A DNA stretch of 64,000 bases from Halomarina ordinaria. Lineage in GTDB: Archaea > Halobacteriota > Halobacteria > Halobacteriales > Haloarculaceae. This document shows positions 1 through 64,000 of the stretch, one piece after another. The translations under genes and the position numbers were made by a program. Each line of letters opens with the position of its first letter. Position 1 is the first letter of the stretch. The notes beneath the pieces were generated by a model. That model searched no databases. It worked only from the letters and a program-made list of their open reading frames with translations, and was not told where the DNA came from. The stretch spans positions 1,550,001 to 1,614,000 of the forward strand of contig NZ_JARRAH010000001.1 of assembly GCF_030553305.1 (NCBI RefSeq). The letters are read 5' to 3'.

Positions 1-594
1 GCCAGCCCTCGGCGGTAGTTCCCCCGGTCGACGACGGTGTCGCGCTCCCCGACGACGCTCACCACCGCGAGGTCGGCCGTCGAGACGTCGACGTCGCAGT
101 ACGCGCCGAGCAGGACCAGCCCCTCGACGCGCTCGTCTCGCTCACCTCGCTCCGCCGCGTACCGACAGGCCATCGCACCGCCGAGGGAGTGCCCGCCGAC
201 GGCCCACCGGTCGACGGCCGGGTGCGCCTCGACGACCTCGTCGGCCGCGTCGGCGTCGAGGACCGCCAGGTTCAGCGGCATCGACGGGACGACGACGGTG
301 ACGTTCCGCTCCGCGACGAGGGGCGCCAGGACCGGGAGGTAGCTCTCCGGGGAGACGCGCGCACCGGGGTAGAAGACGAGGGCGACGGACGACGACGCGT
401 TCGCGGGACGCATCACCCACCCCGCCTCGGACGGCGAGACGGCGATGGCCGGGTCGGCCTCGACCGCGGCGACACCGGCCCGGTCCGGGTAGGGCGTCGA
501 GAGGTAGACGCCGGCGGACACCCCCGCGACGAGACAGAGCGCGAGGACCGCGACGAGGAGGAGGTGCCAGCGCTCGCGGAGACGGCGGAACATG
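1..594 (-). CDS. Alpha/beta hydrolase, membrane-anchored (partial, 3' end off window)
   Basis: The gene reads leftwards from ATG at 594 and runs off the left edge without a stop, so the C-terminus is missing. Residues about 9-29 form one hydrophobic N-terminal segment (signal anchor). A serine-hydrolase core follows, with a YPGAR strand/oxyanion region and the nucleophile elbow GHSLGG near residue 135. This resembles the Abhydrolase_5/dienelactone-hydrolase-like group common in haloarchaea. The substrate is unknown. The fold is well supported; the catalytic Asp and His cannot be fully judged from the fragment. Confidence 0.85.
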
Positions 595-656
595 GGCTAC
601 GGACGTCGGCAACCGACAAGAAGGGGAGGCGTCGCGTTCGGACGGCGTTCGCGGAG

Positions 657-683
657 GAGTGCGGTCGCGAGGCGACCGCGCTC
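657..683 (-). terminator. Stem-loop downstream of thermosome gene
   Basis: Arms 657-668 and 672-683 pair over 12 bp with one T-G wobble and a 3-nt loop (GAG). It lies about 60 nt past the thermosome stop, with a pyrimidine-rich stretch further on (complement of AAGAAGGGGAGG). A role in 3'-end formation is inferred; no T-run follows directly. Confidence 0.3.
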
Positions 684-741
684 TGCTCAGTTCGGCGCTA
701 CTCGCGTCGAACCGCGGTCTCGCGACGAGACGCTCGACCGT

Positions 742-2319
742 TCAGTTCGACGCGATGACGTCGTCGATACGGACGATCATCGTCGCGGCCTCGGTGGCGG
801 ACTCGACGGCCTCGCGCTTGACCGCGGCGGGGTCGATGATACCGTGCTCGACGGGGTCGGCGACGACGCCGGTCTGCCCCTGGGCGACGATACCGGCGCG
901 GCCGTCCTCCTCGAACGTCGAGCGGAGTTCGACCAGCGCGTCGATGGGGTCCATCCCGGCGTTCGTCGCGAGCGTGCGCGGGAGCACGTCGACGGCGTTG
1001 GCGAACGCCTCGACGGCGAGTTGCTTGCGGCCCGTGATGCTCGCGGCCTCGCTGCGGAGGTGGTCCGCGATGGCGATCTCCGTCGCGCCCGCGCCGGGGA
1101 CGACGCCGCCCTTGTCGAGGGCGGCGGTGACGACGTCCAGGGCGTCGTTGAGCGCGCGCTCCAGTTCGTCGGCGACGTGCTCGGTCGAGCCACGGGCGAA
1201 GACCGTGACCGACTTCGCGTTCGCGCCGCCCTCGATGAAGGCGAGTTCGTCGGTGCCGAACGTCTCGACGCGGACGAGGTCGGCGTGGCCGAAGTCGCTC
1301 TCGTCGAGGTCCTTGACGCTCCCGAGCTGCTTGGCGCCGGTCGCGCGGGCGATGGCGGTCGCCTCCTCGTCGCTGACGTCCTCGAACGCGAGGATGTCGT
1401 GTTTCGCGAGGAACGAGGCGACGCGGGCGTCGATGTCGCCGGTGACGAACGCGACGTCGATGTCGGCCTCCTTCAGCGCGTCGGCGTAGCCCCGGAGCTC
1501 GCCCTCCTCGGCGTCGAGCGCGGCGCTGAGCTGGTCGATGCTCGTGATGCTGTACTCGGCGTCGACGTTCCCCTCGCGTACCTCGAGGTCGAGGTCGAGG
1601 ACGGCGACGGTGGCGTCCTCGACGCGTCGGGGCATGGTCTCGCTGACGGGTTCCTCCTCGCTGACGACCCCGCGGACGAGTTCGGTCGCGCTGGAGCCGG
1701 CACCCGTCTGGGTTCGGACGCGGATGTCGTCGCGCTCGACGCGCTCGTCACCCCGGACCTGCTTGACGGCCTCGACGACCGTCTCGGCGAGCGGTTCGGC
1801 GCCGATGTCGCCGGTCCCCTTCCCGGTCATGCTCGACTTCGCGACCTCCACGAGCGTCTCGTCGTCGAGGTCGCCGTCGATGACCTGGGCCTCGATGGCC
1901 TCCAGGGCGAGGCGGGCGGCCTCGTTGTACCCCTCGACGATGGCCGTCGGGTGGACGTCGTCCTCGAGGAGGTCCTCGGCCTGCGCGAGCAACTCGCCGG
2001 CAAGGACCGACGCCGTCGTCGTGCCGTCGCCGACCTCCTCCTCCTGGGTGGTGGCGACCTCCACTATCATCTGGGCGGCGGGGTGCTCGATGTCCATCTT
2101 CTCGAGGATGGTGGCCCCGTCGTTCGTGATGACGACGTCGCCGGAGTCGGAGACGAGCATCTTGTCCATCCCGCGTGGCCCGAGCGTGGTCCGGACGGCG
2201 TTGCTCACCGCCTTCCCGGCGGCGATGTTCGAGGACTGGGCGTCCCGTCCCCGGGTCCGGTCGGTGTCCTCTGCGAGGATGAACATGGGCTGACCGCGGC
2301 GCTGGAAGGATTGTGCCAT
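742..2319 (-). CDS. Thermosome subunit (group II chaperonin)
   Basis: ATP-driven group II chaperonin subunit of 525 aa that folds cytosolic proteins in a double ring. Signature sequences include [11 protein letters not shown] (45-55), NDGATIL (66-72) and GDGTT (98-102), and the C-terminal GAGATEIAI region is present. The protein stops right after the terminal strand ([12 protein letters not shown]) and lacks the Gly/Met-rich or acidic tail of many thermosome subunits, as in the tail-less Cct3-type paralogue of Haloferax; assignment to that paralogue is inference. ATG at 2319 is chosen because a strong TATA element sits 27-36 bases upstream, giving a nearly leaderless mRNA. Confidence 0.97.
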
Positions 2320-2345
2320 AATCAGGTGGGGAATGGTTTGCGATT

Positions 2346-2355
2346 CTATATAAAA
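2346..2355 (-). promoter_or_regulatory. TATA box of thermosome gene
   Basis: On the minus strand this reads CTTTTATATA-like AT-rich sequence in otherwise GC-rich DNA, centred about 31 bases before the thermosome ATG. The spacing predicts a transcript starting within a few bases of the start codon. It is one of the strongest TATA elements in the window, fitting an abundant heat-inducible gene. Confidence 0.7.
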
Positions 2356-2438
2356 GTTTCCCTCAGGGGCCGCGGAATCGGGTAACGGCGACACATGCCA
2401 CTCGGTAACACGGCCGGGAACGTCCTTCGCCGCGGGCG

Positions 2439-3422
2439 TCAGTCCCGCCGGTCGTAGACGGCGACGGCCCGGTCGCTGCGCGAGGAGAGCCCGCGGGGGT
2501 TCCGCCTGCGGGTCCGGTCGCGTACCCGCGCACCGGCACCCGCGTGGAGTCCCGAGACGGTACCCACGAGGACGTCCCGGCCGTTGCCGAGCCAGCTCGA
2601 CGGCCGGCGTTCGCCGCGGGCGACGTCCGTGAGGGCGCCGACGGCGTCGTCGAGCGCGTGGCGGCCGACGCGCCAGCACGACCGCAGTCCGTAGTTCTTC
2701 ACGAGGCGGTAGGTGAGCGAGCGGTAGCGCCACGCCCAGTCGCGGGTGTGCTCGCCGCCGTCGGCGCGGAGCGAGGGTTCCCGGATGCCCGCGAGGTCGC
2801 CGTCGGCGAGGTCGGTGTTGACGGCCATCGCGGGACACCAGTCGACCGAGAACCCCTGGACTGCGAGGCGGTGGGCGGCGTCGCGGGCGCCGCCGGTGAC
2901 GAGGTACTCGTCGAAGCCGTCGATGGCGTCGAGCGCCTCGCGCCGGAACGCGACGTTGCCGCCGTTGAGGTAGGTGACCTCCCGACCGCCCATCCGGCGG
3001 CGCTCGACCGTCTCGGAGGAGACGCCGCCACCGGGGAGCGGCCGTCGGGTCGGACCGCTGACCACGTCGGGGACGTCCGGCCCGTGGCCGCTGGCGCGGT
3101 GGGCGCTCCCGGGTGCCGCGAGCGCGTCGAGGACCGCGCCGTACCAGCCCGGTTCGACGAGCACCGCGTAGTCGAGGAACGCGACGCACTCCCCGCGGGC
3201 GCGGTCGGCGCCGGCGTTGCGCGCGACGTCGATGTTGCGCTCGTCGATTTCGACCAGCACGTCGACGTCCTCGCGCTCGCGGACGGCGCCGGTCGTCCCG
3301 TCGACGCTCGGCCCGTTGACGACGACGACCTCCGCGGCCGGAGCGTACGCCGCGAGGGCGTCGAGACAGCGGACCAGTCGCTCCCGGCCGTTGAGTGTCG
3401 GGACGACTACCGAGAGCTGCAT
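2439..3422 (-). CDS. Family 2 glycosyltransferase
   Basis: Predicted GT-A fold glycosyltransferase, 327 aa, probably cytosolic and acting in surface glycan or glycolipid synthesis. The N-terminus MQLSVVVPTLNGRERL and VVVNGPSVDGT are typical of GT2 nucleotide-sugar binding. LNGGNVAFRREAL and the GFDEYL segment match the acceptor-side region of the family. The usual DxD metal motif reads FLDYAV, and the later ED-type motif reads ARDAAHRL, so the metal and catalytic residues are atypical. The C-terminal 60 residues are basic and carry no clear domain. The donor and acceptor are unknown. Confidence 0.88.
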   Translation of the reverse strand: MQLSVVVPTLNGRERLVRCLDALAAYAPAAEVVVVNGPSVDGTTGAVREREDVDVLVEIDERNIDVARNAGADRARGECVAFLDYAVLVEPGWYGAVLDALAAPGSAHRASGHGPDVPDVVSGPTRRPLPGGGVSSETVERRRMGGREVTYLNGGNVAFRREALDAIDGFDEYLVTGGARDAAHRLAVQGFSVDWCPAMAVNTDLADGDLAGIREPSLRADGGEHTRDWAWRYRSLTYRLVKNYGLRSCWRVGRHALDDAVGALTDVARGERRPSSWLGNGRDVLVGTVSGLHAGAGARVRDRTRRRNPRGLSSRSDRAVAVYDRRD

Positions 3423-3458
3423 ACCGGTACCTGCCGCTCCCGAGCGATAAAAAGCCCC

Positions 3459-4163
3459 CTACTCGACCTTGGCGTCCCAGTAGGAGACGGAGGCGAGCGA
3501 CCCGGCGACCGAGTCGCCGAGCGAGACGTCCACGTCGCGAAAGCGCCGGGCGATGTCGTCGGGGATGGACCGGTAGAACCCGTAGGGGAGGATGAAGTCG
3601 TGGTCCTCCTCGTCGAGGCGGAGGCCGGCGCCGTGGAGCAGGCGCAACACCTCGCTGTCGGAGTAGAGACGCGACCCCATCGGGAGCAGCCAGTTGTAGA
3701 CGGTGCGCAGGCTGGCGCGGTTGAACGTGTCGAAGAACACCTGGTCGCGAGAGACGCGACACATCTCGCTGAGGAACGACGCGGGCGTGTCCGCGAGGTG
3801 GAAGAAACGCATCGCGAACACGACGTCGAAGTAGTCGTCCGGGAAGGGGAGGCGGGCGGCGTCGCCGAGGATGAACTGGAGGTGGTCCTCGACGCCGGCG
3901 CGGCGGGCGCGCTCGCGCCCCTGCTGGACCATGGCCGCGGAGATGTCGAGGCCGACGATGTCGGCTCCCCGCTCCGCGAGCATGACCGTGAACCGGCCGG
4001 TGCCGCAGGCGATCTCCAGCACACGCTTCCCTTCCATCGGTGCGATGGCGTCGATGACCGCCTGCTTCTCACGTTCGTCGATGAGTCGACCGCCCTGCGA
4101 GAACCGCTTCGAGTCGTACTCCTCGGCGACGTCGGCGGCCTGGTACCACTCCTGGCCTTTCAC
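3459..4163 (-). CDS. Class I SAM-dependent methyltransferase
   Basis: Methyltransferase of about 234 aa. The Rossmann motif I is VLEIACGTGRFT, motif II ends in GLDIS, and a DAARLPFPDDYFDVVF segment matches the UbiE/Methyltransf_11 group. The substrate is unknown. No ATG is available; GTG at 4163 (V-KGQEWYQ) is preferred because a TTTATT element lies about 30 bases upstream. Longer TTG (4190) and GTG (4175) starts remain possible. The gene is followed by the glycosyltransferase on the same strand, 36 bp apart. Confidence 0.9.
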   Translation of the reverse strand: MKGQEWYQAADVAEEYDSKRFSQGGRLIDEREKQAVIDAIAPMEGKRVLEIACGTGRFTVMLAERGADIVGLDISAAMVQQGRERARRAGVEDHLQFILGDAARLPFPDDYFDVVFAMRFFHLADTPASFLSEMCRVSRDQVFFDTFNRASLRTVYNWLLPMGSRLYSDSEVLRLLHGAGLRLDEEDHDFILPYGFYRSIPDDIARRFRDVDVSLGDSVAGSLASVSYWDAKVE

Positions 4164-4216
4164 GCTACCCGACACAACCGGGGGGGACAATAAAACGGTA
4201 CTGGATTACGGGACGG

Positions 4217-4615
4217 TCAGGAGGTGGCGACCTCGTCCGTGCTGATTCGCAGGATGACGCGCGCGCCCTCCTCCTCGTCGTGCCCCGGATACTCCTCGAC
4301 GTCCATGTACCGTCGGGCGAGGTCGTCGATGTGCTCGACCGCTCCCTCCTCCTGGAACTCGACGACCCGCCCGCGCACGGAGACGAACCGGTAGGGGTCG
4401 TCGGGGTCGACCATGCTCACGCCCACCTTCGGGTCCTCGCTCGCGTTTCGCTCCTTTCGCCGTCCTCGGGCGGTGTTGACGAGGACCTCCTCGCGGTCGG
4501 CGTCGTAGTCGACCCACACGGGCGTCACCTGCGGCGTGCCGTCCGGCATCAGCGTCGCGAAGTGCGCGAACGTCCGCTTCTCGAAGAAGTCGTGGAACTC
4601 GTCGGGTATCGCCAT
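4217..4615 (-). CDS. PPOX-class F420-dependent oxidoreductase-like protein
   Basis: Small split-barrel flavin/deazaflavin-binding protein, 132 aa. FATLMPDGTPQVTPVWVDYD is the classic first strand pair of the pyridoxamine-5'-phosphate-oxidase-like fold, and VSMVDPDDPYRFVSVRGRV is the second conserved block. Haloarchaeal members of this size usually fall in the F420-dependent FDOR-B group, so F420 rather than FMN is the likelier cofactor, by family inference. The substrate is unknown. It stands alone and diverges from the regulator gene at 4797. Confidence 0.88.
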   Translation of the reverse strand: MAIPDEFHDFFEKRTFAHFATLMPDGTPQVTPVWVDYDADREEVLVNTARGRRKERNASEDPKVGVSMVDPDDPYRFVSVRGRVVEFQEEGAVEHIDDLARRYMDVEEYPGHDEEEGARVILRISTDEVATS

Positions 4616-4681
4616 GGGCGAGGTAGGGACGGAAGCGAAAAAGCCCTGTGGGTCGGCGAAATCCTATCGATTTCGGTCGTG

Positions 4682-4743
4682 ACAATACCTGTCACCACGC
4701 TATGTATAAGGGGGATATGAACACATAGGAGTGTGGATATTGT
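4682..4743. promoter_or_regulatory. Divergent control region with spaced inverted repeat
   Basis: The 181-bp gap between two divergent genes is unusually AT-rich. ACAATA (4682-4687) and TATTGT (4738-4743) are inverted copies 50 bp apart. Between them lie TATGTATAAGG and a CACAT/GTGTG imperfect dyad around 4721-4735. This could be an operator for the adjacent winged-helix protein; that is inference only. Confidence 0.35.
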
Positions 4744-4796
4744 TTTGTCTCCCCTATAGCGAAGGTTTACGGTAGGTTTTGCCCCACGAGTTAGGT

Positions 4797-5069
4797 ATGA
4801 GCACGCACGCAGAGAAGCAGGCCGCGGAGACGCCGCTGTCGAACCCCGATTTCAGAGAGCGGCTCCGCGAACTCCCCCCCAGCGCGAAGCTGGTCGCGAA
4901 GGTCCTCGAGGACGAGACGCCCCTCTCTCAGGGTGAACTCGCCGAGGAGTCGCTGCTGCCCGACCGCACCGTCCGGTACGCCCTGAACCGCCTCGACGAA
5001 GCGGGCCTCGTCGAGTCGCGCTACAGCTTCCGCGACGCCCGCAAGCAGGTGTACTTCCTCGTCGAATAA
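4797..5069 (+). CDS. Small winged-helix transcriptional regulator (MarR-like)
   Basis: A 90-aa single-domain winged helix-turn-helix protein. LPPSAKLVAKVLEDETPLSQGELAEESLLPDRTVRYALNRLDEAGLVESR (about residues 27-76) spells helix 1, the HTH and the wing. No ligand domain is present. The ATG at 4797 is preferred over an in-frame upstream codon at 4779 because haloarchaeal relatives begin at this point and the upstream six residues look untranslated. It probably regulates itself or the divergent split-barrel gene, and the spaced inverted repeat upstream is a candidate site. The MBL gene follows 29 bp later. Confidence 0.87.
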   Translation: MSTHAEKQAAETPLSNPDFRERLRELPPSAKLVAKVLEDETPLSQGELAEESLLPDRTVRYALNRLDEAGLVESRYSFRDARKQVYFLVE

Positions 5070-5098
5070 CTCTTCCTCGCGCCGGACGTTCACTCCCC

Positions 5099-5908
5099 AT
5101 GACCGACCAGCCGTGGGCGCGCGCGTCGATTCCCGTCGACTCCGCGGCCGCACCCGGTGGCACGACGAACGCCTACCTCGTCGGAACCGAGCGGGCGCTC
5201 CTCGTCGACCCCGCCGCCGACCACCCGGCCCTCGACGCCCTCCGCGACGGCGCGAGCGTCGCGCACGTCGCCCTCACCCACCACCACCCCGACCACGTCG
5301 GGGGCGTCGCCCGCCTCGCCCGCGAGGAGCGCGCGACCGTCTGGGCGCGCGCGGGCCGCGAGGCCGCCTTCGAGCGGGCGACCGGCGTCGCTCCCGACCG
5401 CACGTTCCACGACGGGACGGAAATCGAGACCGACGTGGGACCGGCGACGGTCCTCGACCTCCCCGGTCACGCGCCCGAACACGTCGGGTTCGCGGTCGGC
5501 GGGGCGCTCTGCTCCGGTGACCTCGCCGTCGCCGAGGGGAGCGTCGTCGTCGGCGCGCCGGAGGGCGACATGCGCGCCTACGTCGGGAGCCTCAGGCGCG
5601 TCCACGCCCGCGCACCCGACCGACTCCTCCCGGGGCACGGCCCCGTCGTCGAAGGCGCGGGGAGGGTCCGCGCGACCGCCCGACGGCTCCTCGACCATCG
5701 CCGCGAGCGCGAGGCACGCGTGCTCGCCGCCGTCGAGGCGGGCGCGGAGACGGTCCCGAATATCACGGACGCGGCCTACGAGAAGGACGTCTCGGCGGTG
5801 CGCCCGCTCGCGGAGGCGACGGTCCGGGCGCACCTCGAGAAACTGGCCGTCGAAGGGCGTCTCGCCTGGGACGGTGCGCACGCCTCGCCACCCGACCCGG
5901 CCGTTTAA
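5099..5908 (+). CDS. MBL-fold metallo-hydrolase with C-terminal winged helix
   Basis: Metallo-beta-lactamase fold hydrolase, 269 aa. The zinc motif HHHPDH lies at 61-66 (HxHxDH), followed by DLPGHAPEHV, SGDLAV (metal Asp) and LLPGHGPVV (last His). From about residue 205 a helical/winged C-terminal region (PNITDAAYEKDV ... ATVRAHLEKLAVEGRL) matches the LACTB2/RNase-like subgroup. Substrates could be thioesters or nucleic acid; the sequence does not decide. It is probably co-transcribed with the YkgJ-type gene 24 bp downstream. Confidence 0.92.
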   Translation: MTDQPWARASIPVDSAAAPGGTTNAYLVGTERALLVDPAADHPALDALRDGASVAHVALTHHHPDHVGGVARLAREERATVWARAGREAAFERATGVAPDRTFHDGTEIETDVGPATVLDLPGHAPEHVGFAVGGALCSGDLAVAEGSVVVGAPEGDMRAYVGSLRRVHARAPDRLLPGHGPVVEGAGRVRATARRLLDHRREREARVLAAVEAGAETVPNITDAAYEKDVSAVRPLAEATVRAHLEKLAVEGRLAWDGAHASPPDPAV

Positions 5909-5932
5909 CCGCCTCGGCACGAAACCCGACGC

Positions 5933-6613
5933 ATGGAGTCGCTCGACGCCGAACTGGAGCGCGCACGCGCACTCGACCCCTCCGACCTCGCGGACGCCAT
6001 CGAGACCATCGGCTTCGAGTGCACCCGCTGTGGGGCGTGTTGCACCGCCGAGAGGCGCGACGACGGCACGAGCGACCCCCACACGGCGACGGTGTTCCCC
6101 GACGAAGTGAGACGATTGCAGGAGACGACCGACGAGGAACGACGAGACTGGCGCGACGTCGCCCGCCCGATGCCGTTCGGACTCGGCGAGGGCGACGAGG
6201 GGACCGAGGGCGAGACGTTCGAGTGGGCGCTCCAGACGGACGCCTGCGGCGACTGCGTCTTCTACGACGAGACGGACGGAACCGGTGCCTGCACCGTCCA
6301 CCCCGACCGCCCGCTCATCTGTCGGACCTACCCCTTCAGCGTCGCGCTCGACGGGACGAGCCAGCCGATGGGCGAGGCCGTCGACGAGGCGGGCGTCGTC
6401 CGCGCCCACGAGTGCGAGGGGCTCGGTCGGGACATCTCGCGGGCGGACGCCGAGGCCCTGGCCGCGACGCTGAAGGAGCGCGCCGTCCGCGAACTGGAGG
6501 AGGCCCTCGCGGTCACCGAGGCGTACGAACCGGTCGACGCCGGTCCGGGTGACGTGGTCGTTCACGACTCCGAGGGGGCGAAGCACCCCGACGGAACCCC
6601 CCTCGGCGAGTAA
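5933..6613 (+). CDS. YkgJ-family cysteine-cluster protein
   Basis: A 226-aa protein with the metal-cluster signature CTRCGACC (30-37), a second DACGDCVFY pair and CTVHPDRPLICRTYPF. The eight or so cysteines are typical of the YkgJ/CxxCxxCC family, thought to bind zinc or an Fe-S cluster; the biochemical role is unknown. The C-terminal third is acidic and helical. Position between an MBL hydrolase and a TRAM RNA-binding protein suggests a small operon, but no shared function is evident. Confidence 0.9.
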   Translation: MESLDAELERARALDPSDLADAIETIGFECTRCGACCTAERRDDGTSDPHTATVFPDEVRRLQETTDEERRDWRDVARPMPFGLGEGDEGTEGETFEWALQTDACGDCVFYDETDGTGACTVHPDRPLICRTYPFSVALDGTSQPMGEAVDEAGVVRAHECEGLGRDISRADAEALAATLKERAVRELEEALAVTEAYEPVDAGPGDVVVHDSEGAKHPDGTPLGE

Positions 6614-6651
6614 GGCCTTTGGTGATAGCCGCAGATTTCCCGTCCGAGGCT

Positions 6652-7035
6652 ATGGAAATCTCAGAAAAGCTCCTCTGTCTGTTTAGCGCCGACGTCACAT
6701 CTGAGGACGACCGGTACATCGTGGAGGTTCCGCGCCGCGAGGTCGAGACCGGGTCCATCGACCCCGGTCAGACCTACCGGGTCGCGCTCATCGCCACCGG
6801 CGAACCCGTCCCCGAGGAGACGGAGAGCCGCCCGTCGAGCGAACCCCAGCCCCCGGTCGAAGTGGGAGAGATACGCTACGTCGAAGTCGAGGACATCGGC
6901 AAGCAGGGCGACGGCATCGCCCGCGTCGAACGCGGCTACGTCATCATCGTCCCCGGTGCCGAAATCGGCGAACGGGTCAAGATAGAGGTGACCGAGGTGA
7001 AGTCGAACTTCGCCGTCGGCGACGTCCTCGAGTGA
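6652..7035 (+). CDS. TRAM-domain RNA-binding protein
   Basis: A 127-aa protein. The N-terminal half (MEISEKLLCLFSADV ... YRVALI) is a conserved haloarchaeal extension. Residues about 68-127 form a TRAM beta-barrel: EIRYVEVEDIGKQGDGIARVERGYVIIVPG followed by IGERVKIEVTEVKSNFAVGDVL. Free-standing archaeal TRAM proteins act as RNA chaperones or cold-shock-like proteins; that role is by family. ATG at 6652 is chosen over GTG 6619 because MEISEKL is the conserved start. The stop is followed by a gap rich in inverted repeats. Confidence 0.92.
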   Translation: MEISEKLLCLFSADVTSEDDRYIVEVPRREVETGSIDPGQTYRVALIATGEPVPEETESRPSSEPQPPVEVGEIRYVEVEDIGKQGDGIARVERGYVIIVPGAEIGERVKIEVTEVKSNFAVGDVLE

Positions 7036-7116
7036 GGCGGGCGAAGGTTCACTACCGAGGGCGCGGCCAGCGCCGCCAGTGTCCTGACCGCAGGCGCGAC
7101 CCGGGCCCGCCCGAGC

Positions 7117-7153
7117 GTGACACCCCCGGCCGCGCGTCGCTCGCCGGTGTCAC
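7117..7153 (+). other. Stem-loop in structured intergenic region
   Basis: GTGACACC (7117-7124) pairs with GGTGTCAC (7146-7153), extended by GGC/GCC after a 3-nt bulge. It lies in a 270-bp gap after the TRAM gene. A further 7-bp complementarity, GGCGGGC (7036-7042) with GCCCGCC (7105-7111), lies just before it. It may be a terminator or a small structured RNA; no T-run follows. Confidence 0.3.
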
Positions 7154-7305
7154 CCGTTCGCCACCGGAGCGCGTTTCCCGCGCGTACCACATCGCCGCGA
7201 CCCGGGGGGGCCGACCCCCCGACACGACCCGTCGAATCGGCCGACGGGAGGCCGTTAACCCATCGTACCAAATCCCCTATGTCTCGACAGTACCACGGGA
7301 CGGGT

Positions 7306-7545
7306 ATGAGCGCGACACGGGTCGCCCCGGAACCGGACCTCACCGAGAAACAGCGGCGCATCGCAGGGTTCCTGCGGGAGCACGCGGAGACGAAGACCTA
7401 CTTCAAGTCCCGACTCATCGGCGACGAACTCGGGATGACCGCGAAGGAAGTCGGCGCGAACATGCGCGCCATCACGGAACACTCCGGGCTCTCCGTCGAG
7501 AAGTGGGGGTACTCCTCGGGGACCACCTGGAAGGTCACCGTCTAG
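7306..7545 (+). CDS. DUF7123-like small winged-helix protein
   Basis: A 79-aa haloarchaeal protein. LTEKQRRIAGFLREHAETKTYFKSRLIGDELGMTAKEVGANMRAI reads as a compact winged helix, ending in KWGYSSGTTWKV. I recognise this as the conserved haloarchaeal family I recall as DUF7123; no function is established. ATG at 7306 (MSATRVAPE) fits the length of relatives; an in-frame ATG at 7279 (MSRQYHGTG) is the alternative. It ends 4 bp from the stop of the convergent regulator gene. Confidence 0.82.
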   Translation: MSATRVAPEPDLTEKQRRIAGFLREHAETKTYFKSRLIGDELGMTAKEVGANMRAITEHSGLSVEKWGYSSGTTWKVTV

Positions 7546-7549
7546 ACCG

Positions 7550-8164
7550 TCAGCGCGGGTCGTACCGCAGCAGCGCGTCGGCCTCGCCCGCGAGCGCGAC
7601 GGCCTCCGCGCCGAAGGAGTCCGCGTGTCTGATGAGGAGCGTCAGCACCGTCTCGGGTCGCTCGACCGCGTAGCCGTCTTCGCGACTCAGCAGGCCCGCC
7701 TCGTCGAGTTCCTTGGCGTACTTGCTCACCGTCGGCCGCGAGACGCCGAGGTCCTCGGCCAGCGCGCTGGCCGTCACGTCCGGGTCGCGCAACAGCGCGA
7801 TGAGCATGCCGCGCGGCGTCGACCGCCGGAGGTAGCCGAGCGTCCGCTTCTCGAACGTCGAGAAGCGCCGGGCGGGGACGTAGCGGCGGTACTCGCCGTC
7901 GCGGAAGCTCTCGATCGCCCCCGCCTCCACCAGTCGGCGGAGGTGGTGCTGGGTCTCGCCGGTGCCGAGCGACAGGTCGTCGCGTATCTTCGAGAAGTGC
8001 GCGCCGGGCGTCGTCGAGAGGTAGCCCGCGATGGCGTCGCGGGCGTCGCTCTGCGCATCGGTATCGACGAGTTTCGCGAGCGGCGCGACGGCCCCGAGCG
8101 CGGCGAACCGCCGCAGGGTCGCGCGCTTCTCCTCGTCGACCCCGCCGCTCGGCTGTTCACTCAC
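7550..8164 (-). CDS. Transcriptional regulator with two winged helices
   Basis: A 204-aa protein with two DNA-binding-like domains in tandem. The first, about 40-100, has ISTTPGAHFSKIRDDL-like features (here AGYLSTTPGAHFSKIRDDL, GETQHHLRRLVEAGAI). The second, about 108-175, has TPRGMLIALLRDPDVTASALAEDLGVSRPTVSKYAKELDEAGLL. This double-wHTH layout is common among haloarchaeal regulators of unknown ligand. The N-terminal 35 residues are polar with RRFAALGAVAPLAKLV. Targets are unknown. Stop-to-stop distance to the convergent small protein is only 4 bp. Confidence 0.88.
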   Translation of the reverse strand: MSEQPSGGVDEEKRATLRRFAALGAVAPLAKLVDTDAQSDARDAIAGYLSTTPGAHFSKIRDDLSLGTGETQHHLRRLVEAGAIESFRDGEYRRYVPARRFSTFEKRTLGYLRRSTPRGMLIALLRDPDVTASALAEDLGVSRPTVSKYAKELDEAGLLSREDGYAVERPETVLTLLIRHADSFGAEAVALAGEADALLRYDPR

Positions 8165-8208
8165 GACCGCAGGTAGGAAAGACGTGGGTATAGGCGCTTC
8201 GGGTAGAC

Positions 8209-9396
8209 TTATTCAGTCTCCGCTTCCCGAACCGTCCTCTCCTCGGACGAGTCGTCGTCCGGTTCCACCGACTCGCCCTCCACCTCGGCGTCCATCTCCT
8301 CGATGACCTCGTCGGGGTCCTTGATGTCGGCCGTGTCGGCGCCGGCCTTGATCGCCTGGGCCTCCTGCTCCATCTGCTCGACGTCCATCTCGGCGGCCTC
8401 GTCGATCTCGCCGATGATGCGCTCGATGTCGTCGAGGCCGAGCATCTCGCGGGTCTCCTCGTCGAAGTCGAGGCTGCTGAGCGACTGCCCGTCGGCCTGC
8501 ACGTCGCTGCCGGTCAGGTGCCGGCCGTAGCGCCCGACCAGCGAGGTGAGTTCCTGCGGGAGGACGAACGTCGTGGACTCGCCCTCGCCGATGGCCTGGA
8601 GCGTCTCCATGCCCTTCTCGATGACCGCGCGTTCACCCATCGACTCGGCGGACTTCGCGCGCAGCACCGTCGAGATGGCGTCACCCTGCGCTTCGAGGAT
8701 CTGACTCTGCTTCTCACCCTGTGCGCGGATGATGTTCGACTGCTTCTCACCCTCCGCGGTCTCGACGGCGCTGCGGCGTTCACCCTGCGCCTCGAGGATC
8801 ATCGCGCGGCGACGGCGCTCGGCGGAGGTCTGTTGCTCCATCGCCTGCTGGACGTCGGCGCTCGGGTTGACCTCGCGCACCTCGACGCTCTCGACGCGGA
8901 CGCCCCACTCGTCGGTCGGTTCGTCGAGTTCCTTGCGGATGCGCGCGTTGATCTCCTGGCGTTTGTTGAGCGTGTCGTCGAGTTCCATGTCGCCGAGGAC
9001 GGCGCGCAGCGTCGTCTGCGCGAGGTTCGACACCGCACGCTTGTAGTCGTCGACCTCGAGGAACGCCTTCTTCGCGTCCATCACCTTGATGTAGACGACG
9101 GCGTCGGCGGTGACCGGCGAGTTGTCGCGCGTGATGGCCTCCTGGCGCGGCACGTCGAGCGTCTGCGTCCGCATGTCGAAGGGGTACGTCCGCGAGACGA
9201 ACGGCGGGACGAAGTTGATACCCGGTTCGAGGAGCTTTCGGTACTCGCCGAAGACGGTGAGCGCACGCTTCTCGTAGGCGTTGACGATTTCGACGGCCTG
9301 CCACACCGCCACGACGGCGATGACCAGCAGGACCAGCGCCACGAGCGACACCAGCGCGCCGCCCAAACCAGCCTGAAGGGTGACTGCGGGGAGCAT
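8209..9396 (-). CDS. Stomatin/prohibitin-type SPFH (band 7) protein
   Basis: Membrane scaffold protein of 395 aa. Residues about 9-33 form one hydrophobic N-terminal segment. The SPFH domain follows (VNAYEKRALTVFGEYRKLLEPGINFVPPF, then TRDNSPVTADAVVYIKV and LRAVLGDMELDDTLNKRQEIN). Next is a coiled coil with repeated EAQGE, AEGEK and RAQGEK blocks (about 195-240). The C-terminal 100 residues are very acidic. The NfeD-type gene directly upstream on the same strand is its expected partner. ATG at 9396 is preferred to GTG 9402; a TTTTAG TATA-like element lies about 25 bases ahead. Confidence 0.95.
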   Translation of the reverse strand: MLPAVTLQAGLGGALVSLVALVLLVIAVVAVWQAVEIVNAYEKRALTVFGEYRKLLEPGINFVPPFVSRTYPFDMRTQTLDVPRQEAITRDNSPVTADAVVYIKVMDAKKAFLEVDDYKRAVSNLAQTTLRAVLGDMELDDTLNKRQEINARIRKELDEPTDEWGVRVESVEVREVNPSADVQQAMEQQTSAERRRRAMILEAQGERRSAVETAEGEKQSNIIRAQGEKQSQILEAQGDAISTVLRAKSAESMGERAVIEKGMETLQAIGEGESTTFVLPQELTSLVGRYGRHLTGSDVQADGQSLSSLDFDEETREMLGLDDIERIIGEIDEAAEMDVEQMEQEAQAIKAGADTADIKDPDEVIEEMDAEVEGESVEPDDDSSEERTVREAETE

Positions 9397-9456
9397 ACCC
9401 ACACTTGGTATGTTACTGCTAAAAGGGTTCGTACTGGTCGACCGTGACGGACGGGC

Positions 9457-10026
9457 TCAGGCCGACTCGGTCTCGCCGTCGCGGTCGCGGTCCCGTTCGG
9501 CCCGCCGCCCCTCGGCCAGTTCGCGGTCGATGGCGTCCTCGATGGCCGACAGCGGTTCGACGACCACGACGTTCCCGCCGCCGGGGTCGATGACCATCAC
9601 CTCCGTCCCCTCCGGTATCTCGCCTTCCATCGACCGGGCGGCGTAGAAGGGGTTGAACCCGCCGCCGTCGAGTTTCACCTCGCCGCCGCTCGTGGTGACC
9701 CGCTCGGTCGCGCGGCCCGTCTTCCCCCGGAGTGCCGCCGAATCGCTCGTCTGCTGGCGGCCCTTCCCGCCGTAGAAGTCGAACTCGCGGTAGCCGTAGA
9801 GCGAGAGGCCGCCGGCGAGCAACACGGCGAGCATCATCAGGAAGATGCCGAACGCGCCGGCCCCGACGACGAGGCCGACCAGGCCCGCCACGAGCAGCGC
9901 GATACCGACGACGATGAAGTGCGCACCGGGTGCGAGCGCCTCGGCGACGATGAGACCCGTCCCCGCGAGCAACAGCAGGACCGGGAGCGAGAGTTCCAGT
10001 CCCAGCGGGAGTTGGAGGGGAACCAT
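9457..10026 (-). CDS. NfeD-family membrane protein
   Basis: A 189-aa protein with three to four membrane helices in the first 100 residues (LPVLLLLAGTGLIVAEALAPG, FIVVGIALLVAGLVGLVV, FGIFLMMLAVLLAGGLSL). After it comes a soluble OB-fold domain (LRGKTGRATERVTTSGGEVKLDG ... EGTEVMVIDPGGGNVVVVEPL). This is the short NfeD form, without the ClpP-like protease domain. NfeD proteins partner with stomatins in membrane domains, and the stomatin gene lies 60 bp downstream. Codons up to about 11289 in the same frame belong to the antisense of metG and are not part of it. Confidence 0.93.
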   Translation of the reverse strand: MVPLQLPLGLELSLPVLLLLAGTGLIVAEALAPGAHFIVVGIALLVAGLVGLVVGAGAFGIFLMMLAVLLAGGLSLYGYREFDFYGGKGRQQTSDSAALRGKTGRATERVTTSGGEVKLDGGGFNPFYAARSMEGEIPEGTEVMVIDPGGGNVVVVEPLSAIEDAIDRELAEGRRAERDRDRDGETESA

Positions 10027-10120
10027 GTCACGGACTAGGGGCGTTCGAGGGTTAACCCTTCTGTCTACGGGAACGTGAGGGCCGTGACGCCCTCGTCCGC
10101 GCGAACGGGTCGTGCGCTCC

Positions 10121-10291
10121 TCACAGGAACATGACGAGGAAGACCCCGACGGTCGCGACGGCACCGAGGACGACGAAGAACGTGTTCTCGAACGTCGGGG
10201 ACTCCGGTTCGGGGTCCGCCGCCATCGGCTGTCGCTCCTCTTCGACCGGATTGCCCTCGGGGGTGAACCGCCACTCGTCGTCGTCAGCCAT
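10121..10291 (-). CDS. Small single-span membrane protein (DUF7312-like)
   Basis: A 56-aa protein: acidic N-terminal part (MADDDEWRFTPEGNP) and one C-terminal membrane helix (ENTFFVVLGAVATVGVFLVMFL). This matches a conserved haloarchaeal small protein I recall as DUF7312; function unknown. ATG at 10291 is chosen over longer in-frame starts because MADDDEW is the conserved start. It lies 37 bp downstream of metG and upstream of the NfeD/stomatin pair on the same strand. Confidence 0.8.
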   Translation of the reverse strand: MADDDEWRFTPEGNPVEEERQPMAADPEPESPTFENTFFVVLGAVATVGVFLVMFL

Positions 10292-10328
10292 ACCCACCCT
10301 ACGGACGACGCCGAGAAAGGCGTATCGC

Positions 10329-12422
10329 CTACCGGACCGTCGTCCCAAGCGGCGCGTCGCCGTGGGTCGTCAGCAGGTCTGCCTCCTCGCCCGCGGCGAG
10401 CACCATCCCGTCGCTCTCGACGCCGAACAGTTCCGCCTTCTCCAGGTTCGCCACGACCACGACGCGCGTCCCCGGCAGGTCCTCGACGTCGTGGAGCTGG
10501 CGCAACCCGGCGACGACCTGCCGGGTCTCGACGCCGATGTCCACCTCCAGTCGGAGGAGTTTGTCCGCCCCCTCGATGGGGTCGGCGGCGACGATTTCGC
10601 CGACGCGCAGGTCGAGCGCCTGGAACTCGTCGAAGCCGACGCGGTCGGCCGCGACCGGTTCGAGGTCGGCGGCCGCGTCGTCCGCCTCGTCGACGTCGCC
10701 CTCCTCGTCCGCGCCCTCGGCCTCGTCGCCGTCCTCTCCCTCGGTGGCCGCCGCGACCCGTTCGTCGAGTTTCGCGTTCAGCTCCTCGACGTGGTCGTCC
10801 TCGACCTTCTCGAAGAGTTCCGACGGCGCGTCGAAGCGCTCGGACGGCGCCGCGAGCGCGTCGTCGAGCGTCGCGTCGTGGACGCTCCCGTCCTCGTCGA
10901 GCTGGTCCCAGAGGCGTTCGGCCGTCGTGGGCGCGATGGGCTGGAAGAGGACGGCGACGGCCTTCGCGAGCTGGACGCAGTCGCGGATGACCCCTGCCGC
11001 CCGTTCGGGCTCCTCGTCGGTGAGCTTCCACGGCTCGTTGCGCTGGATGTACTCGTTGCCGAACCGCGCGAGGCTGACGGTCGCCTGACCGACCGCCCGC
11101 ACGTCGTAGTCGTTGACGGCCTCGCCGAAGTCGCTTATCGCCCCCTCGATGCGCTCGCGAACCTCCGGGGAGACGTCCGCGTCCGGCGTCCCCTCGTACT
11201 CGCGGTGGGCGAACAGCAGCGACCGGTAGAGGAAGTTGCCGACCGTGCCGACGAGTTCCCCGTTGACCCGGTCGCGGAACTTCTCCCACGAGAAGTCGAC
11301 GTCCTGCTGGAAGCCGCCGTTCGTGGCGATGTAGTAGCGAAGCAGGTCCGGTTCGAAGCCCTCCTCCAGGTACTCCTCGGCCCAGACCGCCCGGTCACGC
11401 GAGGTAGAGAAGCCCTTCCCGCCGAGGGTGACGAACCCGCTCGCCATCACGGCGCGCGGTTCGTTGTAGCCGGCACCCCGGAGCATCGCCGGCCAGAAGA
11501 CGGTGTGGTGCTGGATGATGTCGCGGCCGATGACGTGGACGATTTCGCCCGCCTCGGTCCAGACCTCCTCCCAGTCGTAGGTGTCGGGGCCGACGCGCTC
11601 GGTGTACTGCTTCGTCGAGGCGACGTACTCGACGGGGGCGTCCACCCAGACGTAGAGCACGAGGTCCTCGGCTCCGTCGCCCGGATAGTCGATGCCCCAG
11701 TCCATGTCGCGGGTGATACACCAGTCGTGGAGGTCGCCCTCGATCCACTCCCGGGGCTGGTTGCGGGCGTTCGCCGTCCCCTCGAGGCGGTCGATGAACC
11801 CCTGGAGGTACTCCTGGAACGCGGAGACGCGGAAGAACTTGTGCACGCGCTCGCGGTACTCGGCGGGGTTGCCCGTCACCGTCGAGACCGGGTCCTCTAT
11901 CTCGCCGGGTTCGAGGTGGCGCTGGCACCCCTCGTCGCACTCGTCGCCGCGGGCGTGTGCCCCGCAGTAGGGGCAGGTCCCCTCGACGTAGCGGTCGGGG
12001 AGGTACTGGTCCTGGCCGGGGTCGTAGGCGACGAGTATCTCCTTCTCGTAGACGTGGCCGGCCTCGTCGAGCGCGCGGACGATGTCGCGGGTGAGTTCGG
12101 TGTTCGTCTCGTCGTGGGTCTGGCCGTAGTTGTCGAACTCGACGTCGAAGCGCGGGAACGTCTCCTCGTAGGTCTCGTGCCAGCGCAGCGCGAACGTCTC
12201 GGGGTCGACGTCCTCCTGCTCCGCGTTGACCGCGACGGGCGTGCCGTGCATGTCCGACCCGGAGACGAAGGCCGTTCGCTGGCCGAGGCGGCGCAGCGCG
12301 CGGGCGAACACGTCGCCGCCGACGTACGTCCGGAGGTGGCCGATGTGCAGGTCGCCGTTGGCGTACGGCAGCCCGCAGGTGACCACCGCGGGGGCGTCAG
12401 TGGGGAAGTCCTCGTGGCTCAT
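10329..12422 (-). CDS. metG: Methionyl-tRNA synthetase
   Basis: Class I aminoacyl-tRNA synthetase charging tRNA-Met, 697 aa. HIGH is intact (GDLHIGHLRTYVGGD, about 24-38). A zinc knuckle is seen in CPYCGAHARGDECDEGC (about 149-165). The KMSKS position reads GGKGFSTSRDRAVW, a divergent form. An acidic linker (about 565-590) leads to a C-terminal tRNA-binding OB domain of the Trbp111/EMAP type (FQALDLRVGEIVAADPIEGADKLLRLEVDIG), fused rather than separate. ATG at 12422 gives MSHEDFPTDAPAVVTCGLPYANG. Confidence 0.97.
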   Translation of the reverse strand: MSHEDFPTDAPAVVTCGLPYANGDLHIGHLRTYVGGDVFARALRRLGQRTAFVSGSDMHGTPVAVNAEQEDVDPETFALRWHETYEETFPRFDVEFDNYGQTHDETNTELTRDIVRALDEAGHVYEKEILVAYDPGQDQYLPDRYVEGTCPYCGAHARGDECDEGCQRHLEPGEIEDPVSTVTGNPAEYRERVHKFFRVSAFQEYLQGFIDRLEGTANARNQPREWIEGDLHDWCITRDMDWGIDYPGDGAEDLVLYVWVDAPVEYVASTKQYTERVGPDTYDWEEVWTEAGEIVHVIGRDIIQHHTVFWPAMLRGAGYNEPRAVMASGFVTLGGKGFSTSRDRAVWAEEYLEEGFEPDLLRYYIATNGGFQQDVDFSWEKFRDRVNGELVGTVGNFLYRSLLFAHREYEGTPDADVSPEVRERIEGAISDFGEAVNDYDVRAVGQATVSLARFGNEYIQRNEPWKLTDEEPERAAGVIRDCVQLAKAVAVLFQPIAPTTAERLWDQLDEDGSVHDATLDDALAAPSERFDAPSELFEKVEDDHVEELNAKLDERVAAATEGEDGDEAEGADEEGDVDEADDAAADLEPVAADRVGFDEFQALDLRVGEIVAADPIEGADKLLRLEVDIGVETRQVVAGLRQLHDVEDLPGTRVVVVANLEKAELFGVESDGMVLAAGEEADLLTTHGDAPLGTTVR

Positions 12423-12692
12423 GTGTAGTCCTGGCTCGCGTGCGGGGCAAAAACCCGCTGATTTCGGTGATGCATCGTTTCTGGGGGAACGCTGTCGCTC
12501 TGCGGGCGATACTCGAACGCGGCGGGTTCGCGTCGCACCGGGGCAGGGTGCCCCACGCCGTATGACCGGTCGGCGCGACGGTTCACCGGCGCAGCGGCTC
12601 CCGACGCATCGGAAGGAACCGGACGGGACGCGCTGCGCGAGTCACGACACCCCGTTCGCGGGCAGCCGGGAAAACCCCGTCGGTGCGGCGGC
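12423..12692. other. Gene-free stretch between metG and VTT gene
   Basis: I see no coding signal in this 270-bp stretch. It holds a short stem-loop (12540-12545 with 12549-12554, GGGGCA/TGCCCC) that could mark the 3' end of the VTT gene, and presumably the metG promoter near its left end. Confidence 0.4.
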
Positions 12693-13259
12693 TCAGACGA
12701 ACTGGAGGGCGCCGCCGACCAGCCCGAGGGTGACGAGGAGGCGCCCCGCGCTCCCGACGAACGTCGCGAGCGCGAACTTCGCGTAGTCGTCCTCCAGTAC
12801 CGAGAACGCGTAGATGGAGATGGTGTCGGGGAAGAAGGGGACCGAGAGCGCGAGCGCCATGCCGATGTAGCCGTACTGGCGGGCGATCTCGACCGTCTTG
12901 CGCTCGGAGTAGGCGATGACGTCGAACCGCGAGCGCCGGAGGAAGTCGATTATCGGCCCCGACTGCTCTTTGGCCTCGTGGCCGAGGCGGAGCGCGAGGA
13001 CGCTCCCCGCGGCCTTCCCGAGCGCGCTGACGACGATGATGGTCGTGAGGTTCGCCCACCGCGGGAGGCCGAGGTTCAGCGGCGCGGCGAGCACCACCTC
13101 GCTCGGGAGCGGGAGCACGATGGCGATGAGAAACGAGTAGACGGCGATGAGCACCAGCCCGAAGGGACCGGTGGCTCGCTCGACTGCTCCCTCGAGCGCA
13201 CGGAGACCGACGTCGGCGAAGGCGACTCCGAACTCGACGACGGCCAGGACCGAAGACAC
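12693..13259 (-). CDS. VTT-domain (DedA/YqaA-like) membrane protein
   Basis: A 188-aa multi-span protein. FGLVLIAVYSFLIAIVLPLPSEVVLAAPLNLG is the re-entrant first half typical of VTT/SNARE-associated proteins. LTTIIVVSALGKAAGSVLALRLG and YGYIGMALALSVPFFPDTISIYAFSVL supply the other conserved parts. Family members act in lipid scrambling or transport across the membrane; the substrate here is unknown. A CTTTAG element about 28 bases before the ATG lies within the tail of the upstream mfnA gene, giving an almost leaderless start. Confidence 0.9.
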   Translation of the reverse strand: MSSVLAVVEFGVAFADVGLRALEGAVERATGPFGLVLIAVYSFLIAIVLPLPSEVVLAAPLNLGLPRWANLTTIIVVSALGKAAGSVLALRLGHEAKEQSGPIIDFLRRSRFDVIAYSERKTVEIARQYGYIGMALALSVPFFPDTISIYAFSVLEDDYAKFALATFVGSAGRLLVTLGLVGGALQFV

Positions 13260-13284
13260 TGGTTCGGACTTCGACCGTACCGCC

Positions 13285-14367
13285 CTAAAGCTTCCTTTCC
13301 TCCGTCGCCACCCGGTCGAGGTCGGTGAGGAACGCCGAGAGCGCCTCCCGCGAGACGTGGGGCATCACGACGACGCGCGCCTCGCCCGCGCCGGTCTGGG
13401 AGAGCCGCCACCCGCACTCGCGCAGCGCCTCGAACGTCGCCTGCGGGAGGTCGACGGCCACCAGCGGGAGCGTCGGGTCGACCACGTCGTACCCCCGGTA
13501 GGAGAGTTCCCCCGCCAGCCACTCGGCGACGGCGGACGCGCGCTCGTGCTCGCGGGCGTAGCCGTCTGGCCAGAGCGCCTCCATCGCCGCGACGGCGCTC
13601 GCCACGCCCGCCCCAGAGCGCGTCCCGGTGAGCGTCACCTGGGCGGTGGACTCCAGGTAGGGGGTGTCGACGGCCAGCGCGTCGAGCAGCGACCGGTCGC
13701 GTGCCAGCAGGCCGCCCGCCGGCACCGCCGCCCGACCGAGTTTGTGCGGGTCGACGGTCATCGTGTCGACCGGCGCGTCCGCGAAGTCCCACGCGTGGTC
13801 GGTGAAGGGGAGCGCGAACCCGCCCCAGGCGGCGTCGACGTGACAGAGCGCGTCGGCGTCGTGCGCGAGGGCCGCGACGGCCGGGATGGGGTCGACCCGC
13901 CCGTACTCGGTGGTGCCGGCGACGCCGACGACGCAGACGGTGTCGCAGTCGACGAGTTCCGCCATGGCATCCACGTCGACGCGGTAGTCGACGAGCGGTG
14001 CGCGCCGGAGTTCGACCTCGAGGACGTCCGCCGCCTTCGAGAAGGAGAAGTGCGCGCTCTCGGGGACGACGACGTTCGGGTCGTCGGTGCGCCCGCGGGC
14101 GCGGTTGCGGGCGATGCGGACCGCCTGCAGGTTCGCCTCCGTCCCGCCCGAGGTGACGTACCCCTCGGGGTCGGGGAGGGAGGCGACCCGCCCGAGTCGC
14201 TCGACGGCCTCCCGTTCGAGGGCGGCGACCGACTCGTAGGTCCCGGGGTCGCCGGGGTTCGTGGCGAGGAAGCGTTCGGCCGCGGCGCGGGCGGCGGGGT
14301 GCGGCCGGGTACACATCGAGGAGAGGACGCGAGCGAAGTCCTGTGGGTCGGGGTCGGCCCGCTGCAT
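13285..14367 (-). CDS. mfnA: L-aspartate/L-tyrosine decarboxylase MfnA
   Basis: PLP-dependent group II decarboxylase, 360 aa. [13 protein letters not shown] supplies the PLP-stacking and Asp region; the Schiff-base lysine is in [16 protein letters not shown] (about Lys 208). In haloarchaea, which lack methanofuran, the enzyme is taken to make beta-alanine from aspartate for coenzyme A; that role is family knowledge. Pantoate kinase and phosphopantothenate synthetase occur together at 42.5-44.1 kb. The gene ends 25 bp before the VTT start on the same strand. Confidence 0.93.
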
Positions 14368-14504
14368 GGCCCCCGTACCGGAGTCCGCCGTTTAGCCGTT
14401 GCGTTCCACGCTCGCGGCGCTTCGATGGCGAGCGTAGGCGAGGAGACGAGAGCACGTCGAGCGCGAGAACGTGCGGGAAGGACAGCGAAACTACCGCGAG
14501 CCGT

Positions 14505-16799
14505 CTACCGGACCGAGTCGAGCAGGAGTTTCTGTTCGACGCGCTTGACCTCGTGCTGGACGTCGCGGACGGCGTCGATGTTCGCCGAGATGGAGCTGAC
14601 GCCGGCGTTGACGAGGTAGCGAATCATCTTCGGCTTCGAGCCGGCCTGCCCGCAGATGCTCGTGTCGACGCCGTGTTCGCGACAGGTCTCGATGGTGTCG
14701 CCGATGAGTTTCAACACGGCGGGGTGGAGTTCGTCGAAGCGCCCCGCGACGTGCTCGTTGTTGCGGTCGACCGCGAGCGTGTACTGCGTGAGGTCGTTCG
14801 TCCCGAAGGAGGCGAAGTCGATGCCCGCGTCGGCCATCTCCTCGATACAGAGCGCGCTGGCGGGCGTCTCGACCATGACCCCCCACGAGCGCTTGTCGGG
14901 GTCGATGCCGACGTCCTCCATGAGTGTCCGGGCCTGCAGGACGTCCTCGACGTCGTTGACCAGCGGGAACATCACCTCGACGTTGTCGTAGCCCATGTCG
15001 TAGAGCCGCCGGAACGCCTCCAGTTCGTGGCCGAAGACGTCCGGCCGGTCGAGGCTACGGCGGATGCCACGGTAGCCGAGCATCGGGTTGTGCTCCTTGG
15101 GTTCGTCGTCGCCGCCGGTGAGCTGACGGAACTCGTCGGTGGGCGCGTCGAGGGTGCGCACGCGGACGGGACGGGGGTAGAACTCGTCCGCGACGCCGCG
15201 CACGCCGTTGACGATTTCCTCGACGTAGGCGTCCTCGCCGTGGTCGCGGATGTAGCGCTCGGGGGTCTTGTTCGTCGAGAGGATCATGTGCTCCAGGCGG
15301 AGCAGGCCGACGCCGTCGGCGCCCGTGACGGCCGCGCGGTGGGCCGCCTCCGGGATGGAGACGTTCACCTTCACCTCCGTCGCCGTCATCGGCTTGACGG
15401 GGTTCTTCGGACGGACGTCCTCGAGCGGGTCGGACTCCTCTTCCTTCTTCGTGACCTGCCCCTCGCGGATGGTCCCCTTGTCGCCGTCGATGGTGATGAC
15501 CCGGCCGTCCTCGAGTTCGCGGGTGGCGTTGCTCGTCCCGACGACGGCGGGGACGCCGAGTTCGCGCGAGACGATGGCGGCGTGGCTGGTCATGCCGCCC
15601 TCGTCGGTGACGATGCCGGCGGCGCGCTTCATCGCGGGGACCATGTCGGGCGTCGTCATCGCCGTGACGATGATGTCACCCTCCTGGACCTTGTCGAGCT
15701 GGTCGAGTTTGTCGACGATGCGGACCGCGCCGCTGACGATGCCGGGACTCGCACCGAGACCCTTCAGGATGACGTCGTTCTGGTTCTGCTGCTGTTGCTG
15801 GCCGCTCCCGTCGGTGGCACTCGCCGCCTGCGAGGACCCCGAGGACCCAGAGGACTTCGAGATGGTCGTGATGGGCCGCGACTGGAGCATGTACACCTCG
15901 CCGTCGACGATGGCCCACTCGACGTCCTGGGGGCTCCCGTAGTGGTCCTCGACCTGTCGGCCGAGACCGACGAGTTCGGCTATCTCCTCGTCGGTGAGCA
16001 CGCGCGCCTTTCGCCGGTCGTCGGGGACCTCGACCTCGACGGTCGCGCCGGTGTCCGGGTCCTTCGTGTGCATCACCTTCTTGTCGGCGACGGTCACCTC
16101 GGTCGGCTCGGCCGTCTCCTTGTCGACGAGGTAGTTGTCGGGGGAGACCGACCCGCTGACGACGGCCTCGCCGAGCCCCCACGCCGCCTCGATGATGACC
16201 TCGGGGTCGCCCGTCGAGGGGTGGCTGGTGAACATCACGCCGCTCTTCTCGGCGTCGACCATCTGCTGGACGACGACGGCGATGTCGACCTTGTGGTGTT
16301 CGAAGCCCTGTTCCTCGCGGTAGTAGATGGCCCGCTGGGTGAACAGCGACGCCCAGCAGCGCTTGACGCGGTCGACGAGGTCGTCGCCGGTGATGTTGAG
16401 GAACGTCTCCTGCTGGCCGGCGAAGGAGGCGTCGGGGAGGTCCTCCGCGGTCGCCGAGGAGCGGACCGCGACGAACGCCTCGCCGTCGCCGACGCGGGCG
16501 TAGGCGTCCAGTATCTCCTCCTTCAGTTCGTCGGGAATCGGTGTCTCGAGGATGAGTTCCTCGGCCCGCTCGGCCGCACCGGCGAGGGCGCTCGAATCGT
16601 CGGAGTCGACGTCGACGGCCTCGAACAGTTCCTCGTCGATACCGGTCCCCTCGATGAACCTGCGATACGTGCCCGCCGTCACGACGAACCCCGGGGGGAC
16701 CGGTAGACCTGCCCCCGTGAGTTCCCCGAGCGACGCACCCTTCCCGCCGACGTCGTCGATGTCGTCGGACCCGACGTCGTCCAGCCAGAGTACAGCCAT
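14505..16799 (-). CDS. ppsA: Phosphoenolpyruvate synthase
   Basis: Converts pyruvate and ATP to PEP, AMP and phosphate for gluconeogenesis; 764 aa. The N-terminal ATP-binding domain opens with VGGKGASLGELTGAGLPVPPGF. The phosphohistidine swivel domain has GGMTSHAAIVSRELGVPAV (His about 405). The C-terminal TIM-barrel PEP/pyruvate domain has GTNDLTQYTLAVDR and the catalytic Cys in DTSICGQAGSKP. An unusual Ser/Gln-rich linker (about 312-338) joins the first two domains. A CTTTATC element about 31 bases upstream supports the ATG at 16799. Confidence 0.97.
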   Translation of the reverse strand: MAVLWLDDVGSDDIDDVGGKGASLGELTGAGLPVPPGFVVTAGTYRRFIEGTGIDEELFEAVDVDSDDSSALAGAAERAEELILETPIPDELKEEILDAYARVGDGEAFVAVRSSATAEDLPDASFAGQQETFLNITGDDLVDRVKRCWASLFTQRAIYYREEQGFEHHKVDIAVVVQQMVDAEKSGVMFTSHPSTGDPEVIIEAAWGLGEAVVSGSVSPDNYLVDKETAEPTEVTVADKKVMHTKDPDTGATVEVEVPDDRRKARVLTDEEIAELVGLGRQVEDHYGSPQDVEWAIVDGEVYMLQSRPITTISKSSGSSGSSQAASATDGSGQQQQQNQNDVILKGLGASPGIVSGAVRIVDKLDQLDKVQEGDIIVTAMTTPDMVPAMKRAAGIVTDEGGMTSHAAIVSRELGVPAVVGTSNATRELEDGRVITIDGDKGTIREGQVTKKEEESDPLEDVRPKNPVKPMTATEVKVNVSIPEAAHRAAVTGADGVGLLRLEHMILSTNKTPERYIRDHGEDAYVEEIVNGVRGVADEFYPRPVRVRTLDAPTDEFRQLTGGDDEPKEHNPMLGYRGIRRSLDRPDVFGHELEAFRRLYDMGYDNVEVMFPLVNDVEDVLQARTLMEDVGIDPDKRSWGVMVETPASALCIEEMADAGIDFASFGTNDLTQYTLAVDRNNEHVAGRFDELHPAVLKLIGDTIETCREHGVDTSICGQAGSKPKMIRYLVNAGVSSISANIDAVRDVQHEVKRVEQKLLLDSVR

Positions 16800-16826
16800 T
16801 ATCGTATGGGGGGGAACACGGAACTC

Positions 16827-16833
16827 GATAAAG
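16827..16833 (-). promoter_or_regulatory. TATA box of ppsA
   Basis: Minus-strand CTTTATC, centred 31 bases ahead of the ppsA ATG, in an A/T-richer patch. It implies a leader of only a few bases. Confidence 0.55.
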
Positions 16834-16916
16834 AACCTTCCGACCCTTTCTAGGGACGATACGGGGGATGCGAGATGGTTCGAACGCTGCGCCGTGTGTC
16901 GGTTTCTCGACCCCGT

Positions 16917-17903
16917 TCAGGCCTCGATGACGTCGTCGTCCTCGGCGTCCGGCACCGCGAGCGACCCGTCGAGCGCGGTGAGCGCCCGCCCCCCGACGCG
17001 TACCTCGCCGCGGGCGCGCACCAGCGCGCGTCCGGGCCGGTCGACGAAGTGCCCCTGCTCGAAGACCATCTCCTCGGGGAGGCCCTCGGCGACGCGCGTG
17101 CCCGCCTCGTCCGCCGGGGGGGCGTCGCCCCCCTCGCCTCCCTCGCCGTCGTCCCCCGCGCCCATCGCGCCCTCGAAGGCGTCGTACGCCCGGAGGTACG
17201 CCCCCACCGCGCCGCTGGCGGTGCCGGTGACGGGGTCCTCGGGGACGCCCGCGAGCGGGGCGAACATCCGTCCGTGGAGGGTCGCCCCGGGGTCGAGCGT
17301 CTCGAAGGTGAAGGCGTAGACGCCCGTCGCGTCCACCGTCTCGCAGAGCGACTCGACGGCCGCCATGTCCGGCGTCGCGTTCCCGAGGTCGTCGAGGCGG
17401 GCCACGGGGACGACGAGGAAGGCCAGTCCCGTCGAACTCCACGCCAGCGGGAGGTCGTCGGCCACGTCGGTGAGCGCGTCGAGGTCGACGCCCACGGCGG
17501 CGGCGACGTCCTCGTGGCTCACCTCGACCTCGTGGAGTTCCGGCGGCGCCTGCGTCATCCACACCGTCCCGTCGTCATCCACGTCAATGTCGAGGACGCC
17601 CACGTTCGTCGCGAGGGTGTGACTCCCGGCGTCGATGACACCGTCCTCGAAGAGGTGGGCGTGGCAGGCGACCGTCGCGTGCCCACAGAGGTCGACCTCC
17701 GTCGACGGCGTGAAGTAGCGCACCTGGCGGTCGGCCTCCTCGCTGTCGGTGAGGAAGGCCGTCTCGCTGGCGTTCAACTCGCGGGCGACGCGCTGCATCT
17801 GGTCGGCGGTCAGCCCCTCCGCGTCGGGGACACCGCCGGCGGCGTTGCCCGCGAGCGGTTCGTCGGTGAAGGCGTCCACCAGCAGGGTGCGGCGGCTGTC
17901 CAT
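16917..17903 (-). CDS. PhzF-family isomerase-like protein
   Basis: A 328-aa protein of the PhzF/diaminopimelate-epimerase fold. VDAFTDEPLAGNAAGGV, FTPSTEVDLCGHATVACAH-like sequence (DLCGHATVACHAHLF) and FAPLAGVPEDPVTGTASGAVGAYL are the family blocks; the general-acid Glu is in LNASETAFL. PhzF homologues catalyse isomerisations of small metabolites; the substrate is unknown. A Gly/Glu/Asp-rich insert (about residues 243-267) is extra relative to the core fold and probably forms a loop. It faces the same way as the deaminase upstream. Confidence 0.93.
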   Translation of the reverse strand: MDSRRTLLVDAFTDEPLAGNAAGGVPDAEGLTADQMQRVARELNASETAFLTDSEEADRQVRYFTPSTEVDLCGHATVACHAHLFEDGVIDAGSHTLATNVGVLDIDVDDDGTVWMTQAPPELHEVEVSHEDVAAAVGVDLDALTDVADDLPLAWSSTGLAFLVVPVARLDDLGNATPDMAAVESLCETVDATGVYAFTFETLDPGATLHGRMFAPLAGVPEDPVTGTASGAVGAYLRAYDAFEGAMGAGDDGEGGEGGDAPPADEAGTRVAEGLPEEMVFEQGHFVDRPGRALVRARGEVRVGGRALTALDGSLAVPDAEDDDVIEA

Positions 17904-17951
17904 ACGCGGACCACTCCCGCGCGTGGAATAAGGGTTGGTGGCCCTCGACGC

Positions 17952-18407
17952 CTACCAGAACGACTCGTGGACGGCCCGGCCCGCCCTCGCGAGGACGCCC
18001 CCGACGACGGTGACCTCCTCTTCGGCGTGGTCGAACACCCGCTCGGAGGGGAGCGTCAGGCCCGGTTCGGCGAGACTCGCCAGTTCGGTCGCGCCCGTGC
18101 TGTAGACGCGCCGCAGGCCGGCGTTGTAGAGCGCCGTCGCGCACATCGCGCAGGGTTCGGTGCTCGTGTACATCGTCGTCGCCGCGAGCGCGTCGGCGTC
18201 GAGTTCGCGGGCGGCCCACCGCGCCAGCTTCAGTTCGGGGTGGGCGGTGACGTCCGAGTCGGTTACGACGGTGTTCCGCGACTCGGCGAGCACCTCGCCG
18301 TCGCGTTCGAGGAGCGTCCCGAACGGCCGGTCGCCGGCCGCCGCGGCCTCCTCGGCGAGTTCGATGGCCCGTCGCACGTATCGCTCGTGGTCGGCGTCGT
18401 CTGCCAT
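17952..18407 (-). CDS. Nucleoside/nucleobase deaminase (CDA fold)
   Basis: A 151-aa zinc-dependent deaminase. The first zinc ligand and proton-shuttle Glu are in AHPELK (His56, Glu58); the other ligands are in EPCAMC (Cys86, Cys89). Length and motifs match the guanine/cytosine deaminase and TadA-like group; substrate cannot be fixed. ATG at 18407 (MADDADHERYVRRAI) is chosen, as the 49 in-frame residues upstream look untranslated and overlap the divergent promoter. It is 48 bp ahead of the PhzF gene and probably co-transcribed. Confidence 0.9.
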   Translation of the reverse strand: MADDADHERYVRRAIELAEEAAAAGDRPFGTLLERDGEVLAESRNTVVTDSDVTAHPELKLARWAARELDADALAATTMYTSTEPCAMCATALYNAGLRRVYSTGATELASLAEPGLTLPSERVFDHAEEEVTVVGGVLARAGRAVHESFW

Positions 18408-18471
18408 AGGTCGGGGACGGGTGGGGACGACCAGTAGGTTCGGGTTCGGCTCCGAGGCGGTGTCGCACGGG

Positions 18472-18478
18472 CCTTTAT
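18472..18478 (+). promoter_or_regulatory. TATA-like element of phosphoribosyltransferase gene
   Basis: CTTTATC within the 109-bp divergent gap, about 42 bases ahead of the ATG at 18517, predicting a leader of about 15 bases. A second candidate CTTATGG at 18484-18490 is closer. Confidence 0.35.
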
Positions 18479-18516
18479 CAACCCTTATGGTCGGCGCGGG
18501 GCGAGTGGTAGCCGAC

Positions 18517-19209
18517 ATGAGTGAGCTCCCAGACGAGTTCAAGTGCACCATCACGAACTGGGACTACATCTACGACCTCTGCCGGGACGTCGCGGACCAG
18601 GTGAAGGCGGCGGAGTTCGAACCGGACGTGGTGGTGGCGCTGGCTCGCGGCGGCTGGTTCGCGGGGCGCTGTCTCTGTGACTTCCTCGGCCTCGACGACC
18701 TCACGAGCCTGAAGATGGAGCACTACGTCGGTACCGCCCAGAAGACGGGGGAACCCGAGGTGCGCTACCCGATGCCGGAGGGGAGCGTCGAGGGCAAGAA
18801 CGTCCTCATCATCGACGACATCGCCGACACGGGGGGGTCCATCGAGCGCGCCCACGAGTACGTCACCGACCGGAACCCCGAGGGCGTCCGAACGGCCACC
18901 CTCCAGTTGCTCGGCACCAGCGAGTTCGACCCCGACTACGTCGGCGAGCGCCTCGAACAGTGGGCGTGGGTCGTCTACCCCTGGAACTTCATCGAGGACA
19001 TGATCGACCTCACGGGCGGCGTCATGGAGAAAGCCGGCCAGGAGGCCTACACGCTCGACGAACTGCGTCACTACCTCAGCGAGTTCCACGACGTCGAGCG
19101 CATCGAGATGGAGATCGCCCAGCCGGGACGGATGGGCGAGGTGCTCGTCGAGATGGAGCGTCGCGGCGTCGTCGACCGGACGGACGGGGTCTGGCGACTC
19201 GCCGAGTAG
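18517..19209 (+). CDS. Purine-type phosphoribosyltransferase (HGPRT/XPRT-like)
   Basis: A 230-aa type I phosphoribosyltransferase. The PRPP loop is VLIIDDIADTGGS (96-108), and ALARGGWFAGR (41-51) is the upstream PRPP/pyrophosphate loop. The residues after about 150 (WVVYPWNFIEDMIDL) are typical of archaeal Gpt-like enzymes, and the last 70 form a helical tail resembling a winged helix (AQPGRMGEVLVEMERRGVV). It likely salvages hypoxanthine, guanine or xanthine. ATG at 18517 (MSELPDEFKCTITNWDYIY) is the conserved start, not ATG 18487. MTA phosphorylase follows 49 bp later, consistent with purine salvage. Confidence 0.92.
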   Translation: MSELPDEFKCTITNWDYIYDLCRDVADQVKAAEFEPDVVVALARGGWFAGRCLCDFLGLDDLTSLKMEHYVGTAQKTGEPEVRYPMPEGSVEGKNVLIIDDIADTGGSIERAHEYVTDRNPEGVRTATLQLLGTSEFDPDYVGERLEQWAWVVYPWNFIEDMIDLTGGVMEKAGQEAYTLDELRHYLSEFHDVERIEMEIAQPGRMGEVLVEMERRGVVDRTDGVWRLAE

Positions 19210-19258
19210 TCCGACCCGTCCCGCGGGAGTTTTGTGTCCCTCGCGCCTCGCTCGGGGT

Positions 19259-20110
19259 ATGACAGTCGGATTCATCGGTGGGAGCGGTATCTACGAGGCG
19301 CTCGACCTGGAGAACGTCCGCGAGGAGGCCGTCGAGACGCCCTTCGGCGAGCCGAGCGAACCGGTCACTCTCGGCGAGATGGGTGGGACCGAAGTGGCGT
19401 TCCTCCCGCGTCACGGCAAGAACCACCAGCGCGACCCGACGGAGGCGCCCTACCGGGCGAACATCCACGCGCTGAAACAGGTAGGCGTCGAGCGCATCCT
19501 CGCGAGCAACGCCGTCGGGAGCCTCCGCGAGGACCTCCCGCCCCAGTCGCTGCTCGTCCCCGACCAGATATTCGACCGGACGCGCCACCGTCCCTACACC
19601 TTCTTCGAGGAGGGGATGGTCGTCCACATGGGCTTCGCCGACCCCTACTGCCCGCACATGGTCGACCACCTCGCCGGGGCGGCCGACGCGGCGACCGACG
19701 ACGGCGCCGAGAGGGGCGGGACGTACGTCTGCATCGAGGGGCCGCAGTACTCCACGCGCGCCGAGAGCGAGTTCTTCCGCGCGCAGGGCTGGGACGTCGT
19801 CGGCATGACCGCCATCCCCGAGGCGAAACTCGCCCGCGAGGCGGAGATGTGCTACGCCACCGTGACGGGCGTCACCGACTACGACGTCTGGAAGGAGGAC
19901 GCCGAGGTCACGCTGGACGAGGTGCTCGAGAACGCCGCGGCCAACGAGACGGCCATCAAGCGCGTCATCGAACACGCCATCGAGACGTTACCCGAGGAGC
20001 GCGAGTGCGACTGCGGTCACGCCCTCGAGGGGACCATCAACACGCCGACCGAGCACATCCCGCTGGAGACCCGCGAGCGCGTCGAGTTGCTCGCCGGCGA
20101 CTACCTCTGA
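19259..20110 (+). CDS. mtnP: S-methyl-5'-thioadenosine phosphorylase
   Basis: Phosphorolyses methylthioadenosine to adenine and methylthioribose-1-phosphate; 283 aa. The phosphate site is GSGIYEAL near the N-terminus; PRHGKNHQRDP and IEGPQYSTRAESEFFR are the family signatures, and the base-binding region VTGVTDYDVWKED is present. Haloarchaeal MTAP/MTIP cannot be separated with certainty, so inosine-type substrates remain possible. A CDCG pair occurs near the C-terminus. ATG 19259 (MTVGFIGGSGIYE) is preferred over GTG 19232. Confidence 0.94.
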   Translation: MTVGFIGGSGIYEALDLENVREEAVETPFGEPSEPVTLGEMGGTEVAFLPRHGKNHQRDPTEAPYRANIHALKQVGVERILASNAVGSLREDLPPQSLLVPDQIFDRTRHRPYTFFEEGMVVHMGFADPYCPHMVDHLAGAADAATDDGAERGGTYVCIEGPQYSTRAESEFFRAQGWDVVGMTAIPEAKLAREAEMCYATVTGVTDYDVWKEDAEVTLDEVLENAAANETAIKRVIEHAIETLPEERECDCGHALEGTINTPTEHIPLETRERVELLAGDYL

Positions 20111-20186
20111 CGCTGCCGTCGGCGTCGACGCCGTGACGCTGGGGCGGTCGCTACGCGTCGAGCATTCCGCCGAAGAAGAGGGGAGT

Positions 20187-20291
20187 TCAGCGGCCGTTCT
20201 CGCGGACGTATCTGAGCGCCTCGGCCAGCGTCTTCGGGTCGACTCGTCCTTCCGTCTCGTCCAATCGCTCGCGGAACCAGGATGGCGTCAT
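20187..20291 (-). CDS. Short conserved-looking protein (34 aa) downstream of scpA
   Basis: An ATG-to-TGA frame encoding MTPSWFRERLDETEGRVDP followed by KTLAEALRYVRENGR. Codon use is typical of the genome: most third positions are G or C, and the protein is charged and amphipathic with two predicted helices. An AAAGTATCTT element centred about 27 bases before the ATG fits a leaderless promoter. It sits alone in the 326-bp gap between the MTA phosphorylase and scpA. I do not recognise the family; it could be a regulatory microprotein or an antitoxin-like fragment. It is a real-gene candidate, not proven. Confidence 0.55.
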   Translation of the reverse strand: MTPSWFRERLDETEGRVDPKTLAEALRYVRENGR

Positions 20292-20436
20292 ATCGTGCTA
20301 TCCGCTATCATTGAACAAGATACTTTCGACGGTTGCGACCGGTAAAGCACCACTTACACGATAGACCGTTTACAAATCGCCGGGGAGTTGATAGCGTATT
20401 GAAAGGAGACGCGGGCGTACCGTCACCGGCGACGGG

Positions 20437-21423
20437 TCAGTCCGCGACGGCTTCCTCGGGCGTCTCGGCCCCGGCCGGGTCCCGAATCCAGAGGTCGCCG
20501 AAGAGGTCGTCCTGCTGGAGGGTCACCTGTCCCCGGTGGGCGAGAAAGAGCAGGCCGAGGAACGTCTCGACGCGCGACCCGCCCGTCTCCTCCACCTCGG
20601 CGAACAGCACCTCCGCGCGCCCGGCGTCGTACTGTTCGCGGAGCGCGCGGTCGACGCGCCGGATGGTCTCCTCGATGTCCTCGGCGTGGGCGGTGCCGGT
20701 GACGTCGTCGGCCGTCGGTTCGTCGTCGACGCGGAAGTCGTCGCCCGCGTGGTAGTCGAGCGTCTGCGTCCCGCGGCGGAACCCGCGCGGCGAGTCGCTC
20801 GTGTCGTAGGTGCGCGACTCCTTCCACCACGACCCGCGCTCGGCCTCGCGCAGTTCGCGCACGAGTTCGTCGAGCGTCCGGGGCTTCCCGCGGGCGCGCT
20901 TGCGTTCGAGGCGGCGGTCCATCTCGCGTTCGAGCGCGTCGAACGGGTCCGGGCCGTCCCACTCCTTGCCGTCCGCGTCGGGCGGGACCTCCCACTCGTC
21001 CCAGTCGTCCCACTCGGCCGGTTCCTCGGCCTCCTCGGATTCGAGCAGCGCGTCGCTCTTCATCCGCAGGAGGACGCTCGCGTAGAACAGCGCCCGACCA
21101 CCCGTCCGGAGGTCACCCCCGTCGAGCGCCGCGAGGAACTTGTCCGTCACGGCGACGATGTCGATGTCCCACGGCGCTATCTCCCCCCGGTCGGCCAACT
21201 GGACGAGCAGTTCGACGGGTTCGACCTCGCCGGTGTCGCCGGTGTCGCCGGTGTCGTCGACGTCGTCGTCAGTCGGTGCCGAATCGTCCTCCACCGTCTC
21301 CGCTGCCTCCGCGTCGAGCGGAGGGTCGCCGGCTTCGTCGGCGTCGCGCGCGTGGTCGGTCCAGGAGAAGGCGACGCCCTCGCCGCCGTCGGGACGGGCG
21401 TCCTCGGGGTCGCGCTCAGTCAT
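20437..21423 (-). CDS. scpA: Segregation and condensation protein A (kleisin)
   Basis: Kleisin subunit bridging the SMC heads, 328 aa. The core begins at VEPVELLVQLADRGEIAPWDIDIVAVTDKFLAAL, followed by ALFYASVLLRMKSDALLESEE. The C-terminal winged helix is seen in EVLFAEVEETGGSRVETFLGLLFLAHRGQVTLQQDDLFGDLWI. The N-terminal 65 residues are an acidic, disordered extension containing three GDT-type repeats. The start overlaps the smc stop by 8 bp (ATGACTGA), indicating translational coupling. No scpB follows. Confidence 0.95.
   Translation of the reverse strand: MTERDPEDARPDGGEGVAFSWTDHARDADEAGDPPLDAEAAETVEDDSAPTDDDVDDTGDTGDTGEVEPVELLVQLADRGEIAPWDIDIVAVTDKFLAALDGGDLRTGGRALFYASVLLRMKSDALLESEEAEEPAEWDDWDEWEVPPDADGKEWDGPDPFDALEREMDRRLERKRARGKPRTLDELVRELREAERGSWWKESRTYDTSDSPRGFRRGTQTLDYHAGDDFRVDDEPTADDVTGTAHAEDIEETIRRVDRALREQYDAGRAEVLFAEVEETGGSRVETFLGLLFLAHRGQVTLQQDDLFGDLWIRDPAGAETPEEAVAD
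21231..21257. repeat. 9-bp tandem repeat (3 copies) inside scpA
   Basis: Three head-to-tail copies of CGGTGTCGC, the last ending in T, encode the DTG DTG DTG run in the acidic N-terminal tail of ScpA. Length variation between strains would stay in frame. Confidence 0.8.
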
Positions 21424-24400
21424 CCGCCGTCACCCCCGTCGCCGCGAGGTCGATGCCCGTCACGGCGCTCACGTTGTCGGCCTGCATGGTGACGCCGATG
21501 GCGCGCTCGGAGCGTTCGAGCAACGCCGAGCGGTGGGAGACGACGACGAACTGGGCGGTGTCCGCGAGTTCGTCGACGAGTTCGCCGACCGCCTCCGCGT
21601 TCGCGGCGTCGAGGAAGGCGTCCACCTCGTCGAGCGCGTAGAACGGCGCCGGGTTGTGCCGCTGGATGGCGAAGATGAACGCGAGCGCCGTCAACGACTT
21701 CTCGCCGCCGGACATCGCCGCGAGGCGCTGGACGGGCTTGTCGCCCGGCTGGGCCTTCATCGTCAGCCCGCCCTCGAACGGGTCTTCCTCGTCCTCCAGG
21801 TGGAGGGTGCCCGTTCCGCCCGAGAGCCGCTCGAAGATGTCCGTGAAGTGGGCGTCGATGGCCTCGTAGGCCTCCATGAACGTCTCGCGCTTCATCGACT
21901 CGTAGCCCTCGATGCGCTCGACGATGCCGTCGCGCTCCTCGACGAGCGTGGCGCGTTTCTCCTCCAGTTCCTCGAGGTCGTCGGCCACGTCGTCGTACTC
22001 CTCGATGGCGAGCATGTTGACCGGTTCGAGGTCGGCCATCTCCCCCTCCAGCCGCTCGATTTCGGCCTCGACGGTGTCGTGGTCCGGGATGGCCTCTGGG
22101 TCGTACTCGCCGACCTGCGCGGCGAGTTCGTCGACCTCCCACGCCAGGCGCTCGACCGTCTCGCGGCGGTTCTCCAGACGGTTCTCGACGGTCGCGACGG
22201 TCTCTTTCACCTCGTCGCGCGCCTCCCGGGCCTCCCGGAGGTCGGCCTTCAGCGCCTCGCGCTCGTCCTTCAGTTCGGCGAGTTCGTCCTCCAGGTCGGC
22301 GACCTGCTCGGCTTTCTCCTCGAGCGCCGCCTCGCGTTCCTCGACCTCCGCGGCCAGCTCGTCGACGCGTGACTCGGCCGCAGCCTTCCGGTTCTGGGCG
22401 TCCTCGATGGTCTCGTGGAGTTCCTCGATGGCCTCCTCGGCGTACTGTTTCTCCAGGCCGAGTTCGTTCAGGTCGCCGTCGAGGTCGTCCATCTCCGACT
22501 CCAGGTCGGCGACGTCGGCGCGTATCTCCTCCGCGCGTTCGGTGAGTTCCGCCACCTCGGAGTTGCGCAGTTCCGCCTCCAGCTCGTCGATGCGCGCCTC
22601 GACGTCCGCGATGGTCTCGTTCTGGGCGGTGATGTCCGCTTCGAGGGCCTCCATCCGGGCGGCGACGTCGTCGCGCTCGGCGTCGAGTTCTTCCAGTCGA
22701 GCCTCCTTCGCCGCGACGCTCTCGCGGACCTCCTCGATGCGCCCCTCGACGCGCTCGATGTCGCTCCGGATGTCGCGGACGGTGTCGGCCGCGTCGGCCT
22801 GCCGGTCGCGGGCGTCGTCGAGGCGACTCTCCACGTCGCGGACCGCCTCGCGCGCCTCGCGGCGCTCGTCCTCCAGCCGGGCGATGCGTTCGGCGACGCG
22901 CTCTAGCTGACCCTTCCCCGAGGAGAAGGAGTAGCGCGACCCGCTGCGCGACCCGCCGGTCATGGCGCCGCTCTTCTCGACGAGTTCGCCGTCGACGGTG
23001 ACCATCCGGAACTGCCCCATCAGGTCGCGGGCCGTCGCCATGTCCTCGACGACGAGCGTGTCGCCGACGACGTAGGAGAACACGCCGGCGTACTGTGGGT
23101 CGAAGTCGACGAGGTCGTAGACGAAGCCGACCACGCCGTCGTTGCTCGGCGCGCTCGGCAGCGACCGCTGGTGCATCTTGTTGATGGGCAGGAACGTCGC
23201 GCGACCCGCGTTGCGCGACTTCAGGTACTCGATGCCGCGCTGGCCGACGCCGTCGTCGTCGACGACGACGTGCGCGAGGCGACCCCCCGCGGCCGTCTCG
23301 CAGGCGGTGGCGTACCGACTGGAGACGTTCCCCAGCTGGCCGACGGTGCCGTGGACGCCGTCGATGTCGGCGTTGAGTACGGTCGTGACCGCCCGGCCGT
23401 AGGAGCTGTCGCCCGACTGGCCCGCCTTCGCCTCCAGTTCGGCGTACTCCTGCTGGGCGGCGTTCACCTCGTCTTCGAGGTCGTCGAGGTCCTCCTGCAG
23501 GTCGTACTTCTCCGCGCGGAGGTCGTCGACGACCGACTCGATGGTCGCCTTGTTCTTCTCGGCCTTCTCCAGTTCCGCCTCCAGGTCGGCGCGGTCGGCC
23601 TCCAGCTCGGGAATCGTCGCTTCGAGGTCGTCGATCTCCTCGCGCAGGTCGCGCTGGTCGTTCGAGCGACGGCGCGCCTCGTCGAGCAGGCGGTCCTGCT
23701 CGCGCTGGAGTTCGTTCTTCTCGGCCTTCGCCGCCTCCAGGTCGTCACGTGCGTCCTGTAGGTCCGATTGCAGCTGGTCGTACTCGGTGTCGACGGACTC
23801 GATTTCGGCCTCGACCGTCGCCAGTTCCTCCTCTTTCTCCAGTACCTCGGCCTTCAGCGAGGACTTCTCGACCTTCAGGTTCCGGATGCGGGCGTCGAAG
23901 TCGTCGACCTGCTCCTGCTTGCGGTCGAGTTTCACGAACGCCTGCCGGCGCTTCGACTCGGCCTCATCGATGCGCTCGCGGGCGCTCTCGGCCTTGTCCT
24001 CGAGGCGGGCGATGTCGCCCTTTATCTCCTCTATCTCGCGCTTGACCCGGAGCTGTTCGTCCTCGCCGGTGCGCTCGATTTCGGCGTTCATGTCCTCCAG
24101 GTCCTCCTCGAGGCGGAGGACGGTGCCCTGACGCTCGTCGAGGTCGCGCTGGCGTTCCTCGAGCGTCGCCTCGTCGCGCTCGACCTTCGTCTCCGTGCGG
24201 TCGAGGCGCGCGCGCTTGTCCTCGAGTTCGGCGGCCCTGAGGTAGCCCTCGAACTCCGCGCGCTCCTCCTTCAGCGACTGGTACTGGAGGGCGGTCTCGC
24301 GTTCGTCCTCCAACTGGTCGAGGCGCTCGTGTTTCTCCTCGATGCGGAGGTCGGCCTCGTCGACGCGCTCCTCGACCACCTCCAGTTCGGCCATCGCGTC

Positions 24401-24982
24401 GGCCTTGCGCGCGTCGAACTCCGCGACGCCCGCTATCTCGTCGATTATCTCCCGACGCGAGCCGGGGGTCATGTTGATTATCTCGGTCACGTCGCCCTGC
24501 ATCACGACGTTGTACCCCTCGGGGGCCACCCCCGCCTGCGCGAGGAGGTCCTGGATGTCCGAGAGGTTCACGGACCGGCCGTTCAGGTAGTAGTACGAGT
24601 AGTAGTTGTCCTCGGTCTGTTTGACCCGCCGACGGATGGATATCTCGTCGACGTCGCCGACGCTGTCGGTGCCGGCGGCGTTGACGACCTGCGACCGCGT
24701 GAGGGTGCCGTCGCCGTTGTCGAGGACGACCTCGACGCTCGCCTCGCGTTCGCCGGCGAAGGCGGCGCCGTCGTCGTCGGGGTTGTAGATGAGGTCGGTG
24801 AGCTTCTCCGCGCGAATCCCGCTGGTGCGCGCCAGCCCGAGGGCGAACAGGATGCTATCGATGATGTTCGACTTCCCCGACCCGTTCGGACCGCTGATGG
24901 TCGTGAAGTCCTCGTAGAAGGGGATTCGGGTCTTTCGGCCGAAGCTCTTGAAATCGTCGAGGACGAGCTCTTTGATGTGCAT
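21416..24982 (-). CDS. smc: Chromosome segregation protein SMC
   Basis: SMC ATPase of 1188 aa. The Walker A motif GPNGSGKSN (31-39) is in the N-terminal head. Two long coiled-coil arms flank a hinge domain (about 505-660, including VHGTVGQLGNVSSRYATACETAAGGRL). The C-terminal head carries the ABC signature MSGGEKSLTAL and Walker B FYALDEVDAFLDAAN. It is the core of condensin, acting with ScpA encoded immediately downstream with an 8-bp overlap. A coiled-coil protein gene precedes it by 23 bp, so the three form one operon. Confidence 0.98.
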   Translation of the reverse strand: MHIKELVLDDFKSFGRKTRIPFYEDFTTISGPNGSGKSNIIDSILFALGLARTSGIRAEKLTDLIYNPDDDGAAFAGEREASVEVVLDNGDGTLTRSQVVNAAGTDSVGDVDEISIRRRVKQTEDNYYSYYYLNGRSVNLSDIQDLLAQAGVAPEGYNVVMQGDVTEIINMTPGSRREIIDEIAGVAEFDARKADAMAELEVVEERVDEADLRIEEKHERLDQLEDERETALQYQSLKEERAEFEGYLRAAELEDKRARLDRTETKVERDEATLEERQRDLDERQGTVLRLEEDLEDMNAEIERTGEDEQLRVKREIEEIKGDIARLEDKAESARERIDEAESKRRQAFVKLDRKQEQVDDFDARIRNLKVEKSSLKAEVLEKEEELATVEAEIESVDTEYDQLQSDLQDARDDLEAAKAEKNELQREQDRLLDEARRRSNDQRDLREEIDDLEATIPELEADRADLEAELEKAEKNKATIESVVDDLRAEKYDLQEDLDDLEDEVNAAQQEYAELEAKAGQSGDSSYGRAVTTVLNADIDGVHGTVGQLGNVSSRYATACETAAGGRLAHVVVDDDGVGQRGIEYLKSRNAGRATFLPINKMHQRSLPSAPSNDGVVGFVYDLVDFDPQYAGVFSYVVGDTLVVEDMATARDLMGQFRMVTVDGELVEKSGAMTGGSRSGSRYSFSSGKGQLERVAERIARLEDERREAREAVRDVESRLDDARDRQADAADTVRDIRSDIERVEGRIEEVRESVAAKEARLEELDAERDDVAARMEALEADITAQNETIADVEARIDELEAELRNSEVAELTERAEEIRADVADLESEMDDLDGDLNELGLEKQYAEEAIEELHETIEDAQNRKAAAESRVDELAAEVEEREAALEEKAEQVADLEDELAELKDEREALKADLREAREARDEVKETVATVENRLENRRETVERLAWEVDELAAQVGEYDPEAIPDHDTVEAEIERLEGEMADLEPVNMLAIEEYDDVADDLEELEEKRATLVEERDGIVERIEGYESMKRETFMEAYEAIDAHFTDIFERLSGGTGTLHLEDEEDPFEGGLTMKAQPGDKPVQRLAAMSGGEKSLTALAFIFAIQRHNPAPFYALDEVDAFLDAANAEAVGELVDELADTAQFVVVSHRSALLERSERAIGVTMQADNVSAVTGIDLAATGVTADD

Positions 24983-25005
24983 GGGGGCGCTCGTTGGCGG
25001 ACCCC

Positions 25006-25257
25006 TTACGCGACGATTATCTCGTCGCTGCCGGAGTCTTCGCTCTGGTCGTCGTTGTCCTGTGCGGCTTTGTCACCTTCGGATTCCGGCTCGACCTGTC
25101 GGCCCTCGATGATGTCGTCGTCCTCGGGCGCGACCGCCTCCTCGAGCGTCGCGAGCCGTTCCTTGCACTCGACCAGTTCGTCCGTCAGGCCCGTCACGGA
25201 GGCTTCCAGTTTGCGGACACGTGCCTCGAGTTCCTCCACGCGATTGCCACTAGCCAT
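25006..25257 (-). CDS. Small coiled-coil protein ahead of smc (DUF7518-like)
   Basis: An 83-aa protein. Residues 4-50 form a coiled coil (NRVEELEARVRKLEASVTGL ... CKERLATLEEAV), and the rest is a disordered acidic tail. I recall a haloarchaeal family next to smc (DUF7518), but give that name with reserve. Its place as first gene of the smc-scpA operon suggests a condensin-linked role; this is inference. ATG at 25257 is fixed by a GTTTATA element centred 28 bases upstream, excluding the longer in-frame start. Confidence 0.8.
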   Translation of the reverse strand: MASGNRVEELEARVRKLEASVTGLTDELVECKERLATLEEAVAPEDDDIIEGRQVEPESEGDKAAQDNDDQSEDSGSDEIIVA

Positions 25258-25281
25258 GTGAAACATCCACCGTCGCGGACG

Positions 25282-25288
25282 TATAAAC
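25282..25288 (-). promoter_or_regulatory. TATA box of the condensin operon
   Basis: Minus-strand GTTTATA centred 28 bases before the ATG of the coiled-coil gene. It predicts a leaderless transcript and appears to be the only promoter for the three-gene smc operon. Confidence 0.6.
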
Positions 25289-25359
25289 ATGCGTCAGACA
25301 ATGACAACTTCGTTGACATCTCTCCGAACGACTTCGGTGTCGGCGCGCGTAGGACCGGT

Positions 25360-26235
25360 ATGGTTCAGCGAACGCGCGACCTTCCGGGCACCTCGCGGTA
25401 CGTCACGACCGACGGCGTCACGCTCCACGTCCGGGCGGTCGGTCCGGAGGACGGTCCACTCGCCGTCTTGCTCCACGGCTTCCCCGAGTTCTGGTACGGC
25501 TGGCGCCACCAGCTCGACGCGCTCGCCGGGGCGGGCTACCGGGTCCTGATACCCGACCAGCGCGGCTACAACCTGAGCGACAAGCCCGAGGGGACGAGCG
25601 CGTACCGCGTCGACCGACTCGTCGAGGACGTCGTCGGCCTGCTCGACGACGCCGGCGCGGAGACGGCGCGCGTCGTCGGCCACGACTGGGGGGCGATGGT
25701 GGCGTGGTGTCTCGCGCTCGACCGCCCGGGGCGCGTCGAACGCCTCGGTATCCTCAACGTCCCTCACCCGGCCGCGTTCGGTGAGACCTTGCGAGAGGAC
25801 TGGCGACAGGGCCTCCGGAGCTGGTACGCGGGGTTCTTCCAGCTCCCGCGGGTGCCCGAGCGCGTCCTCCGGGCGCGCGAGTTCGAACTCCTGACGCGGG
25901 CGCTCACCGACGGCTCCCGACCGGGGACGTTCTCGGAGGTGGACCTCGCGCGCTACCGGACGGCGTGGGGGCGCCCCGGTGCGCTCACGGCGATGCTGAA
26001 CTGGTACCGGGCGAACGGTCTCCGGAGCGACCTGTTCGACCGGCGGGGGCGGGTGAGCGTCCCGACGCTCGTGCTGTGGGGTGCGCGCGACACGGCGCTG
26101 GTCCGGGAGAACGCCGCCCGGAGCGTCGAGTACTGCGACGACGCCGACCTCGTCCTGTTCGAGGACGCGACCCACTGGCTCCAGCACGAGAAACCCGAGG
26201 CGGTGAACGGCCACCTCGTCGAGTTCCTCGACTAG
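25360..26235 (+). CDS. Epoxide-hydrolase-like alpha/beta hydrolase
   Basis: A 291-aa alpha/beta hydrolase of the epoxide hydrolase/haloalkane dehalogenase branch. The oxyanion motif HGFPEFW is at 39-45, the nucleophile Asp109 is in GHDWGAMVAW, the acid is near VLWGARDTAL and the catalytic His is in DATHWLQHEKPE. The nucleophile being Asp, not Ser, and the HGFPE motif favour epoxide hydrolase. A cap domain lies at about 135-225. The physiological substrate is unknown. It is convergent with the AOR gene, with 6 bp between stops. Confidence 0.92.
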   Translation: MVQRTRDLPGTSRYVTTDGVTLHVRAVGPEDGPLAVLLHGFPEFWYGWRHQLDALAGAGYRVLIPDQRGYNLSDKPEGTSAYRVDRLVEDVVGLLDDAGAETARVVGHDWGAMVAWCLALDRPGRVERLGILNVPHPAAFGETLREDWRQGLRSWYAGFFQLPRVPERVLRAREFELLTRALTDGSRPGTFSEVDLARYRTAWGRPGALTAMLNWYRANGLRSDLFDRRGRVSVPTLVLWGARDTALVRENAARSVEYCDDADLVLFEDATHWLQHEKPEAVNGHLVEFLD

Positions 26236-26241
26236 GGCGGG

Positions 26242-27921
26242 TCAGTCGGCAGTAGACGCGTCCACCCCGTCGAACCGGTCGTCGGGGACGACGCCGTCCT
26301 CGCTCCACCCCCGGAGCCCGTAGTACTCCCGCACGGACGAGGTAAGGTCGGGGACGTCGTAGAGGAGGGTGTCGTCGGCCGCGTCGAACCCACGGCGGTT
26401 GTTGAAGTGACGTTCGCGTTCCACGACGTCAGCACCGACGGCCAGCAGGTCCTCGTAGTCGGCGTCGAACAGCGTCGCGAGACGGTCGGGTTCGACGATG
26501 CGCTCCGAGAACGCACAGACGATACCCGAGTCCCGGAACGCATTGCGGTTCTCCCCCTCGACGAGCGTCGTGGCCGTCCCGGCGGTCCCCTCCCGGTCGA
26601 CGTGGCCGTTGTACCCGAGCGTGGGCATCCGGGCGTAGAGGTGGTCCGCGCCGCGGTTCGAGACGGCGTACTGCAGGCCGAGGGGGTGGAGCGCCCGGCC
26701 GTCGTGGGCGGCGAACTCCATCCCCTTGACTGTCCAGTCCTCGACGCCGAGTTCCCCGTGAGCGCGGTGGACGCCCTCGGCGAGCAGGTCGCCGACATCC
26801 TCGCGGTGAGCGATGTCCCTGGTGATTTCGCGGGCGAGTTCGGCGTCCCCGAACGCGTCCTCGCTAGCGAGGTACGCGGCGACGGTGACGCCCGCGGAGA
26901 TGGTGTCCATCCCGAGCGTGTCACAGAGTTCGTTGGCGCGCATCACGTCGACGATGTCGCCGACGCCCTGGTTCGACCCGAACGCGTAGACCGTCTCGAA
27001 CTCCGGTCCCTCCGTCTCGACGCCGCTGGCCTCGTCACGGGTCGGGAGTTTGCAGGCGAACGCACACTGCGAGCAGGTGCCCTTCTTGTACTTCTTGGCC
27101 TCGACGGCGGCGCCACCGATGTCGGCGGCGTGCTCGAAACTGCGCTCGGAGAAGTACCGGGTGGGAAGCGAGAACTGCGCGTCGATGAACTCGGTGTAGC
27201 TCGTCGTCCCCTGTCGCCGCATCGGGCTGTCGCTGGTCGCGGCCTCGCGGGTCACCTCGTCGGCCACCTCGCTCGCGGCCTCGGGGAGGTCGACGGCGGC
27301 CGGTGCGTCCCCGGAGAACGTGACGGCCTTGACGTTCTTCGACCCGAGGACGGCCCCGAGACCGCCCCGGCCGAACGCCCGCCGGTCGAACGTCATGACG
27401 CTGGCGAACCGGACGCGGTTCTCGCCGGCCGGCCCGACGGTGATACAGTGTTCCGGGCCGAGCCCCCGGTGCTCGGCGACGTAGTCGGACACCTCGGGGA
27501 CGAGCGCCCCCGCCAGTTCGGGGACCGCCTCGAACTCGACGCCCTCGTCGGTGACGTGAACCGCGAGCAACTCGTCGCTCCGTCCGACGAGTTCGAGCGC
27601 GCTGATACCCGTTGCGGCGACGTTCCGCGATAGGTAGCCGCCGGCGTTCGTCGAACAGAGCCCGCCGGTCAGCGGCGAGAGGCCGGTCATGTTCGTCCGG
27701 CCGGTGAAGCTCATCCGGGACTGCTGGAGCGGGCCGATGGAGAGGTAGACCCGGTTGTCGGGTCCGAACGGGTCGGCGTCGAACGGAACCCGCTCGTGGG
27801 CGAGTCGGGTCGCGGTCGCACGGCCGCCGACCGTCTCCGCCAGCACCTCCTCGATGTCGGTCCGTCGCGCGGTCCGGGTCGTCACGTCGACCGTCAGGAG
27901 TGGGCCCGCTGCGTGAAGCAT
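26242..27921 (-). CDS. Aldehyde:ferredoxin oxidoreductase (tungsten-pterin) family
   Basis: A 559-aa AOR-family enzyme that would oxidise aldehydes to acids with ferredoxin as acceptor. FSGDAPA and the glycine-rich GRGGLGAVLGSKNVKAV segment bind the bis-pterin cofactor. The [4Fe-4S] ligands are C-x2-C-x3-C in GTCSQCAFACKLP, plus the distal Cys in DSGIVCAFSER. Its length is slightly under that of thermophile AOR (about 600). ATG at 27921 is supported by a CTTATC element 26 bases upstream. The substrate is not predictable. Confidence 0.93.
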   Translation of the reverse strand: MLHAAGPLLTVDVTTRTARRTDIEEVLAETVGGRATATRLAHERVPFDADPFGPDNRVYLSIGPLQQSRMSFTGRTNMTGLSPLTGGLCSTNAGGYLSRNVAATGISALELVGRSDELLAVHVTDEGVEFEAVPELAGALVPEVSDYVAEHRGLGPEHCITVGPAGENRVRFASVMTFDRRAFGRGGLGAVLGSKNVKAVTFSGDAPAAVDLPEAASEVADEVTREAATSDSPMRRQGTTSYTEFIDAQFSLPTRYFSERSFEHAADIGGAAVEAKKYKKGTCSQCAFACKLPTRDEASGVETEGPEFETVYAFGSNQGVGDIVDVMRANELCDTLGMDTISAGVTVAAYLASEDAFGDAELAREITRDIAHREDVGDLLAEGVHRAHGELGVEDWTVKGMEFAAHDGRALHPLGLQYAVSNRGADHLYARMPTLGYNGHVDREGTAGTATTLVEGENRNAFRDSGIVCAFSERIVEPDRLATLFDADYEDLLAVGADVVERERHFNNRRGFDAADDTLLYDVPDLTSSVREYYGLRGWSEDGVVPDDRFDGVDASTAD

Positions 27922-27943
27922 GATACTACTTGTCGTGGCGCGA

Positions 27944-27949
27944 GATAAG
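27944..27949 (-). promoter_or_regulatory. TATA box of the AOR gene
   Basis: Minus-strand CTTATC centred about 26 bases ahead of the AOR start codon, consistent with a leaderless transcript. It lies in the 115-bp divergent gap shared with gatB. Confidence 0.5.
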
Positions 27950-28007
27950 TGTCGTGTCCGTTGACGTGTCTCCGGCGACGGGGCGACCCCACGTGGTCCC
28001 GACACCC

Positions 28008-28011
28008 TTTA
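28008..28011 (+). promoter_or_regulatory. TATA-like element of gatB
   Basis: CCCTTTAGC, with TTTA centred 27 bases before the gatB ATG. It is weak but at the expected distance for a leaderless archaeal mRNA. Confidence 0.4.
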
Positions 28012-28036
28012 GCGCCCCCGACGGGACAGTCCAGTA

Positions 28037-29518
28037 ATGACAGCGCAGACGACCCGGGCGCGCGAACACGCCGTCGTCATCGGACTGGAGGTCCACGTCC
28101 AGCTCGAGACGGCCACGAAGCTCTTCTGTGGCTGTTCGACCGACACGGCCGACGACGCGCCCAACACCCACACCTGCCCCGTCTGTCTCGGCCTGCCGGG
28201 GGCGTTGCCCGTCGTCAACGAGGCCGCCGTCGAGGCCGCCGTAAAGGTGGGGAAGGCCATCGACGCCGGCATCCCCGAGGAGACCCGGTTCCACCGGAAG
28301 AACTACTACTACCCCGACCTGCCGAAGAACTTCCAGATAACGCAGTACGACGAACCCATCTGTCAGGACGGGTCGCTCGAAATCAGCGTCGAGGGCGAGC
28401 GCCGCGTCATCGACATCGAGCGCGCGCACCTGGAGGAGGACCCCGGGTCGCTGAAACACGAGGGCGGCGCCATCGACCGCGCGGAGTACACGCTCGTCAA
28501 CTACAACCGCGCCGGGACGCCGCTGATGGAGATCGTCACCCGCCCCGACTTCCGCTCGCCCTCGGAGGTGCGGGCGTTCCTCGCGAAACTGGAGGAGGTC
28601 CTGGAGTACCTCGGGGTGTTCGACGCCGAGCGCGACGGGTCGCTCCGGGTGGACGCGAACATCTCGCTCGTGCCGAACGAGGAGGTCGACGCGGACGGGA
28701 GCATCTCCGGAACGGCGCTCGCCGCCGCCAACCGGACGGAGGTGAAGAACATCTCCAGTCACAAGGGCGCGGAGAAGGCGCTGGCCTACGAGGTGACCCG
28801 TCAGCGAAACGCCGTCCAGCGTGGCCGCGAGGTCGAACAGGAGACGCGCCACTGGGACGAGGCGCGCGGCGTCACCGTCTCGATGCGCTCGAAGGAAGCC
28901 GAGAAGGACTACCGCTACTTCGCCGAGGCCGACCTCCCACCCATGCAGGTGTCGGGGTGGAAGGAGGAGATTCCCATCCCCGAACTCCCCGACGCCCGCC
29001 GCGAGCGCTTCCGCGCGGAGTACGGCCTCGGCTCGGAGGCGGCCTCGAAGCTCACCTCGACGAAGGCGGTGGCCGACTTCTACGAGGCGCTCACCGAGCG
29101 GTTCGACCCCGAGTTCGCGGCCGCCTGGACCGCCGACCGCCTGCTGGGCGAACTCAACTACCGCGACATGCCGCTGTCGGCCGTCGAGCGAGGGGACGTC
29201 GTCCGCCTGCTCGAACTCGACGACGAGGGGGAGATAACGACGAAGAACGCGGAGGAGGTCGTCCTCCGGGCGATGCTCGACGAGGGCCTCGCCCCCGACG
29301 AGGTGGTCGAGCGCGAGGACCTCGGGACGACCGACGACGACGAGGTGGCGGCGGCCGTCGCGGCGGCCGTCGCGGACAACCCCGACGCCGTCGCGGACTA
29401 CCACGCCGGCGAGGACGGCGCGCTCAACTACCTCGTCGGGCAGGTGATGGCGGCCACCGGCGGGAGCGCCGACCCCGGGACGGTCAACCAGTTGCTCCGC
29501 GCGGAACTCGACGAGTAG
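28037..29518 (+). CDS. gatB: Asp-tRNA(Asn)/Glu-tRNA(Gln) amidotransferase subunit B
   Basis: Subunit of GatCAB that activates misacylated Asp-tRNA(Asn) (or Glu-tRNA(Gln)) for transamidation; 493 aa. VVIGLEVHVQLETATKLFCGC, CPVCLGLPGALPVVN and RKNYYYPDLPKNFQITQYDEPI are the hallmark segments, and the zinc ligands CGC and CPVC are visible. The C-terminal tail domain (LNYRDMPLSAVERGDVVRLLEL ... GALNYLVGQVMAATGGSADPG) is complete. gatA and gatC are not in this window. The archaeal AspRS at 36.7 kb would supply the misacylated tRNA if non-discriminating. Confidence 0.97.
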   Translation: MTAQTTRAREHAVVIGLEVHVQLETATKLFCGCSTDTADDAPNTHTCPVCLGLPGALPVVNEAAVEAAVKVGKAIDAGIPEETRFHRKNYYYPDLPKNFQITQYDEPICQDGSLEISVEGERRVIDIERAHLEEDPGSLKHEGGAIDRAEYTLVNYNRAGTPLMEIVTRPDFRSPSEVRAFLAKLEEVLEYLGVFDAERDGSLRVDANISLVPNEEVDADGSISGTALAAANRTEVKNISSHKGAEKALAYEVTRQRNAVQRGREVEQETRHWDEARGVTVSMRSKEAEKDYRYFAEADLPPMQVSGWKEEIPIPELPDARRERFRAEYGLGSEAASKLTSTKAVADFYEALTERFDPEFAAAWTADRLLGELNYRDMPLSAVERGDVVRLLELDDEGEITTKNAEEVVLRAMLDEGLAPDEVVEREDLGTTDDDEVAAAVAAAVADNPDAVADYHAGEDGALNYLVGQVMAATGGSADPGTVNQLLRAELDE

Positions 29519-29732
29519 CGACGAGGAACGCGACGGACGACGACGGGGGTCCGTGGCCGTCGGGTGCGGTCGTGACCGGGTCGGACTCGACACGTTCGAC
29601 GACGAACATGATTCTTCGTTGAAATCCCCGAAATCAAACGTCCAGAGCGCTGTACCAATTCTCGACGGTCAGGAAGCGAAGTGAAAAAAAGTTACCGCAA
29701 ATATTTGTACCCAGGGGGGTAAGTGCAGTACA
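29519..29732. promoter_or_regulatory. AT-rich promoter region of the HTH-subtilase pair
   Basis: The last 60 bases of this 214-bp gap are AT-rich, with an A-run (29684-29690) and CAAATATTTG, a 10-bp palindrome near 29698-29707, about 27 bases before the ATG at 29733. The palindrome occupies the TATA position, so a regulator bound there would block transcription. No gene is visible in the rest. Confidence 0.45.
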
Positions 29733-30347
29733 ATGTCAGGGCTGTTGCCAACTAGCACCGATGCCAGCTCTGAGCAGGAGGGGGAACTCCGCACCCTGTG
29801 GCTCGACAGCGACGACGCCGGGGAGTTGCTCTCCTCGCTCTCGTCCGACACGGCCCGCGCCGTCCTGACGGCGCTCCACGAGCGGCCCGCGACCGCCTCC
29901 GAAGTCGCGGACAGCGTCGACACCTCGCTGCAGAACGCCCGCCACCACCTCACGAACCTCCGGGAAGCCGGTCTCGTCCGCGTCGCCGACACCCGCTACT
30001 CGCAGAAGGGTCGGGAGATGAACGTCTACGCGCCGAGCGAGGACCCGCTCGTCGTGTTCGTCGGCCGCAAGGAGCGAAAGACGTCGTTCCTCGACTCGCT
30101 GCGCGGCCTCGTCGCGGCCGTCGGTGTGCTCGGCGTGCTGAGCCTGTTCGTCCAGTGGCTCGCCACCCCCGCGGGGGTGGCGAGCGACTCGCTCCCGCGG
30201 ATGGCCGACAGCGTCGGGAGCGGGGGGGCAGCCACGGCGCCGCTGTCGCTCCCGCCCGGCGCGCTGTTCTTCGCCGGCGGGTTGCTCGTCGTCGCCCTCC
30301 TCCTCGCCTGGCAGCGCTGGAACCGGCTGGACCGACCGACCGTCTGA
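29733..30347 (+). CDS. Membrane-tethered ArsR-like winged-helix protein
   Basis: A 204-aa protein with an N-terminal winged helix (about 26-100: LLSSLSSDTARAVLTALHERPATASEVADSVDTSLQNARHHLTNLREAGLV, read in two parts) and two C-terminal membrane spans (about 124-144 and 176-193). The linker between the spans would face outside and is Gly/Ser/Pro-rich. This architecture suggests a regulator that senses the membrane or outside. It starts 6 bp before the secreted subtilase, so the two are surely co-transcribed. The ligand and targets are unknown. Confidence 0.88.
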   Translation: MSGLLPTSTDASSEQEGELRTLWLDSDDAGELLSSLSSDTARAVLTALHERPATASEVADSVDTSLQNARHHLTNLREAGLVRVADTRYSQKGREMNVYAPSEDPLVVFVGRKERKTSFLDSLRGLVAAVGVLGVLSLFVQWLATPAGVASDSLPRMADSVGSGGAATAPLSLPPGALFFAGGLLVVALLLAWQRWNRLDRPTV

Positions 30348-30353
30348 ACCCCG

Positions 30354-31856
30354 ATGGAGCCCCGCGACCTCCTCGCGGTGATGGTCGTCTGTAGCCTGCT
30401 CGCCGTCCCGCTCACGACGCTCCCCGGGACCACGGGCCACGACCCGGCCGACCGGGACACGGTCACGGTCGAGGAACTGAAGGACCACCTCTACGGTCCC
30501 GACCCCGCCGAGACGGCGACCGTCGACCGGGAGGTCCGGGTCGTCCTCGAGTTGGCAGACCAGGGGAACGTCCCGGCGTCCGAGGGACTCGACATCGGCC
30601 GGGTCTACACCGCTGAGGGTACCCGTCACGTCGAGGCGTCGGTCCCCGTCGGGACGGTTCGCGCGCTGGCGAACGACCCGAGCGTGCAGTCGGTCCGCTT
30701 CGCCGACCCCCAGGACGTCGCGGACGACCTCGTCGCGCCGGGCGTCTCGGTCGTCGGCGCCGACGCGCTCCACGACGAGGACGTCGTCGGTGAGAACGTC
30801 ACCGTCGGGGTCATCGACAGCGGCTTCCGGGTCGGCCACCCCTCCGTCGTCGGTAGCGTCGGCTCCTACCGGTCCTTCGACGACGACTCGTCCGACGACT
30901 GGCGCCACGGGACCGCGGTGGCGAGCGTCGTCGCCGACACCGCACCCGGGGCGACGCTCCACCTCGCGTCCATCGGCGACACGACGACCGAAGCGGAGTA
31001 CCGGGCGGCCGTCGAGTGGCTCGAGGAGGCCGGCGCCGACGTCATCGTCGACGCCGGGAGCTACTACGGTCAACCCGGCGACGGGACGGGGAGTATCGCC
31101 CACGTCGCCGCGGAGGCGGCCAACGAGACGGTGTTCGTCACCTCCGCCGGGAACCACGCCGAGCGCTACTGGCGGGGGAACCACACGCCCGACGACCCCG
31201 AGTGGGTCGAGTTCGACGACGACGTCGACGGCAACTACCTGAACGGCGGCGAACCCATCGAGGGGACCGTCTCGCTCACCCTCCGGTGGGACGAGTGGCC
31301 CGAGACCGAGACGGACTACGACATCTACCTCCTGCGCGAGCGCATCGGCGCGCGCGACGTCCCCGTCGCCACGGCGACCGGGCACGACGGCCGGCCGTTC
31401 GAACACCTGCAGACGACCGTCCCCGAGGGGCGGTACTACGTCGCGATACGGGGCGACGGCGTCGAGTCGTCGTCGACGCTCGAACTGTTCGGCAACCACG
31501 AACTCTACCACTGGACGACGGGCGGTCAGAGCGCCCCCGCGACGGCCCCCGGCGTGGTCACCGTCGGCGCGAGCGCGGACGGCGCGCTCCAGCCCTACAG
31601 CGTCCGCGACGGGGTGGACGTCGTCGCGCCGGACACCGTCGGCGCCGAACGCCTCGACGTCGAGGGCGGGACGTCCTTCGCCGCCCCCTACGTCGCGGGG
31701 GTCGCGGCGCTGCTCGTCGGCGAGCACCCCGACCTCCGGCCCGAGGAGGTTCGCGCGCTCCTCGCGGAGAACGCGACGGCCATCGAGACGGACGACGGCG
31801 AGTACGACTTCGGTCGGGTGAACGCCACGGCCAGTTTCGGCGCCGTGGCGGCGTAG
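30354..31856 (+). CDS. Secreted subtilisin-like (S8) serine peptidase
   Basis: A 500-aa subtilase. A Sec-type signal sequence occupies about 5-28 and an I9-like propeptide about 60-120. The catalytic triad is Asp155 (VGVIDSG), His185 (RHGTAVAS) and Ser441 (GGTSFAAPYVAG), with the oxyanion Asn267 in SAGNHA. A beta-rich insertion (about 285-380, TVSLTLRWDEW ... GRYYVAIRGDG) resembling a P/PPC-type domain lies between Asn and Ser. No twin-arginine motif is seen, unlike halolysins. It directly follows the membrane HTH gene, suggesting a linked signal or response. Confidence 0.94.
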   Translation: MEPRDLLAVMVVCSLLAVPLTTLPGTTGHDPADRDTVTVEELKDHLYGPDPAETATVDREVRVVLELADQGNVPASEGLDIGRVYTAEGTRHVEASVPVGTVRALANDPSVQSVRFADPQDVADDLVAPGVSVVGADALHDEDVVGENVTVGVIDSGFRVGHPSVVGSVGSYRSFDDDSSDDWRHGTAVASVVADTAPGATLHLASIGDTTTEAEYRAAVEWLEEAGADVIVDAGSYYGQPGDGTGSIAHVAAEAANETVFVTSAGNHAERYWRGNHTPDDPEWVEFDDDVDGNYLNGGEPIEGTVSLTLRWDEWPETETDYDIYLLRERIGARDVPVATATGHDGRPFEHLQTTVPEGRYYVAIRGDGVESSSTLELFGNHELYHWTTGGQSAPATAPGVVTVGASADGALQPYSVRDGVDVVAPDTVGAERLDVEGGTSFAAPYVAGVAALLVGEHPDLRPEEVRALLAENATAIETDDGEYDFGRVNATASFGAVAA

Positions 31857-31868
31857 CGGCGTAGGGGG

Positions 31869-32345
31869 CTACTCCTCGCGCGCCAGCAGACGACGGACGG
31901 ACGACGTGCGGTAGGTCGTCGCCGCCGCGTCGACCCGGAAGAGGTAGACCGCGAGGACGAGCGCGATGGCCTCCGCCGTCTTCGCGGCCGTCTCGATGGG
32001 TTCGCCGACGAAGTGCTGGACGGTACTCACGAGGAGGCTGGCGTCGTGGGTGTGCCCGAGGCTGGTGTTGTGGACGACGAGCCACGCGACGATCTCCGCG
32101 AGCATGAGGGCCGCCGCCAGCGCGTAGGCCGTCCGGTAGGAGAGCAGTCCCGCCCACACCGCGAGGACGCCGACGACGATGGCGACGACGGAGAGGGCGA
32201 TGAGCACCGTCGTCGTTCGGGGGGTGGCTCCCGACTGCAGCACCGCCGCGAGGTTCGGCGCGATGTCGGCGAGGTGGATCAGGGCGTCGAGGGCGAGCAA
32301 CTGCAAGAGCAGTAGCCTGACGCCCGGGATGAGTCGCTGGTCCAT
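31869..32345 (-). CDS. Four-span membrane protein of unknown function
   Basis: A 158-aa protein with four predicted membrane helices (about 9-29, 46-68, 71-92, 120-141). A loop between helices 3 and 4 carries HNTSLGHTHD, possibly metal-binding. The basic C-terminal tail suggests an inside location. I do not recognise the family. It is convergent with the subtilase, 12 bp between stops, and has a free 250-bp upstream region. Confidence 0.75.
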   Translation of the reverse strand: MDQRLIPGVRLLLLQLLALDALIHLADIAPNLAAVLQSGATPRTTTVLIALSVVAIVVGVLAVWAGLLSYRTAYALAAALMLAEIVAWLVVHNTSLGHTHDASLLVSTVQHFVGEPIETAAKTAEAIALVLAVYLFRVDAAATTYRTSSVRRLLAREE

Positions 32346-32561
32346 GGAGAGGGTAACGAGCGGACGGGCAAATGGGTTTCAGGTTCCGACGGCCGGTGCG
32401 TCGACGGAGCGACGCCCGGCGGTCGGGCCGGTCTGTGTGTCGCGGGGGGGCCGGCTGCATCCTCGCGCACACTCGCGTGCGTGTGTCCGCGGACGCGCAT
32501 CCGCCCGCAGTCGCCCGGTTTTCCGCCGCGAAACACCCGAAAGGGTTAGAACCCCGGTCGG

Positions 32562-32567
32562 CTTATC
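32562..32567 (+). promoter_or_regulatory. TATA-like element of topA
   Basis: CTTATC about 34 bases ahead of the GTG start at 32599. The rest of the 253-bp gap back to 32346 holds no gene; it contains GC-rich short dyads such as TCCGCGGA near 32485. Confidence 0.4.
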
Positions 32568-32598
32568 CCCGCGACATGACGCGGAGAGGTGGGTCCCC

Positions 32599-35115
32599 GT
32601 GGAGTTGATCATCACCGAGAAGGACAACGCGGCGCGACGCATCGCCGACATCCTCAGCGAGGGGGGCGCGAGCGTCGAGCGGCGCAACGGCGTCCCCGTC
32701 TACCGCTGGGGCGGGCGGCGCTGTATCGGCCTGTCCGGCCACGTCGTCGGCGTCGACTTCCCGCCGGAGTACGCCGACTGGCGCGACGTCCAGCCGGTGG
32801 AACTCGTCGACGCCGAGGTGGTGAAGACCGAGACCCAGGAGAACATCGTCGCGGCGCTGCGCTCGCTGGCGCGCGAGGCCGACAGCGCCATCGTCGCCAC
32901 CGACTACGACCGCGAGGGCGAACTCATCGGCAAGGAGGCGTACGAACTCGTCCGCGAGGAGGCGGACATCCCCATCGAGCGGGTGCGCTTCTCCTCCATC
33001 ACCGACCGCGAGGTGACGGGGGCGTTCGCCGACCCCGAGGAACTGGACTTCGACCTCGCGGCGGCCGGCGAGGCGCGCCAGATCGTGGACCTGATGTGGG
33101 GGGCGGCGCTGACGCGCTTCCTCTCGCTGTCGGCGAAGCAACTCGGCGAGGACTTCATCTCGGTGGGCCGGGTGCAGTCGCCGACGCTGAAGCTCATCGT
33201 CGACCGCGAGCGCGAGATAGAGGCGTTCGACCCCGAGGACTACTGGGAACTGTTCGCCGACCTCTCGAAGGACGAGGAGGCGTTCGAGGCGCAGTACTTC
33301 TTCGAGGACGAGGACGGCACCGAGGCCGAGCGCCTCTGGGAGGAGGCGACGGCCGACGCCGTCTACGACCACCTCCGGGGTGCGAGCGCGGCGACGGTCG
33401 AGTCGGTCCGCCGACGGACCCGGACCGACGACCCGCCCGCGCCGTTCAACACCACCCAGTACATCCGCGCGGCCGGGAGCCTCGGCTACTCCGCCCAGCG
33501 CGCGATGAGCATCGCGGAGGACCTCTACACCGCCGGCTACCTCACCTACCCGCGGACGGACAACACCGTCTACCCGGAGGACCTCGACGAGCGCGACCTG
33601 CTGGAGACGTTCGCGACCCACCCGCGCTTCGGCGAGGACGCCGAATCGCTCCTCGAACGCGAGGACATCGAGCCGACCAGCGGCGACAAGGAGACGACCG
33701 ACCACCCGCCCATCCACCCCACCGGCGAGTTCCCCACCGAACTCTCCGACGACGAGTGGGAGGTGTACGAACTGGTCGTCCGGCGCTTCTTCGCCACCGT
33801 CGCCGACCCGGCGACGTGGGCGCACCTGCGCGTCGTCGCCGCCGTGCCGGGGGGCGAGACGGTCGAGGACTGCCGCCTGAAGGCCAACGGCAAGCGCCTC
33901 CTGGAGGAGGGCTACCACGCCGTCTACCCCTACTACTCGACCAGCGAGAACTACGTCCCCGAGGTCGAGGAGGGCGAGGAGCTGGCGATTCGCGAGGTGC
34001 GCCTCGACGCGAAGCAGACCCAGCCCCCCCGCCGGCGCGGGCAGTCCCGGCTCATCGAGACGATGGAGTCGATGGGCGTGGGGACGAAGGCGACCCGCCA
34101 CGGCACCCTCCAGAAGCTCTACGACCGCGGCTACGTCGAGAACGACCCGCCGCGGCCGACGAAACTGGCAATGGGCGTCGTGGAGGCCGCCGAACGCTTC
34201 GCCGACCTCATCGTGAGCGAGGAGATGACCGCCCAGCTAGAGCGGGACATGACCGCCATCGCCGAGGGCGAGGCGACGCTCGACGAGGTGACCGACGAGT
34301 CCCGTGACATCCTCAAACGGGTGTTCGCGGACCTCCACGAGTCGCGCGAGGAGGTCGGCGAGCACCTCCGGTCGGCGCTGAAGGCGGACAAGATACTCGG
34401 CCCGTGCCCCGAGAGCGGGCACGACCTGCTCGTGCGCCGCTCGCGGTGGGGGTCGTACTTCGTCGGCTGTGACGGCTACCCCGACTGCGAGTACACCCTT
34501 CCCCTGCCGAACCGCGGCGAACCGCTGGTGCTCGACGAGACGTGCGAGGACCACGACCTCCGTCACGTGAAGATGCTCGCCGGGCGCAACACCTACACCC
34601 ACGGCTGTCCGCAGTGCCAGGCCGAGGCGGCCGACGAGGCCGACGACGAAATAATCGGGACGTGTCCGGAGTGCGGCGAGGAGGAGGGCGGCGAACTCGC
34701 CATCAAGACCCTCCGGTCCGGGTCGCGGCTGGTCGGCTGTACGCGCTACCCCGACTGCGAGTACTCCCTGCCGCTACCCCGTCGCGGCGACATCGAGGTG
34801 ACCGACGAGTTCTGCGAGGACCACGACCTGCCCGAACTGGTCGTCCACAACGGCGACGAGCCGTGGGAACTGGGCTGTCCCATCTGCAACTACGCGGAGT
34901 ACCGCGCCCGGCAGGTCGCCCAGGCCATCGAGGACCTCGACGGTATCGGGAAGAAGACGGCGGAGAAGCTCGCGGCGGCGGGCATCGAGAGCCTGGAGGA
35001 CCTGCAGTCGGCGGAGGCCGACACCGTCGCGGCTGAGGTCCAGGGCGTCAGCGCCGACCGTATCCGCGAGTGGCAGGCCCAGGCCCAGGCCCAGCGCGGT
35101 GCGAGCGCGGACTGA
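32599..35115 (+). CDS. topA: DNA topoisomerase I (type IA)
   Basis: Relaxes negative supercoils by single-strand passage; 838 aa. The TOPRIM domain begins at the N-terminus (VELIITEKDNAARRIADIL) with IVATDYDREGELIG. The catalytic Tyr is in GYLTYPRTDNTVYP. The C-terminus carries two to three Cys-type modules (CDGYPDCEYTLPLP, CPECGEEEGG, CTRYPDCEYSLPLP, CPICNYAEY). It ends with a helix-hairpin-helix (LDGIGKKTAEKLAAAGIESLEDL). GTG at 32599 is the conserved start (V/M-ELIITEKDNA). The tail contains a short CAGGCC triplet repeat (QAQAQAQ). Confidence 0.97.
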   Translation: MELIITEKDNAARRIADILSEGGASVERRNGVPVYRWGGRRCIGLSGHVVGVDFPPEYADWRDVQPVELVDAEVVKTETQENIVAALRSLAREADSAIVATDYDREGELIGKEAYELVREEADIPIERVRFSSITDREVTGAFADPEELDFDLAAAGEARQIVDLMWGAALTRFLSLSAKQLGEDFISVGRVQSPTLKLIVDREREIEAFDPEDYWELFADLSKDEEAFEAQYFFEDEDGTEAERLWEEATADAVYDHLRGASAATVESVRRRTRTDDPPAPFNTTQYIRAAGSLGYSAQRAMSIAEDLYTAGYLTYPRTDNTVYPEDLDERDLLETFATHPRFGEDAESLLEREDIEPTSGDKETTDHPPIHPTGEFPTELSDDEWEVYELVVRRFFATVADPATWAHLRVVAAVPGGETVEDCRLKANGKRLLEEGYHAVYPYYSTSENYVPEVEEGEELAIREVRLDAKQTQPPRRRGQSRLIETMESMGVGTKATRHGTLQKLYDRGYVENDPPRPTKLAMGVVEAAERFADLIVSEEMTAQLERDMTAIAEGEATLDEVTDESRDILKRVFADLHESREEVGEHLRSALKADKILGPCPESGHDLLVRRSRWGSYFVGCDGYPDCEYTLPLPNRGEPLVLDETCEDHDLRHVKMLAGRNTYTHGCPQCQAEAADEADDEIIGTCPECGEEEGGELAIKTLRSGSRLVGCTRYPDCEYSLPLPRRGDIEVTDEFCEDHDLPELVVHNGDEPWELGCPICNYAEYRARQVAQAIEDLDGIGKKTAEKLAAAGIESLEDLQSAEADTVAAEVQGVSADRIREWQAQAQAQRGASAD

Positions 35116-35169
35116 ACGGACGGTCTCCCGTTCCGAAGGCGTTTTGTCCGGTGGTCGGAACGGAGAGGT

Positions 35170-35883
35170 ATGAACGCGTGGGCTGATTGGGACCACATCG
35201 TAAAAGTCGACCCCGACAAGACCTTGCCGGAGGGCGTCACCTACGAGGACGTCTGTGCGACGGGGACCGACGCCATCGCCGTCGGCGGGACGATGGGCGT
35301 GACCGAGGAGAAGATGGCGCGGGTCGTCGACGCCTGCGCGACGTACGACGTCCCGGTGTACATCGAACCGAGCGGGACGTCCGTCGTCGTCCACGACGAC
35401 GGCCTCGACGGCTACCTCATCCCCGTCGTGTTCAACGCGGGCGACGTGGCGTGGATCACGGGCGCGCACAAGGAGTGGGCGCGCCTCGACCACGACATCG
35501 ACTGGGACCGCACGTTCACCGAGGCGTACATCGTGCTCAACGAGGACTCCTCGGTGGCGACCTACACCGAGGCGGACTGCGACCTCGACCCGGACGCGGT
35601 GGCCGCCTACGCGACGGTCGCCGAGCGCATGTTCGGCCAGGACATCGTCTACATCGAGTACTCGGGGACGCTCGGCGACACGGCTCACGTCGCCGCGGCC
35701 CACGACGCGCTCGACGAGGCGACGCTGTTCTACGGCGGCGGCGTCCACGACTACGACTCCGCACACACGATGGGCCAGCACGCGGACGTCGTCGTCGTCG
35801 GCGACCTCGTCCACGACGAGGGCATCGATGCGGTCGAGGCGACCGTCCGCGGCGTGCGCGACGCGAAGCAGGTCCCGCAGTAG
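35170..35883 (+). CDS. Geranylgeranylglyceryl phosphate synthase
   Basis: Makes the first ether bond of archaeal lipids by joining geranylgeranyl diphosphate to glycerol-1-phosphate; 237 aa. [16 protein letters not shown], the [14 protein letters not shown] segment, [11 protein letters not shown] and [10 protein letters not shown] match the PcrB/GGGPS TIM-barrel, and [13 protein letters not shown] plus [12 protein letters not shown] supply the phosphate-binding loops. Closely related heptaprenylglyceryl synthases differ in chain length, but the archaeal setting favours GGGPS. It follows topA by 54 bp. Confidence 0.92.
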
Positions 35884-35934
35884 ACGGCGACGACCACACA
35901 GCCCCGACCCGGCCGAACCTGTCGGCGGTAAGGT

Positions 35935-35945
35935 TATTGACAATA
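35935..35945. promoter_or_regulatory. Palindrome at the promoter of the Bat-type gene
   Basis: TATTGACAATA is a perfect 5+1+5 palindrome centred 25 bases before the ATG at 35965, exactly where a TATA box is expected. It may be both promoter and operator. Confidence 0.4.
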
Positions 35946-35964
35946 GAGGACAGAACACCGACCA

Positions 35965-36615
35965 ATGAGCGTCGTCGCCGCATACCGCACGGCATCCCCG
36001 AACCTCGTCCTCGCGAGCGCGGTGTCGGCCGTCCCGTCGGTCACGGTCGAGGTCACGCGCTCGGTCCCCACCGACGGCGACCGCCCCCGCCTGTTCTTCT
36101 GGGTCGACGGCGGCGGTGACGGTGACCTGACCGCCTTCGAGACGGCGATGGAGGAGGACGCGACCGTCACCGACGTGGAAGCGGTCTGTGAGACCGACGG
36201 GGCACGGCTCTACCGCGCGCAGGTGACGCGCGCCGCGAGGGTGTACGCCGAGGCGGACTGGTCCGACGTGGAGGCCCGTCACTACGGGACGTGGTTCGAG
36301 GAGGGGTGGTGGTACGGCGTCACGCGGTTTCCCGACCGCCGGACGCTCGCGGGCTACCGGGCGTTCCTCGACCAGGTCGGGGTGCGGTTCGAACTGCTCG
36401 ACCTGTTCGAGTCGACGGACGCGAGCGCCGACTACGGCCTGACGGCGCGTCAGCGCGAGACGCTGGAACTCGCCCACGAGAACGGGTTCTTCGAGATTCC
36501 CCGTCGGTCGACGATGGGCGACATCGCCGAGGCGTTCGACGTCTCCGAACAGGCCATCAGCCAGCGCCTCCGCCGGGGGTACGCCCGGCTCGTCGAGTCC
36601 GCGCTCATCGAGTAA
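35965..36615 (+). CDS. Bat-type helix-turn-helix regulator (HTH_10)
   Basis: A 216-aa haloarchaeal regulator. The C-terminal HTH_10 domain is LTARQRETLELAHENGFFEIPRRSTMGDIAEAFDVSEQAISQRLRRGYARLVESAL (about 158-214), as in bacterio-opsin activator proteins but without PAS or GAF sensor domains. The N-terminal 150 residues match the conserved acyl-recognition-like sensory half of short Bat homologues (FFWVDGGGDGDLTAFETAM, WFEEGWWYGVTRFPDRRTL). The target is unknown; halorhodopsin 2.9 kb away is a speculative candidate. A palindrome sits at its promoter. Confidence 0.9.
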   Translation: MSVVAAYRTASPNLVLASAVSAVPSVTVEVTRSVPTDGDRPRLFFWVDGGGDGDLTAFETAMEEDATVTDVEAVCETDGARLYRAQVTRAARVYAEADWSDVEARHYGTWFEEGWWYGVTRFPDRRTLAGYRAFLDQVGVRFELLDLFESTDASADYGLTARQRETLELAHENGFFEIPRRSTMGDIAEAFDVSEQAISQRLRRGYARLVESALIE

Positions 36616-36624
36616 ATCGACCGA

Positions 36625-36631
36625 TTTTAAC
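36625..36631 (+). promoter_or_regulatory. TATA box of aspS
   Basis: TTTTAAC centred about 27 bases before the aspS ATG, just after the stop of the upstream regulator. It predicts a leaderless transcript separate from the regulator gene. Confidence 0.55.
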
Positions 36632-36654
36632 TTACCCGGCGAAAACGGGGCGGC

Positions 36655-37959
36655 ATGGAGAACCGAACGTACACCGCGGACGCCGAGCCGGGCGACGACG
36701 TCACCGTCGCCGGCTGGGCGCACGAGCTCCGCGACCTCGGCGGCATCGCCTTCCTCATCCTCCGGGACAAGACGGGCAAGATACAGGTCAAGTTCGCCAA
36801 AGACGAGATGGACGACGACCTCGTGGAGACCGGCACGGGCGTCTCCCGGGAGTCGGTCGTGAAGGTCGTCGGGCACGTGGAGGAGGAACCGCGCGCGCCG
36901 ACGGGCGTCGAGGTCGTCCCCGAGTCCGTCGAGGTCGTCGCCCCCGCCGACCCCGAACTCCCCCTCGACCCCTCGGGGAAGGTCGGCGCCGAACTGCCGA
37001 CCCGCCTCGACAACCGCACGCTCGACCTCCGGCGCGACGAGCCGAAGGCCGTCTTCGAGATTCGCGCCGAAATCCTCCGGGCCGTGCGCGAGTACTTCCG
37101 CGAGGTCGACGCGACGGAGATCAACACGCCGAAGATCGTCGCCACCGGGACGGAGGGCGGCACTGAGCTGTTCCCCATCACCTACTTCGGGGAGGAGGCG
37201 TTCATGAACCAGAGCCCGCAGCTGTTCAAGCAGCTGATGGTCGGCTCCGGCCTCGAGCGGGTGTTCGAAATCGGCCCCATCTTCCGCGCCGAGGAGCACA
37301 ACACGCCCCGCCACCTGAACGAGGCGACCTCCATCGACTTCGAGAGCGCCTTCGCCGACCACCGGGAGGCGATGGACGTCTGTGAGGGCGCCGTGCGCGC
37401 CGCCTACGAGGCGGTCGCCGAGAACTGCGCCGCGGAACTCGAGGTGCTGGGGCTCGACGACGAGTTCGAGGTCCCCGAGGAGGCGTTCCCCCGCCTCTCC
37501 TACGAGGAGGCCATCGAGCGCATCAACGCGACGGGCGAACTCGACGACCAGCTCGTCTGGGGCGACGACCTGCCGACCGAGGGCGAGAAGGCCCTCGGGC
37601 GGGACGTCGGCGGTCACTACTTCATCACCGACTGGCCGAGCGAGATCAAGCCGTTCTACATCAAGGACCACGACGACGACTCGGCGCTCTCGACGGGCTT
37701 CGACATGATGCACCCGCGCATGGAACTCGTCTCGGGCGGGCAGCGCGAACACCGCCACGACCAGCTCGTCGCCGGGTTCGAACAGCAAGGCCTCGACCCC
37801 GAATCCTTCGAGTACTACACGAAGATGTTCCGCTACGGGATGCCTCCCCACGCGGGCTTCGGGCTGGGCGGCGAGCGCCTCGTCATGACGATGCTCGGGC
37901 TGGACAACATCCGCGAAGCCGTCCTCTTCCCGCGGGACCGCCAGCGGCTGAGTCCGTAG
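36655..37959 (+). CDS. aspS: Aspartyl-tRNA synthetase (archaeal type)
   Basis: Class II aminoacyl-tRNA synthetase, 434 aa, the short archaeal/eukaryotic form. The N-terminal OB-fold anticodon domain has [27 protein letters not shown]. Motif 2 is [25 protein letters not shown] and motif 3 is [16 protein letters not shown]. Archaeal AspRS are often non-discriminating and feed Asp-tRNA(Asn) to GatCAB; a gatB is present at 28 kb. Discrimination cannot be judged safely here. ATG 36655 is supported by the TATA box. Confidence 0.97.
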
Positions 37960-38009
37960 GCGCGAACCGGTCGGTCGCACTCGGTTTTCGAACGGTGAGG
38001 GAGGAGAGG

Positions 38010-38207
38010 TCAGTCGAGCGCCGGGTCGAACAGGTCCTCGACGCGGCAGTCGAAGTGCGCCGCGAGCTTGAACGCCAGTTCGAGCGACGGGTCGTAGCGT
38101 TCGCGCTCGATGGCGTTGATGGTCTGGCGGGTGACGCCGACGGCGGCCGCGAGGTCGGCCTGGCTCATCCCGACGTCGCCGCGGCGTTGGCGGAGCGCGT
38201 TGTTCAT
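38010..38207 (-). CDS. Small Xre-type repressor paired with DUF2178 protein
   Basis: A 65-aa Cro/CI-type HTH protein. MNNALRQRRGDVGMSQADL followed by AAAVGVTRQTINAIERERYDPSLELAFKLAAHF is the standard five-helix fold; the YgzD-like family has the same C-terminal VEDLFDP. It starts with a 4-bp overlap (ATGA) with the membrane-protein gene upstream, showing translational coupling. Together they follow a promoter carrying two 16-bp palindromes, so it very likely represses its own operon. Confidence 0.93.
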   Translation of the reverse strand: MNNALRQRRGDVGMSQADLAAAVGVTRQTINAIERERYDPSLELAFKLAAHFDCRVEDLFDPALD

Positions 38208-38626
38208 CGTCCAGAGCGGACCCACGCGTAGGCGACGCCGAAGACGACGTACACCGAGACGTAGGCGTAGAGCGCGGGCCAGACGGCGGCGGGGACCGCG
38301 TAGTCGCTCACCAGCGGGAGGACGCGCGCGGCCGACGCGCCGACGACCAGCACCGGCGCGAGGGCGAGGAGGGCGAGCTGGCTGGCGCGGCGTTCGAGCG
38401 CCCGGTCTCGCTCGTCGAACAGGGTGACGGACGTGCCGAACCAGACGGCGAGGAAGCCGAGGACGCCCAGCCAGTAGACGGCCTCGCCGGCGAGTGGGTA
38501 GTCGAGGACTCTGAGCGCGAGGCTGAGGCCGACGCCGCCGAGGAGGGAGCCGACCATCAGCCGGCGGTAGCGGCGTTGCTTGGAGAGCCGATTCGTCGCG
38601 GGGGGGACGGTTCGATTCTGGGTCAT
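38204..38626 (-). CDS. DUF2178-like four-span membrane protein
   Basis: A 140-aa membrane protein: basic N-terminus, then four predicted helices (about 32-50, 57-77, 93-111, 114-134), with a charged loop DERDRALERRASQ between the second and third. That loop and the paired small HTH gene match the DUF2178 family, always found beside Xre-type repressors. Its function is unknown. ATG at 38626 (MTQNRTVPPAT) is taken rather than 38659 because the operator palindromes and probable transcription start lie between them. Confidence 0.85.
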   Translation of the reverse strand: MTQNRTVPPATNRLSKQRRYRRLMVGSLLGGVGLSLALRVLDYPLAGEAVYWLGVLGFLAVWFGTSVTLFDERDRALERRASQLALLALAPVLVVGASAARVLPLVSDYAVPAAVWPALYAYVSVYVVFGVAYAWVRSGR

Positions 38627-38634
38627 GGCGAGGT

Positions 38635-38683
38635 GTAAAGCGGACGGTCCGTAAAGCACGCTTTACAGTAAAGGACACTTTAC
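38635..38683. promoter_or_regulatory. Operator: two GTAAAG palindromes plus a half-site
   Basis: Five GTAAAG half-sites lie in 49 bp: 38635-38640 (+), 38651-38656 (+), 38661-38666 (-), 38668-38673 (+), 38678-38683 (-). The pairs form two 16-bp palindromes, GTAAAGCACGCTTTAC (38651-38666) and GTAAAGGACACTTTAC (38668-38683), with centres 17 bp apart. They cover the predicted transcription start downstream of the TATA element at 38688-38697, the right place for repression by the small Xre protein of the operon. Confidence 0.75.
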
Positions 38684-38687
38684 ACAG

Positions 38688-38697
38688 CGATATAACG
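38688..38697 (-). promoter_or_regulatory. TATA box of the HTH/DUF2178 operon
   Basis: Minus-strand CGTTATATCG. A start site about 25-27 bases downstream would fall inside the palindromes, leaving a leader of roughly 40 bases, unusual in this mostly leaderless window. Confidence 0.6.
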
Positions 38698-38800
38698 CTG
38701 TCGGTAGATACGAAATCCGATATGAACACATCGATGAGCGGTTCGGAGTCCTCTTCACGTCCGGAACAGTCCCCGTAGCGAGGGACCGGCGATTGCTGCC

Positions 38801-38820
38801 GTAATGACCGTAAGATTACA
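38801..38820 (+). promoter_or_regulatory. Halorhodopsin promoter with GTAAT/ATTAC dyad
   Basis: AGATTACA lies about 27-34 bases before the ATG at 38847 and serves as TATA-like element. It overlaps an inverted repeat GTAAT (38801-38805)/ATTAC (38815-38819), a candidate activator or repressor site. Confidence 0.4.
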
Positions 38821-38846
38821 AGTGCGTCCGGGGCCTCTCGGTACGT

Positions 38847-39677
38847 ATGGTCGTACCAACCCCACCGTTCACCGTCGTCGGGCCGCTCCAGGCCGACGAC
38901 CTCGTCGCGGAGGCGCTGTCGAACGCGCTGCTCGCGAGTTCGCTCTGGCTGAACGTGGCGCTGATGGGGGTCGCGTTGCTCCTGTTCACCTACCTCGGGC
39001 GCGGGGTGACCGACGAGTACGCCCGTCTCATCCTCGTCGCCACCATCGGCATCCCCGCGGTGTCCATCGCGAGCTACCTCGGCCTCATCAGCGGCCTGAC
39101 GGTCGGTGTCGTCGACATCCCCGGTCGAGGCGAGTCGGTGACGCTGTGGGGGCGCTACCTGACGTGGACGTTCTCGACGCCGCTCATCCTCGTGGCGCTC
39201 GGGCTGTTGGCGGGGACGAACGTCACGAAGCTGTTCACCGCCGTCGTCTTCGACGTGGCGATGTGCGTGACCGGACTGGCGGCCGCGATGACCTCGCGGG
39301 CGCTGTGGCTCCGCTGGGCGTGGTTCGCGCTGAGCACCGCGTTCTTCCTCGTCGTCCTGTACGTGCTCCTCGTCGAGTGGCCGCGCGACGTGGCCGACCA
39401 GGACCCGTCGGTGCAGCGGCTGTTCGGACGGCTGAAGTACCTGACCACGGTGCTCTGGGTCGGCTACCCGGTCGTCTGGGCGCTCGGCACCGAGGGACTG
39501 GCGCTGTTCGGGACGGGGGCCACCGGCCTCGCGGCGACCTCGTGGCTGTACACCCTCCTCGACGTGGGCGCGAAGTTCGTCTTCGCGCTGTTGCTCGTGC
39601 GGTTCCTCGCCACCGAACGACCCGTCGTCACCCGGCACGGCCTCGACCGGGAGCGGGCAGAACCGGCCGACGACTGA
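38847..39677 (+). CDS. hop: Halorhodopsin (light-driven chloride pump)
   Basis: Seven-helix microbial rhodopsin, 276 aa, pumping chloride inward in light. The retinal Schiff-base lysine is Lys243 with Asp239 in LLDVGAKFVFALLL. In helix C, RYLTWTFSTPLILVALGLL gives Thr106-Ser110-Ala117 at the positions of Asp85-Thr89-Asp96 of bacteriorhodopsin; this TSA triad marks chloride pumps. SSLWLNVAL, SYLGLISGLTVG and MCVTGLAAAMT match known halorhodopsins closely. It stands alone and needs retinal from carotenoid genes outside this window. Confidence 0.97.
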   Translation: MVVPTPPFTVVGPLQADDLVAEALSNALLASSLWLNVALMGVALLLFTYLGRGVTDEYARLILVATIGIPAVSIASYLGLISGLTVGVVDIPGRGESVTLWGRYLTWTFSTPLILVALGLLAGTNVTKLFTAVVFDVAMCVTGLAAAMTSRALWLRWAWFALSTAFFLVVLYVLLVEWPRDVADQDPSVQRLFGRLKYLTTVLWVGYPVVWALGTEGLALFGTGATGLAATSWLYTLLDVGAKFVFALLLVRFLATERPVVTRHGLDRERAEPADD

Positions 39678-39686
39678 GCGGACCGC

Positions 39687-40214
39687 TCACGCGGTCGTGA
39701 CCGTCCCGAGCACTTTCTCACCGTACTCCTTCGTCGTGAGGACGCCGCGCTCGTACTCGTCGACCCACGCGGCGAGCACCGCGTACTCCCCGACCGGCTC
39801 CCCCTCGAAGAAGGTCGTGGCGGAGAGCGTCCGGCGGTCGTCGGCACCCCCGACGTACGCGGCGTAACAGCCGGCGACGACGCCGAGGGGGTCGGCGAGT
39901 CCCCCGTCGTCGAAGGGGTGGTCGAGCGCGAGGTAGCCGTCGTTCGATTCGAGGCGTTCGACGACTACGTCGCGCTCCTCGAGGGCCGTCCGGAACGCGT
40001 CGAGGTCGGCTATCGTCACCGGCGCCGACTCGACCCCCCGCTTCACGATGTCGGTCTTCTCCGTCACCGGGAGGTCGGGGACGAGGCCGCTCACCGGACG
40101 CGAGTCGCTGACGGACTTCGGCGCCCCCTCGGCCGGCCCCTGCGCCCGGTCGAGACAACCGGCACCGCCGACGAGGCCGGCGAGCGCGAGGGTGACGAAC
40201 GTGCGTCTTCGCAT
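39687..40214 (-). CDS. Tat-exported lipoprotein of unknown function
   Basis: A 175-aa secreted protein. MRRRTFVTLALAGLVGGAGC shows a twin-arginine-type motif and a lipobox (GGAGC), so the Cys at about 20 should be lipid-anchored outside the cell. The mature part has no domain I recognise; it contains paired segments VTIADLDAFRTALEERDVVV and a central LADPLGVVAGCYAAYVGG. ATG at 40214 gives a proper signal; a longer in-frame start at 40241 is less likely. It is convergent with halorhodopsin, stops 9 bp apart. Confidence 0.85.
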   Translation of the reverse strand: MRRRTFVTLALAGLVGGAGCLDRAQGPAEGAPKSVSDSRPVSGLVPDLPVTEKTDIVKRGVESAPVTIADLDAFRTALEERDVVVERLESNDGYLALDHPFDDGGLADPLGVVAGCYAAYVGGADDRRTLSATTFFEGEPVGEYAVLAAWVDEYERGVLTTKEYGEKVLGTVTTA

Positions 40215-40318
40215 TCGAGGGGAGTCACGCGGGGGCCGCAAAAACCTGTGCCACGCGTCTGCGCCCGGGCGTCACGTCGGCTCGAAGCTATTTCAGCCCC
40301 CCTCGAGTAGCGCTCGAC

Positions 40319-41587
40319 ATGGCGCTCTCTCAATACGAAATCGCCCTCGTCGTCGCCGGCGTCGTCCTTCTCGGTGTGGTGGTGCTCTCCCGGGTCGTCG
40401 CCGACCGACCCATCTCGCTGCCGATTCTCTACGTCGCCTTCGGTGCCGCCCTCTTCGGCCTCCCGCTCGGCTTCCCGGCGCCGAACCCCCTCGAACACGG
40501 CGAGGCCGCCGAGCGACTCACCGAGTTCGGGGTCATCGTCGCGCTGATGGGTGCGGGGCTGAAACTCGACCGCCACCCCGGGTGGCCGGAGTGGGCCTCG
40601 ACCGTCCGCCTGCTCGCGGTGACGATGCCCCTGACCATCGCCGCGGCGATGGCGCTCGGCTGGAGCGTCCTCGGTCTCACGGTCCCGACGGCGATGCTAC
40701 TGGGGGCGGTCCTCGCCCCGACCGACCCCGTCCTCGCCTCGGAGGTGGAGGTCGAGGAGCCGACGGAGGGCGAGGAGGACGAACCGACCCCCCACGTGGA
40801 GGGGATGGGCGACGAGGTGCGCTTCGCGCTCACCTCCGAGGCGGGACTGAACGACGGCCTCGCCTTCCCCTTCACCTACCTCGCTATCCTGTTCGCGCTG
40901 GTCGGCCTCGCACCCGTCGACTGGGCGGGCGAGTGGGCGCTCGTCTACGTCGGGTACAAGGGAGTCGTGGGCGTGGCCGGCGGGGCGGCCCTCGGCTGGC
41001 TACTGGCGCGACTGGTCTTTCGCTTCGGCGCGGAGACGCCGCTCGCGCGCTCGCTCGCCGGCCTCGAAGCCCTCGCCGGAACGCTCCTCGTCTACGGCGC
41101 CGTCGAGTTCGTCGGCGGCTACGGCTTCCTCGCCGTGTTCGTCGCCGCCGTCTCCCTCCGCGACTACGAGCGCGAACACGAGTACAACGACGCGCTCCAC
41201 GACGTCGCCGAGCTGGTCGAGTACCTCCTGATGGTGACAATCATGGTGCTGCTCGGCGGCGCGCTGGCGACCGGCCTCCTCGAGCCGCTCACGGCGGAGG
41301 CGGCGCTCGTCGGCCTCGCCGTCGTCCTCGTCGTCCGTCCGCTGGCCGGCCTCGTCGGCCTGCTCGGCTTCGACCGTTCGGCCGGCGAGCGCGGTGCCAT
41401 CGCCTTCTTCGGTATCCGGGGTATCGGGTCGTTCTACTACCTCGCCTACGCGCTCAACAGCGCCCCGTTTCCGCAGGCAGACCTCGTCTGGGCGCTGGTC
41501 GGCTTCGTCGTCCTCGTCTCGGTCGTCCTCCACGGCGTCACGGCGACGCCGGTCATGAACCGCCTCCAGGGAACGCAGCAGGGGTGA
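40319..41587 (+). CDS. Cation:proton antiporter (CPA1/NhaP type)
   Basis: A 422-aa polytopic membrane protein with about 12-13 helices, exchanging Na+ (or K+) for H+. The ion-site segments are LGAVLAPTDPVLASEV (about 125-140) and SEAGLNDGLAFPFTYL (about 176-191), both with the Asp residues of the NhaP family. Between them is an acidic loop (EVEEPTEGEEDEP). No TrkA-type or other regulatory domain follows the transport domain. A CTATTT element lies 28 bases before the ATG. Confidence 0.94.
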   Translation: MALSQYEIALVVAGVVLLGVVVLSRVVADRPISLPILYVAFGAALFGLPLGFPAPNPLEHGEAAERLTEFGVIVALMGAGLKLDRHPGWPEWASTVRLLAVTMPLTIAAAMALGWSVLGLTVPTAMLLGAVLAPTDPVLASEVEVEEPTEGEEDEPTPHVEGMGDEVRFALTSEAGLNDGLAFPFTYLAILFALVGLAPVDWAGEWALVYVGYKGVVGVAGGAALGWLLARLVFRFGAETPLARSLAGLEALAGTLLVYGAVEFVGGYGFLAVFVAAVSLRDYEREHEYNDALHDVAELVEYLLMVTIMVLLGGALATGLLEPLTAEAALVGLAVVLVVRPLAGLVGLLGFDRSAGERGAIAFFGIRGIGSFYYLAYALNSAPFPQADLVWALVGFVVLVSVVLHGVTATPVMNRLQGTQQG

Positions 41588-41776
41588 GGAATCGACTCGG
41601 GTCCGGATACAGTCTCGCGCGGCGAAACCGGCCAGCGCATGGCCAAGGTTCACAGTCGTCGGGGCCCCCTCGTCGATTGGGGTGACGGAAATACTCGTGT
41701 GTGCCATCCGCCCCCACAGCGTCGTGCTCATCACCGGGTCGGGGCCCGTGCCAGTCCCGACCCGTGCCGACCCGCG

Positions 41777-41812
41777 CCGGACCGTCGTCGGTCCGGGCGG
41801 TCGGACGTTTTT
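41777..41812 (+). terminator. Terminator-like stem-loop with T-run
   Basis: CCGGACCG (41777-41784) and CGGTCCGG (41789-41796) pair around a TCGT tetraloop; the stem extends outward with GACC/GGTC after an internal loop, and TTTTT follows at 41808-41812. It lies 190 nt after the antiporter stop. A second dyad, GTCACT/AGTGAC (41819-41835), lies before the next gene. The rest of the 274-bp gap shows no gene. Confidence 0.5.
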
Positions 41813-41861
41813 CGTGCCGTCACTTCGACAGTGACTTTCAGGCCCCTCGTGTAGTCGCCCC

Positions 41862-42437
41862 ATGGGAGACGAGCGCCCCGGGAGCGCGGGCGAACACGAC
41901 CTGCAGGAGCGGTTCGGGACCGAAGCACGCGCCGAGTCCTTCTACGACGACAGCATGCACGAGTCGCTGACCCCCCGGATGCAACGGTTCGTCGGCGAGC
42001 GCATCCTCTTCTTCCTCGCGACGGCCGACGCCGACGGCCGGACCGACTGCTCGCCGCGCCTCGGCCCTCGCGGGTTCGTGAACGTGCTCTCGTCGTCCCG
42101 CCTCGCGTACCCGGAGTACCGGGGCAACGGCGTCCACGCCTCGCTCGGCAACGTCGAGGAGAACCCCTACGCCTCGCTCACGTTCGTCGACTGGTGGGAG
42201 AGCACGGTCGGTCTCCACGTCAACGGGCGGGCGACCCTCCACGACGACATCCCGGAGGCGGTCGACCCCTCGGGGACCGACCGGCGGAAGGTGTGGGTGA
42301 GCGTGGAGGTGGAGGAGGCGTACGTCCACTGCGCCAAGCACCTGCCCCGTCTCGGCATCGAGTCGTTCGACCCGCCGTGGGGGACGGACGACGAAGCGGC
42401 GAAGAAGACCGGCTTCTTCGACGGGGACGAACTGTAA
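41862..42437 (+). CDS. Pyridoxamine-5'-phosphate-oxidase-like split-barrel protein
   Basis: A 191-aa FMN-binding split-barrel protein. A polar N-terminal segment (RFGTEARAESFYDDSMHESLTPRMQRFVGERILFFLATADADG) precedes the barrel, with DCSPRLGPRGFVNVLSS, ASLTFVDWWESTVGLHVNGRATL and VEEAYVHCAKHLPRLG. The AYVHC-type ending is typical of the haloarchaeal and actinobacterial PPOX group of about 190 aa. The reaction is unknown. It precedes pantoate kinase by 38 bp. Confidence 0.88.
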   Translation: MGDERPGSAGEHDLQERFGTEARAESFYDDSMHESLTPRMQRFVGERILFFLATADADGRTDCSPRLGPRGFVNVLSSSRLAYPEYRGNGVHASLGNVEENPYASLTFVDWWESTVGLHVNGRATLHDDIPEAVDPSGTDRRKVWVSVEVEEAYVHCAKHLPRLGIESFDPPWGTDDEAAKKTGFFDGDEL

Positions 42438-42475
42438 CATTCAAGCGCGACAGCGGCGGAGTCGGGGACGGAACT

Positions 42476-43306
42476 ATGACCGAGCGCGCGTTCGTCCCCG
42501 GCCACGTCACCGGCTTCTTCAGTGCCCACCCGAACGACGACCCCCTGGTAGCGGGGTCGCGCGGGGCGGGACTCGCGCTCTCGGACGGCGTCCAGGTCGC
42601 CGCGACGCCCGCAGAGGAGACGACGCTCGCGGTCAACGGCGAGCGCGTCGAGATGGCCGCCGTCGCGAACGTCCTCGACGGTTTCGCCGTCGACGCCCGC
42701 GTCGAGTGCGAGACGGTACTCCCCGTGAGCGCCGGGTTCGGCGTCTCGGGGGCGTGCGCGCTCGGGACCGCCCTCGCGCTCGACGCGCACGCGCCCGACC
42801 ACCCCGACCTCACCCCCCGGACCGAGAACGAACTCGTCGCGCTCGCGCACGCCGCCGAAGTCGAAGCCGGCACCGGACTGGGTGACGTGGTCGGACAGGC
42901 CCGCGGGGGCGTCCCGCTGCGCCTCGAACCGGGCGCACCGCCCCACGGCCGCCTCGACGGCCTCCCCGCCCGCCCCGAGGTCGAGTACGTCACCTTCGGC
43001 GGCCTCGACACCGCCGAGATACTCACCGGCGACACGGCCGCGCTCACCCGCGCGGGGGAGGCGGCCCTCGACCGCCTGCTCGACGACCCGAGCGCGGGGA
43101 CGTTCATGGCCGCCTCACGGACGTTCGCGCGAGAGGCCGGCCTGCTGACCGACCGGGTGGCGACGACCATCGAGGACGTCCAGGACGCCGGCGGAGAGGC
43201 GGCGATGGCGATGCTCGGCCGGACCGTCTTCGCCCTCGGTTCGGGGCTCTCGGACGCGGGCTACGACGCCCGGCGGTGTTCGGTGACGAGCGGCGCGCGG
43301 CGCTGA
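42476..43306 (+). CDS. Pantoate kinase (archaeal, GHMP family)
   Basis: ATP-dependent kinase converting pantoate to 4-phosphopantoate, the archaeal replacement for the pantothenate kinase step; 276 aa. FVPGHVTGFFSAH is the N-terminal strand, PVSAGFGVSGACALGTALAL (about 83-102) is the GHMP phosphate-binding loop, and the C-terminal region closes with ALGSGLSDAGYDARRCSV. The next gene makes the following step, confirming the assignment. ATG at 42476 (MTERAFVPGHVTG) is the conserved start; longer frames upstream are shadows of the previous gene. Confidence 0.94.
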   Translation: MTERAFVPGHVTGFFSAHPNDDPLVAGSRGAGLALSDGVQVAATPAEETTLAVNGERVEMAAVANVLDGFAVDARVECETVLPVSAGFGVSGACALGTALALDAHAPDHPDLTPRTENELVALAHAAEVEAGTGLGDVVGQARGGVPLRLEPGAPPHGRLDGLPARPEVEYVTFGGLDTAEILTGDTAALTRAGEAALDRLLDDPSAGTFMAASRTFAREAGLLTDRVATTIEDVQDAGGEAAMAMLGRTVFALGSGLSDAGYDARRCSVTSGARR

Positions 43307-43350
43307 CCCCGGAGCGCGGCGCTTTTCACCGCCTCTCGCAAACCCCGCCC

Positions 43351-44112
43351 ATGAGCGACATCGAGGTACCGGAGAGCCACCCGCGCTACCTCTCGCTGTT
43401 GACGCGCCACCGCATCGAGGCGGGCGTCGAGAAGGGCATCACGAGCATGCAGGGCCTCATCGCGGAGGGGCGCGGGGAGGCGTTCGACTACCTCCTCGGC
43501 GAGCGGACGCTCGACAGCGCCGACGCGGCCGAACGCGCCGCCGCCGCCCACCTCCTGTTGGCGCGCCATCCCGTGATTTCCGTCAACGGGAACGTCGCGG
43601 CACTCTGCCCCGGCGAGCTGGTCGAGCTGGCCGAGGCGACGGGGGCGGACCTCGAGGTGAACCTCTTCAACCGGACCGACGAGCGCGTCCGGGCCATCGC
43701 CGACCACCTGCGCGAGCACGGCGCCGAGGCCGTGAAGGGACTGACCGCGGACGCACGCATCCCCGGACTCGACCACGAGCGCGCGAAGGTGGACGCCGAC
43801 GGCATCTACGACGCCGACGTCGTGCTCGTCCCGCTGGAGGACGGCGACCGGGCGGAGGCGCTCGGCGCGATGGGGAAGACGGAACTCGTCGTCGACCTCA
43901 ACCCCCTCTCGCGGTCGCCACAGGTGGCGGCCGTCCCCATCGTGGACAACGTCCTGCGGGCGATTCCGAACGTGACGGCGCACGCCCGCGACCTCGCGGA
44001 CGCCGAGCGCGAGGAACTGGCGGCCATCGTCGAGGCGTTCGACCGCGAGGCGGCTCTCGCGGACGCCGAGCGCGCCATCCGGACGGGCGGCGACCGCGCG
44101 GACGGAGGGTGA
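43351..44112 (+). CDS. 4-phosphopantoate--beta-alanine ligase
   Basis: Archaeal phosphopantothenate synthetase joining 4-phosphopantoate to beta-alanine with ATP; 253 aa. ESHPRYLSLLTRHRIEAGVEKGITSMQGLIAEGRGEAF is the family N-terminus, VISVNGNVAALCPGELVELA and DLEVNLFNRTDERVRAIADHL form the nucleotide site, and VDLNPLSRSPQVAAVPIVDNVLRAIPN is the dimer/active-site block. It follows pantoate kinase by 44 bp in the same direction. Beta-alanine would come from MfnA at 13-14 kb. Confidence 0.95.
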   Translation: MSDIEVPESHPRYLSLLTRHRIEAGVEKGITSMQGLIAEGRGEAFDYLLGERTLDSADAAERAAAAHLLLARHPVISVNGNVAALCPGELVELAEATGADLEVNLFNRTDERVRAIADHLREHGAEAVKGLTADARIPGLDHERAKVDADGIYDADVVLVPLEDGDRAEALGAMGKTELVVDLNPLSRSPQVAAVPIVDNVLRAIPNVTAHARDLADAEREELAAIVEAFDREAALADAERAIRTGGDRADGG

Positions 44113-44479
44113 GGGAGCGTCGTCGGAGGTCGGTGATACGCGGCGGGACGTTCGGGCGGTCCTCGCGCTCTTCCTCCCGGTCGGTGCCGACCGGGAGGAA
44201 CGGTACGCGCGCCGCGAGTCGGTCGAGCGGGTCCGCGAAAAGCGGTGATAGAGTCGGCAGAGGCGTCCTCTGAACGGTCGTCGGTACGGTGACGCGACGG
44301 CGCAGGAAACGTGTCCTCGTCGGGTGGCGAGGGTTCAAGTAGCGGAGCGCGACCAGGTCCGCCGTGTCCTGACCGCTCGGCGCGAGGCGTCCCGCGGGAG
44401 TACGGCACAGCGCCTCGCGCTCGGCCCCGTGCCGTCTGTCAGCCCTCCCAGTCGGCCTGCACAGCGACGCGTCGCCTCC
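44113..44479. other. 367-bp intergenic stretch with a 30-bp palindrome
   Basis: No start-to-stop gene is supported. A perfect palindrome lies at 44171-44200 (14-bp arms, TG between). A coding-like frame without a start codon runs through it to a TGA at about 44245 (...DVRAVLALFLPVGADREE...), possibly a gene remnant or a by-product of the palindrome. The right part (44250-44479) shows nothing clear and is moderately less GC-biased. Confidence 0.5.
44171..44200. repeat. 30-bp near-perfect inverted repeat
   Basis: Arms 44171-44184 and 44187-44200 match over 14 bp around a TG dinucleotide. As RNA it cannot form a 2-nt loop but would close with a 6-nt loop after losing the inner pairs. It follows the ligase gene by 59 nt, so terminator, protein site or recombination site are all possible. 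Confidence 0.7.
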
Positions 44480-45619
44480 TCAAAACGCCCCTTCCAGTCG
44501 GTCGAACCCCTCCTCGAGGCGCTCCAGCGAGTTGGCGAACGAGAGGCGGAGCGAGCCCTCGCCGGCCTCGCCGAAGCCCGTCCCGGGCGCGAGGACGACG
44601 CCGTGGTCGGTGAGCAGTCGCTTCGCGAGCGGGAGGCTCTCCTCGTCGGTGTCGGGTTCGAGGAAGGCGTAGAACGCCCCCTCGGGCATGGGCGCGGAGA
44701 CCCCGTCGAGCCCCGCGATGCGGTCGACGACGTAGTCGCGGCGCTCGCGGAACGCCTCGTACATCCGCTCGGTCGGTTCCTGCGGCCCGGTGAGCGCCGC
44801 GAGCGCGGCGTGCTGGGAGACGCTCGACGTACACGAGGTGGTCGACTCGCGCACCTTCGTCGCCTCGTCGACGACCGACCGGTCGCCGGCGAGCCACCCC
44901 ACCCGCCAGCCGGTCATGGCGTGTGACTTCGAGCACGACCCCACGGTGAGCACGTGCTCCGGGTGGCCGGTCAGCGCCGCGATGCCCGTCGGGTCGGCGT
45001 CGTAGGTGAGCGCGGCGTACACCTCGTCGGCGAGGACGTAGGCGTCGTGGTCGGCCGCCGCCTCGACGACCGCCCGGACGGGGTCGGGGTCGAACACCCG
45101 CCCGGTGGGGTTCGACGGCGTACAGAGGACGACCACGTCCGTCGCCGGCCCCATGGCCTCGATGACGCGGTCGGCGTCGAGGTCGAAGGGGTACGCGAGC
45201 GGGACTTCCACGGGCGTCGCGTCGGCGAGGCGCGCCTGCGTGAAGTAGTTCGGCCACGCGGGCGAGGGAATCACCACCTCACTGCCCGGGTCGGCGGTAC
45301 AGAGCATCGCGAGGTGGAGCGCCTCCATCCCGCCGGTCGTGACCATCACCTCGTCGGGGTCGTGGCGGACGTCGTACTCGTCGGCGAGCGTCCGCGCGAT
45401 GGCCGTCCGGAGTGCCGGCAGGCCGGCGTTGGTGGTGTAACTCGTGTGGCCGGCGCGAGCGGCCGCGCTCGCAGCCTCGGTGACGTGGGTCGGCGTCTCG
45501 AAGTCCGGTTCCCCTACTTCCAATCGGACCAGGTCGCGGTCGTCGGTCGCCTCGGCGAGGTCGAACATCAGGCGGATCGGCGAGCGCTCGCACGCACGGA
45601 CCCGCGCGGTCGGTTGCAT
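44480..45619 (-). CDS. Pyridoxal-phosphate aminotransferase, class I/II
   Basis: A 379-aa fold-type I aminotransferase, aspartate-aminotransferase-like. [47 protein letters not shown] and [13 protein letters not shown] are conserved; the PLP lysine is in [19 protein letters not shown], and the carboxylate-binding Arg is in SLRLSFANS. Amino donor is not predictable. ATG at 45619 ([19 protein letters not shown]) is chosen over longer frames reaching 45730 because these enter the divergent promoter shared with thi4. Confidence 0.94.
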
Positions 45620-45724
45620 GGAGAGCCCTCGGAGCGGGTGGACAAAAGTCACCTGACCGGGGCAGTCCCCGCCCCGTACCGGACGCCACGCCCTGTCGAC
45701 CGCGACCACGCCACAACACCTAAC

Positions 45725-45752
45725 TACCACAAGCGAATACTACCGAGTGGTA
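45725..45752. promoter_or_regulatory. Inverted repeat in front of thi4
   Basis: TACCAC (45725-45730) and GTGGTA (45747-45752) are inverted copies separated by 16 bp; the second touches the ATG. A nested TACC/GGTA dyad lies at 45741-45752. It is a candidate operator for a thiamine regulator such as the ThiR-type protein at 54 kb; this is inference. Confidence 0.4.
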
Positions 45753-46684
45753 TGAGCGAAAGCGAACACACGCCGTTCAGTGCGGCGAGCGAGGCGGACG
45801 TGACGCGAGCCATCGGTCAGGAGTGGACCGAGGAGTTCATGGACTTCTCCGACTCCGACGTCATCGTCGTCGGGGGCGGCCCGTCGGGGCTGGTCGCCGC
45901 GCGCGAACTCGCCGAACGCGGTGTGAAGACGATGGTCGTCGAGAAGAACAACTACCTCGGGGGCGGCTTCTGGCTCGGCGGGTTCCTGATGAACAAGGTG
46001 ACGGTGCGCTCGCCGGCCCAGGAGGTCCTCGCCGACCTCGACGTGGACCACCGCCCGGCGCGCGACACCGAGGGACTGTACGTCGCGGACGGGCCGCACG
46101 CCTGCAGCGCGCTCATCAAAGCCACCTGCGACGCGGGTGCGAAGGTACAGAACATGACGGAGTTCACCGACATCGTCATCCGCGAGGACCACCGCGTCGG
46201 GGGCATCGTGATGAACTGGACGCCGGTCCACGCCCTGCCGCGGGAGCTGACCTGCGTCGACCCCATCGCCGTCGAGGCGGACCTCGTCATCGACGCGACG
46301 GGCCACGACGCGATGGCGGTCACCAAACTCGACGAGCGCGGCGTCCTCGACGCGCCGGGCATCCAGGACGCCCGCGAGCGCGGGACCGTCATGGACGGCA
46401 CCGATGACGGCCAGTACGGCGCGCCCGGTCACGACTCGCCCGGCCACGACTCCATGTGGGTCGGCAAGAGCGAGGACGCCGTCGTCGAGCACACCGGCCT
46501 CGCGCACGACGGCCTCGTCGTGACGGGCATGGCCGTCGCCACGACCTACGGCCTCCCGCGGATGGGGCCGACCTTCGGGGCGATGTTGCTCTCGGGCAAG
46601 CGCGCCGCACAGGTCGCCCTCGACGAACTCGACGTCGAAGCGGACCCGGTCGAACTCACCTCGCGGGCGCCCGCTGACGACTGA
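45752..46684 (+). CDS. thi4: Thiamine thiazole synthase Thi4
   Basis: Builds the adenylated thiazole precursor of thiamine from NAD and glycine; 310 aa. The FAD/NAD dinucleotide fold is [21 protein letters not shown] (37-57), followed by [16 protein letters not shown]. Cys168 in [22 protein letters not shown] aligns with the cysteine required in the haloarchaeal and yeast enzymes, so the protein could use its own sulfur rather than free sulfide. [20 protein letters not shown] is the C-terminal signature. An uncharacterised gene follows 5 bp later. Confidence 0.96.
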
Positions 46685-46689
46685 CCGCC

Positions 46690-47445
46690 ATGGAGCGCGT
46701 CAGCCTCTACCCCGCGCCCACGACCGAGGCCGACGCCGACGCCATCGCCGCGTGGCTCCGCGAGCGAGTCGACGCCGAGGTGTCCGTCCGCGAGCGCTTC
46801 CTCGACGGCGCGGACGAGGCGCTCGCCCGCGAGTTCGCCCGGGCGCGGGTGCTGTCGCCGTACGACCGGGCGACGGGTAGCGAGATGCTCGGTGTCGTCC
46901 GCTACGAGGAGCGAGCGCTCTCGCACCCCGAGCGGGCGGGCGGCGTCATCTACGACGGGGTGGCAGTCCAGGACGCGCTCAGGGAGCGTCTCCCACCCAA
47001 AGAGCGGTCGCTCGACCACGCACACGTCGTCCTGCTCGACCGGGTGCTCGGGACGTGGGGCGCCCACGACGGACGGTGGCACAAGCGCGTGACCGTCCTC
47101 GGTCAGCCGGCACTGCTCTCGGTGCCCGGACTGTACGAGGCGCCGGCGAAGCCGGAGGACTACTACCGCGAGCAACAGCGCCACGCCCTCCGGAGTGGTG
47201 ACGCGCCGCCACGCGAAGTGCTGGAACGCGAGGTCCAGGGGTCGTTCCTCGTCGAGGACGACCCGCGGACGACCGACGCGCTCCGCGGCTACGCGCTGCA
47301 GGCCGTCCACTACCTCGAGACGGGGGAGGCGTTCTGCGAGGACGAGCGCTGTCGCCTCCACAACCCCCACCGACAGGAGGGTGTGGTACGGGCACAGCTC
47401 CGCGACCCGGCGTTCTGTCCCGTCCACGAGCGACGGTACGGGTGA
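46690..47445 (+). CDS. Uncharacterised haloarchaeal protein, possible metallopeptidase-like (DUF6775/DUF7001 type)
   Basis: A 251-aa protein conserved in haloarchaea. VSLYPAPTTEADADAIAAWLRERVDAEVSVRERFLD opens it; GVIYDGVAVQDALRERLP and LGTWGAHDGRWHKRVTVLGQPALLSVPGLYEAPAKPEDYY are highly conserved-looking. It ends with CEDERCRLHNPHRQEGV and FCPVHERRY, four Cys and His that could bind zinc. I recall relatives annotated DUF7001 or DUF6775 putative metallopeptidase, but no HExxH is present. Its 5-bp spacing to thi4 suggests co-transcription, not shared function. Confidence 0.8.
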   Translation: MERVSLYPAPTTEADADAIAAWLRERVDAEVSVRERFLDGADEALAREFARARVLSPYDRATGSEMLGVVRYEERALSHPERAGGVIYDGVAVQDALRERLPPKERSLDHAHVVLLDRVLGTWGAHDGRWHKRVTVLGQPALLSVPGLYEAPAKPEDYYREQQRHALRSGDAPPREVLEREVQGSFLVEDDPRTTDALRGYALQAVHYLETGEAFCEDERCRLHNPHRQEGVVRAQLRDPAFCPVHERRYG

Positions 47446-47478
47446 GAGAAGGGGTGTCGACGCGTGTCGAGCGTGGAC

Positions 47479-47721
47479 TCACTCCTCGGCGGCGAACAGG
47501 TCGTCGACCGCGGCCTGCGCCGCGAGCGCCGCGTCGTCGGCGACCTGCTCGGGGTCGGCCGGCTCGGCCGGCGCGTTGAGGTAGACGTCCACCTCGAGGA
47601 CGCCCTCCTCGAACGTCACCGTGACGTCGAGGTCACGTACCTCGGATTGCTTGTACCGCGAGAAGACGACGCCCTCGGCGGCGTCGCTCGCGGCCTCGAC
47701 CACCTCCTCGTCGGTCGGCAT
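47479..47721 (-). CDS. DUF3194 protein
   Basis: An 80-aa archaeal protein (MPTDEEVVEAASDAAEGVVF, RYKQSEVRDLDVTVTFEEGVLEVDVYL) with an alpha-beta fold. DUF3194 proteins are always found next to prefoldin beta in archaea; the function is unknown. Here it lies 4 bp after pfdB on the same strand and ends 34 bp from the convergent gene. Confidence 0.9.
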   Translation of the reverse strand: MPTDEEVVEAASDAAEGVVFSRYKQSEVRDLDVTVTFEEGVLEVDVYLNAPAEPADPEQVADDAALAAQAAVDDLFAAEE

Positions 47722-47725
47722 CGGC

Positions 47726-48118
47726 TCAGTCGCCGCCCATGCCGGGACCCTGGGGTCCCTGCGGGCCGGACGGGCCGCCGCCGAGCATCTGCTGGAGGTC
47801 GCTCTGCAGTTCCTCGAACTGCTGCTGGACGCGCTCTTCCTGCTTGTCGAGCGTCTCGACGCGAATCTCCAGGCTGTCGACCTTGTCCTCGAGGCTCTCG
47901 ACGGCCTCGTCGTACTCGGTCTTGACGAGCAGTTCGCCGACCTCGCGGTACATCGTCGTGTCCTCGTCGACGTCCTCGAGCTGGTCGAGGGCGGCGCGGG
48001 ACTCCGAGAGCGTCGTCTCGGCCTGCTGTTTTTGTGCGGCGACCTGCTGTGCGGTCTCCTGGAGACCCTGGAGTTCTTCGATCTTCTCCTGGGCCTCCGG
48101 CGGAAGGTTACCCTGCAT
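47726..48118 (-). CDS. pfdB: Prefoldin subunit beta
   Basis: Prefoldin beta subunit, 130 aa, which captures unfolded proteins and hands them to the thermosome. [44 protein letters not shown] is the first coiled-coil helix, the beta-hairpin is [16 protein letters not shown], and the second helix runs to about 112. A Gly/Pro-rich tail ([19 protein letters not shown]) follows. ATG at 48118 (MQGNLPPE) is the conserved start. Confidence 0.95.
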
Positions 48119-48216
48119 GGGTCCGTCGAGGGGACGACGACGCAAAAAGGCACGGCATTCGACGCTCCGTGTGTATCGTCCCCGTGGCGGGAGTACCGGG
48201 TGTGACAGCCGCGATT

Positions 48217-48507
48217 CTACGCCGTGTCCTCGGAGGGCTCGCGCGCCCCGTCACGACGCGGTTCCGAGAGGCCCTCCGCGACCTCGACGAGCGTACACCA
48301 GGTGTTGAGACCGGCGCGGAGCGCCACGAGGTCGTCGGCGACGACGTCGACCGCGAGCGTCGCACCGTCGCGTCGAACCGTCGCACGGGTGCGGTCGCCC
48401 GCTATCTCGCCGACCTCCTGTCGGACGCAGCGCTCGACGAGGCGCGCGCGGTCCGGCGACTCGTACTCGAACTCCAGGAGAACGCGGTGCGGGGCCGACG
48501 ACGCCAC
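48217..48507 (-). CDS. pcc1: KEOPS complex subunit Pcc1
   Basis: Pcc1 subunit of the KEOPS complex that forms t6A37 on tRNA; 96 aa. [70 protein letters not shown] is the whole fold (read in overlapping parts). The GTG start at 48507 lies 5 bp after the rpoP stop; no ATG is available. The gene continues the eL43-rpoP operon typical of haloarchaea. Confidence 0.88.
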
Positions 48508-48512
48508 GCCGG

Positions 48513-48647
48513 CTAGTGGACGTCTATCTCTTTGATGTCGCCGCCGCGCTCCTTCAGCAGGACGCGGTGGCCGCAGTACGGACAGCGGACGCCGCCGTAC
48601 TCGTCGAGTTCGACGTCGCGCTTGCAGCGAGAACACTTGTAGCTCAT
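48513..48647 (-). CDS. rpoP: RNA polymerase subunit Rpo12 (P)
   Basis: A 44-aa zinc-ribbon subunit of RNA polymerase. [30 protein letters not shown] carries the two CxxC pairs, unlike the neighbouring eL43, whose zinc site is gone. It lies 37 bp after eL43 and 5 bp before pcc1 on the same strand. Confidence 0.96.
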
Positions 48648-48684
48648 GCGGGTAGTAGGGTAGTATCGGGTCGTCGTACTTAGG

Positions 48685-48951
48685 TTACTCGTCGTCCTCG
48701 GAGAGGGCGGCGCGAATCGAGCGTCGGACCGTGCGGCCGCCGGGGGTGACGGGGCGGTAGGCGCCGCCGGCGAACTTCTCGCCGGTCTCCTCGTTGACCC
48801 AGATGCCCGTCCCGACGCGCTTGACGGCGTCGCCGTCGACTTTCGAGTTGCGCGTGTCCTCTTCGATCTCGGCGACGCGACGGCGGGCGACGCGGCCGTA
48901 GCGCGCGCCGAAGCGACCCGCACTGCCCGTTCGTCCCTTCTTCTTGGCCAT
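48685..48951 (-). CDS. rpl37ae: 50S ribosomal protein eL43 (L37Ae), cysteine-free
   Basis: An 88-aa ribosomal protein of the large subunit. [23 protein letters not shown] and [24 protein letters not shown] are the ends of the family. The middle, where eL43 normally has a four-cysteine zinc finger, reads [28 protein letters not shown] with no Cys at all. Thus the zinc finger has been replaced by an acidic loop. A TATAAAT-type promoter lies about 31 bases before the ATG. Confidence 0.95.
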
Positions 48952-48978
48952 GATACGCGTCGGTACCGCCGACAGAGG

Positions 48979-48985
48979 TATAAAT
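48979..48985 (-). promoter_or_regulatory. TATA box of the eL43-rpoP-pcc1 operon
   Basis: Minus-strand ATTTATA centred about 31 bases before the eL43 ATG, flanked by a GGTACC palindrome. It is a strong element for a ribosomal-protein operon. Confidence 0.6.
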
Positions 48986-49032
48986 CCGTTGAGTCGCCGG
49001 CGGGACGGCCGTCCGGACCGTGACTCGACCCC

Positions 49033-49752
49033 TCATTCCTGGAGGTCCGCCTCCCGGAGCCACTCGTTCAGGTCGTCGCGGACGCGCTCGCCCGTCTCGC
49101 GGTCGTAGGCGGTGGTGACGACGCGGTTCTCCTGGACGCTGGAGCCGTCGCGCAGGAGCATCCGGACGTTGCCGTTCCCGTCGGCGCGGGTCGCCTTCGC
49201 CCGGACGCCCGTGCGCGACCCGGAGCCGCCGGCGTCGATGGGACCCGGTATCAGTTTCTTCACGTGCGGGTGGCCGGCGACGGTCTCGACCGCGCGTCGA
49301 CCGTCACGGCCACCGATGAGCGTGCTGTGGGCGCCGCCGAGTTTCGCCGCGGGCGGCTTCTCGACGGTCTCCAGCGCCGGCTTCCCCCGACGCTCGACGA
49401 CGGCCGCGACGGGGTCGTCGCCCTCGACGCGGTAGAACGGGAAGTGGACCTGCTCGCGGACGGCGCCCAGCACCTCGCGGTCCCCGGTGGCGTACACCTC
49501 CTCGGGGCGCTTTCGGACGAGGTCGTCGGCGACGAGGCCAGCGAAGTTGCGTAACTCGGTCGACTCGCGCTCGCCCTCCTCGGGCGTGGTCGTCACCTCG
49601 CGCGTTCCGACGACGTCGTCGTCGAGGAGGGCGGTCATCCGCGCGCGCTCGCGGCCGAGTTCGAGGACGACCGTGTCGGCGTTGCGCGTCCGGCAGACGA
49701 GGCAGTAGTCCCCCGGCCGGTCGAGGTCGCTCGCGCACTGCCGACAGCTCAT
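49033..49752 (-). CDS. DUF2103 predicted metal-binding protein
   Basis: A 239-aa archaeal protein. The N-terminal [22 protein letters not shown] is a zinc knuckle. The C-terminal half, [42 protein letters not shown], is the DUF2103 block with conserved His. The function is unknown; its place beside eL43, rpoP and truD suggests a translation or tRNA role. ATG at 49752 (MSCRQC) is supported by a GTTATA element about 27 bases upstream. Confidence 0.88.
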
Positions 49753-49776
49753 GTCCCCGGACACTCGCGCTGGAGG

Positions 49777-49782
49777 TATAAC
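49777..49782 (-). promoter_or_regulatory. TATA box of the DUF2103 gene
   Basis: Minus-strand GTTATA centred about 27 bases from the ATG at 49752, within the 45-bp gap after truD. It decides the MSCRQC start over the upstream MSGDM codon. Confidence 0.55.
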
Positions 49783-49797
49783 TGGCCTGTTCCGCGC

Positions 49798-51108
49798 TCA
49801 CCGCATCGACGCCGGGTCGACCTTCAGGAACTCCCGCATGAGGACCGTCGCGTAGGACCCCGACGGGAGCGCGAACGAGAACGTCAGCGGGTCCTCGCGC
49901 ACGTCGAGGGCCGTCGTCAGCAGTACCGCCCGACGGGTGCCCGTCGAGCCGAACTCCCCCTCGCGGTCGAAGTCGGCGGGGGCGAGGTCCGCGTCGTCGA
50001 GGACGGCCCGTTCGATGTCGCCCTGCTCGCCGCCCGCGAGTTCGGTCTCCGTGCCGACGAGCGGCGCGGTGACGAACGCCCGGCCGCGCTCGCAGTGGCG
50101 CGTCACCGTCTCGACGCGCTCCTCGGTGACACGCTGGCTGCGGTTCGCGTCCGGTTGTCCCTCCCCGTCGGCGAAACAGACCACGTCGCCTGCGACTGGA
50201 CAGTGGAAGGGGAGGCCGCGCTCCAGTCGCGCCGAGAGCATCCGGTTGAAGAGGTACGACTGGGCTGCGTTGACGAACAGGCGCTGGATGTTGTTCGGCG
50301 CCGTCTCCAGCGCGCCGCGGAAGTCCTCGGGGGCCTCGCCGCCGTTCTCGGTGAGGCGGTGGACCATCGCGCGCTCGTAGCCGAGACGCGTCGGGAGGCG
50401 GTCGAGCGCGCCCGCCCAGTCGCGCGTCTCCTCGGCGTAGGTTCGCGCCTCGCGGGTCGACTCCGGTTCGCGCTCGCTGGGGTTGCCGACGTAGGCGAGG
50501 ACCGCCCCCTCCCAGTCGCCGCGCGCGATGGCGAGTCCGACCTCGTGGGTGACCGGTCGGCGCGTCCCGAAGCGCTGCTGACCGAAGACGTTCGGGACGG
50601 CCACCGTCTCCCCGTCACCGAACTCGCGGAGGGCGTCGACGACGGCGGGGACGTTCTCGGGGCGCTCGGGGTCGCGGACGACGACGTCGAACTCGTTGCC
50701 CCGGAGGTCGCCGAAGAGGACGGGCCGCCCGGTCCGCCCGAGCACCTCGACGCTCGCGCCGCGCACGTCCGGGAGGTCGGGCGCGTCGAGCCAGCGCACC
50801 GAGAACAGTTGCGTGGTGAGCGCGCGTTTGTCCTTCGTGCCGGCCCACGAGAAGCGCTCGCGGCTGACGCCGAGGCGGTCGGCGAGGACGGCGACGTAGT
50901 CGTTGGTGTCCCAGTTGCGCAACGTGGCCCGGAAGACGACGTGCGGGTACGCCCCCGGGTCGGCGTCGACCGGCTCGACGTCGACCGCCTCGCGCTCTCT
51001 CACCCGGAAGTCCTCCGGCGACTCGCGCAGGCGCCCGCCGACGCCGTCGGCGTCGCTCACGTAGTGGTCGATACCGACCGCGCGCTCGACGGGGTGTGCC
51101 GGCCGCAT
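49798..51108 (-). CDS. truD: tRNA pseudouridine(13) synthase TruD
   Basis: Pseudouridine synthase of the TruD family, 436 aa. The catalytic Asp93 is in [34 protein letters not shown] is the N-terminal core; [33 protein letters not shown] and [13 protein letters not shown] are further signatures. ATG at 51108 ([12 protein letters not shown]) is chosen; the frame continues upstream but enters the divergent promoter. In archaea it modifies U13 in some tRNAs. Confidence 0.96.
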
Positions 51109-51267
51109 CAGTGCCCGTCCCCCGTCGCCGAGCCCAGGTACATACGCGCCGTTCACGACCCGCGGGTATGTGCTCCCCGGTTCCCGGTTCCGGACGACGG
51201 GTGCCGCGAGCGGCCACGCCTGCTGGCTTCGACGGGGCTTTTGGCGCGCGCCCCGAAGTCGCGTCGA

Positions 51268-52350
51268 ATGTCGGACCTGTTTACGCCGCTCACGCTGCGC
51301 GAGACGGAGATACCCAACCGCGTCATGGTGTCGCCGATGTGTCAGTACTCCTGCGACGGCGACGGCCTGGCGACCGACTGGCACCACGTCCACCTCGGGT
51401 CGCGCGCCGTCGGTGGCGCGGGCATCGTGATGACGGAAGCGGCGGCGGTCGATTCAGTGGGACGCATCTCGCCCCAGGACCTCGGCATCTGGAGCCAGGA
51501 GCACGCCGACGCGCTCGCACCCACCGTCGAGTTCGTGCGCGAGCAGGGGTCGGTGCCGGCCATCCAGCTCGCCCACGCCGGGCGCAAGGCCGCGACCCAC
51601 CGCCCCTTCGCCGACGAGTCGGGGCCGGTCCACGGCACCGAGGGCTGGACGCCCGTCGGCCCCACCGACGTGCCCTACCCCCACGACGACCCCCACGAGG
51701 TCGACGCCCTCGACCAGGCGGGTATCGAGGCGGTCATCGAGGACTTCCGGCGCGCGGCCGAACTGTCGCTCGACGCCGGGTTCGAAATCGCCGAAGTCCA
51801 CGGCGCGCACGGCTACCTGCTCCACGAGTTCTACTCGCCGGTCACGAACACCCGGGAGGACGACTACGGCGGCGACTACGCCGGTCGAACCCGTCTGATT
51901 CGGGAGGTGACCGCCGCCGTCCGGGAGGTGTGGCCCGACGACAGGCCCGTCTTCGTCCGCCTCTCGGCGACCGACTGGCTCCCCGACCGCGAGTCGTGGA
52001 CCGTCGACGACACCGTCCGCCTCTCGGCGGACCTGAAGGAGGTCGGCGCGGACCTCGTCGACGTCAGCGGCGGTGGCATCCACCCCGACCAGCGGATACC
52101 GGGGACGGGTGCGCACTACCAGGTGCCGTACGCCGAGCGCGTGCGCTCGGAGGCGGACGTCCGGACCGGCGCCGTCGGGAAGATAACGACGCCCGAGGGG
52201 GCCGACGAGGTCGTCAGGAACGGGCGCGCGGACCTCGCCATCCTCGCGCGCGAACACCTCCGCGACCCCTACTTCACGCTCCACGCCGCGAAGGAACTCG
52301 ACCGGATGGAGGCCGTCACCGTCCCCGGGCAGTACGAGCGCGGTATCTGA
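51268..52350 (+). CDS. NADH:flavin oxidoreductase, Old Yellow Enzyme family
   Basis: FMN-dependent ene-reductase of the YqjM class, 360 aa. [30 protein letters not shown] has the short-loop MCQYS motif (Cys25) that tunes [38 protein letters not shown] and [16 protein letters not shown] are conserved. It reduces activated alkenes; the natural substrate is unknown. It faces right between two left-facing tRNA genes, truD and pth2, that are often neighbours in haloarchaea. A GCTTTTGG element lies about 27 bases upstream. Confidence 0.95.
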
Positions 52351-52353
52351 GCC

Positions 52354-52692
52354 TCAGTAGAGCGAGAGGTCGCCGGTGACCGTGTCGACCATCGCCTCGG
52401 GCGCCGGGCCGACGGCGAGCGTCGTCACGGTGCCGGGGTCGAGTTGCGTGTGGCCCGCGTCCCGGACGACGGCGTGGGGAAGTCCCTCGCGACGGGCCTG
52501 CTCGGCCAGGTCGAACACCTCGCGCTCGCTGCCCGCCTTGAGCACGACCTTCTTCTGCCCGCCGGATTTCCACTGTCGCCGGGCGTCGGGACCCGCCGAC
52601 TCGTAGGCCTTGAGCGAGGCGTGGGCGACCTGCGCGGCGAGTTTGCCGGTCCCCATGCCGATGTCCGTGCGGGCGACGATGGCCTGTTTCAT
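52354..52692 (-). CDS. pth2: Peptidyl-tRNA hydrolase (Pth2)
   Basis: Archaeal/eukaryotic peptidyl-tRNA hydrolase releasing tRNA from stalled peptidyl-tRNA; 112 aa. [31 protein letters not shown] contains the Pth2 signature (12-26), and [41 protein letters not shown] complete the core with the catalytic Asp. ATG at 52692 is the conserved start. It converges with the OYE gene, with 3 bp between stops. Confidence 0.96.
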
Positions 52693-52780
52693 ACCCCAGG
52701 CTGGACGAGGCGCGCCAAAGCGCTGACGACTCGTCCAGCGACGGGGAAGACCTATGCTCGCTCGTCGGACACCGGGCCCC

Positions 52781-53503
52781 ATGCTCGGTCCCCTCCGCCG
52801 ACCGGACAGGTACTTCGAGCGACACGCGCCCGGACTCCGACTCGGGCGGGCGGTCGCCGTCGCGCTCCTCGTCGCGCTCGTCGCGACCGCCACCCTCGGC
52901 GTGTTCGGCTACGCCCTCGCCGAGCAAGCCGGCGAGGCGACCGTCACCGTCGACAACGAGAACCGACCGCCCGACTGGGTCTGCGAGCGACACGGCGACG
53001 ACCCGGACTCACCGCTCGGGACGGACTGTGACGAACCGAGCGAGCGAGAGGTGCGGGCGAGTTCGCTCGTCTGGAACGCCGTCGTCGACCGGCTCCCGGT
53101 CGTGTTCTTCACCTCGCTGACCGGGTGGGTCCTGGGCGGCGTCGGGATGCACGTCCTGACCGCGCTCGCCGGCGGCGAGGGGTCGTTCGGCGACTCGCTG
53201 GCCGTCGCCGGGTGGGCGCAGGCCACGACGCTCCCGCAGTTCGTCCTGCTCGGCGCCGTGTTCGTGACGTTCGCGGGGAGCGTCGACGTCACCGCGGGCG
53301 AGGCGGCCCTGGAGTCGCAGGTCGCGGGGTTCCGGAGCGACCTCCGGCACCCGGTGGTACTGCTCGGGGCCGCGCTCACCACAGCGTGGCAGGGGTGGGT
53401 CTACTACCACGGGATGTCCCACGCGCGGAACGTCGACAGGGACGCGGCGGCGCTCATCGCCGTCTGTTGCGGGGTGCTCGCGTTCGTCGGGAGCGTCCTG
53501 TGA
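52781..53503 (+). CDS. YIP1-like multi-span membrane protein
   Basis: A 240-aa membrane protein. [39 protein letters not shown] is the N-terminal Yip1-type start with the first helix. An external loop has two Cys ([16 protein letters not shown]) that might form a disulfide. Four more helices follow (about 98-118, 133-155, 180-196, 218-238). Yip1-domain proteins in archaea have no known role. ATG at 52781 is chosen; ATG 52754 in frame is the alternative. Confidence 0.82.
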
Positions 53504-53570
53504 GTCGGGACGTCCCCGGCCCTCGGCGTAACGAGGAAGGTTTAGGACCCTCTCGGCGCGTGGATTCGGT

Positions 53571-54158
53571 ATGATACTCTCCGACGCGGACATCCTCCGG
53601 CGACTGGAGGCCGGCGACCTCGTGGTCGAACCGCTCGACGACGTCGACCTCCAGGTCCAGCCGGCGAGCGTCGACGTGCGACTCGGCCGGCAGTTCCTCG
53701 AGTTCCAGCGCGCGAACATCCCGTGTATCCACCCGAACCGCGAGACGGAGGTCGACGACTACGTCTCGGAGACCTACGTCGAGGACGGCGAGGAGTTCAT
53801 CCTCCACCCCGGCGACTTCGTGCTCGGGACGACCCACGAGCGCGTCGAGATACCGCCCGACCTCGTCGCGCAGGTCGAGGGGCGCTCCTCGCTCGGCCGA
53901 CTCGCGGTCGTGGTCCACGCCACCGCCGGCTTCGTCGACCCCGGCTACCGCGGCCAGATAACGCTCGAACTCTCCAACCTCGGCACCGCGCCCGTCGCGC
54001 TCACGCCGGGGATGCGCGTCTCGCAACTGGTGTTCACCGAACTGACCTCGCGCGCCGAGCGCCCCTACGGGAGCGACCGGGGGTCGAAGTATCAGGACCA
54101 GGCGGGTCCGCAGGCCTCGCGCATCCGCGGCGACGTCGAGTTCGGGGGCGAACAGTGA
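53571..54158 (+). CDS. dcd: dCTP deaminase
   Basis: Deaminates dCTP to dUTP (or on to dUMP in the bifunctional archaeal type); 195 aa. [21 protein letters not shown] and [11 protein letters not shown] open the trimeric beta-fold; the active site is in [32 protein letters not shown]. The GTTTAGG element about 27 bases upstream gives a leaderless start. Its stop overlaps the next start by 4 bp (GTGA), coupling it to the ThiR-type regulator. Confidence 0.96.
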
Positions 54159-55066
54159 GGTTCATCGAGGAGGTGGTCGTCGACGAGTTCCTCCCGACGT
54201 TCCGCTCGATGCTCGCCGAGGACCTCCGCGAGCGCGGATTGACCCAGAACGAGGTCGCCACCCTGCTCGGCATCAGCCAGAGCGCCGTCTCGAAGTACGC
54301 CCACGGCGACGTCGACCGCTCCGCGGCGGTCCTGAACGACGAGCGCGTCCGTGACCTCGTCGCCCACCTCGGGGAGGGCCTCGCGGCCGGCGAGACGAGT
54401 CGCGTCCAGGCGCTCGTCGAGGCGGAGGTGCTCATCCGCCAGTTGGAGCGGGGCGACCTGCTCGCGACGCTCCACGAGGAGGCGATGCCCGAACTCGCCG
54501 ACTACGACGGCGACTTCGCCGTCCACGACGCCGACAGCGGGCTTCGCGAGGCGGAGCGCGCGCTCGCGTCCGTCCGGCGCGGCCTGCGTATCCTCTCGAA
54601 CACGAGCGGGTTCGCCGCGCTCATCCCCGCCGTCGGGTCGAACCTCGTCGAGTGCCTCCCCGACGCGGCCGACATCGACGACGTGGTGGCCGTCCCCGGG
54701 CGCATCCTCGACGTGAAGGGTCGGGCGACCGTGCCGGGCGACCCGGAGTTCGGCGTCAGCGAACACGTCGCGGGCATCCTGCTCGCCGCGCGCGACGCCG
54801 GCAGCGAGGCCCGCGCCGCGCTGAACGTCCGCTACAGCCCCGACCTCGTCGCCCGGGCGGAGGACCGGGGACTCGGCACGCGGGAGTTCGACGCCGAGGG
54901 CGACGTGGCGTCGGCCATCGCGGAGGCCCTGTCCGAGGGGGCGCAGGTCGACGTGCTCTACCAGACCGGCGGGTTCGGCATCGAACCCGTCGCGTACGTC
55001 CTCGCGACCGACGCGGCGACGGCCGCCGAGCGCGTCCGCGACCTGCGCGACGGGGAGCGACCGTGA
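54155..55066 (+). CDS. thiR: ThiR-type regulator: HTH plus ThiN-like ligand domain
   Basis: A 303-aa protein with an N-terminal HTH ([32 protein letters not shown], about 23-54) and a C-terminal ThiN-type domain ([42 protein letters not shown] ... [14 protein letters not shown] and [12 protein letters not shown]). This layout matches the archaeal thiamine regulator ThiR, in which the ThiN-like domain senses thiamine phosphates. The DNA targets would include thi4 at 45.7 kb. GTG at 54155 overlaps dcd by 4 bp; its stop overlaps the methyltransferase start by 4 bp. Confidence 0.92.
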
Positions 55067-55731
55067 GCGTCCGGGCCTTCTACGGCCGCTACGCCGACCT
55101 CTACGACGCCATCGCCACGGCACCGGGGGTCGCGCGCTGGCGAGAGCGCGCGGCCGACGCCCTCTCGCTCGCGCCGGGCGACACCGTCGTCGAGATGGGC
55201 TGTGGCACCGGCGCGAACCTCCCGCACCTCCGCGAGCGGGTGGGGTCGGAGGGACGGGTCGTCGGCGTCGACCTCACCCGGCCGCTGCTCGACCGCGCCC
55301 GCGAGCGCACGGCCCGGTGGGAGAACGTCGCCGTCGTCGAGGCCGACGCGACCCGGCCGCCCGTCGCGCGCGCCGACGCCGTCCTCGCGTCGTTCGTCGT
55401 CGGCATGCTCCCCGACCCCGGCGCGGCGGTCGACGACTGGTGCGACCTCGCCGCGGGTCGGGTCGCCCTGCTCGACGCGACGAGCAGTACGCACCCACTC
55501 GGCCGACTGCTCACCCCGGCCTTCGGCGCGTTCGTCGGTGCCGGCGCGCCCGCCGACTCGCCCGTCGACTCGTTCCGACAGGCCGTCGAACGGGGCGAGG
55601 ACGCCCCGAACCGGCGACTCGACCGTCGGGTGGGCGCGGCCCGCGACGCACTCGTCTCGCGGACCGTCGACAGGCGCTACGAGGAACACGCCCTCGGGTT
55701 CGTCGGCGTTCTGAGCGGACGTGTGGAGTGA
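55063..55731 (+). CDS. Class I SAM methyltransferase coupled to thiR
   Basis: A 222-aa methyltransferase. FYGRYADLYDAIATAPGVARWRERAADALSLAPGDTVVEMGCGTGANLPHLR has motif I, and GRVVGVDLTRPLLDRARER motif II; VLASFVVGMLPDPG is motif IV. The family (UbiE/Methyltransf_25) does not tell the substrate. GTG start at 55063 overlaps the regulator stop (GTGA). Three genes, dcd-thiR-MT, thus form a tightly coupled operon. Confidence 0.9.
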   Translation: MSVRAFYGRYADLYDAIATAPGVARWRERAADALSLAPGDTVVEMGCGTGANLPHLRERVGSEGRVVGVDLTRPLLDRARERTARWENVAVVEADATRPPVARADAVLASFVVGMLPDPGAAVDDWCDLAAGRVALLDATSSTHPLGRLLTPAFGAFVGAGAPADSPVDSFRQAVERGEDAPNRRLDRRVGAARDALVSRTVDRRYEEHALGFVGVLSGRVE

Positions 55732-55905
55732 ATACGCACGACCCCGCGGCGACGCTCGTTCCGGAACCTCTCGGGATACCGTTCGATGAACCGTCGGTAG
55801 CCGAGACCCCGGCGCCCCGACGCGAGCAGTCGCGCCGCGAGCGAACGGAGCGAGCGAGCGGGTCGAGGCGCGACCGCAGGGAGCGCCGCGGGCTTTTCGT
55901 CCTCT

Positions 55906-55991
55906 CAGAACCGCTACGCGGTTCTGGGTGCCTGTGAGACGCGTCGCGTCTCACACTGCAGCGTTTGCCAGCGGGCGGCTTCGCCACCCGC
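55906..55991 (+). other. Cluster of three stem-loops with 3-nt loops
   Basis: Hairpin 1: 55906-55914 with 55918-55926 (9 bp, loop TAC). Hairpin 2: 55933-55942 with 55946-55955 (10 bp, loop GTC). Hairpin 3: 55971-55979 with 55983-55991 (9 bp, one mismatch, loop TTC). They lie in the 278-bp gap between the convergent methyltransferase and engB genes. They could form a bidirectional terminator, a small RNA or a dispersed repeat. Nothing else is visible in 55732-55900. Confidence 0.65.
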
Positions 55992-56009
55992 ACAGCAAAA
56001 GGTGGTGGT

Positions 56010-56627
56010 TCAGAAGAACTTGAACAGGTCGTCGCGTTTGGCGTCGTGGAGGTGCGTGCGGACCGCCTCGGTGAGCGGGTCGATGCTCCCGCGTTTCGCG
56101 GTGATGGGGGCGATGGTGTCCTGCCACTGTTGCCACGGCGGGAGGAGGCCGAGGCGTTCACAGAGGGCGTTCAGGCGCTCGTCGCGGTCGTCGACCTTGT
56201 CCATCTTGTTCACCGCCACGACCGCCGGGATGCCGAGTTCCTCGAGGAAGTGGAACAGTTCGACGTCGTGGGGTAGCTCGTCGCGGGCGCTGTGGCGGTC
56301 GATGATGTCGACGACGCTCTTGCCGTCGACGACGAGGACGCCCACGAGGATGTCGTCTGCATATTCCTCTAGATAGTGGACGATGTCGGTCTTGATCTGC
56401 TCCCTGCGCTCCTCGGGGACGCCCTCCATGAACCCGAAGCCGGGGAGGTCGGTGAGGACGAAGCTCTCGGGCGCCCAGTCGTAGTGGTTCGGCGCCCGCG
56501 TGACGCCCGGCTTGCCGCCCGTCGAGAACGTGTGTCCCGTCAGCTCCCGCATGAGCGTCGACTTCCCGACGTTCGACCGCCCGAGGAGCACCACCTCCGC
56601 GTCCCGGTCCGGCCGCGACTCGAACAT
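56010..56627 (-). CDS. engB: GTP-binding protein EngB
   Basis: A 205-aa TRAFAC GTPase. G1 is [16 protein letters not shown] (about 15-30), G3 is LTDLPGFGF and G4 is NKMDKVDD. The [29 protein letters not shown] and [23 protein letters not shown] segments match EngB/YihA proteins, implicated in large-subunit ribosome assembly in bacteria. ATG at 56627 ([19 protein letters not shown]) is chosen over longer frames. Confidence 0.95.
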
Positions 56628-56760
56628 ACCCCTGCTACCCGAGCGGCGGGGAAAAGCGCGCCGGAGTGATTCGGACGCCCGGCCGACCGTCTCGGGGGTC
56701 GTATCGTCCCGGAACCGGCAGAAAAGTGTTATGTCCTCGTACAGCCCACAGGATAGTGTC

Positions 56761-57162
56761 ATGGACTTACACACCCGCGCAATCGTCTACGGGTTCCTCA
56801 CGACCGTCGTTCTCGCGCTGCTCAGCGGCGCGGTCATCCCGTTCACGGACGTGAACCTGCCGGTCGTCGGGACCGGCCTGACGGCCATCGTCGGCGGGTT
56901 CGTCGCCGGCTACGTCGCCGGGGGGCGGGTCGGAAACGGCGCCGTCAACGGAGGTGTCGCGACCGTCATCGGCGCGTTCGTCGCGCTCGTCCTGCTGAGC
57001 CTGTTCGGCCTCCTCGCCGGCGGCCTCCTCGGCGTGGGCATCTTCGTCGCGGGGGTCGTCTACCTCGCGCTCGCCGCCATCCCGGGTGCCCTCGGCGGCG
57101 CCGTCGGCGCGTGGGCGAAGGGTCGCTCCGAGCGTCGGATGACCGGCCGGCCCGCGACCTGA
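56761..57162 (+). CDS. DUF5518 membrane protein (first copy)
   Basis: A 133-aa haloarchaeal membrane protein with four predicted helices and Gly-rich turns ([33 protein letters not shown]). It matches DUF5518 proteins, common as multiple paralogues in haloarchaea; function unknown. A second copy lies at 61903. GTTATG about 30 bases ahead of the ATG at 56761 is a possible TATA element. Confidence 0.85.
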
Positions 57163-57207
57163 ACCCGGTCCTGTGGAGTTTTTGTGGCCGCCCGCCGAGC
57201 CACGGGC

Positions 57208-57909
57208 ATGGAGAAGACCGACGCGCGCGACGCGGTCTGGACGCGCTTCGAGGAGGGCGACTTCGCCCGCTTCCCGTTCCCCCCGCGCGGGCGCATCCCG
57301 AACTTCGTGGGCGCCGAGCGCGCCGCCGGGCGTCTGTTCGAGACGCCCGAGTGGGAACGCGCCGCGGTGCTGAAGGCGAACCCGGACTCCCCCCAGCGCC
57401 CCGTCAGGAAGCGCGCGCTCGAAGCCGGGAAGACGGTGTACATGGCGGTCCCCCGCCTCCGCGAGGAGGAGTGTTTCGTCGAACTCGACCCCGCCCGCAT
57501 CGACGACCCCCACCGCGCCTCGACCATCTCGGGGTCGGAAGAACTGGGCGTGCAGGTCGGCCCGGACGCCCTCCCCGAGATAGACCTCGTCGTCGCCGGG
57601 AGCGTCGCCGTCACGGAGGACGGGGTACGCGTCGGGAAGGGCGAGGGGTACAGCGACCTCGAGTACGCCGTCCTGCGCGAACTCGGCGCCGTCGACGACG
57701 ACACGCCGCTGGCGACGACGGTCCACGACGAGCAGGTGCTCGCGGCCGACCTCACCCCCGACGCCCACGACGTCCCCCTCGACCTCGTCGCGACGCCGGA
57801 GCGCGTCCTCCGTCCGGCACGAGGGTCGAAGCCGTCGGGTATCGACTGGGGCCTGCTGTCCGAGGACCGAGTCGCGGAGATTCCCGTCCTTCGGCGGCTC
57901 AGCGAGTGA
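57208..57909 (+). CDS. 5-formyltetrahydrofolate cyclo-ligase family protein
   Basis: A 233-aa protein of the MTHFS family, which recycles 5-formyl-THF to methenyl-THF with ATP. KANPDSPQRPVRKRALEAGKTVYMAVPRL and the ligand-binding loop VGKGEGYSDLEYAVLRELGAV (GKGxGYxDLE motif) are seen. Archaeal members include longer variants of uncertain substrate, so specificity is not proven. It starts 45 bp after the DUF5518 gene; ATG at 57208. Confidence 0.9.
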   Translation: MEKTDARDAVWTRFEEGDFARFPFPPRGRIPNFVGAERAAGRLFETPEWERAAVLKANPDSPQRPVRKRALEAGKTVYMAVPRLREEECFVELDPARIDDPHRASTISGSEELGVQVGPDALPEIDLVVAGSVAVTEDGVRVGKGEGYSDLEYAVLRELGAVDDDTPLATTVHDEQVLAADLTPDAHDVPLDLVATPERVLRPARGSKPSGIDWGLLSEDRVAEIPVLRRLSE

Positions 57910-57961
57910 GAGACGACGGCGCGATACTAGAGTATTTGACCGTCCCGGGTGACGTTCCGGC

Positions 57962-59272
57962 GTGCGACTCGTACAGGTTGCGGTGCCGGCGGCGAAACGC
58001 GACACGGTGCTGAAGGCGCTCGACGACGAGGGCGTCGACTACGTCGTGAGCGACGAGAGCAGCGGCCGCGAGTACGACGCCGTCGTCTCCTTTCCCGCCC
58101 CGGCGAACGCGGTCGAAGACCTCCTGGCCCGGTTGCGTGGCGTCGGTGTCGACGAGCACGGCTACACCGTCGTCACCGACGCGACGACGGTCATCTCGGC
58201 GCGCTTCGACGCGCTGGAGGACGAGTACGACGGGAACGAGGAGGCGGAGGACCGTATCGCCCGCGAGGAACTCGTCGCCCGCGCGAAGAGCCTCGCGAGC
58301 ACGTTCCCGACGTACGTCACGCTGACCATCATCAGCGCCATCATCGCCACGGCGGGGCTGCTCCTCGACTCGGCGGCCACCGTCGTCGGGAGCATGGTCA
58401 TCGCGCCGCTCATCGGGCCGGCGATGGCCGCCTGCGTCGGCACCGTCGTCGACGACCGAGAACTCTGGGTCCGAGGGGTCCGTCTCCAGTTCATCGGTAT
58501 CGTGCTGTCCATCCTCGCGGCCGCCCTCTTCGCGTGGCTCGTCCAGGTGACGAACCTCGTCCCGCCGGGGCTCGACCCGACGACGATACCGCAGGTCCAG
58601 GAGCGCATCGCACCGGACTTCCTCTCGCTGACGGTCGCCCTCGGCGCGGGCGTCGCGGGCGCGCTGAGCCTCCGGACGGGTGTCTCGACGGCACTCGTCG
58701 GCGTCATGATCGCCGTCGCGCTCATCCCGCCGGCGGCGACGGTCGGCATCGGCATCGCGTTCGGCCTGCCGGCCGTCGCGCTCACTTCGGCCGTCCTCGT
58801 CCTCGTCAACGTCCTCTCCATCAACCTCGCGGCGCTGATCGTCCTCTGGTACTCCGGCTACCGCCCCGAGCAGTTCTTCCAGCGCGAGGAGGCGCGCAGC
58901 GACACGCTCACCCGCGTCGGCGGACTCGTCGTCGCCATCGTCGTCCTCTCGGTGTTCCTCGGCGGTGTCACCTACGACAGCTACCGGGTGGCGGAGACCG
59001 AGGAGACCATCCGGGGGGAGGTCGACGCGGCTATCGACGAGACCGATGGTCGGGTCGTCCTCCTCGACGTGTCGATGGAGACCGAACGCCAGCGGCTGCT
59101 GTTCACCGGCGTCGAGCGCGTGGTCGTCACCGTCGGCGCACCACCCGGCGACCGGCCGACCGACCTCGCCGCCCGCATCGACTCGCGCATCCGGGCGGCG
59201 ACCGGCACCGACGTCGACGTCGAGGTGCGGTACGTCGAGGTCACCCGGCAGAACGTCGCCGTCCCCGCGTGA
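57962..59272 (+). CDS. DUF389 (TIGR00341) membrane protein, copy 1
   Basis: A 436-aa membrane protein. A soluble ferredoxin-like N-terminal domain (RLVQVAVPAAKRDTVLKALDDEGVDYVV, about 1-80) precedes the DUF389 core with about six helices: FPTYVTLTIISAIIATAGLLLDSAATVVGSMVIAPLIGPAM and SLRTGVSTALVGVMIAVALIPPAATVGIGIAF. A C-terminal soluble domain (about 350-436) follows. The function is unknown. GTG start at 57962. Confidence 0.92.
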   Translation: MRLVQVAVPAAKRDTVLKALDDEGVDYVVSDESSGREYDAVVSFPAPANAVEDLLARLRGVGVDEHGYTVVTDATTVISARFDALEDEYDGNEEAEDRIAREELVARAKSLASTFPTYVTLTIISAIIATAGLLLDSAATVVGSMVIAPLIGPAMAACVGTVVDDRELWVRGVRLQFIGIVLSILAAALFAWLVQVTNLVPPGLDPTTIPQVQERIAPDFLSLTVALGAGVAGALSLRTGVSTALVGVMIAVALIPPAATVGIGIAFGLPAVALTSAVLVLVNVLSINLAALIVLWYSGYRPEQFFQREEARSDTLTRVGGLVVAIVVLSVFLGGVTYDSYRVAETEETIRGEVDAAIDETDGRVVLLDVSMETERQRLLFTGVERVVVTVGAPPGDRPTDLAARIDSRIRAATGTDVDVEVRYVEVTRQNVAVPA

Positions 59273-59463
59273 GCCCCGCGGGCGTGTCCGAGACGCGCGG
59301 CTGACGGCCCCGGCTCACCATCGGACGACACAGGGCGGTTTATGCCGCTCGGGTGAATCGACTCCGTACGAGATGGTATCGAGACGGTGGCCGGGACGCC
59401 CGACCGGGAGTCCGTCGCTCGCGCGGTCGCCGCGTGCGACGCGGACGGCGGGCCGGTAGTCAC

Positions 59464-60834
59464 ATGCGGTCCGTTCGAGCGATACTCCCGGCAGGAACCC
59501 GCGCCGACGTCGAGCGAGCGCTCGCGGACCTCGACCTCGGTCCAGACGGGTCGTACGCGGTCGTCGGGGCGGCCGACGGGGAGGCCGACGTGCTGCTGGT
59601 CACCGTCGAGACCGAGACCGTCGAGACGCTGCTCGGCGCGCTTCGCGACGCCGGCGTCGACGACGGCGGGACGGTCGCCGTGAACGAGGCGTCGGTCGTC
59701 CTCCCCGCCCCCGACGAGGGGAGCGACGACGAGGGGTCGCCGGCGGAGGGTGACGGCGAGAACGACGAGGACGACGGGGAAGCGACCGGCGGCACCGTCT
59801 CGCGTGAGGAACTCCAGGCGGCGATGCGCGAGGAACTCCGCGACCCGGTCGAGTACGCCCAGTTCACCGTACTGAGCGCGGTGCTCGCCTGCTCGGGACT
59901 CGTCCTCGACAGCCCGACGGTCATCACCGGGAGCATGGTCGTCGCGCCGCTGCTCGGCCCCGCCATCGCCTCCAGCGTCGGGAGCGTCGTCGGCGACGAC
60001 GACCTCGTCCGGACGGGGCTCCTCGCGCAGGTCGGCGGCATCGCGCTGGCGGTCGCGAGCGCGACGGCGTTCGCCCTGCTGGTTCGGCTGCTCGTCCTCC
60101 CGACGCTCCCGTTCGGGGAACTCCACCAGGTGGTCGAGTTCTCAGAACCGGTCGTGTTCACGCTCGTCATCGCGCTGGTCGCGGGCGTCGGGGCCGCGCT
60201 CTCGCTCACCTCGGACGTGAGCACCGCGCTCGTCGGCGTCGCGGTGGCGACGGCCGTCGTCCCGCCCGCCGCGGCCATCGGTATCGGGGCCGCCTACTGG
60301 CGACCACCGGTCCTGGCGGGCGCGGCCGTCCTCCTGCTCGTCAACGTCCTCTCGATAAACCTGACGAGCCTGCTGACGCTCTGGGCACGGGGGTACCTGC
60401 CCGACGGGCTCTTCGAGCGACGCCGGGTGCGGACCGTCTCCGCCCGACGGACGCTGGCGCTGGCGCTCAGTGTCCTCGTCGTCTCCGCCGCCGTGGGGTA
60501 CGTCACGGTAAACTACCGGGCGAACGCGACGTTCGCCGGCGAGGTGGACGACACCGTCGCCGAGAGCGAGGTCGAGGCCACCGCCATCACGGTCGAGTAC
60601 GAGGCGGGGTTGCTCACGCGAGCGCCGGCCACCGTGGTCGTCCACGCGGCCGTCGCCCCCGACGGCGCGGCCGAGCGACTCGCGACGCGGCTCGAGTCGG
60701 AGACGGGGCGGTCGGTGTCGGTCGTCGTCTACGAGGCGAGCGGCCGAGCGGGCGAGGTGGACGTCGACACAGACGCGGAACCGAGCGCGGGCGTGAGCGC
60801 GCCTCAGCCCTCGAAGGGGAGTTCGAGTTCGTAG
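59464..60834 (+). CDS. DUF389 (TIGR00341) membrane protein, copy 2
   Basis: A 456-aa paralogue of the preceding gene. The core is conserved: FTVLSAVLACSGLVLDSPTVITGSMVVAPLLGPAIASSVGSV and LTSDVSTALVGVAVATAVVPPAAAIGIGAAYW. It differs in an acidic insert after the N-terminal domain (about 81-110, GSDDEGSPAEGDGENDEDDG) and a Ser-rich tail. The gap from copy 1 is 191 bp with a GTTTATG element at 59339-59345. Its stop overlaps the convergent NOG1 gene by 31 bp, tail to tail. Confidence 0.92.
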   Translation: MRSVRAILPAGTRADVERALADLDLGPDGSYAVVGAADGEADVLLVTVETETVETLLGALRDAGVDDGGTVAVNEASVVLPAPDEGSDDEGSPAEGDGENDEDDGEATGGTVSREELQAAMREELRDPVEYAQFTVLSAVLACSGLVLDSPTVITGSMVVAPLLGPAIASSVGSVVGDDDLVRTGLLAQVGGIALAVASATAFALLVRLLVLPTLPFGELHQVVEFSEPVVFTLVIALVAGVGAALSLTSDVSTALVGVAVATAVVPPAAAIGIGAAYWRPPVLAGAAVLLLVNVLSINLTSLLTLWARGYLPDGLFERRRVRTVSARRTLALALSVLVVSAAVGYVTVNYRANATFAGEVDDTVAESEVEATAITVEYEAGLLTRAPATVVVHAAVAPDGAAERLATRLESETGRSVSVVVYEASGRAGEVDVDTDAEPSAGVSAPQPSKGSSSS

Positions 60835-61790
60835 TCGACGGCCTCGACGGCCGCGTCGAGGAGGGCCTCGACGCCCTCCTCCTCGGTGACGCTGAGGTAG
60901 ACGTCGGCGTCGATGTCGCGCGCGCGGTCGGCCTTCGTACAGACCGTGAGGACGGGGATGTCCGCGAACCGTTCCACCAGTTCGTCCCGCAGGGCGAGTT
61001 GCGTCTCGACGGGGTAGCCGCACTCCGCGCTCGCGTCGACGAACACGAGGATGCAGTCGGCGAGGTGTTCGAGCGCGCTCACGGCCTGGCGCTCGATGCC
61101 GTTTCGCTCCGCCTGCGGGCGGTCGAGGAGGCCGGGCGTGTCGATGAGCTGGTAGCGGATGCGGTCGCGCTCGACGTGGCCGACGCGCACCTGCGTCGTC
61201 GTGAACGGGTAGGAGGCCACCTCGTTCCGGGCGTTCGTCACGTGGTTGACGAACGTGGACTTGCCGACGTTCGGGTAGCCAGCGATGACGACCGCCGGTT
61301 CGTCGGGGCGGATGTCCGGCAGCGTCTTCAGCGTGTCGCGGGCCTCGCCGAGCGCCAGCAGGTCGTCCTCGACCTCGCGGGTGACGTCGGCGAGGCGGGC
61401 GAACGCCTGCTTCCGGTGCTTGCGTGCGAGGTCGGCGTCGACGCCGCGGAGTTTCGACTGGTACTCGTCGCGGATGTGGCCGGCCTGTCGCCCCGCCCAC
61501 ATCACCTCCGAGAGGTGGGTGCGCAGGCCGTCGACACCGGCCGGCGTGTCGCCCGACGCCGGGATGACGGCGTCCGCGAGGTCGCGGTAGAACGGGTCGA
61601 CGGCGTCGAAGTCGGGCCACGACGTCACCACGTTCTGGAGGTTGTCCGAGAGGACGTTGCCCGCAGTCTGGAGCATCGACTGCTGGGCCTCCGCGCCGGA
61701 CTTCGCGCGGCCCGCCCGCGCCGCCCGCGAGAACGCCTTGTCGATGAGTTCCTCCGCCCGCGGAACGGTGGGGAGGTCTTCGTAGGTCAT
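60804..61790 (-). CDS. NOG1-family GTPase
   Basis: A 328-aa OBG-type GTPase. A helical N-terminal domain (to about 150) precedes G1 GYPNVGKST, G2/G3 YPFTTTQVRVGHVE and DTPGLLDRPQAERNGIERQAVSALEHLAD, and G4 TKADRARD. Archaeal NOG1 proteins assist 50S ribosome assembly by analogy with eukaryotic Nog1. ATG at 61790 (MTYEDLPTVPRAEELID) is the conserved start. The last 31 bp overlap the end of DUF389 copy 2. Confidence 0.94.
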   Translation of the reverse strand: MTYEDLPTVPRAEELIDKAFSRAARAGRAKSGAEAQQSMLQTAGNVLSDNLQNVVTSWPDFDAVDPFYRDLADAVIPASGDTPAGVDGLRTHLSEVMWAGRQAGHIRDEYQSKLRGVDADLARKHRKQAFARLADVTREVEDDLLALGEARDTLKTLPDIRPDEPAVVIAGYPNVGKSTFVNHVTNARNEVASYPFTTTQVRVGHVERDRIRYQLIDTPGLLDRPQAERNGIERQAVSALEHLADCILVFVDASAECGYPVETQLALRDELVERFADIPVLTVCTKADRARDIDADVYLSVTEEEGVEALLDAAVEAVDYELELPFEG

Positions 61791-61902
61791 ACCCCCCGTA
61801 CCGCCCGCGAGTGCAAAAGCGCGTTCCTTGGCCCACGGCGAGCCAGCGAGCCACTCACACGCTCGCCAGCAGGCCTTTACCCCACCTCGGCCTACACCGG
61901 CC

Positions 61903-62262
61903 ATGGTCAACTGGCGTGCCGTCCTCATCGGGTTCGGCATCGAACTGGTCCTCGGTATCGTCGGCTTCGCGGTCCCAATCCTCGGGCACCTCACCGCCGC
62001 CATCGTCGGTGGGTTCGCCGCGGGCTACATCGCGCGCGGCGGCGTGGGCAACGGCGCCTGGCACGGCCTGCTCGCCGGCGCGTTCGGCGGGCTCGTCATC
62101 GCCCTCGTGGTCGGCATCGGCGGCAGCGCGCTGCTCGCCGTCTTCGGCGGGCCGGGCGGCCTCCTCGGCGGCCTCGGCATCACCGCCGTCGCGGTCGTCC
62201 TCTGGTTCGTGCTCTCGATTCCCTCCGCGGTCGGCGGCGCCCTCGGCGCGGCGCTCGCCTGA
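61903..62262 (+). CDS. DUF5518 membrane protein (second copy)
   Basis: A 119-aa membrane protein with four helices (VNWRAVLIGFGIELVLGIVGFAVPIL, AAIVGGFAAGYIARGGVGNGAWHGLLAGAFGGLVIALVVG). It is related to the first copy at 56.8 kb. A CTTTACC element lies about 27 bases ahead of the ATG at 61903. Function unknown. Confidence 0.85.
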   Translation: MVNWRAVLIGFGIELVLGIVGFAVPILGHLTAAIVGGFAAGYIARGGVGNGAWHGLLAGAFGGLVIALVVGIGGSALLAVFGGPGGLLGGLGITAVAVVLWFVLSIPSAVGGALGAALA

Positions 62263-62305
62263 ACCCTCCCACGGTTTTTACTCCCCGGCGCGCGTCCCGT
62301 CAGTC

Positions 62306-62623
62306 ATGACGGAGCGAGACGCGGCCGACTTGTTGCCGAACGACCGGGTGCGACAGCTGGCGCTGGACGGCGACGTGACCCAGATACACCGCGGCAACCA
62401 GTACGCCGAGCCGGGCGACACCTTCGAGGTGGAGGGGACGACGTTCGAGGTGACGGCGGTCGACCACCGCACCCTCGGCGACCTCACCGACGAGGACGCG
62501 CGAGCGGAGGGGTCGGCGGACCTCGCGGCCTACCGAGAGCGCATGGAGCGCGTCCACCACGGCGGCTTCGAGTGGGACGACGAGGCGGCGGTCGTCCGCC
62601 ACCGCTTCCAGGCGCAGTCCTGA
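62306..62623 (+). CDS. ASCH-domain protein
   Basis: A 105-aa single-domain protein. IHRGNQYAEPGDTFEVEGTTFEVTAVDHRTLGDLTDEDARAEGSADLAAYRERMERVHHGGFEWDDEAAVVRHRF is the ASCH beta-barrel (read in parts), a PUA-like fold linked to RNA binding. Catalytic residues for the amidohydrolase subtype are not apparent. It is convergent with hisE, 3 bp between stops. Confidence 0.88.
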   Translation: MTERDAADLLPNDRVRQLALDGDVTQIHRGNQYAEPGDTFEVEGTTFEVTAVDHRTLGDLTDEDARAEGSADLAAYRERMERVHHGGFEWDDEAAVVRHRFQAQS

Positions 62624-62626
62624 CGC

Positions 62627-62914
62627 TCAGCGCCGCGAGCGCAGTTCCGCGAGGAGGTCGTCGACGTCCATCCCCTTCATCGAGAGCAGGACGAGCAGGT
62701 GGTAGACGAGGTCGGCGCTCTCGTGGGCGAGTTCCTCGCGGTCGTCGTCCTTCGCGGCGAGGAGTAGTTCGGTCGTCTCCTCCCCCAGCTTCTCGAGGAC
62801 GGCGTTCTCGCCCTTCTCGTGGGTGAACAGTGAGGTCGTGTAGGAGTCCTCGGGGAGCGTCGCCTTGCGGTCCTCGATGACGTCGAACAGCTCGCGGAGG
62901 ACATCGTCGCTCAC
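62627..62914 (-). CDS. hisE: Phosphoribosyl-ATP diphosphatase
   Basis: HisE, second step of histidine synthesis; 95 aa. LRELFDVIEDRKATLPEDSYTTSLF and KGENAVLEKLGEETTELLLAAKDD have the MazG-like metal-binding Glu pattern EExxE; ESADLVYHLLVLLSMKGMDVDDLLAELRSRR closes it. GTG start at 62914 overlaps the preceding gene by 4 bp (GTGA), so the two are coupled. Confidence 0.95.
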   Translation of the reverse strand: MSDDVLRELFDVIEDRKATLPEDSYTTSLFTHEKGENAVLEKLGEETTELLLAAKDDDREELAHESADLVYHLLVLLSMKGMDVDDLLAELRSRR

Positions 62915-63354
62915 TGAGCCACCTCGCGGATGTCGTCGAGTTCGGCGAACCGCTCCTCGGGTTCGCGCCCAGCCTCGAACACCCCTTCGTCGATACTGAT
63001 GGGGCAGTTCGTCCGCGCGGCGAGCGACAGCGCGTCGCTCGGCCGGGCGTCGACGACGACGTCCTCGCGCGGGGTGTTCAGGTGGAGGTCCGCGACGTAC
63101 GTCTCGTCGCTGACCGACGAGACGGCGACGCGGTCCACGCGGCCGCCGAGTTCCTCGACCACGTCGAGCAGCAGGTCGTGGGTGAGCGGGCGGCCGATGT
63201 CGACGGCGTCCTGCCCGCGGGCGATGCTCGCGGCCTCCTCGAACCCGATGACGATGGGGAGGACGTCGGTGGTACCCTCCACCCCGAGCAGGACCATCGG
63301 CGCGGGACCATCGGTCGTGCCGGCGACGCGGACCGCTTCGATAGACGCGTTCAT
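62911..63354 (-). CDS. Bifunctional-nuclease (BFN/DUF151) domain protein
   Basis: A 147-aa protein: MNASIEAVRVAG, VLLGVEGTTDVLPIVIGFEEAASIARG and RPLTHDLLLDVVEELGGRVDRVAVSSVSDETYVADLHL, then VVVDARPSDALSLAARTNCPISIDEGVFEAG. These are the conserved blocks of the DUF151/BFN family, with reported nuclease activity in plants and unknown role in archaea. It couples to hisE by a 4-bp overlap. Confidence 0.93.
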   Translation of the reverse strand: MNASIEAVRVAGTTDGPAPMVLLGVEGTTDVLPIVIGFEEAASIARGQDAVDIGRPLTHDLLLDVVEELGGRVDRVAVSSVSDETYVADLHLNTPREDVVVDARPSDALSLAARTNCPISIDEGVFEAGREPEERFAELDDIREVAQ

Positions 63355-63416
63355 ACACCGCGAGACGGGGGGGCTCGCAAAAAGGGACGCGTTCTGCTCG
63401 CTCTCGCGTCGGCGCG

Positions 63417-64000
63417 CTAGCGCGCCGGGAGCGCGTCGAAGAAGGCCAGTCGGTGGAGCCGCGAGTCGGGCGTCAGTTCGGGGTGGAAGGAGGTGGCGAC
63501 GACCGGGCCCTCGCGCACCGCGACAGGGCGGCCCTCCCACTCGGCGAGCACCTCCACGCCCTCGCCGACGGCGTCGATGAGCGGCGCGCGGATGAACACG
63601 GCCGGGAAGGGGTCGTCGAGGCCGGTCACGTCGAGGGGGGCCTCGAAGCTGTCGACCTGGCGGCCGAAGGCGTTGCGGTCGACGGTGACGTCGAGCAGGT
63701 CGAGCGGGTGCACCCGGTCGTCCTTCGCGTCGGTGCTGGCGACGATGAGGCCCGCACAGGTCGCGAGCAGGGGTTTGCCGGCCGCGACGTGGTCGCGTAT
63801 CTCCTCGTCGATGCCCGCCGAGGCGAGGAGCCGCGAGATGGTCGTCGACTCCCCGCCCGGCATGAGCAGGACGTCGCACTCGGGGACCACTCCGGCGGTT
63901 CGTACCTCGCGCACCTCGGCCGTCTCGTCGTGGGCGGCGGCCGCCCGGCGGATGGCCTCGGCGTGCTCCGAGACGTCGCCCTGGACGGCGACGACGCCGG
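63417..64000 (-). CDS. pdxT: Pyridoxal 5'-phosphate synthase glutaminase subunit PdxT (partial)
   Basis: Glutaminase that supplies ammonia to PdxS for PLP synthesis. The frame stays open to the right edge (AGVVAVQGDVSEHAEAIRRA), so only the first few residues are missing. LLMPGGESTTISRLL, the nucleophile Cys in LLATCAGLIVAS, and the His-Glu pair in TSFHPEL are present. The stop lies 62 bp from the BFN gene on the same strand. Confidence 0.96.
   Translation of the reverse strand, partial: GVVAVQGDVSEHAEAIRRAAAAHDETAEVREVRTAGVVPECDVLLMPGGESTTISRLLASAGIDEEIRDHVAAGKPLLATCAGLIVASTDAKDDRVHPLDLLDVTVDRNAFGRQVDSFEAPLDVTGLDDPFPAVFIRAPLIDAVGEGVEVLAEWEGRPVAVREGPVVATSFHPELTPDSRLHRLAFFDALPAR

Follow-up and report, generated by a model that had tools for sequence, protein, structure and literature searches.

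In the haloarchaeon Halomarina ordinaria, a gene for a membrane-anchored winged-helix regulator lies immediately ahead of a gene for a subtilase, which raises the question of whether the two proteins act together and, if so, whether the subtilase acts on the regulator's outer loop. The locus lies in a 64,000-nucleotide stretch of DNA (the window) from a genome of 3.61 Mb in 6 contigs. An earlier note had placed the genes 6 bp apart and had read them as a signal module in which an outside event, perhaps protease status, changes DNA binding. The open reading frames bear out this spacing, with 6 bp between the TGA stop codon of the regulator gene and the subtilase ORF (Table 1).

Table 1. Features of the regulator–subtilase locus, in window coordinates.
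Feature	Position	Strand	Basis
Core promoter element (best reading) CCGCAAATATTTGTA, containing palindrome CAAATATTTG at 29698–29707	29695–29709	+	Sequence and relatives
Membrane-anchored winged-helix regulator P0001, 204 aa, HTH_20 and HVO_1552_C	29733–30347	+	ORF and Pfam
Winged-helix DNA-binding domain, residues 36–84	29838–29984	+	Pfam HTH_20
Membrane span 1, residues 126–144	30108–30164	+	Hydropathy; helix 119–144 in AlphaFold read-through model
Outer-loop motif PRMAD, residues 155–159 (R156 invariant in paired clade)	30195–30209	+	Alignment
Membrane span 2, residues 173–191	30249–30305	+	Hydropathy; helix 175–200 in AlphaFold read-through model
S8 subtilase P0002, hydrophobic N-terminus, 500 aa	30354–31856	+	ORF and Pfam
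Putative pro-region, residues about 59–116, I9-like in secondary structure only	30528–30701	+	Low-confidence AlphaFold model
Catalytic Asp155	30816–30818	+	Alignment; Gly in 38/52 aligned clade-I rows
Catalytic His185	30906–30908	+	Alignment
Cleft signature D-A-G-S-Y, residues 233–237 (D, G, S, Y invariant in clade I)	31050–31064	+	Alignment
Oxyanion-hole Asn267	31152–31154	+	Alignment
Largely β insert, about residues 270–390, between Asn and Ser	31161–31523	+	Pfam, model, long Asn-to-Ser spacing in aligned rows
Catalytic Ser441	31674–31676	+	Alignment

The regulator, P0001, matches HTH_20 at its winged helix (E = 1e-14, over the Pfam cut-off) and HVO_1552_C (PF24267) over residues 110–194 (E = 1.4e-13; 51.3 bits against a curated cut-off of 27). 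Kyte–Doolittle analysis of the window's own protein (row L016) places two hydrophobic spans 28 residues apart, and both have helices in an AlphaFold model of the regulator joined to the subtilase as a read-through, made to probe entry of the loop into the subtilase's cleft (mean pLDDT 54.2, loop below 50, 10 rows). By Pfam, hydropathy and model, P0001 has the PF24267-type layout of an N-terminal winged helix and a C-terminal two-span hairpin, which agrees with the earlier description; the loop between the spans is predicted to face outwards. The closest named match is from Halomarina halobia (82%).

The subtilase, P0002, matches Peptidase_S8 (PF00082; E = 6.7e-24, 85.1 bits against a curated cut-off of 21.8) in two stretches that flank the insert. 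Its triad and oxyanion-hole asparagine are complete (D155, H185, N267 and S441), so the triad is not degenerate and the enzyme is predicted to be proteolytic. A model of the subtilase alone (AlphaFold, mean pLDDT 60.0, 7 rows), used for secondary structure and fold search alone, gives residues 60–116 with low confidence the β-β-β-α-β order of a subtilase pro-region; no match to P0002 came from any Pfam propeptide family, with I9 absent at E ≤ 1. Of the earlier claim of an exported S8 protease with a propeptide, the family and the full triad stand, export is suggested by the hydrophobic N-terminus, and the pro-region is a matter of secondary structure. In a Foldseek search with the same model, the highest-ranking matches were subtilisins, and CspA (9pr9) came ninth.

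We surveyed 391 genomes of the class with a regulator profile (A3) and a subtilase profile (A2), scoring at most the best eight candidates per genome for A3 and the best three for A2, so that the counts are lower bounds. A3 matched at least 369 of the genomes at E ≤ 1e-20, and the wider regulator family is therefore nearly universal in the class; A2 matched at least 96, with at least 104 rows, at E ≤ 1e-60. Of the 119 regulator loci inspected, 110 were the best-scoring A3 rows, 30 of them search loci and the other 80 fetched stretches; the remaining nine were the seven named loci plus two paralogues that the window's genome itself carries. This sample was chosen by score to the window's clade, and G124 was the one row fetched from below the best 110. 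A subtilase lies downstream in 59 of the 119 loci; it adjoins the regulator in all six close named relatives (L009–L014) and does not do so in the remote L015 (35% identity). Start codons of relatives were guessed by script, and gaps and lengths there are approximate.

In a quick tree of 114 distinct regulators, one branch (SH-aLRT 97) splits 56 paired regulators (clade I) from 58 unpaired ones. The subtilase is directly downstream in 56/56 clade-I rows and 0/58 other homologues, and the fetched flanks of the 58 hold no A2-matching subtilase. The earlier note had called for such a survey of haloarchaeal co-occurrence and had named rare adjacency in relatives as an outcome that would count against it; within the clade, adjacency proved to be complete. 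Clade I covers 54 survey genomes in 17 numbered genera and the families f1, f4 and f8, made up of 52 from a census that started from the subtilases and of G082 and G184, whose subtilases fall below the A2 cut. In that census of 104 rows, the regulator is directly upstream in 52, directly downstream in 40 and missing beside 12. The regulators of the reversed order form a separate group, clade II (SH-aLRT 100), which is not sister to clade I in the quick tree, where a long-branch warning applies. The same two kinds of protein therefore adjoin in both gene orders.

The pair occurs in at least three gene contexts, with neighbours named by eye from one sequence each. A gatB-like upstream gene is common to all 15 loci of the f1 branch and f8; among 37 f4 loci, an MFS-like gene is shared upstream by 26 and a helicase-like ORF is found downstream at 24, while another six f4 loci have a transglutaminase-like gene upstream. 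Unpaired paralogues are flanked by different, housekeeping-like genes, again by eye. Stable synteny without joint function could draw on the conservation of the gatB-like gene, but it is at odds with the differing f4 flanks, with the reversed order in the second group and with the perfect split from the paralogues. On these three counts, chance or synteny alone was rejected as the main account, and we regard it as very improbable. The pair is a real, well-conserved module.

Several neighbourhoods hold further genes. In the window, the ORF at 31869–32345 (minus strand), convergent to the subtilase gene, has a small and hydrophobic product of 158 aa; related ORFs occupy this position at another six loci of the f1 branch, which include one duplicate species. 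At clade-II loci L164–L170, L172–L174 and L176–L179, a convergent gene follows the regulator; by eye, 13 of these 14 genes encode a secreted-looking, C-terminally anchored protein, which is a possible substrate or third component. The subtilase at L171, of the clade-II group, has Gly in place of the catalytic Asp and no neighbouring regulator was found there, so that Asp loss and regulator loss coincide. Finally, L143, L144 and L145 carry identical 187-aa regulators in different genera of two families, which makes recent transfer likely; each of these stretches holds a second related regulator.

Upstream of the regulator gene, the palindrome CAAATATTTG stands about 30 bp ahead of the ATG, and the 15-mer containing it occurs once in the genome with up to two mismatches permitted. 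Among the 40 of 52 rows listed, 10 of the 13 from the f1 branch, one being a duplicate species, have the related form CCGCA[AG][ACG]TATTTGTA at the corresponding site ahead of the regulator gene. This form is absent from L014, L188 and both f8 rows; L189, with a misplaced start, was left unscored. The f4 rows listed have CGAAnnnTTT-like sequences at this place, as expected for a BRE followed by a TATA box. Because the f4 rows have BRE/TATA-like elements at this place, core promoter is the best reading of the palindrome. A role as the operator of the signal module was rejected: the f4 elements are non-palindromic, which speaks against a dedicated or family-wide operator. Regulation may nonetheless act at the palindrome.

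The outer loop distinguishes paired from unpaired regulators. L015, a long branch at 35% identity, was excluded from the loop count and from a second tree. Two spans are predicted in 56/56 clade-I and 57/57 unpaired rows, L015 being left out, so that orthologues lacking the spans, another outcome that the earlier note held against its reading, did not appear. In a search of the last 85 residues, the motif PR[VIMAF]x[DE] was present in 52/56 paired rows and in 0/57 unpaired ones. Its core form is P-R-[VIM]-x-D, and the four paired rows outside the motif have degenerate forms that keep the Arg, which is invariant in 56/56. Of 25 invariant columns in the 56 rows, R156 is the sole one within the outer loop; P155 and D159 are each kept in 53/56, and adjacent loop columns vary more.

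A conserved loop need not imply this subtilase as partner, since the other regulators have loop motifs of their own. The unpaired group has a separate consensus, with a best loop column of 51/57, and most clade-II loops have a PAS-like motif and no Arg. Many unpaired regulators (among L051 and L086–L161) share a loop consensus around GTMSTE..AADAA, so other outer partners, encoded elsewhere, may exist. Pairing and motif in clade I need one change on the tree, and the association therefore does not stem from independent events; as read from this tree, it is one event, long kept.

We aligned 52 clade-I subtilases (51 distinct). The alignment omits eight of the 54 paired survey genomes, for which the subtilase sequence was partial; the regulators of G159 and G276 are the same as those of L011 and L013, which are included. 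The catalytic Asp is present in 14 rows and replaced by Gly in 38. Asp is found in 13/13 f1-branch rows (seven f1 survey rows and the six named relatives), while Gly occupies the position in 2/2 f8 and 36/37 f4 rows. His, Asn and Ser are kept in 52/52, and so in all 38 Gly rows. Directly after the catalytic His, all 14 Asp rows have Gly, but 31 of the 38 Gly rows have Asp (HGT to HDT, as in the f4 row L192), possibly a shift of the catalytic acid. A Fitch count on a quick tree of 70 rows gives five changes at the Asp position, one Thr row included. Ahead of this position, f4 and clade-II enzymes have about 53–122 residues against 150–169 in the f1 branch (start codons guessed), and being so much shorter they indicate that a pro-region is not general.

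The cleft strand D-[AS]-G-S-Y is present in 52/52 clade-I subtilases but missing from the clade-II enzymes (0/14) and from rows that have no regulator beside them (0/5); the clade-II enzymes have the catalytic Asp in 14/14 aligned rows. Peptide binding thus seems to outlast normal catalysis in the clade-I subtilases. Two further ideas were considered: a furin-like Asp at residue 243 was rejected, being present in 21/52 rows, and substrate-assisted catalysis by the loop Asp was weighed, but the loop Asp is kept also where the triad is intact. Because Asp is Gly in 38/52 paired subtilases, normal proteolysis is not supported as the mechanism in every member. For the earlier idea of an outside event this leaves a divided result: the clade-restricted motif fits action through the loop, but not by ordinary cutting throughout. 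Asp-to-Gly need not mean a dead enzyme, since the activity of subtilisin engineered with D32G can be restored by nitrite or azide and, weakly, by 10 mM chloride (PMC7935941).

The reading we favour, with a probability of about 0.5, is that the two proteins signal as a pair from surface to DNA: the subtilase would recognise the loop of the regulator, with cutting in the lineage of the window and, in other lineages, chiefly binding. Loop recognition is preferred because the data ask for an outside partner of the loop encoded next door and for selection on the cleft beyond catalysis. The regulator would hold its winged helix inside the cell, anchored by the two-span hairpin, and expose the short P-R-[VIM]-x-D loop outside, where the exported subtilase from the same operon would bind it as a dedicated ligand in its substrate cleft. 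With a full triad and a pro-region in the window, cutting is the natural outcome, and there the intact triad would probably cut the loop once the pro-region has been removed. In Asp-to-Gly lineages the subtilase would probably bind the loop, or cleave it at a very low rate. What the hairpin would then relay to the DNA-binding domain is the subtilase's state (its amount, its maturation, or its occupation by other substrates or an inhibitor), with a resulting change in transcription, most simply of the module's own operon. Site-2-type proteases could free the DNA-binding part; M50/site-2-type proteases have four matches at three places in the window's genome, and nothing links them to this regulator. 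We infer contact, cutting, transmission, output and target genes from the computed adjacency, predicted topology, conserved pairing, clade-specific signatures and triad status. Against loop recognition stand the 12 of 104 subtilase rows without a regulator neighbour, L171 among them.

Control might instead run one way: the tethered regulator would sense envelope state or an outside ligand by its loop and switch the subtilase gene on or off, while the enzyme itself would work on unrelated substrates without ever contacting the regulator. The spacing of the genes is operon-like, the clade-II convergent gene could encode the real substrate, and a 2018 account of halolysin genes gives their regulatory proteins as still to be determined (PMC6085418). 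One-way control alone, however, leaves unexplained the loop Arg in 56/56, the invariant cleft signature and cleft residues that outlive the catalytic Asp, and we consider it a tentative prospect, short of even odds.

A variant of loop recognition for most lineages, whose odds overlap with it, makes the subtilase a non-cutting receptor that binds an outside ligand and signals through the loop, in the manner of CspC and CspA; the window's cutting form would then be ancestral or represent a side branch. The Asp-to-Gly change with retained cleft would suit it, as would the β insert and the fold match to CspA, and CspC and CspA are described as S8 pseudoproteases with a signalling role (PMC6636752). 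We nonetheless hold this variant, too, to be short of even odds, as the triad is full in the window and 12 other f1-branch rows, Ser, His and Asn are kept where a pure scaffold would not need them, and CspC has lost different catalytic residues.

Several known systems share parts of this arrangement. SREBP has an N-terminal DNA-binding domain and a two-span hairpin. The predicted architecture here shares both with the SREBP/Site-1 protease system, as well as a short Arg-containing outer loop and, if sidedness and export are as predicted, an S8 subtilase on the far side. The window's regulator is a winged helix, whereas SREBP is a bHLH protein, and homology is not indicated. The motifs also differ, the window-type loop being PRVGD-like and the cleavage motif of Site-1 protease being given as RSVL/RNVL (PMC11231238); most aligned partners have lost the catalytic Asp, and loop cutting is a proposal here. 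It is speculative, and rather doubtful, that the pair is a convergent archaeal counterpart of this signalling, with the Arg-marked loop read by a subtilase devoted to it and, in some lineages, cut. On this view the Asp-to-Gly branches, in which an Asp has often arisen next to the catalytic His, would be a natural form of anion-triggered subtilisin that cuts slowly or only when gated by a ligand, perhaps with rescue by molar chloride, and is tuned for single-turnover signalling. The engineered anion-triggered subtilisins (D32G/D32A) change the same catalytic Asp to Gly but are designed and have no regulator (PMC7935941).

The Csp proteins of Clostridioides difficile, also S8 subtilases, carry a jelly-roll insert of some 130 aa and include members that signal with a degenerate triad, and P0002 likewise has a β insert inside its subtilase domain; CspC keeps Asp and has lost His and Ser, the reverse of the clade-I Gly rows, and the excerpted text mentions no DNA-binding partner (PMC6636752). 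Halolysins such as SptA are also haloarchaeal extracellular subtilases, for which the excerpted text describes cis elements but mentions no adjacent regulator (PMC6085418). Within the HVO_1552-type haloarchaeal regulators, of which P0001 is a member by its HTH_20 and C-terminal hairpin domain, the unpaired rows differ in both subtilase and loop motif. In the open-access literature, with subscription papers and preprints outside its scope, our search found no description of the regulator–subtilase pair among the titles and abstract openings listed and no paper on HVO_1552 or HVO_1553, and narrow open-access searches found none on archaeal membrane-tethered regulators under protease control.

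New here are the P-R-[VIM]-x-D loop signature of the paired regulators and the cleft signature D-[AS]-G-S-Y, kept despite the loss of the Asp. A likely logic is feedback, in which an exported enzyme's load or maturation would inform its own operon about the state of the envelope or of nutrients. The pattern suggests a regulator loop that is touched or cut by the subtilase to report outside conditions. With one invariant residue in the loop and a cleft signature to match it, the conserved pair lends itself to direct testing by point mutation, and the natural Asp-to-Gly series may offer a view of a protease turning into a sensor.
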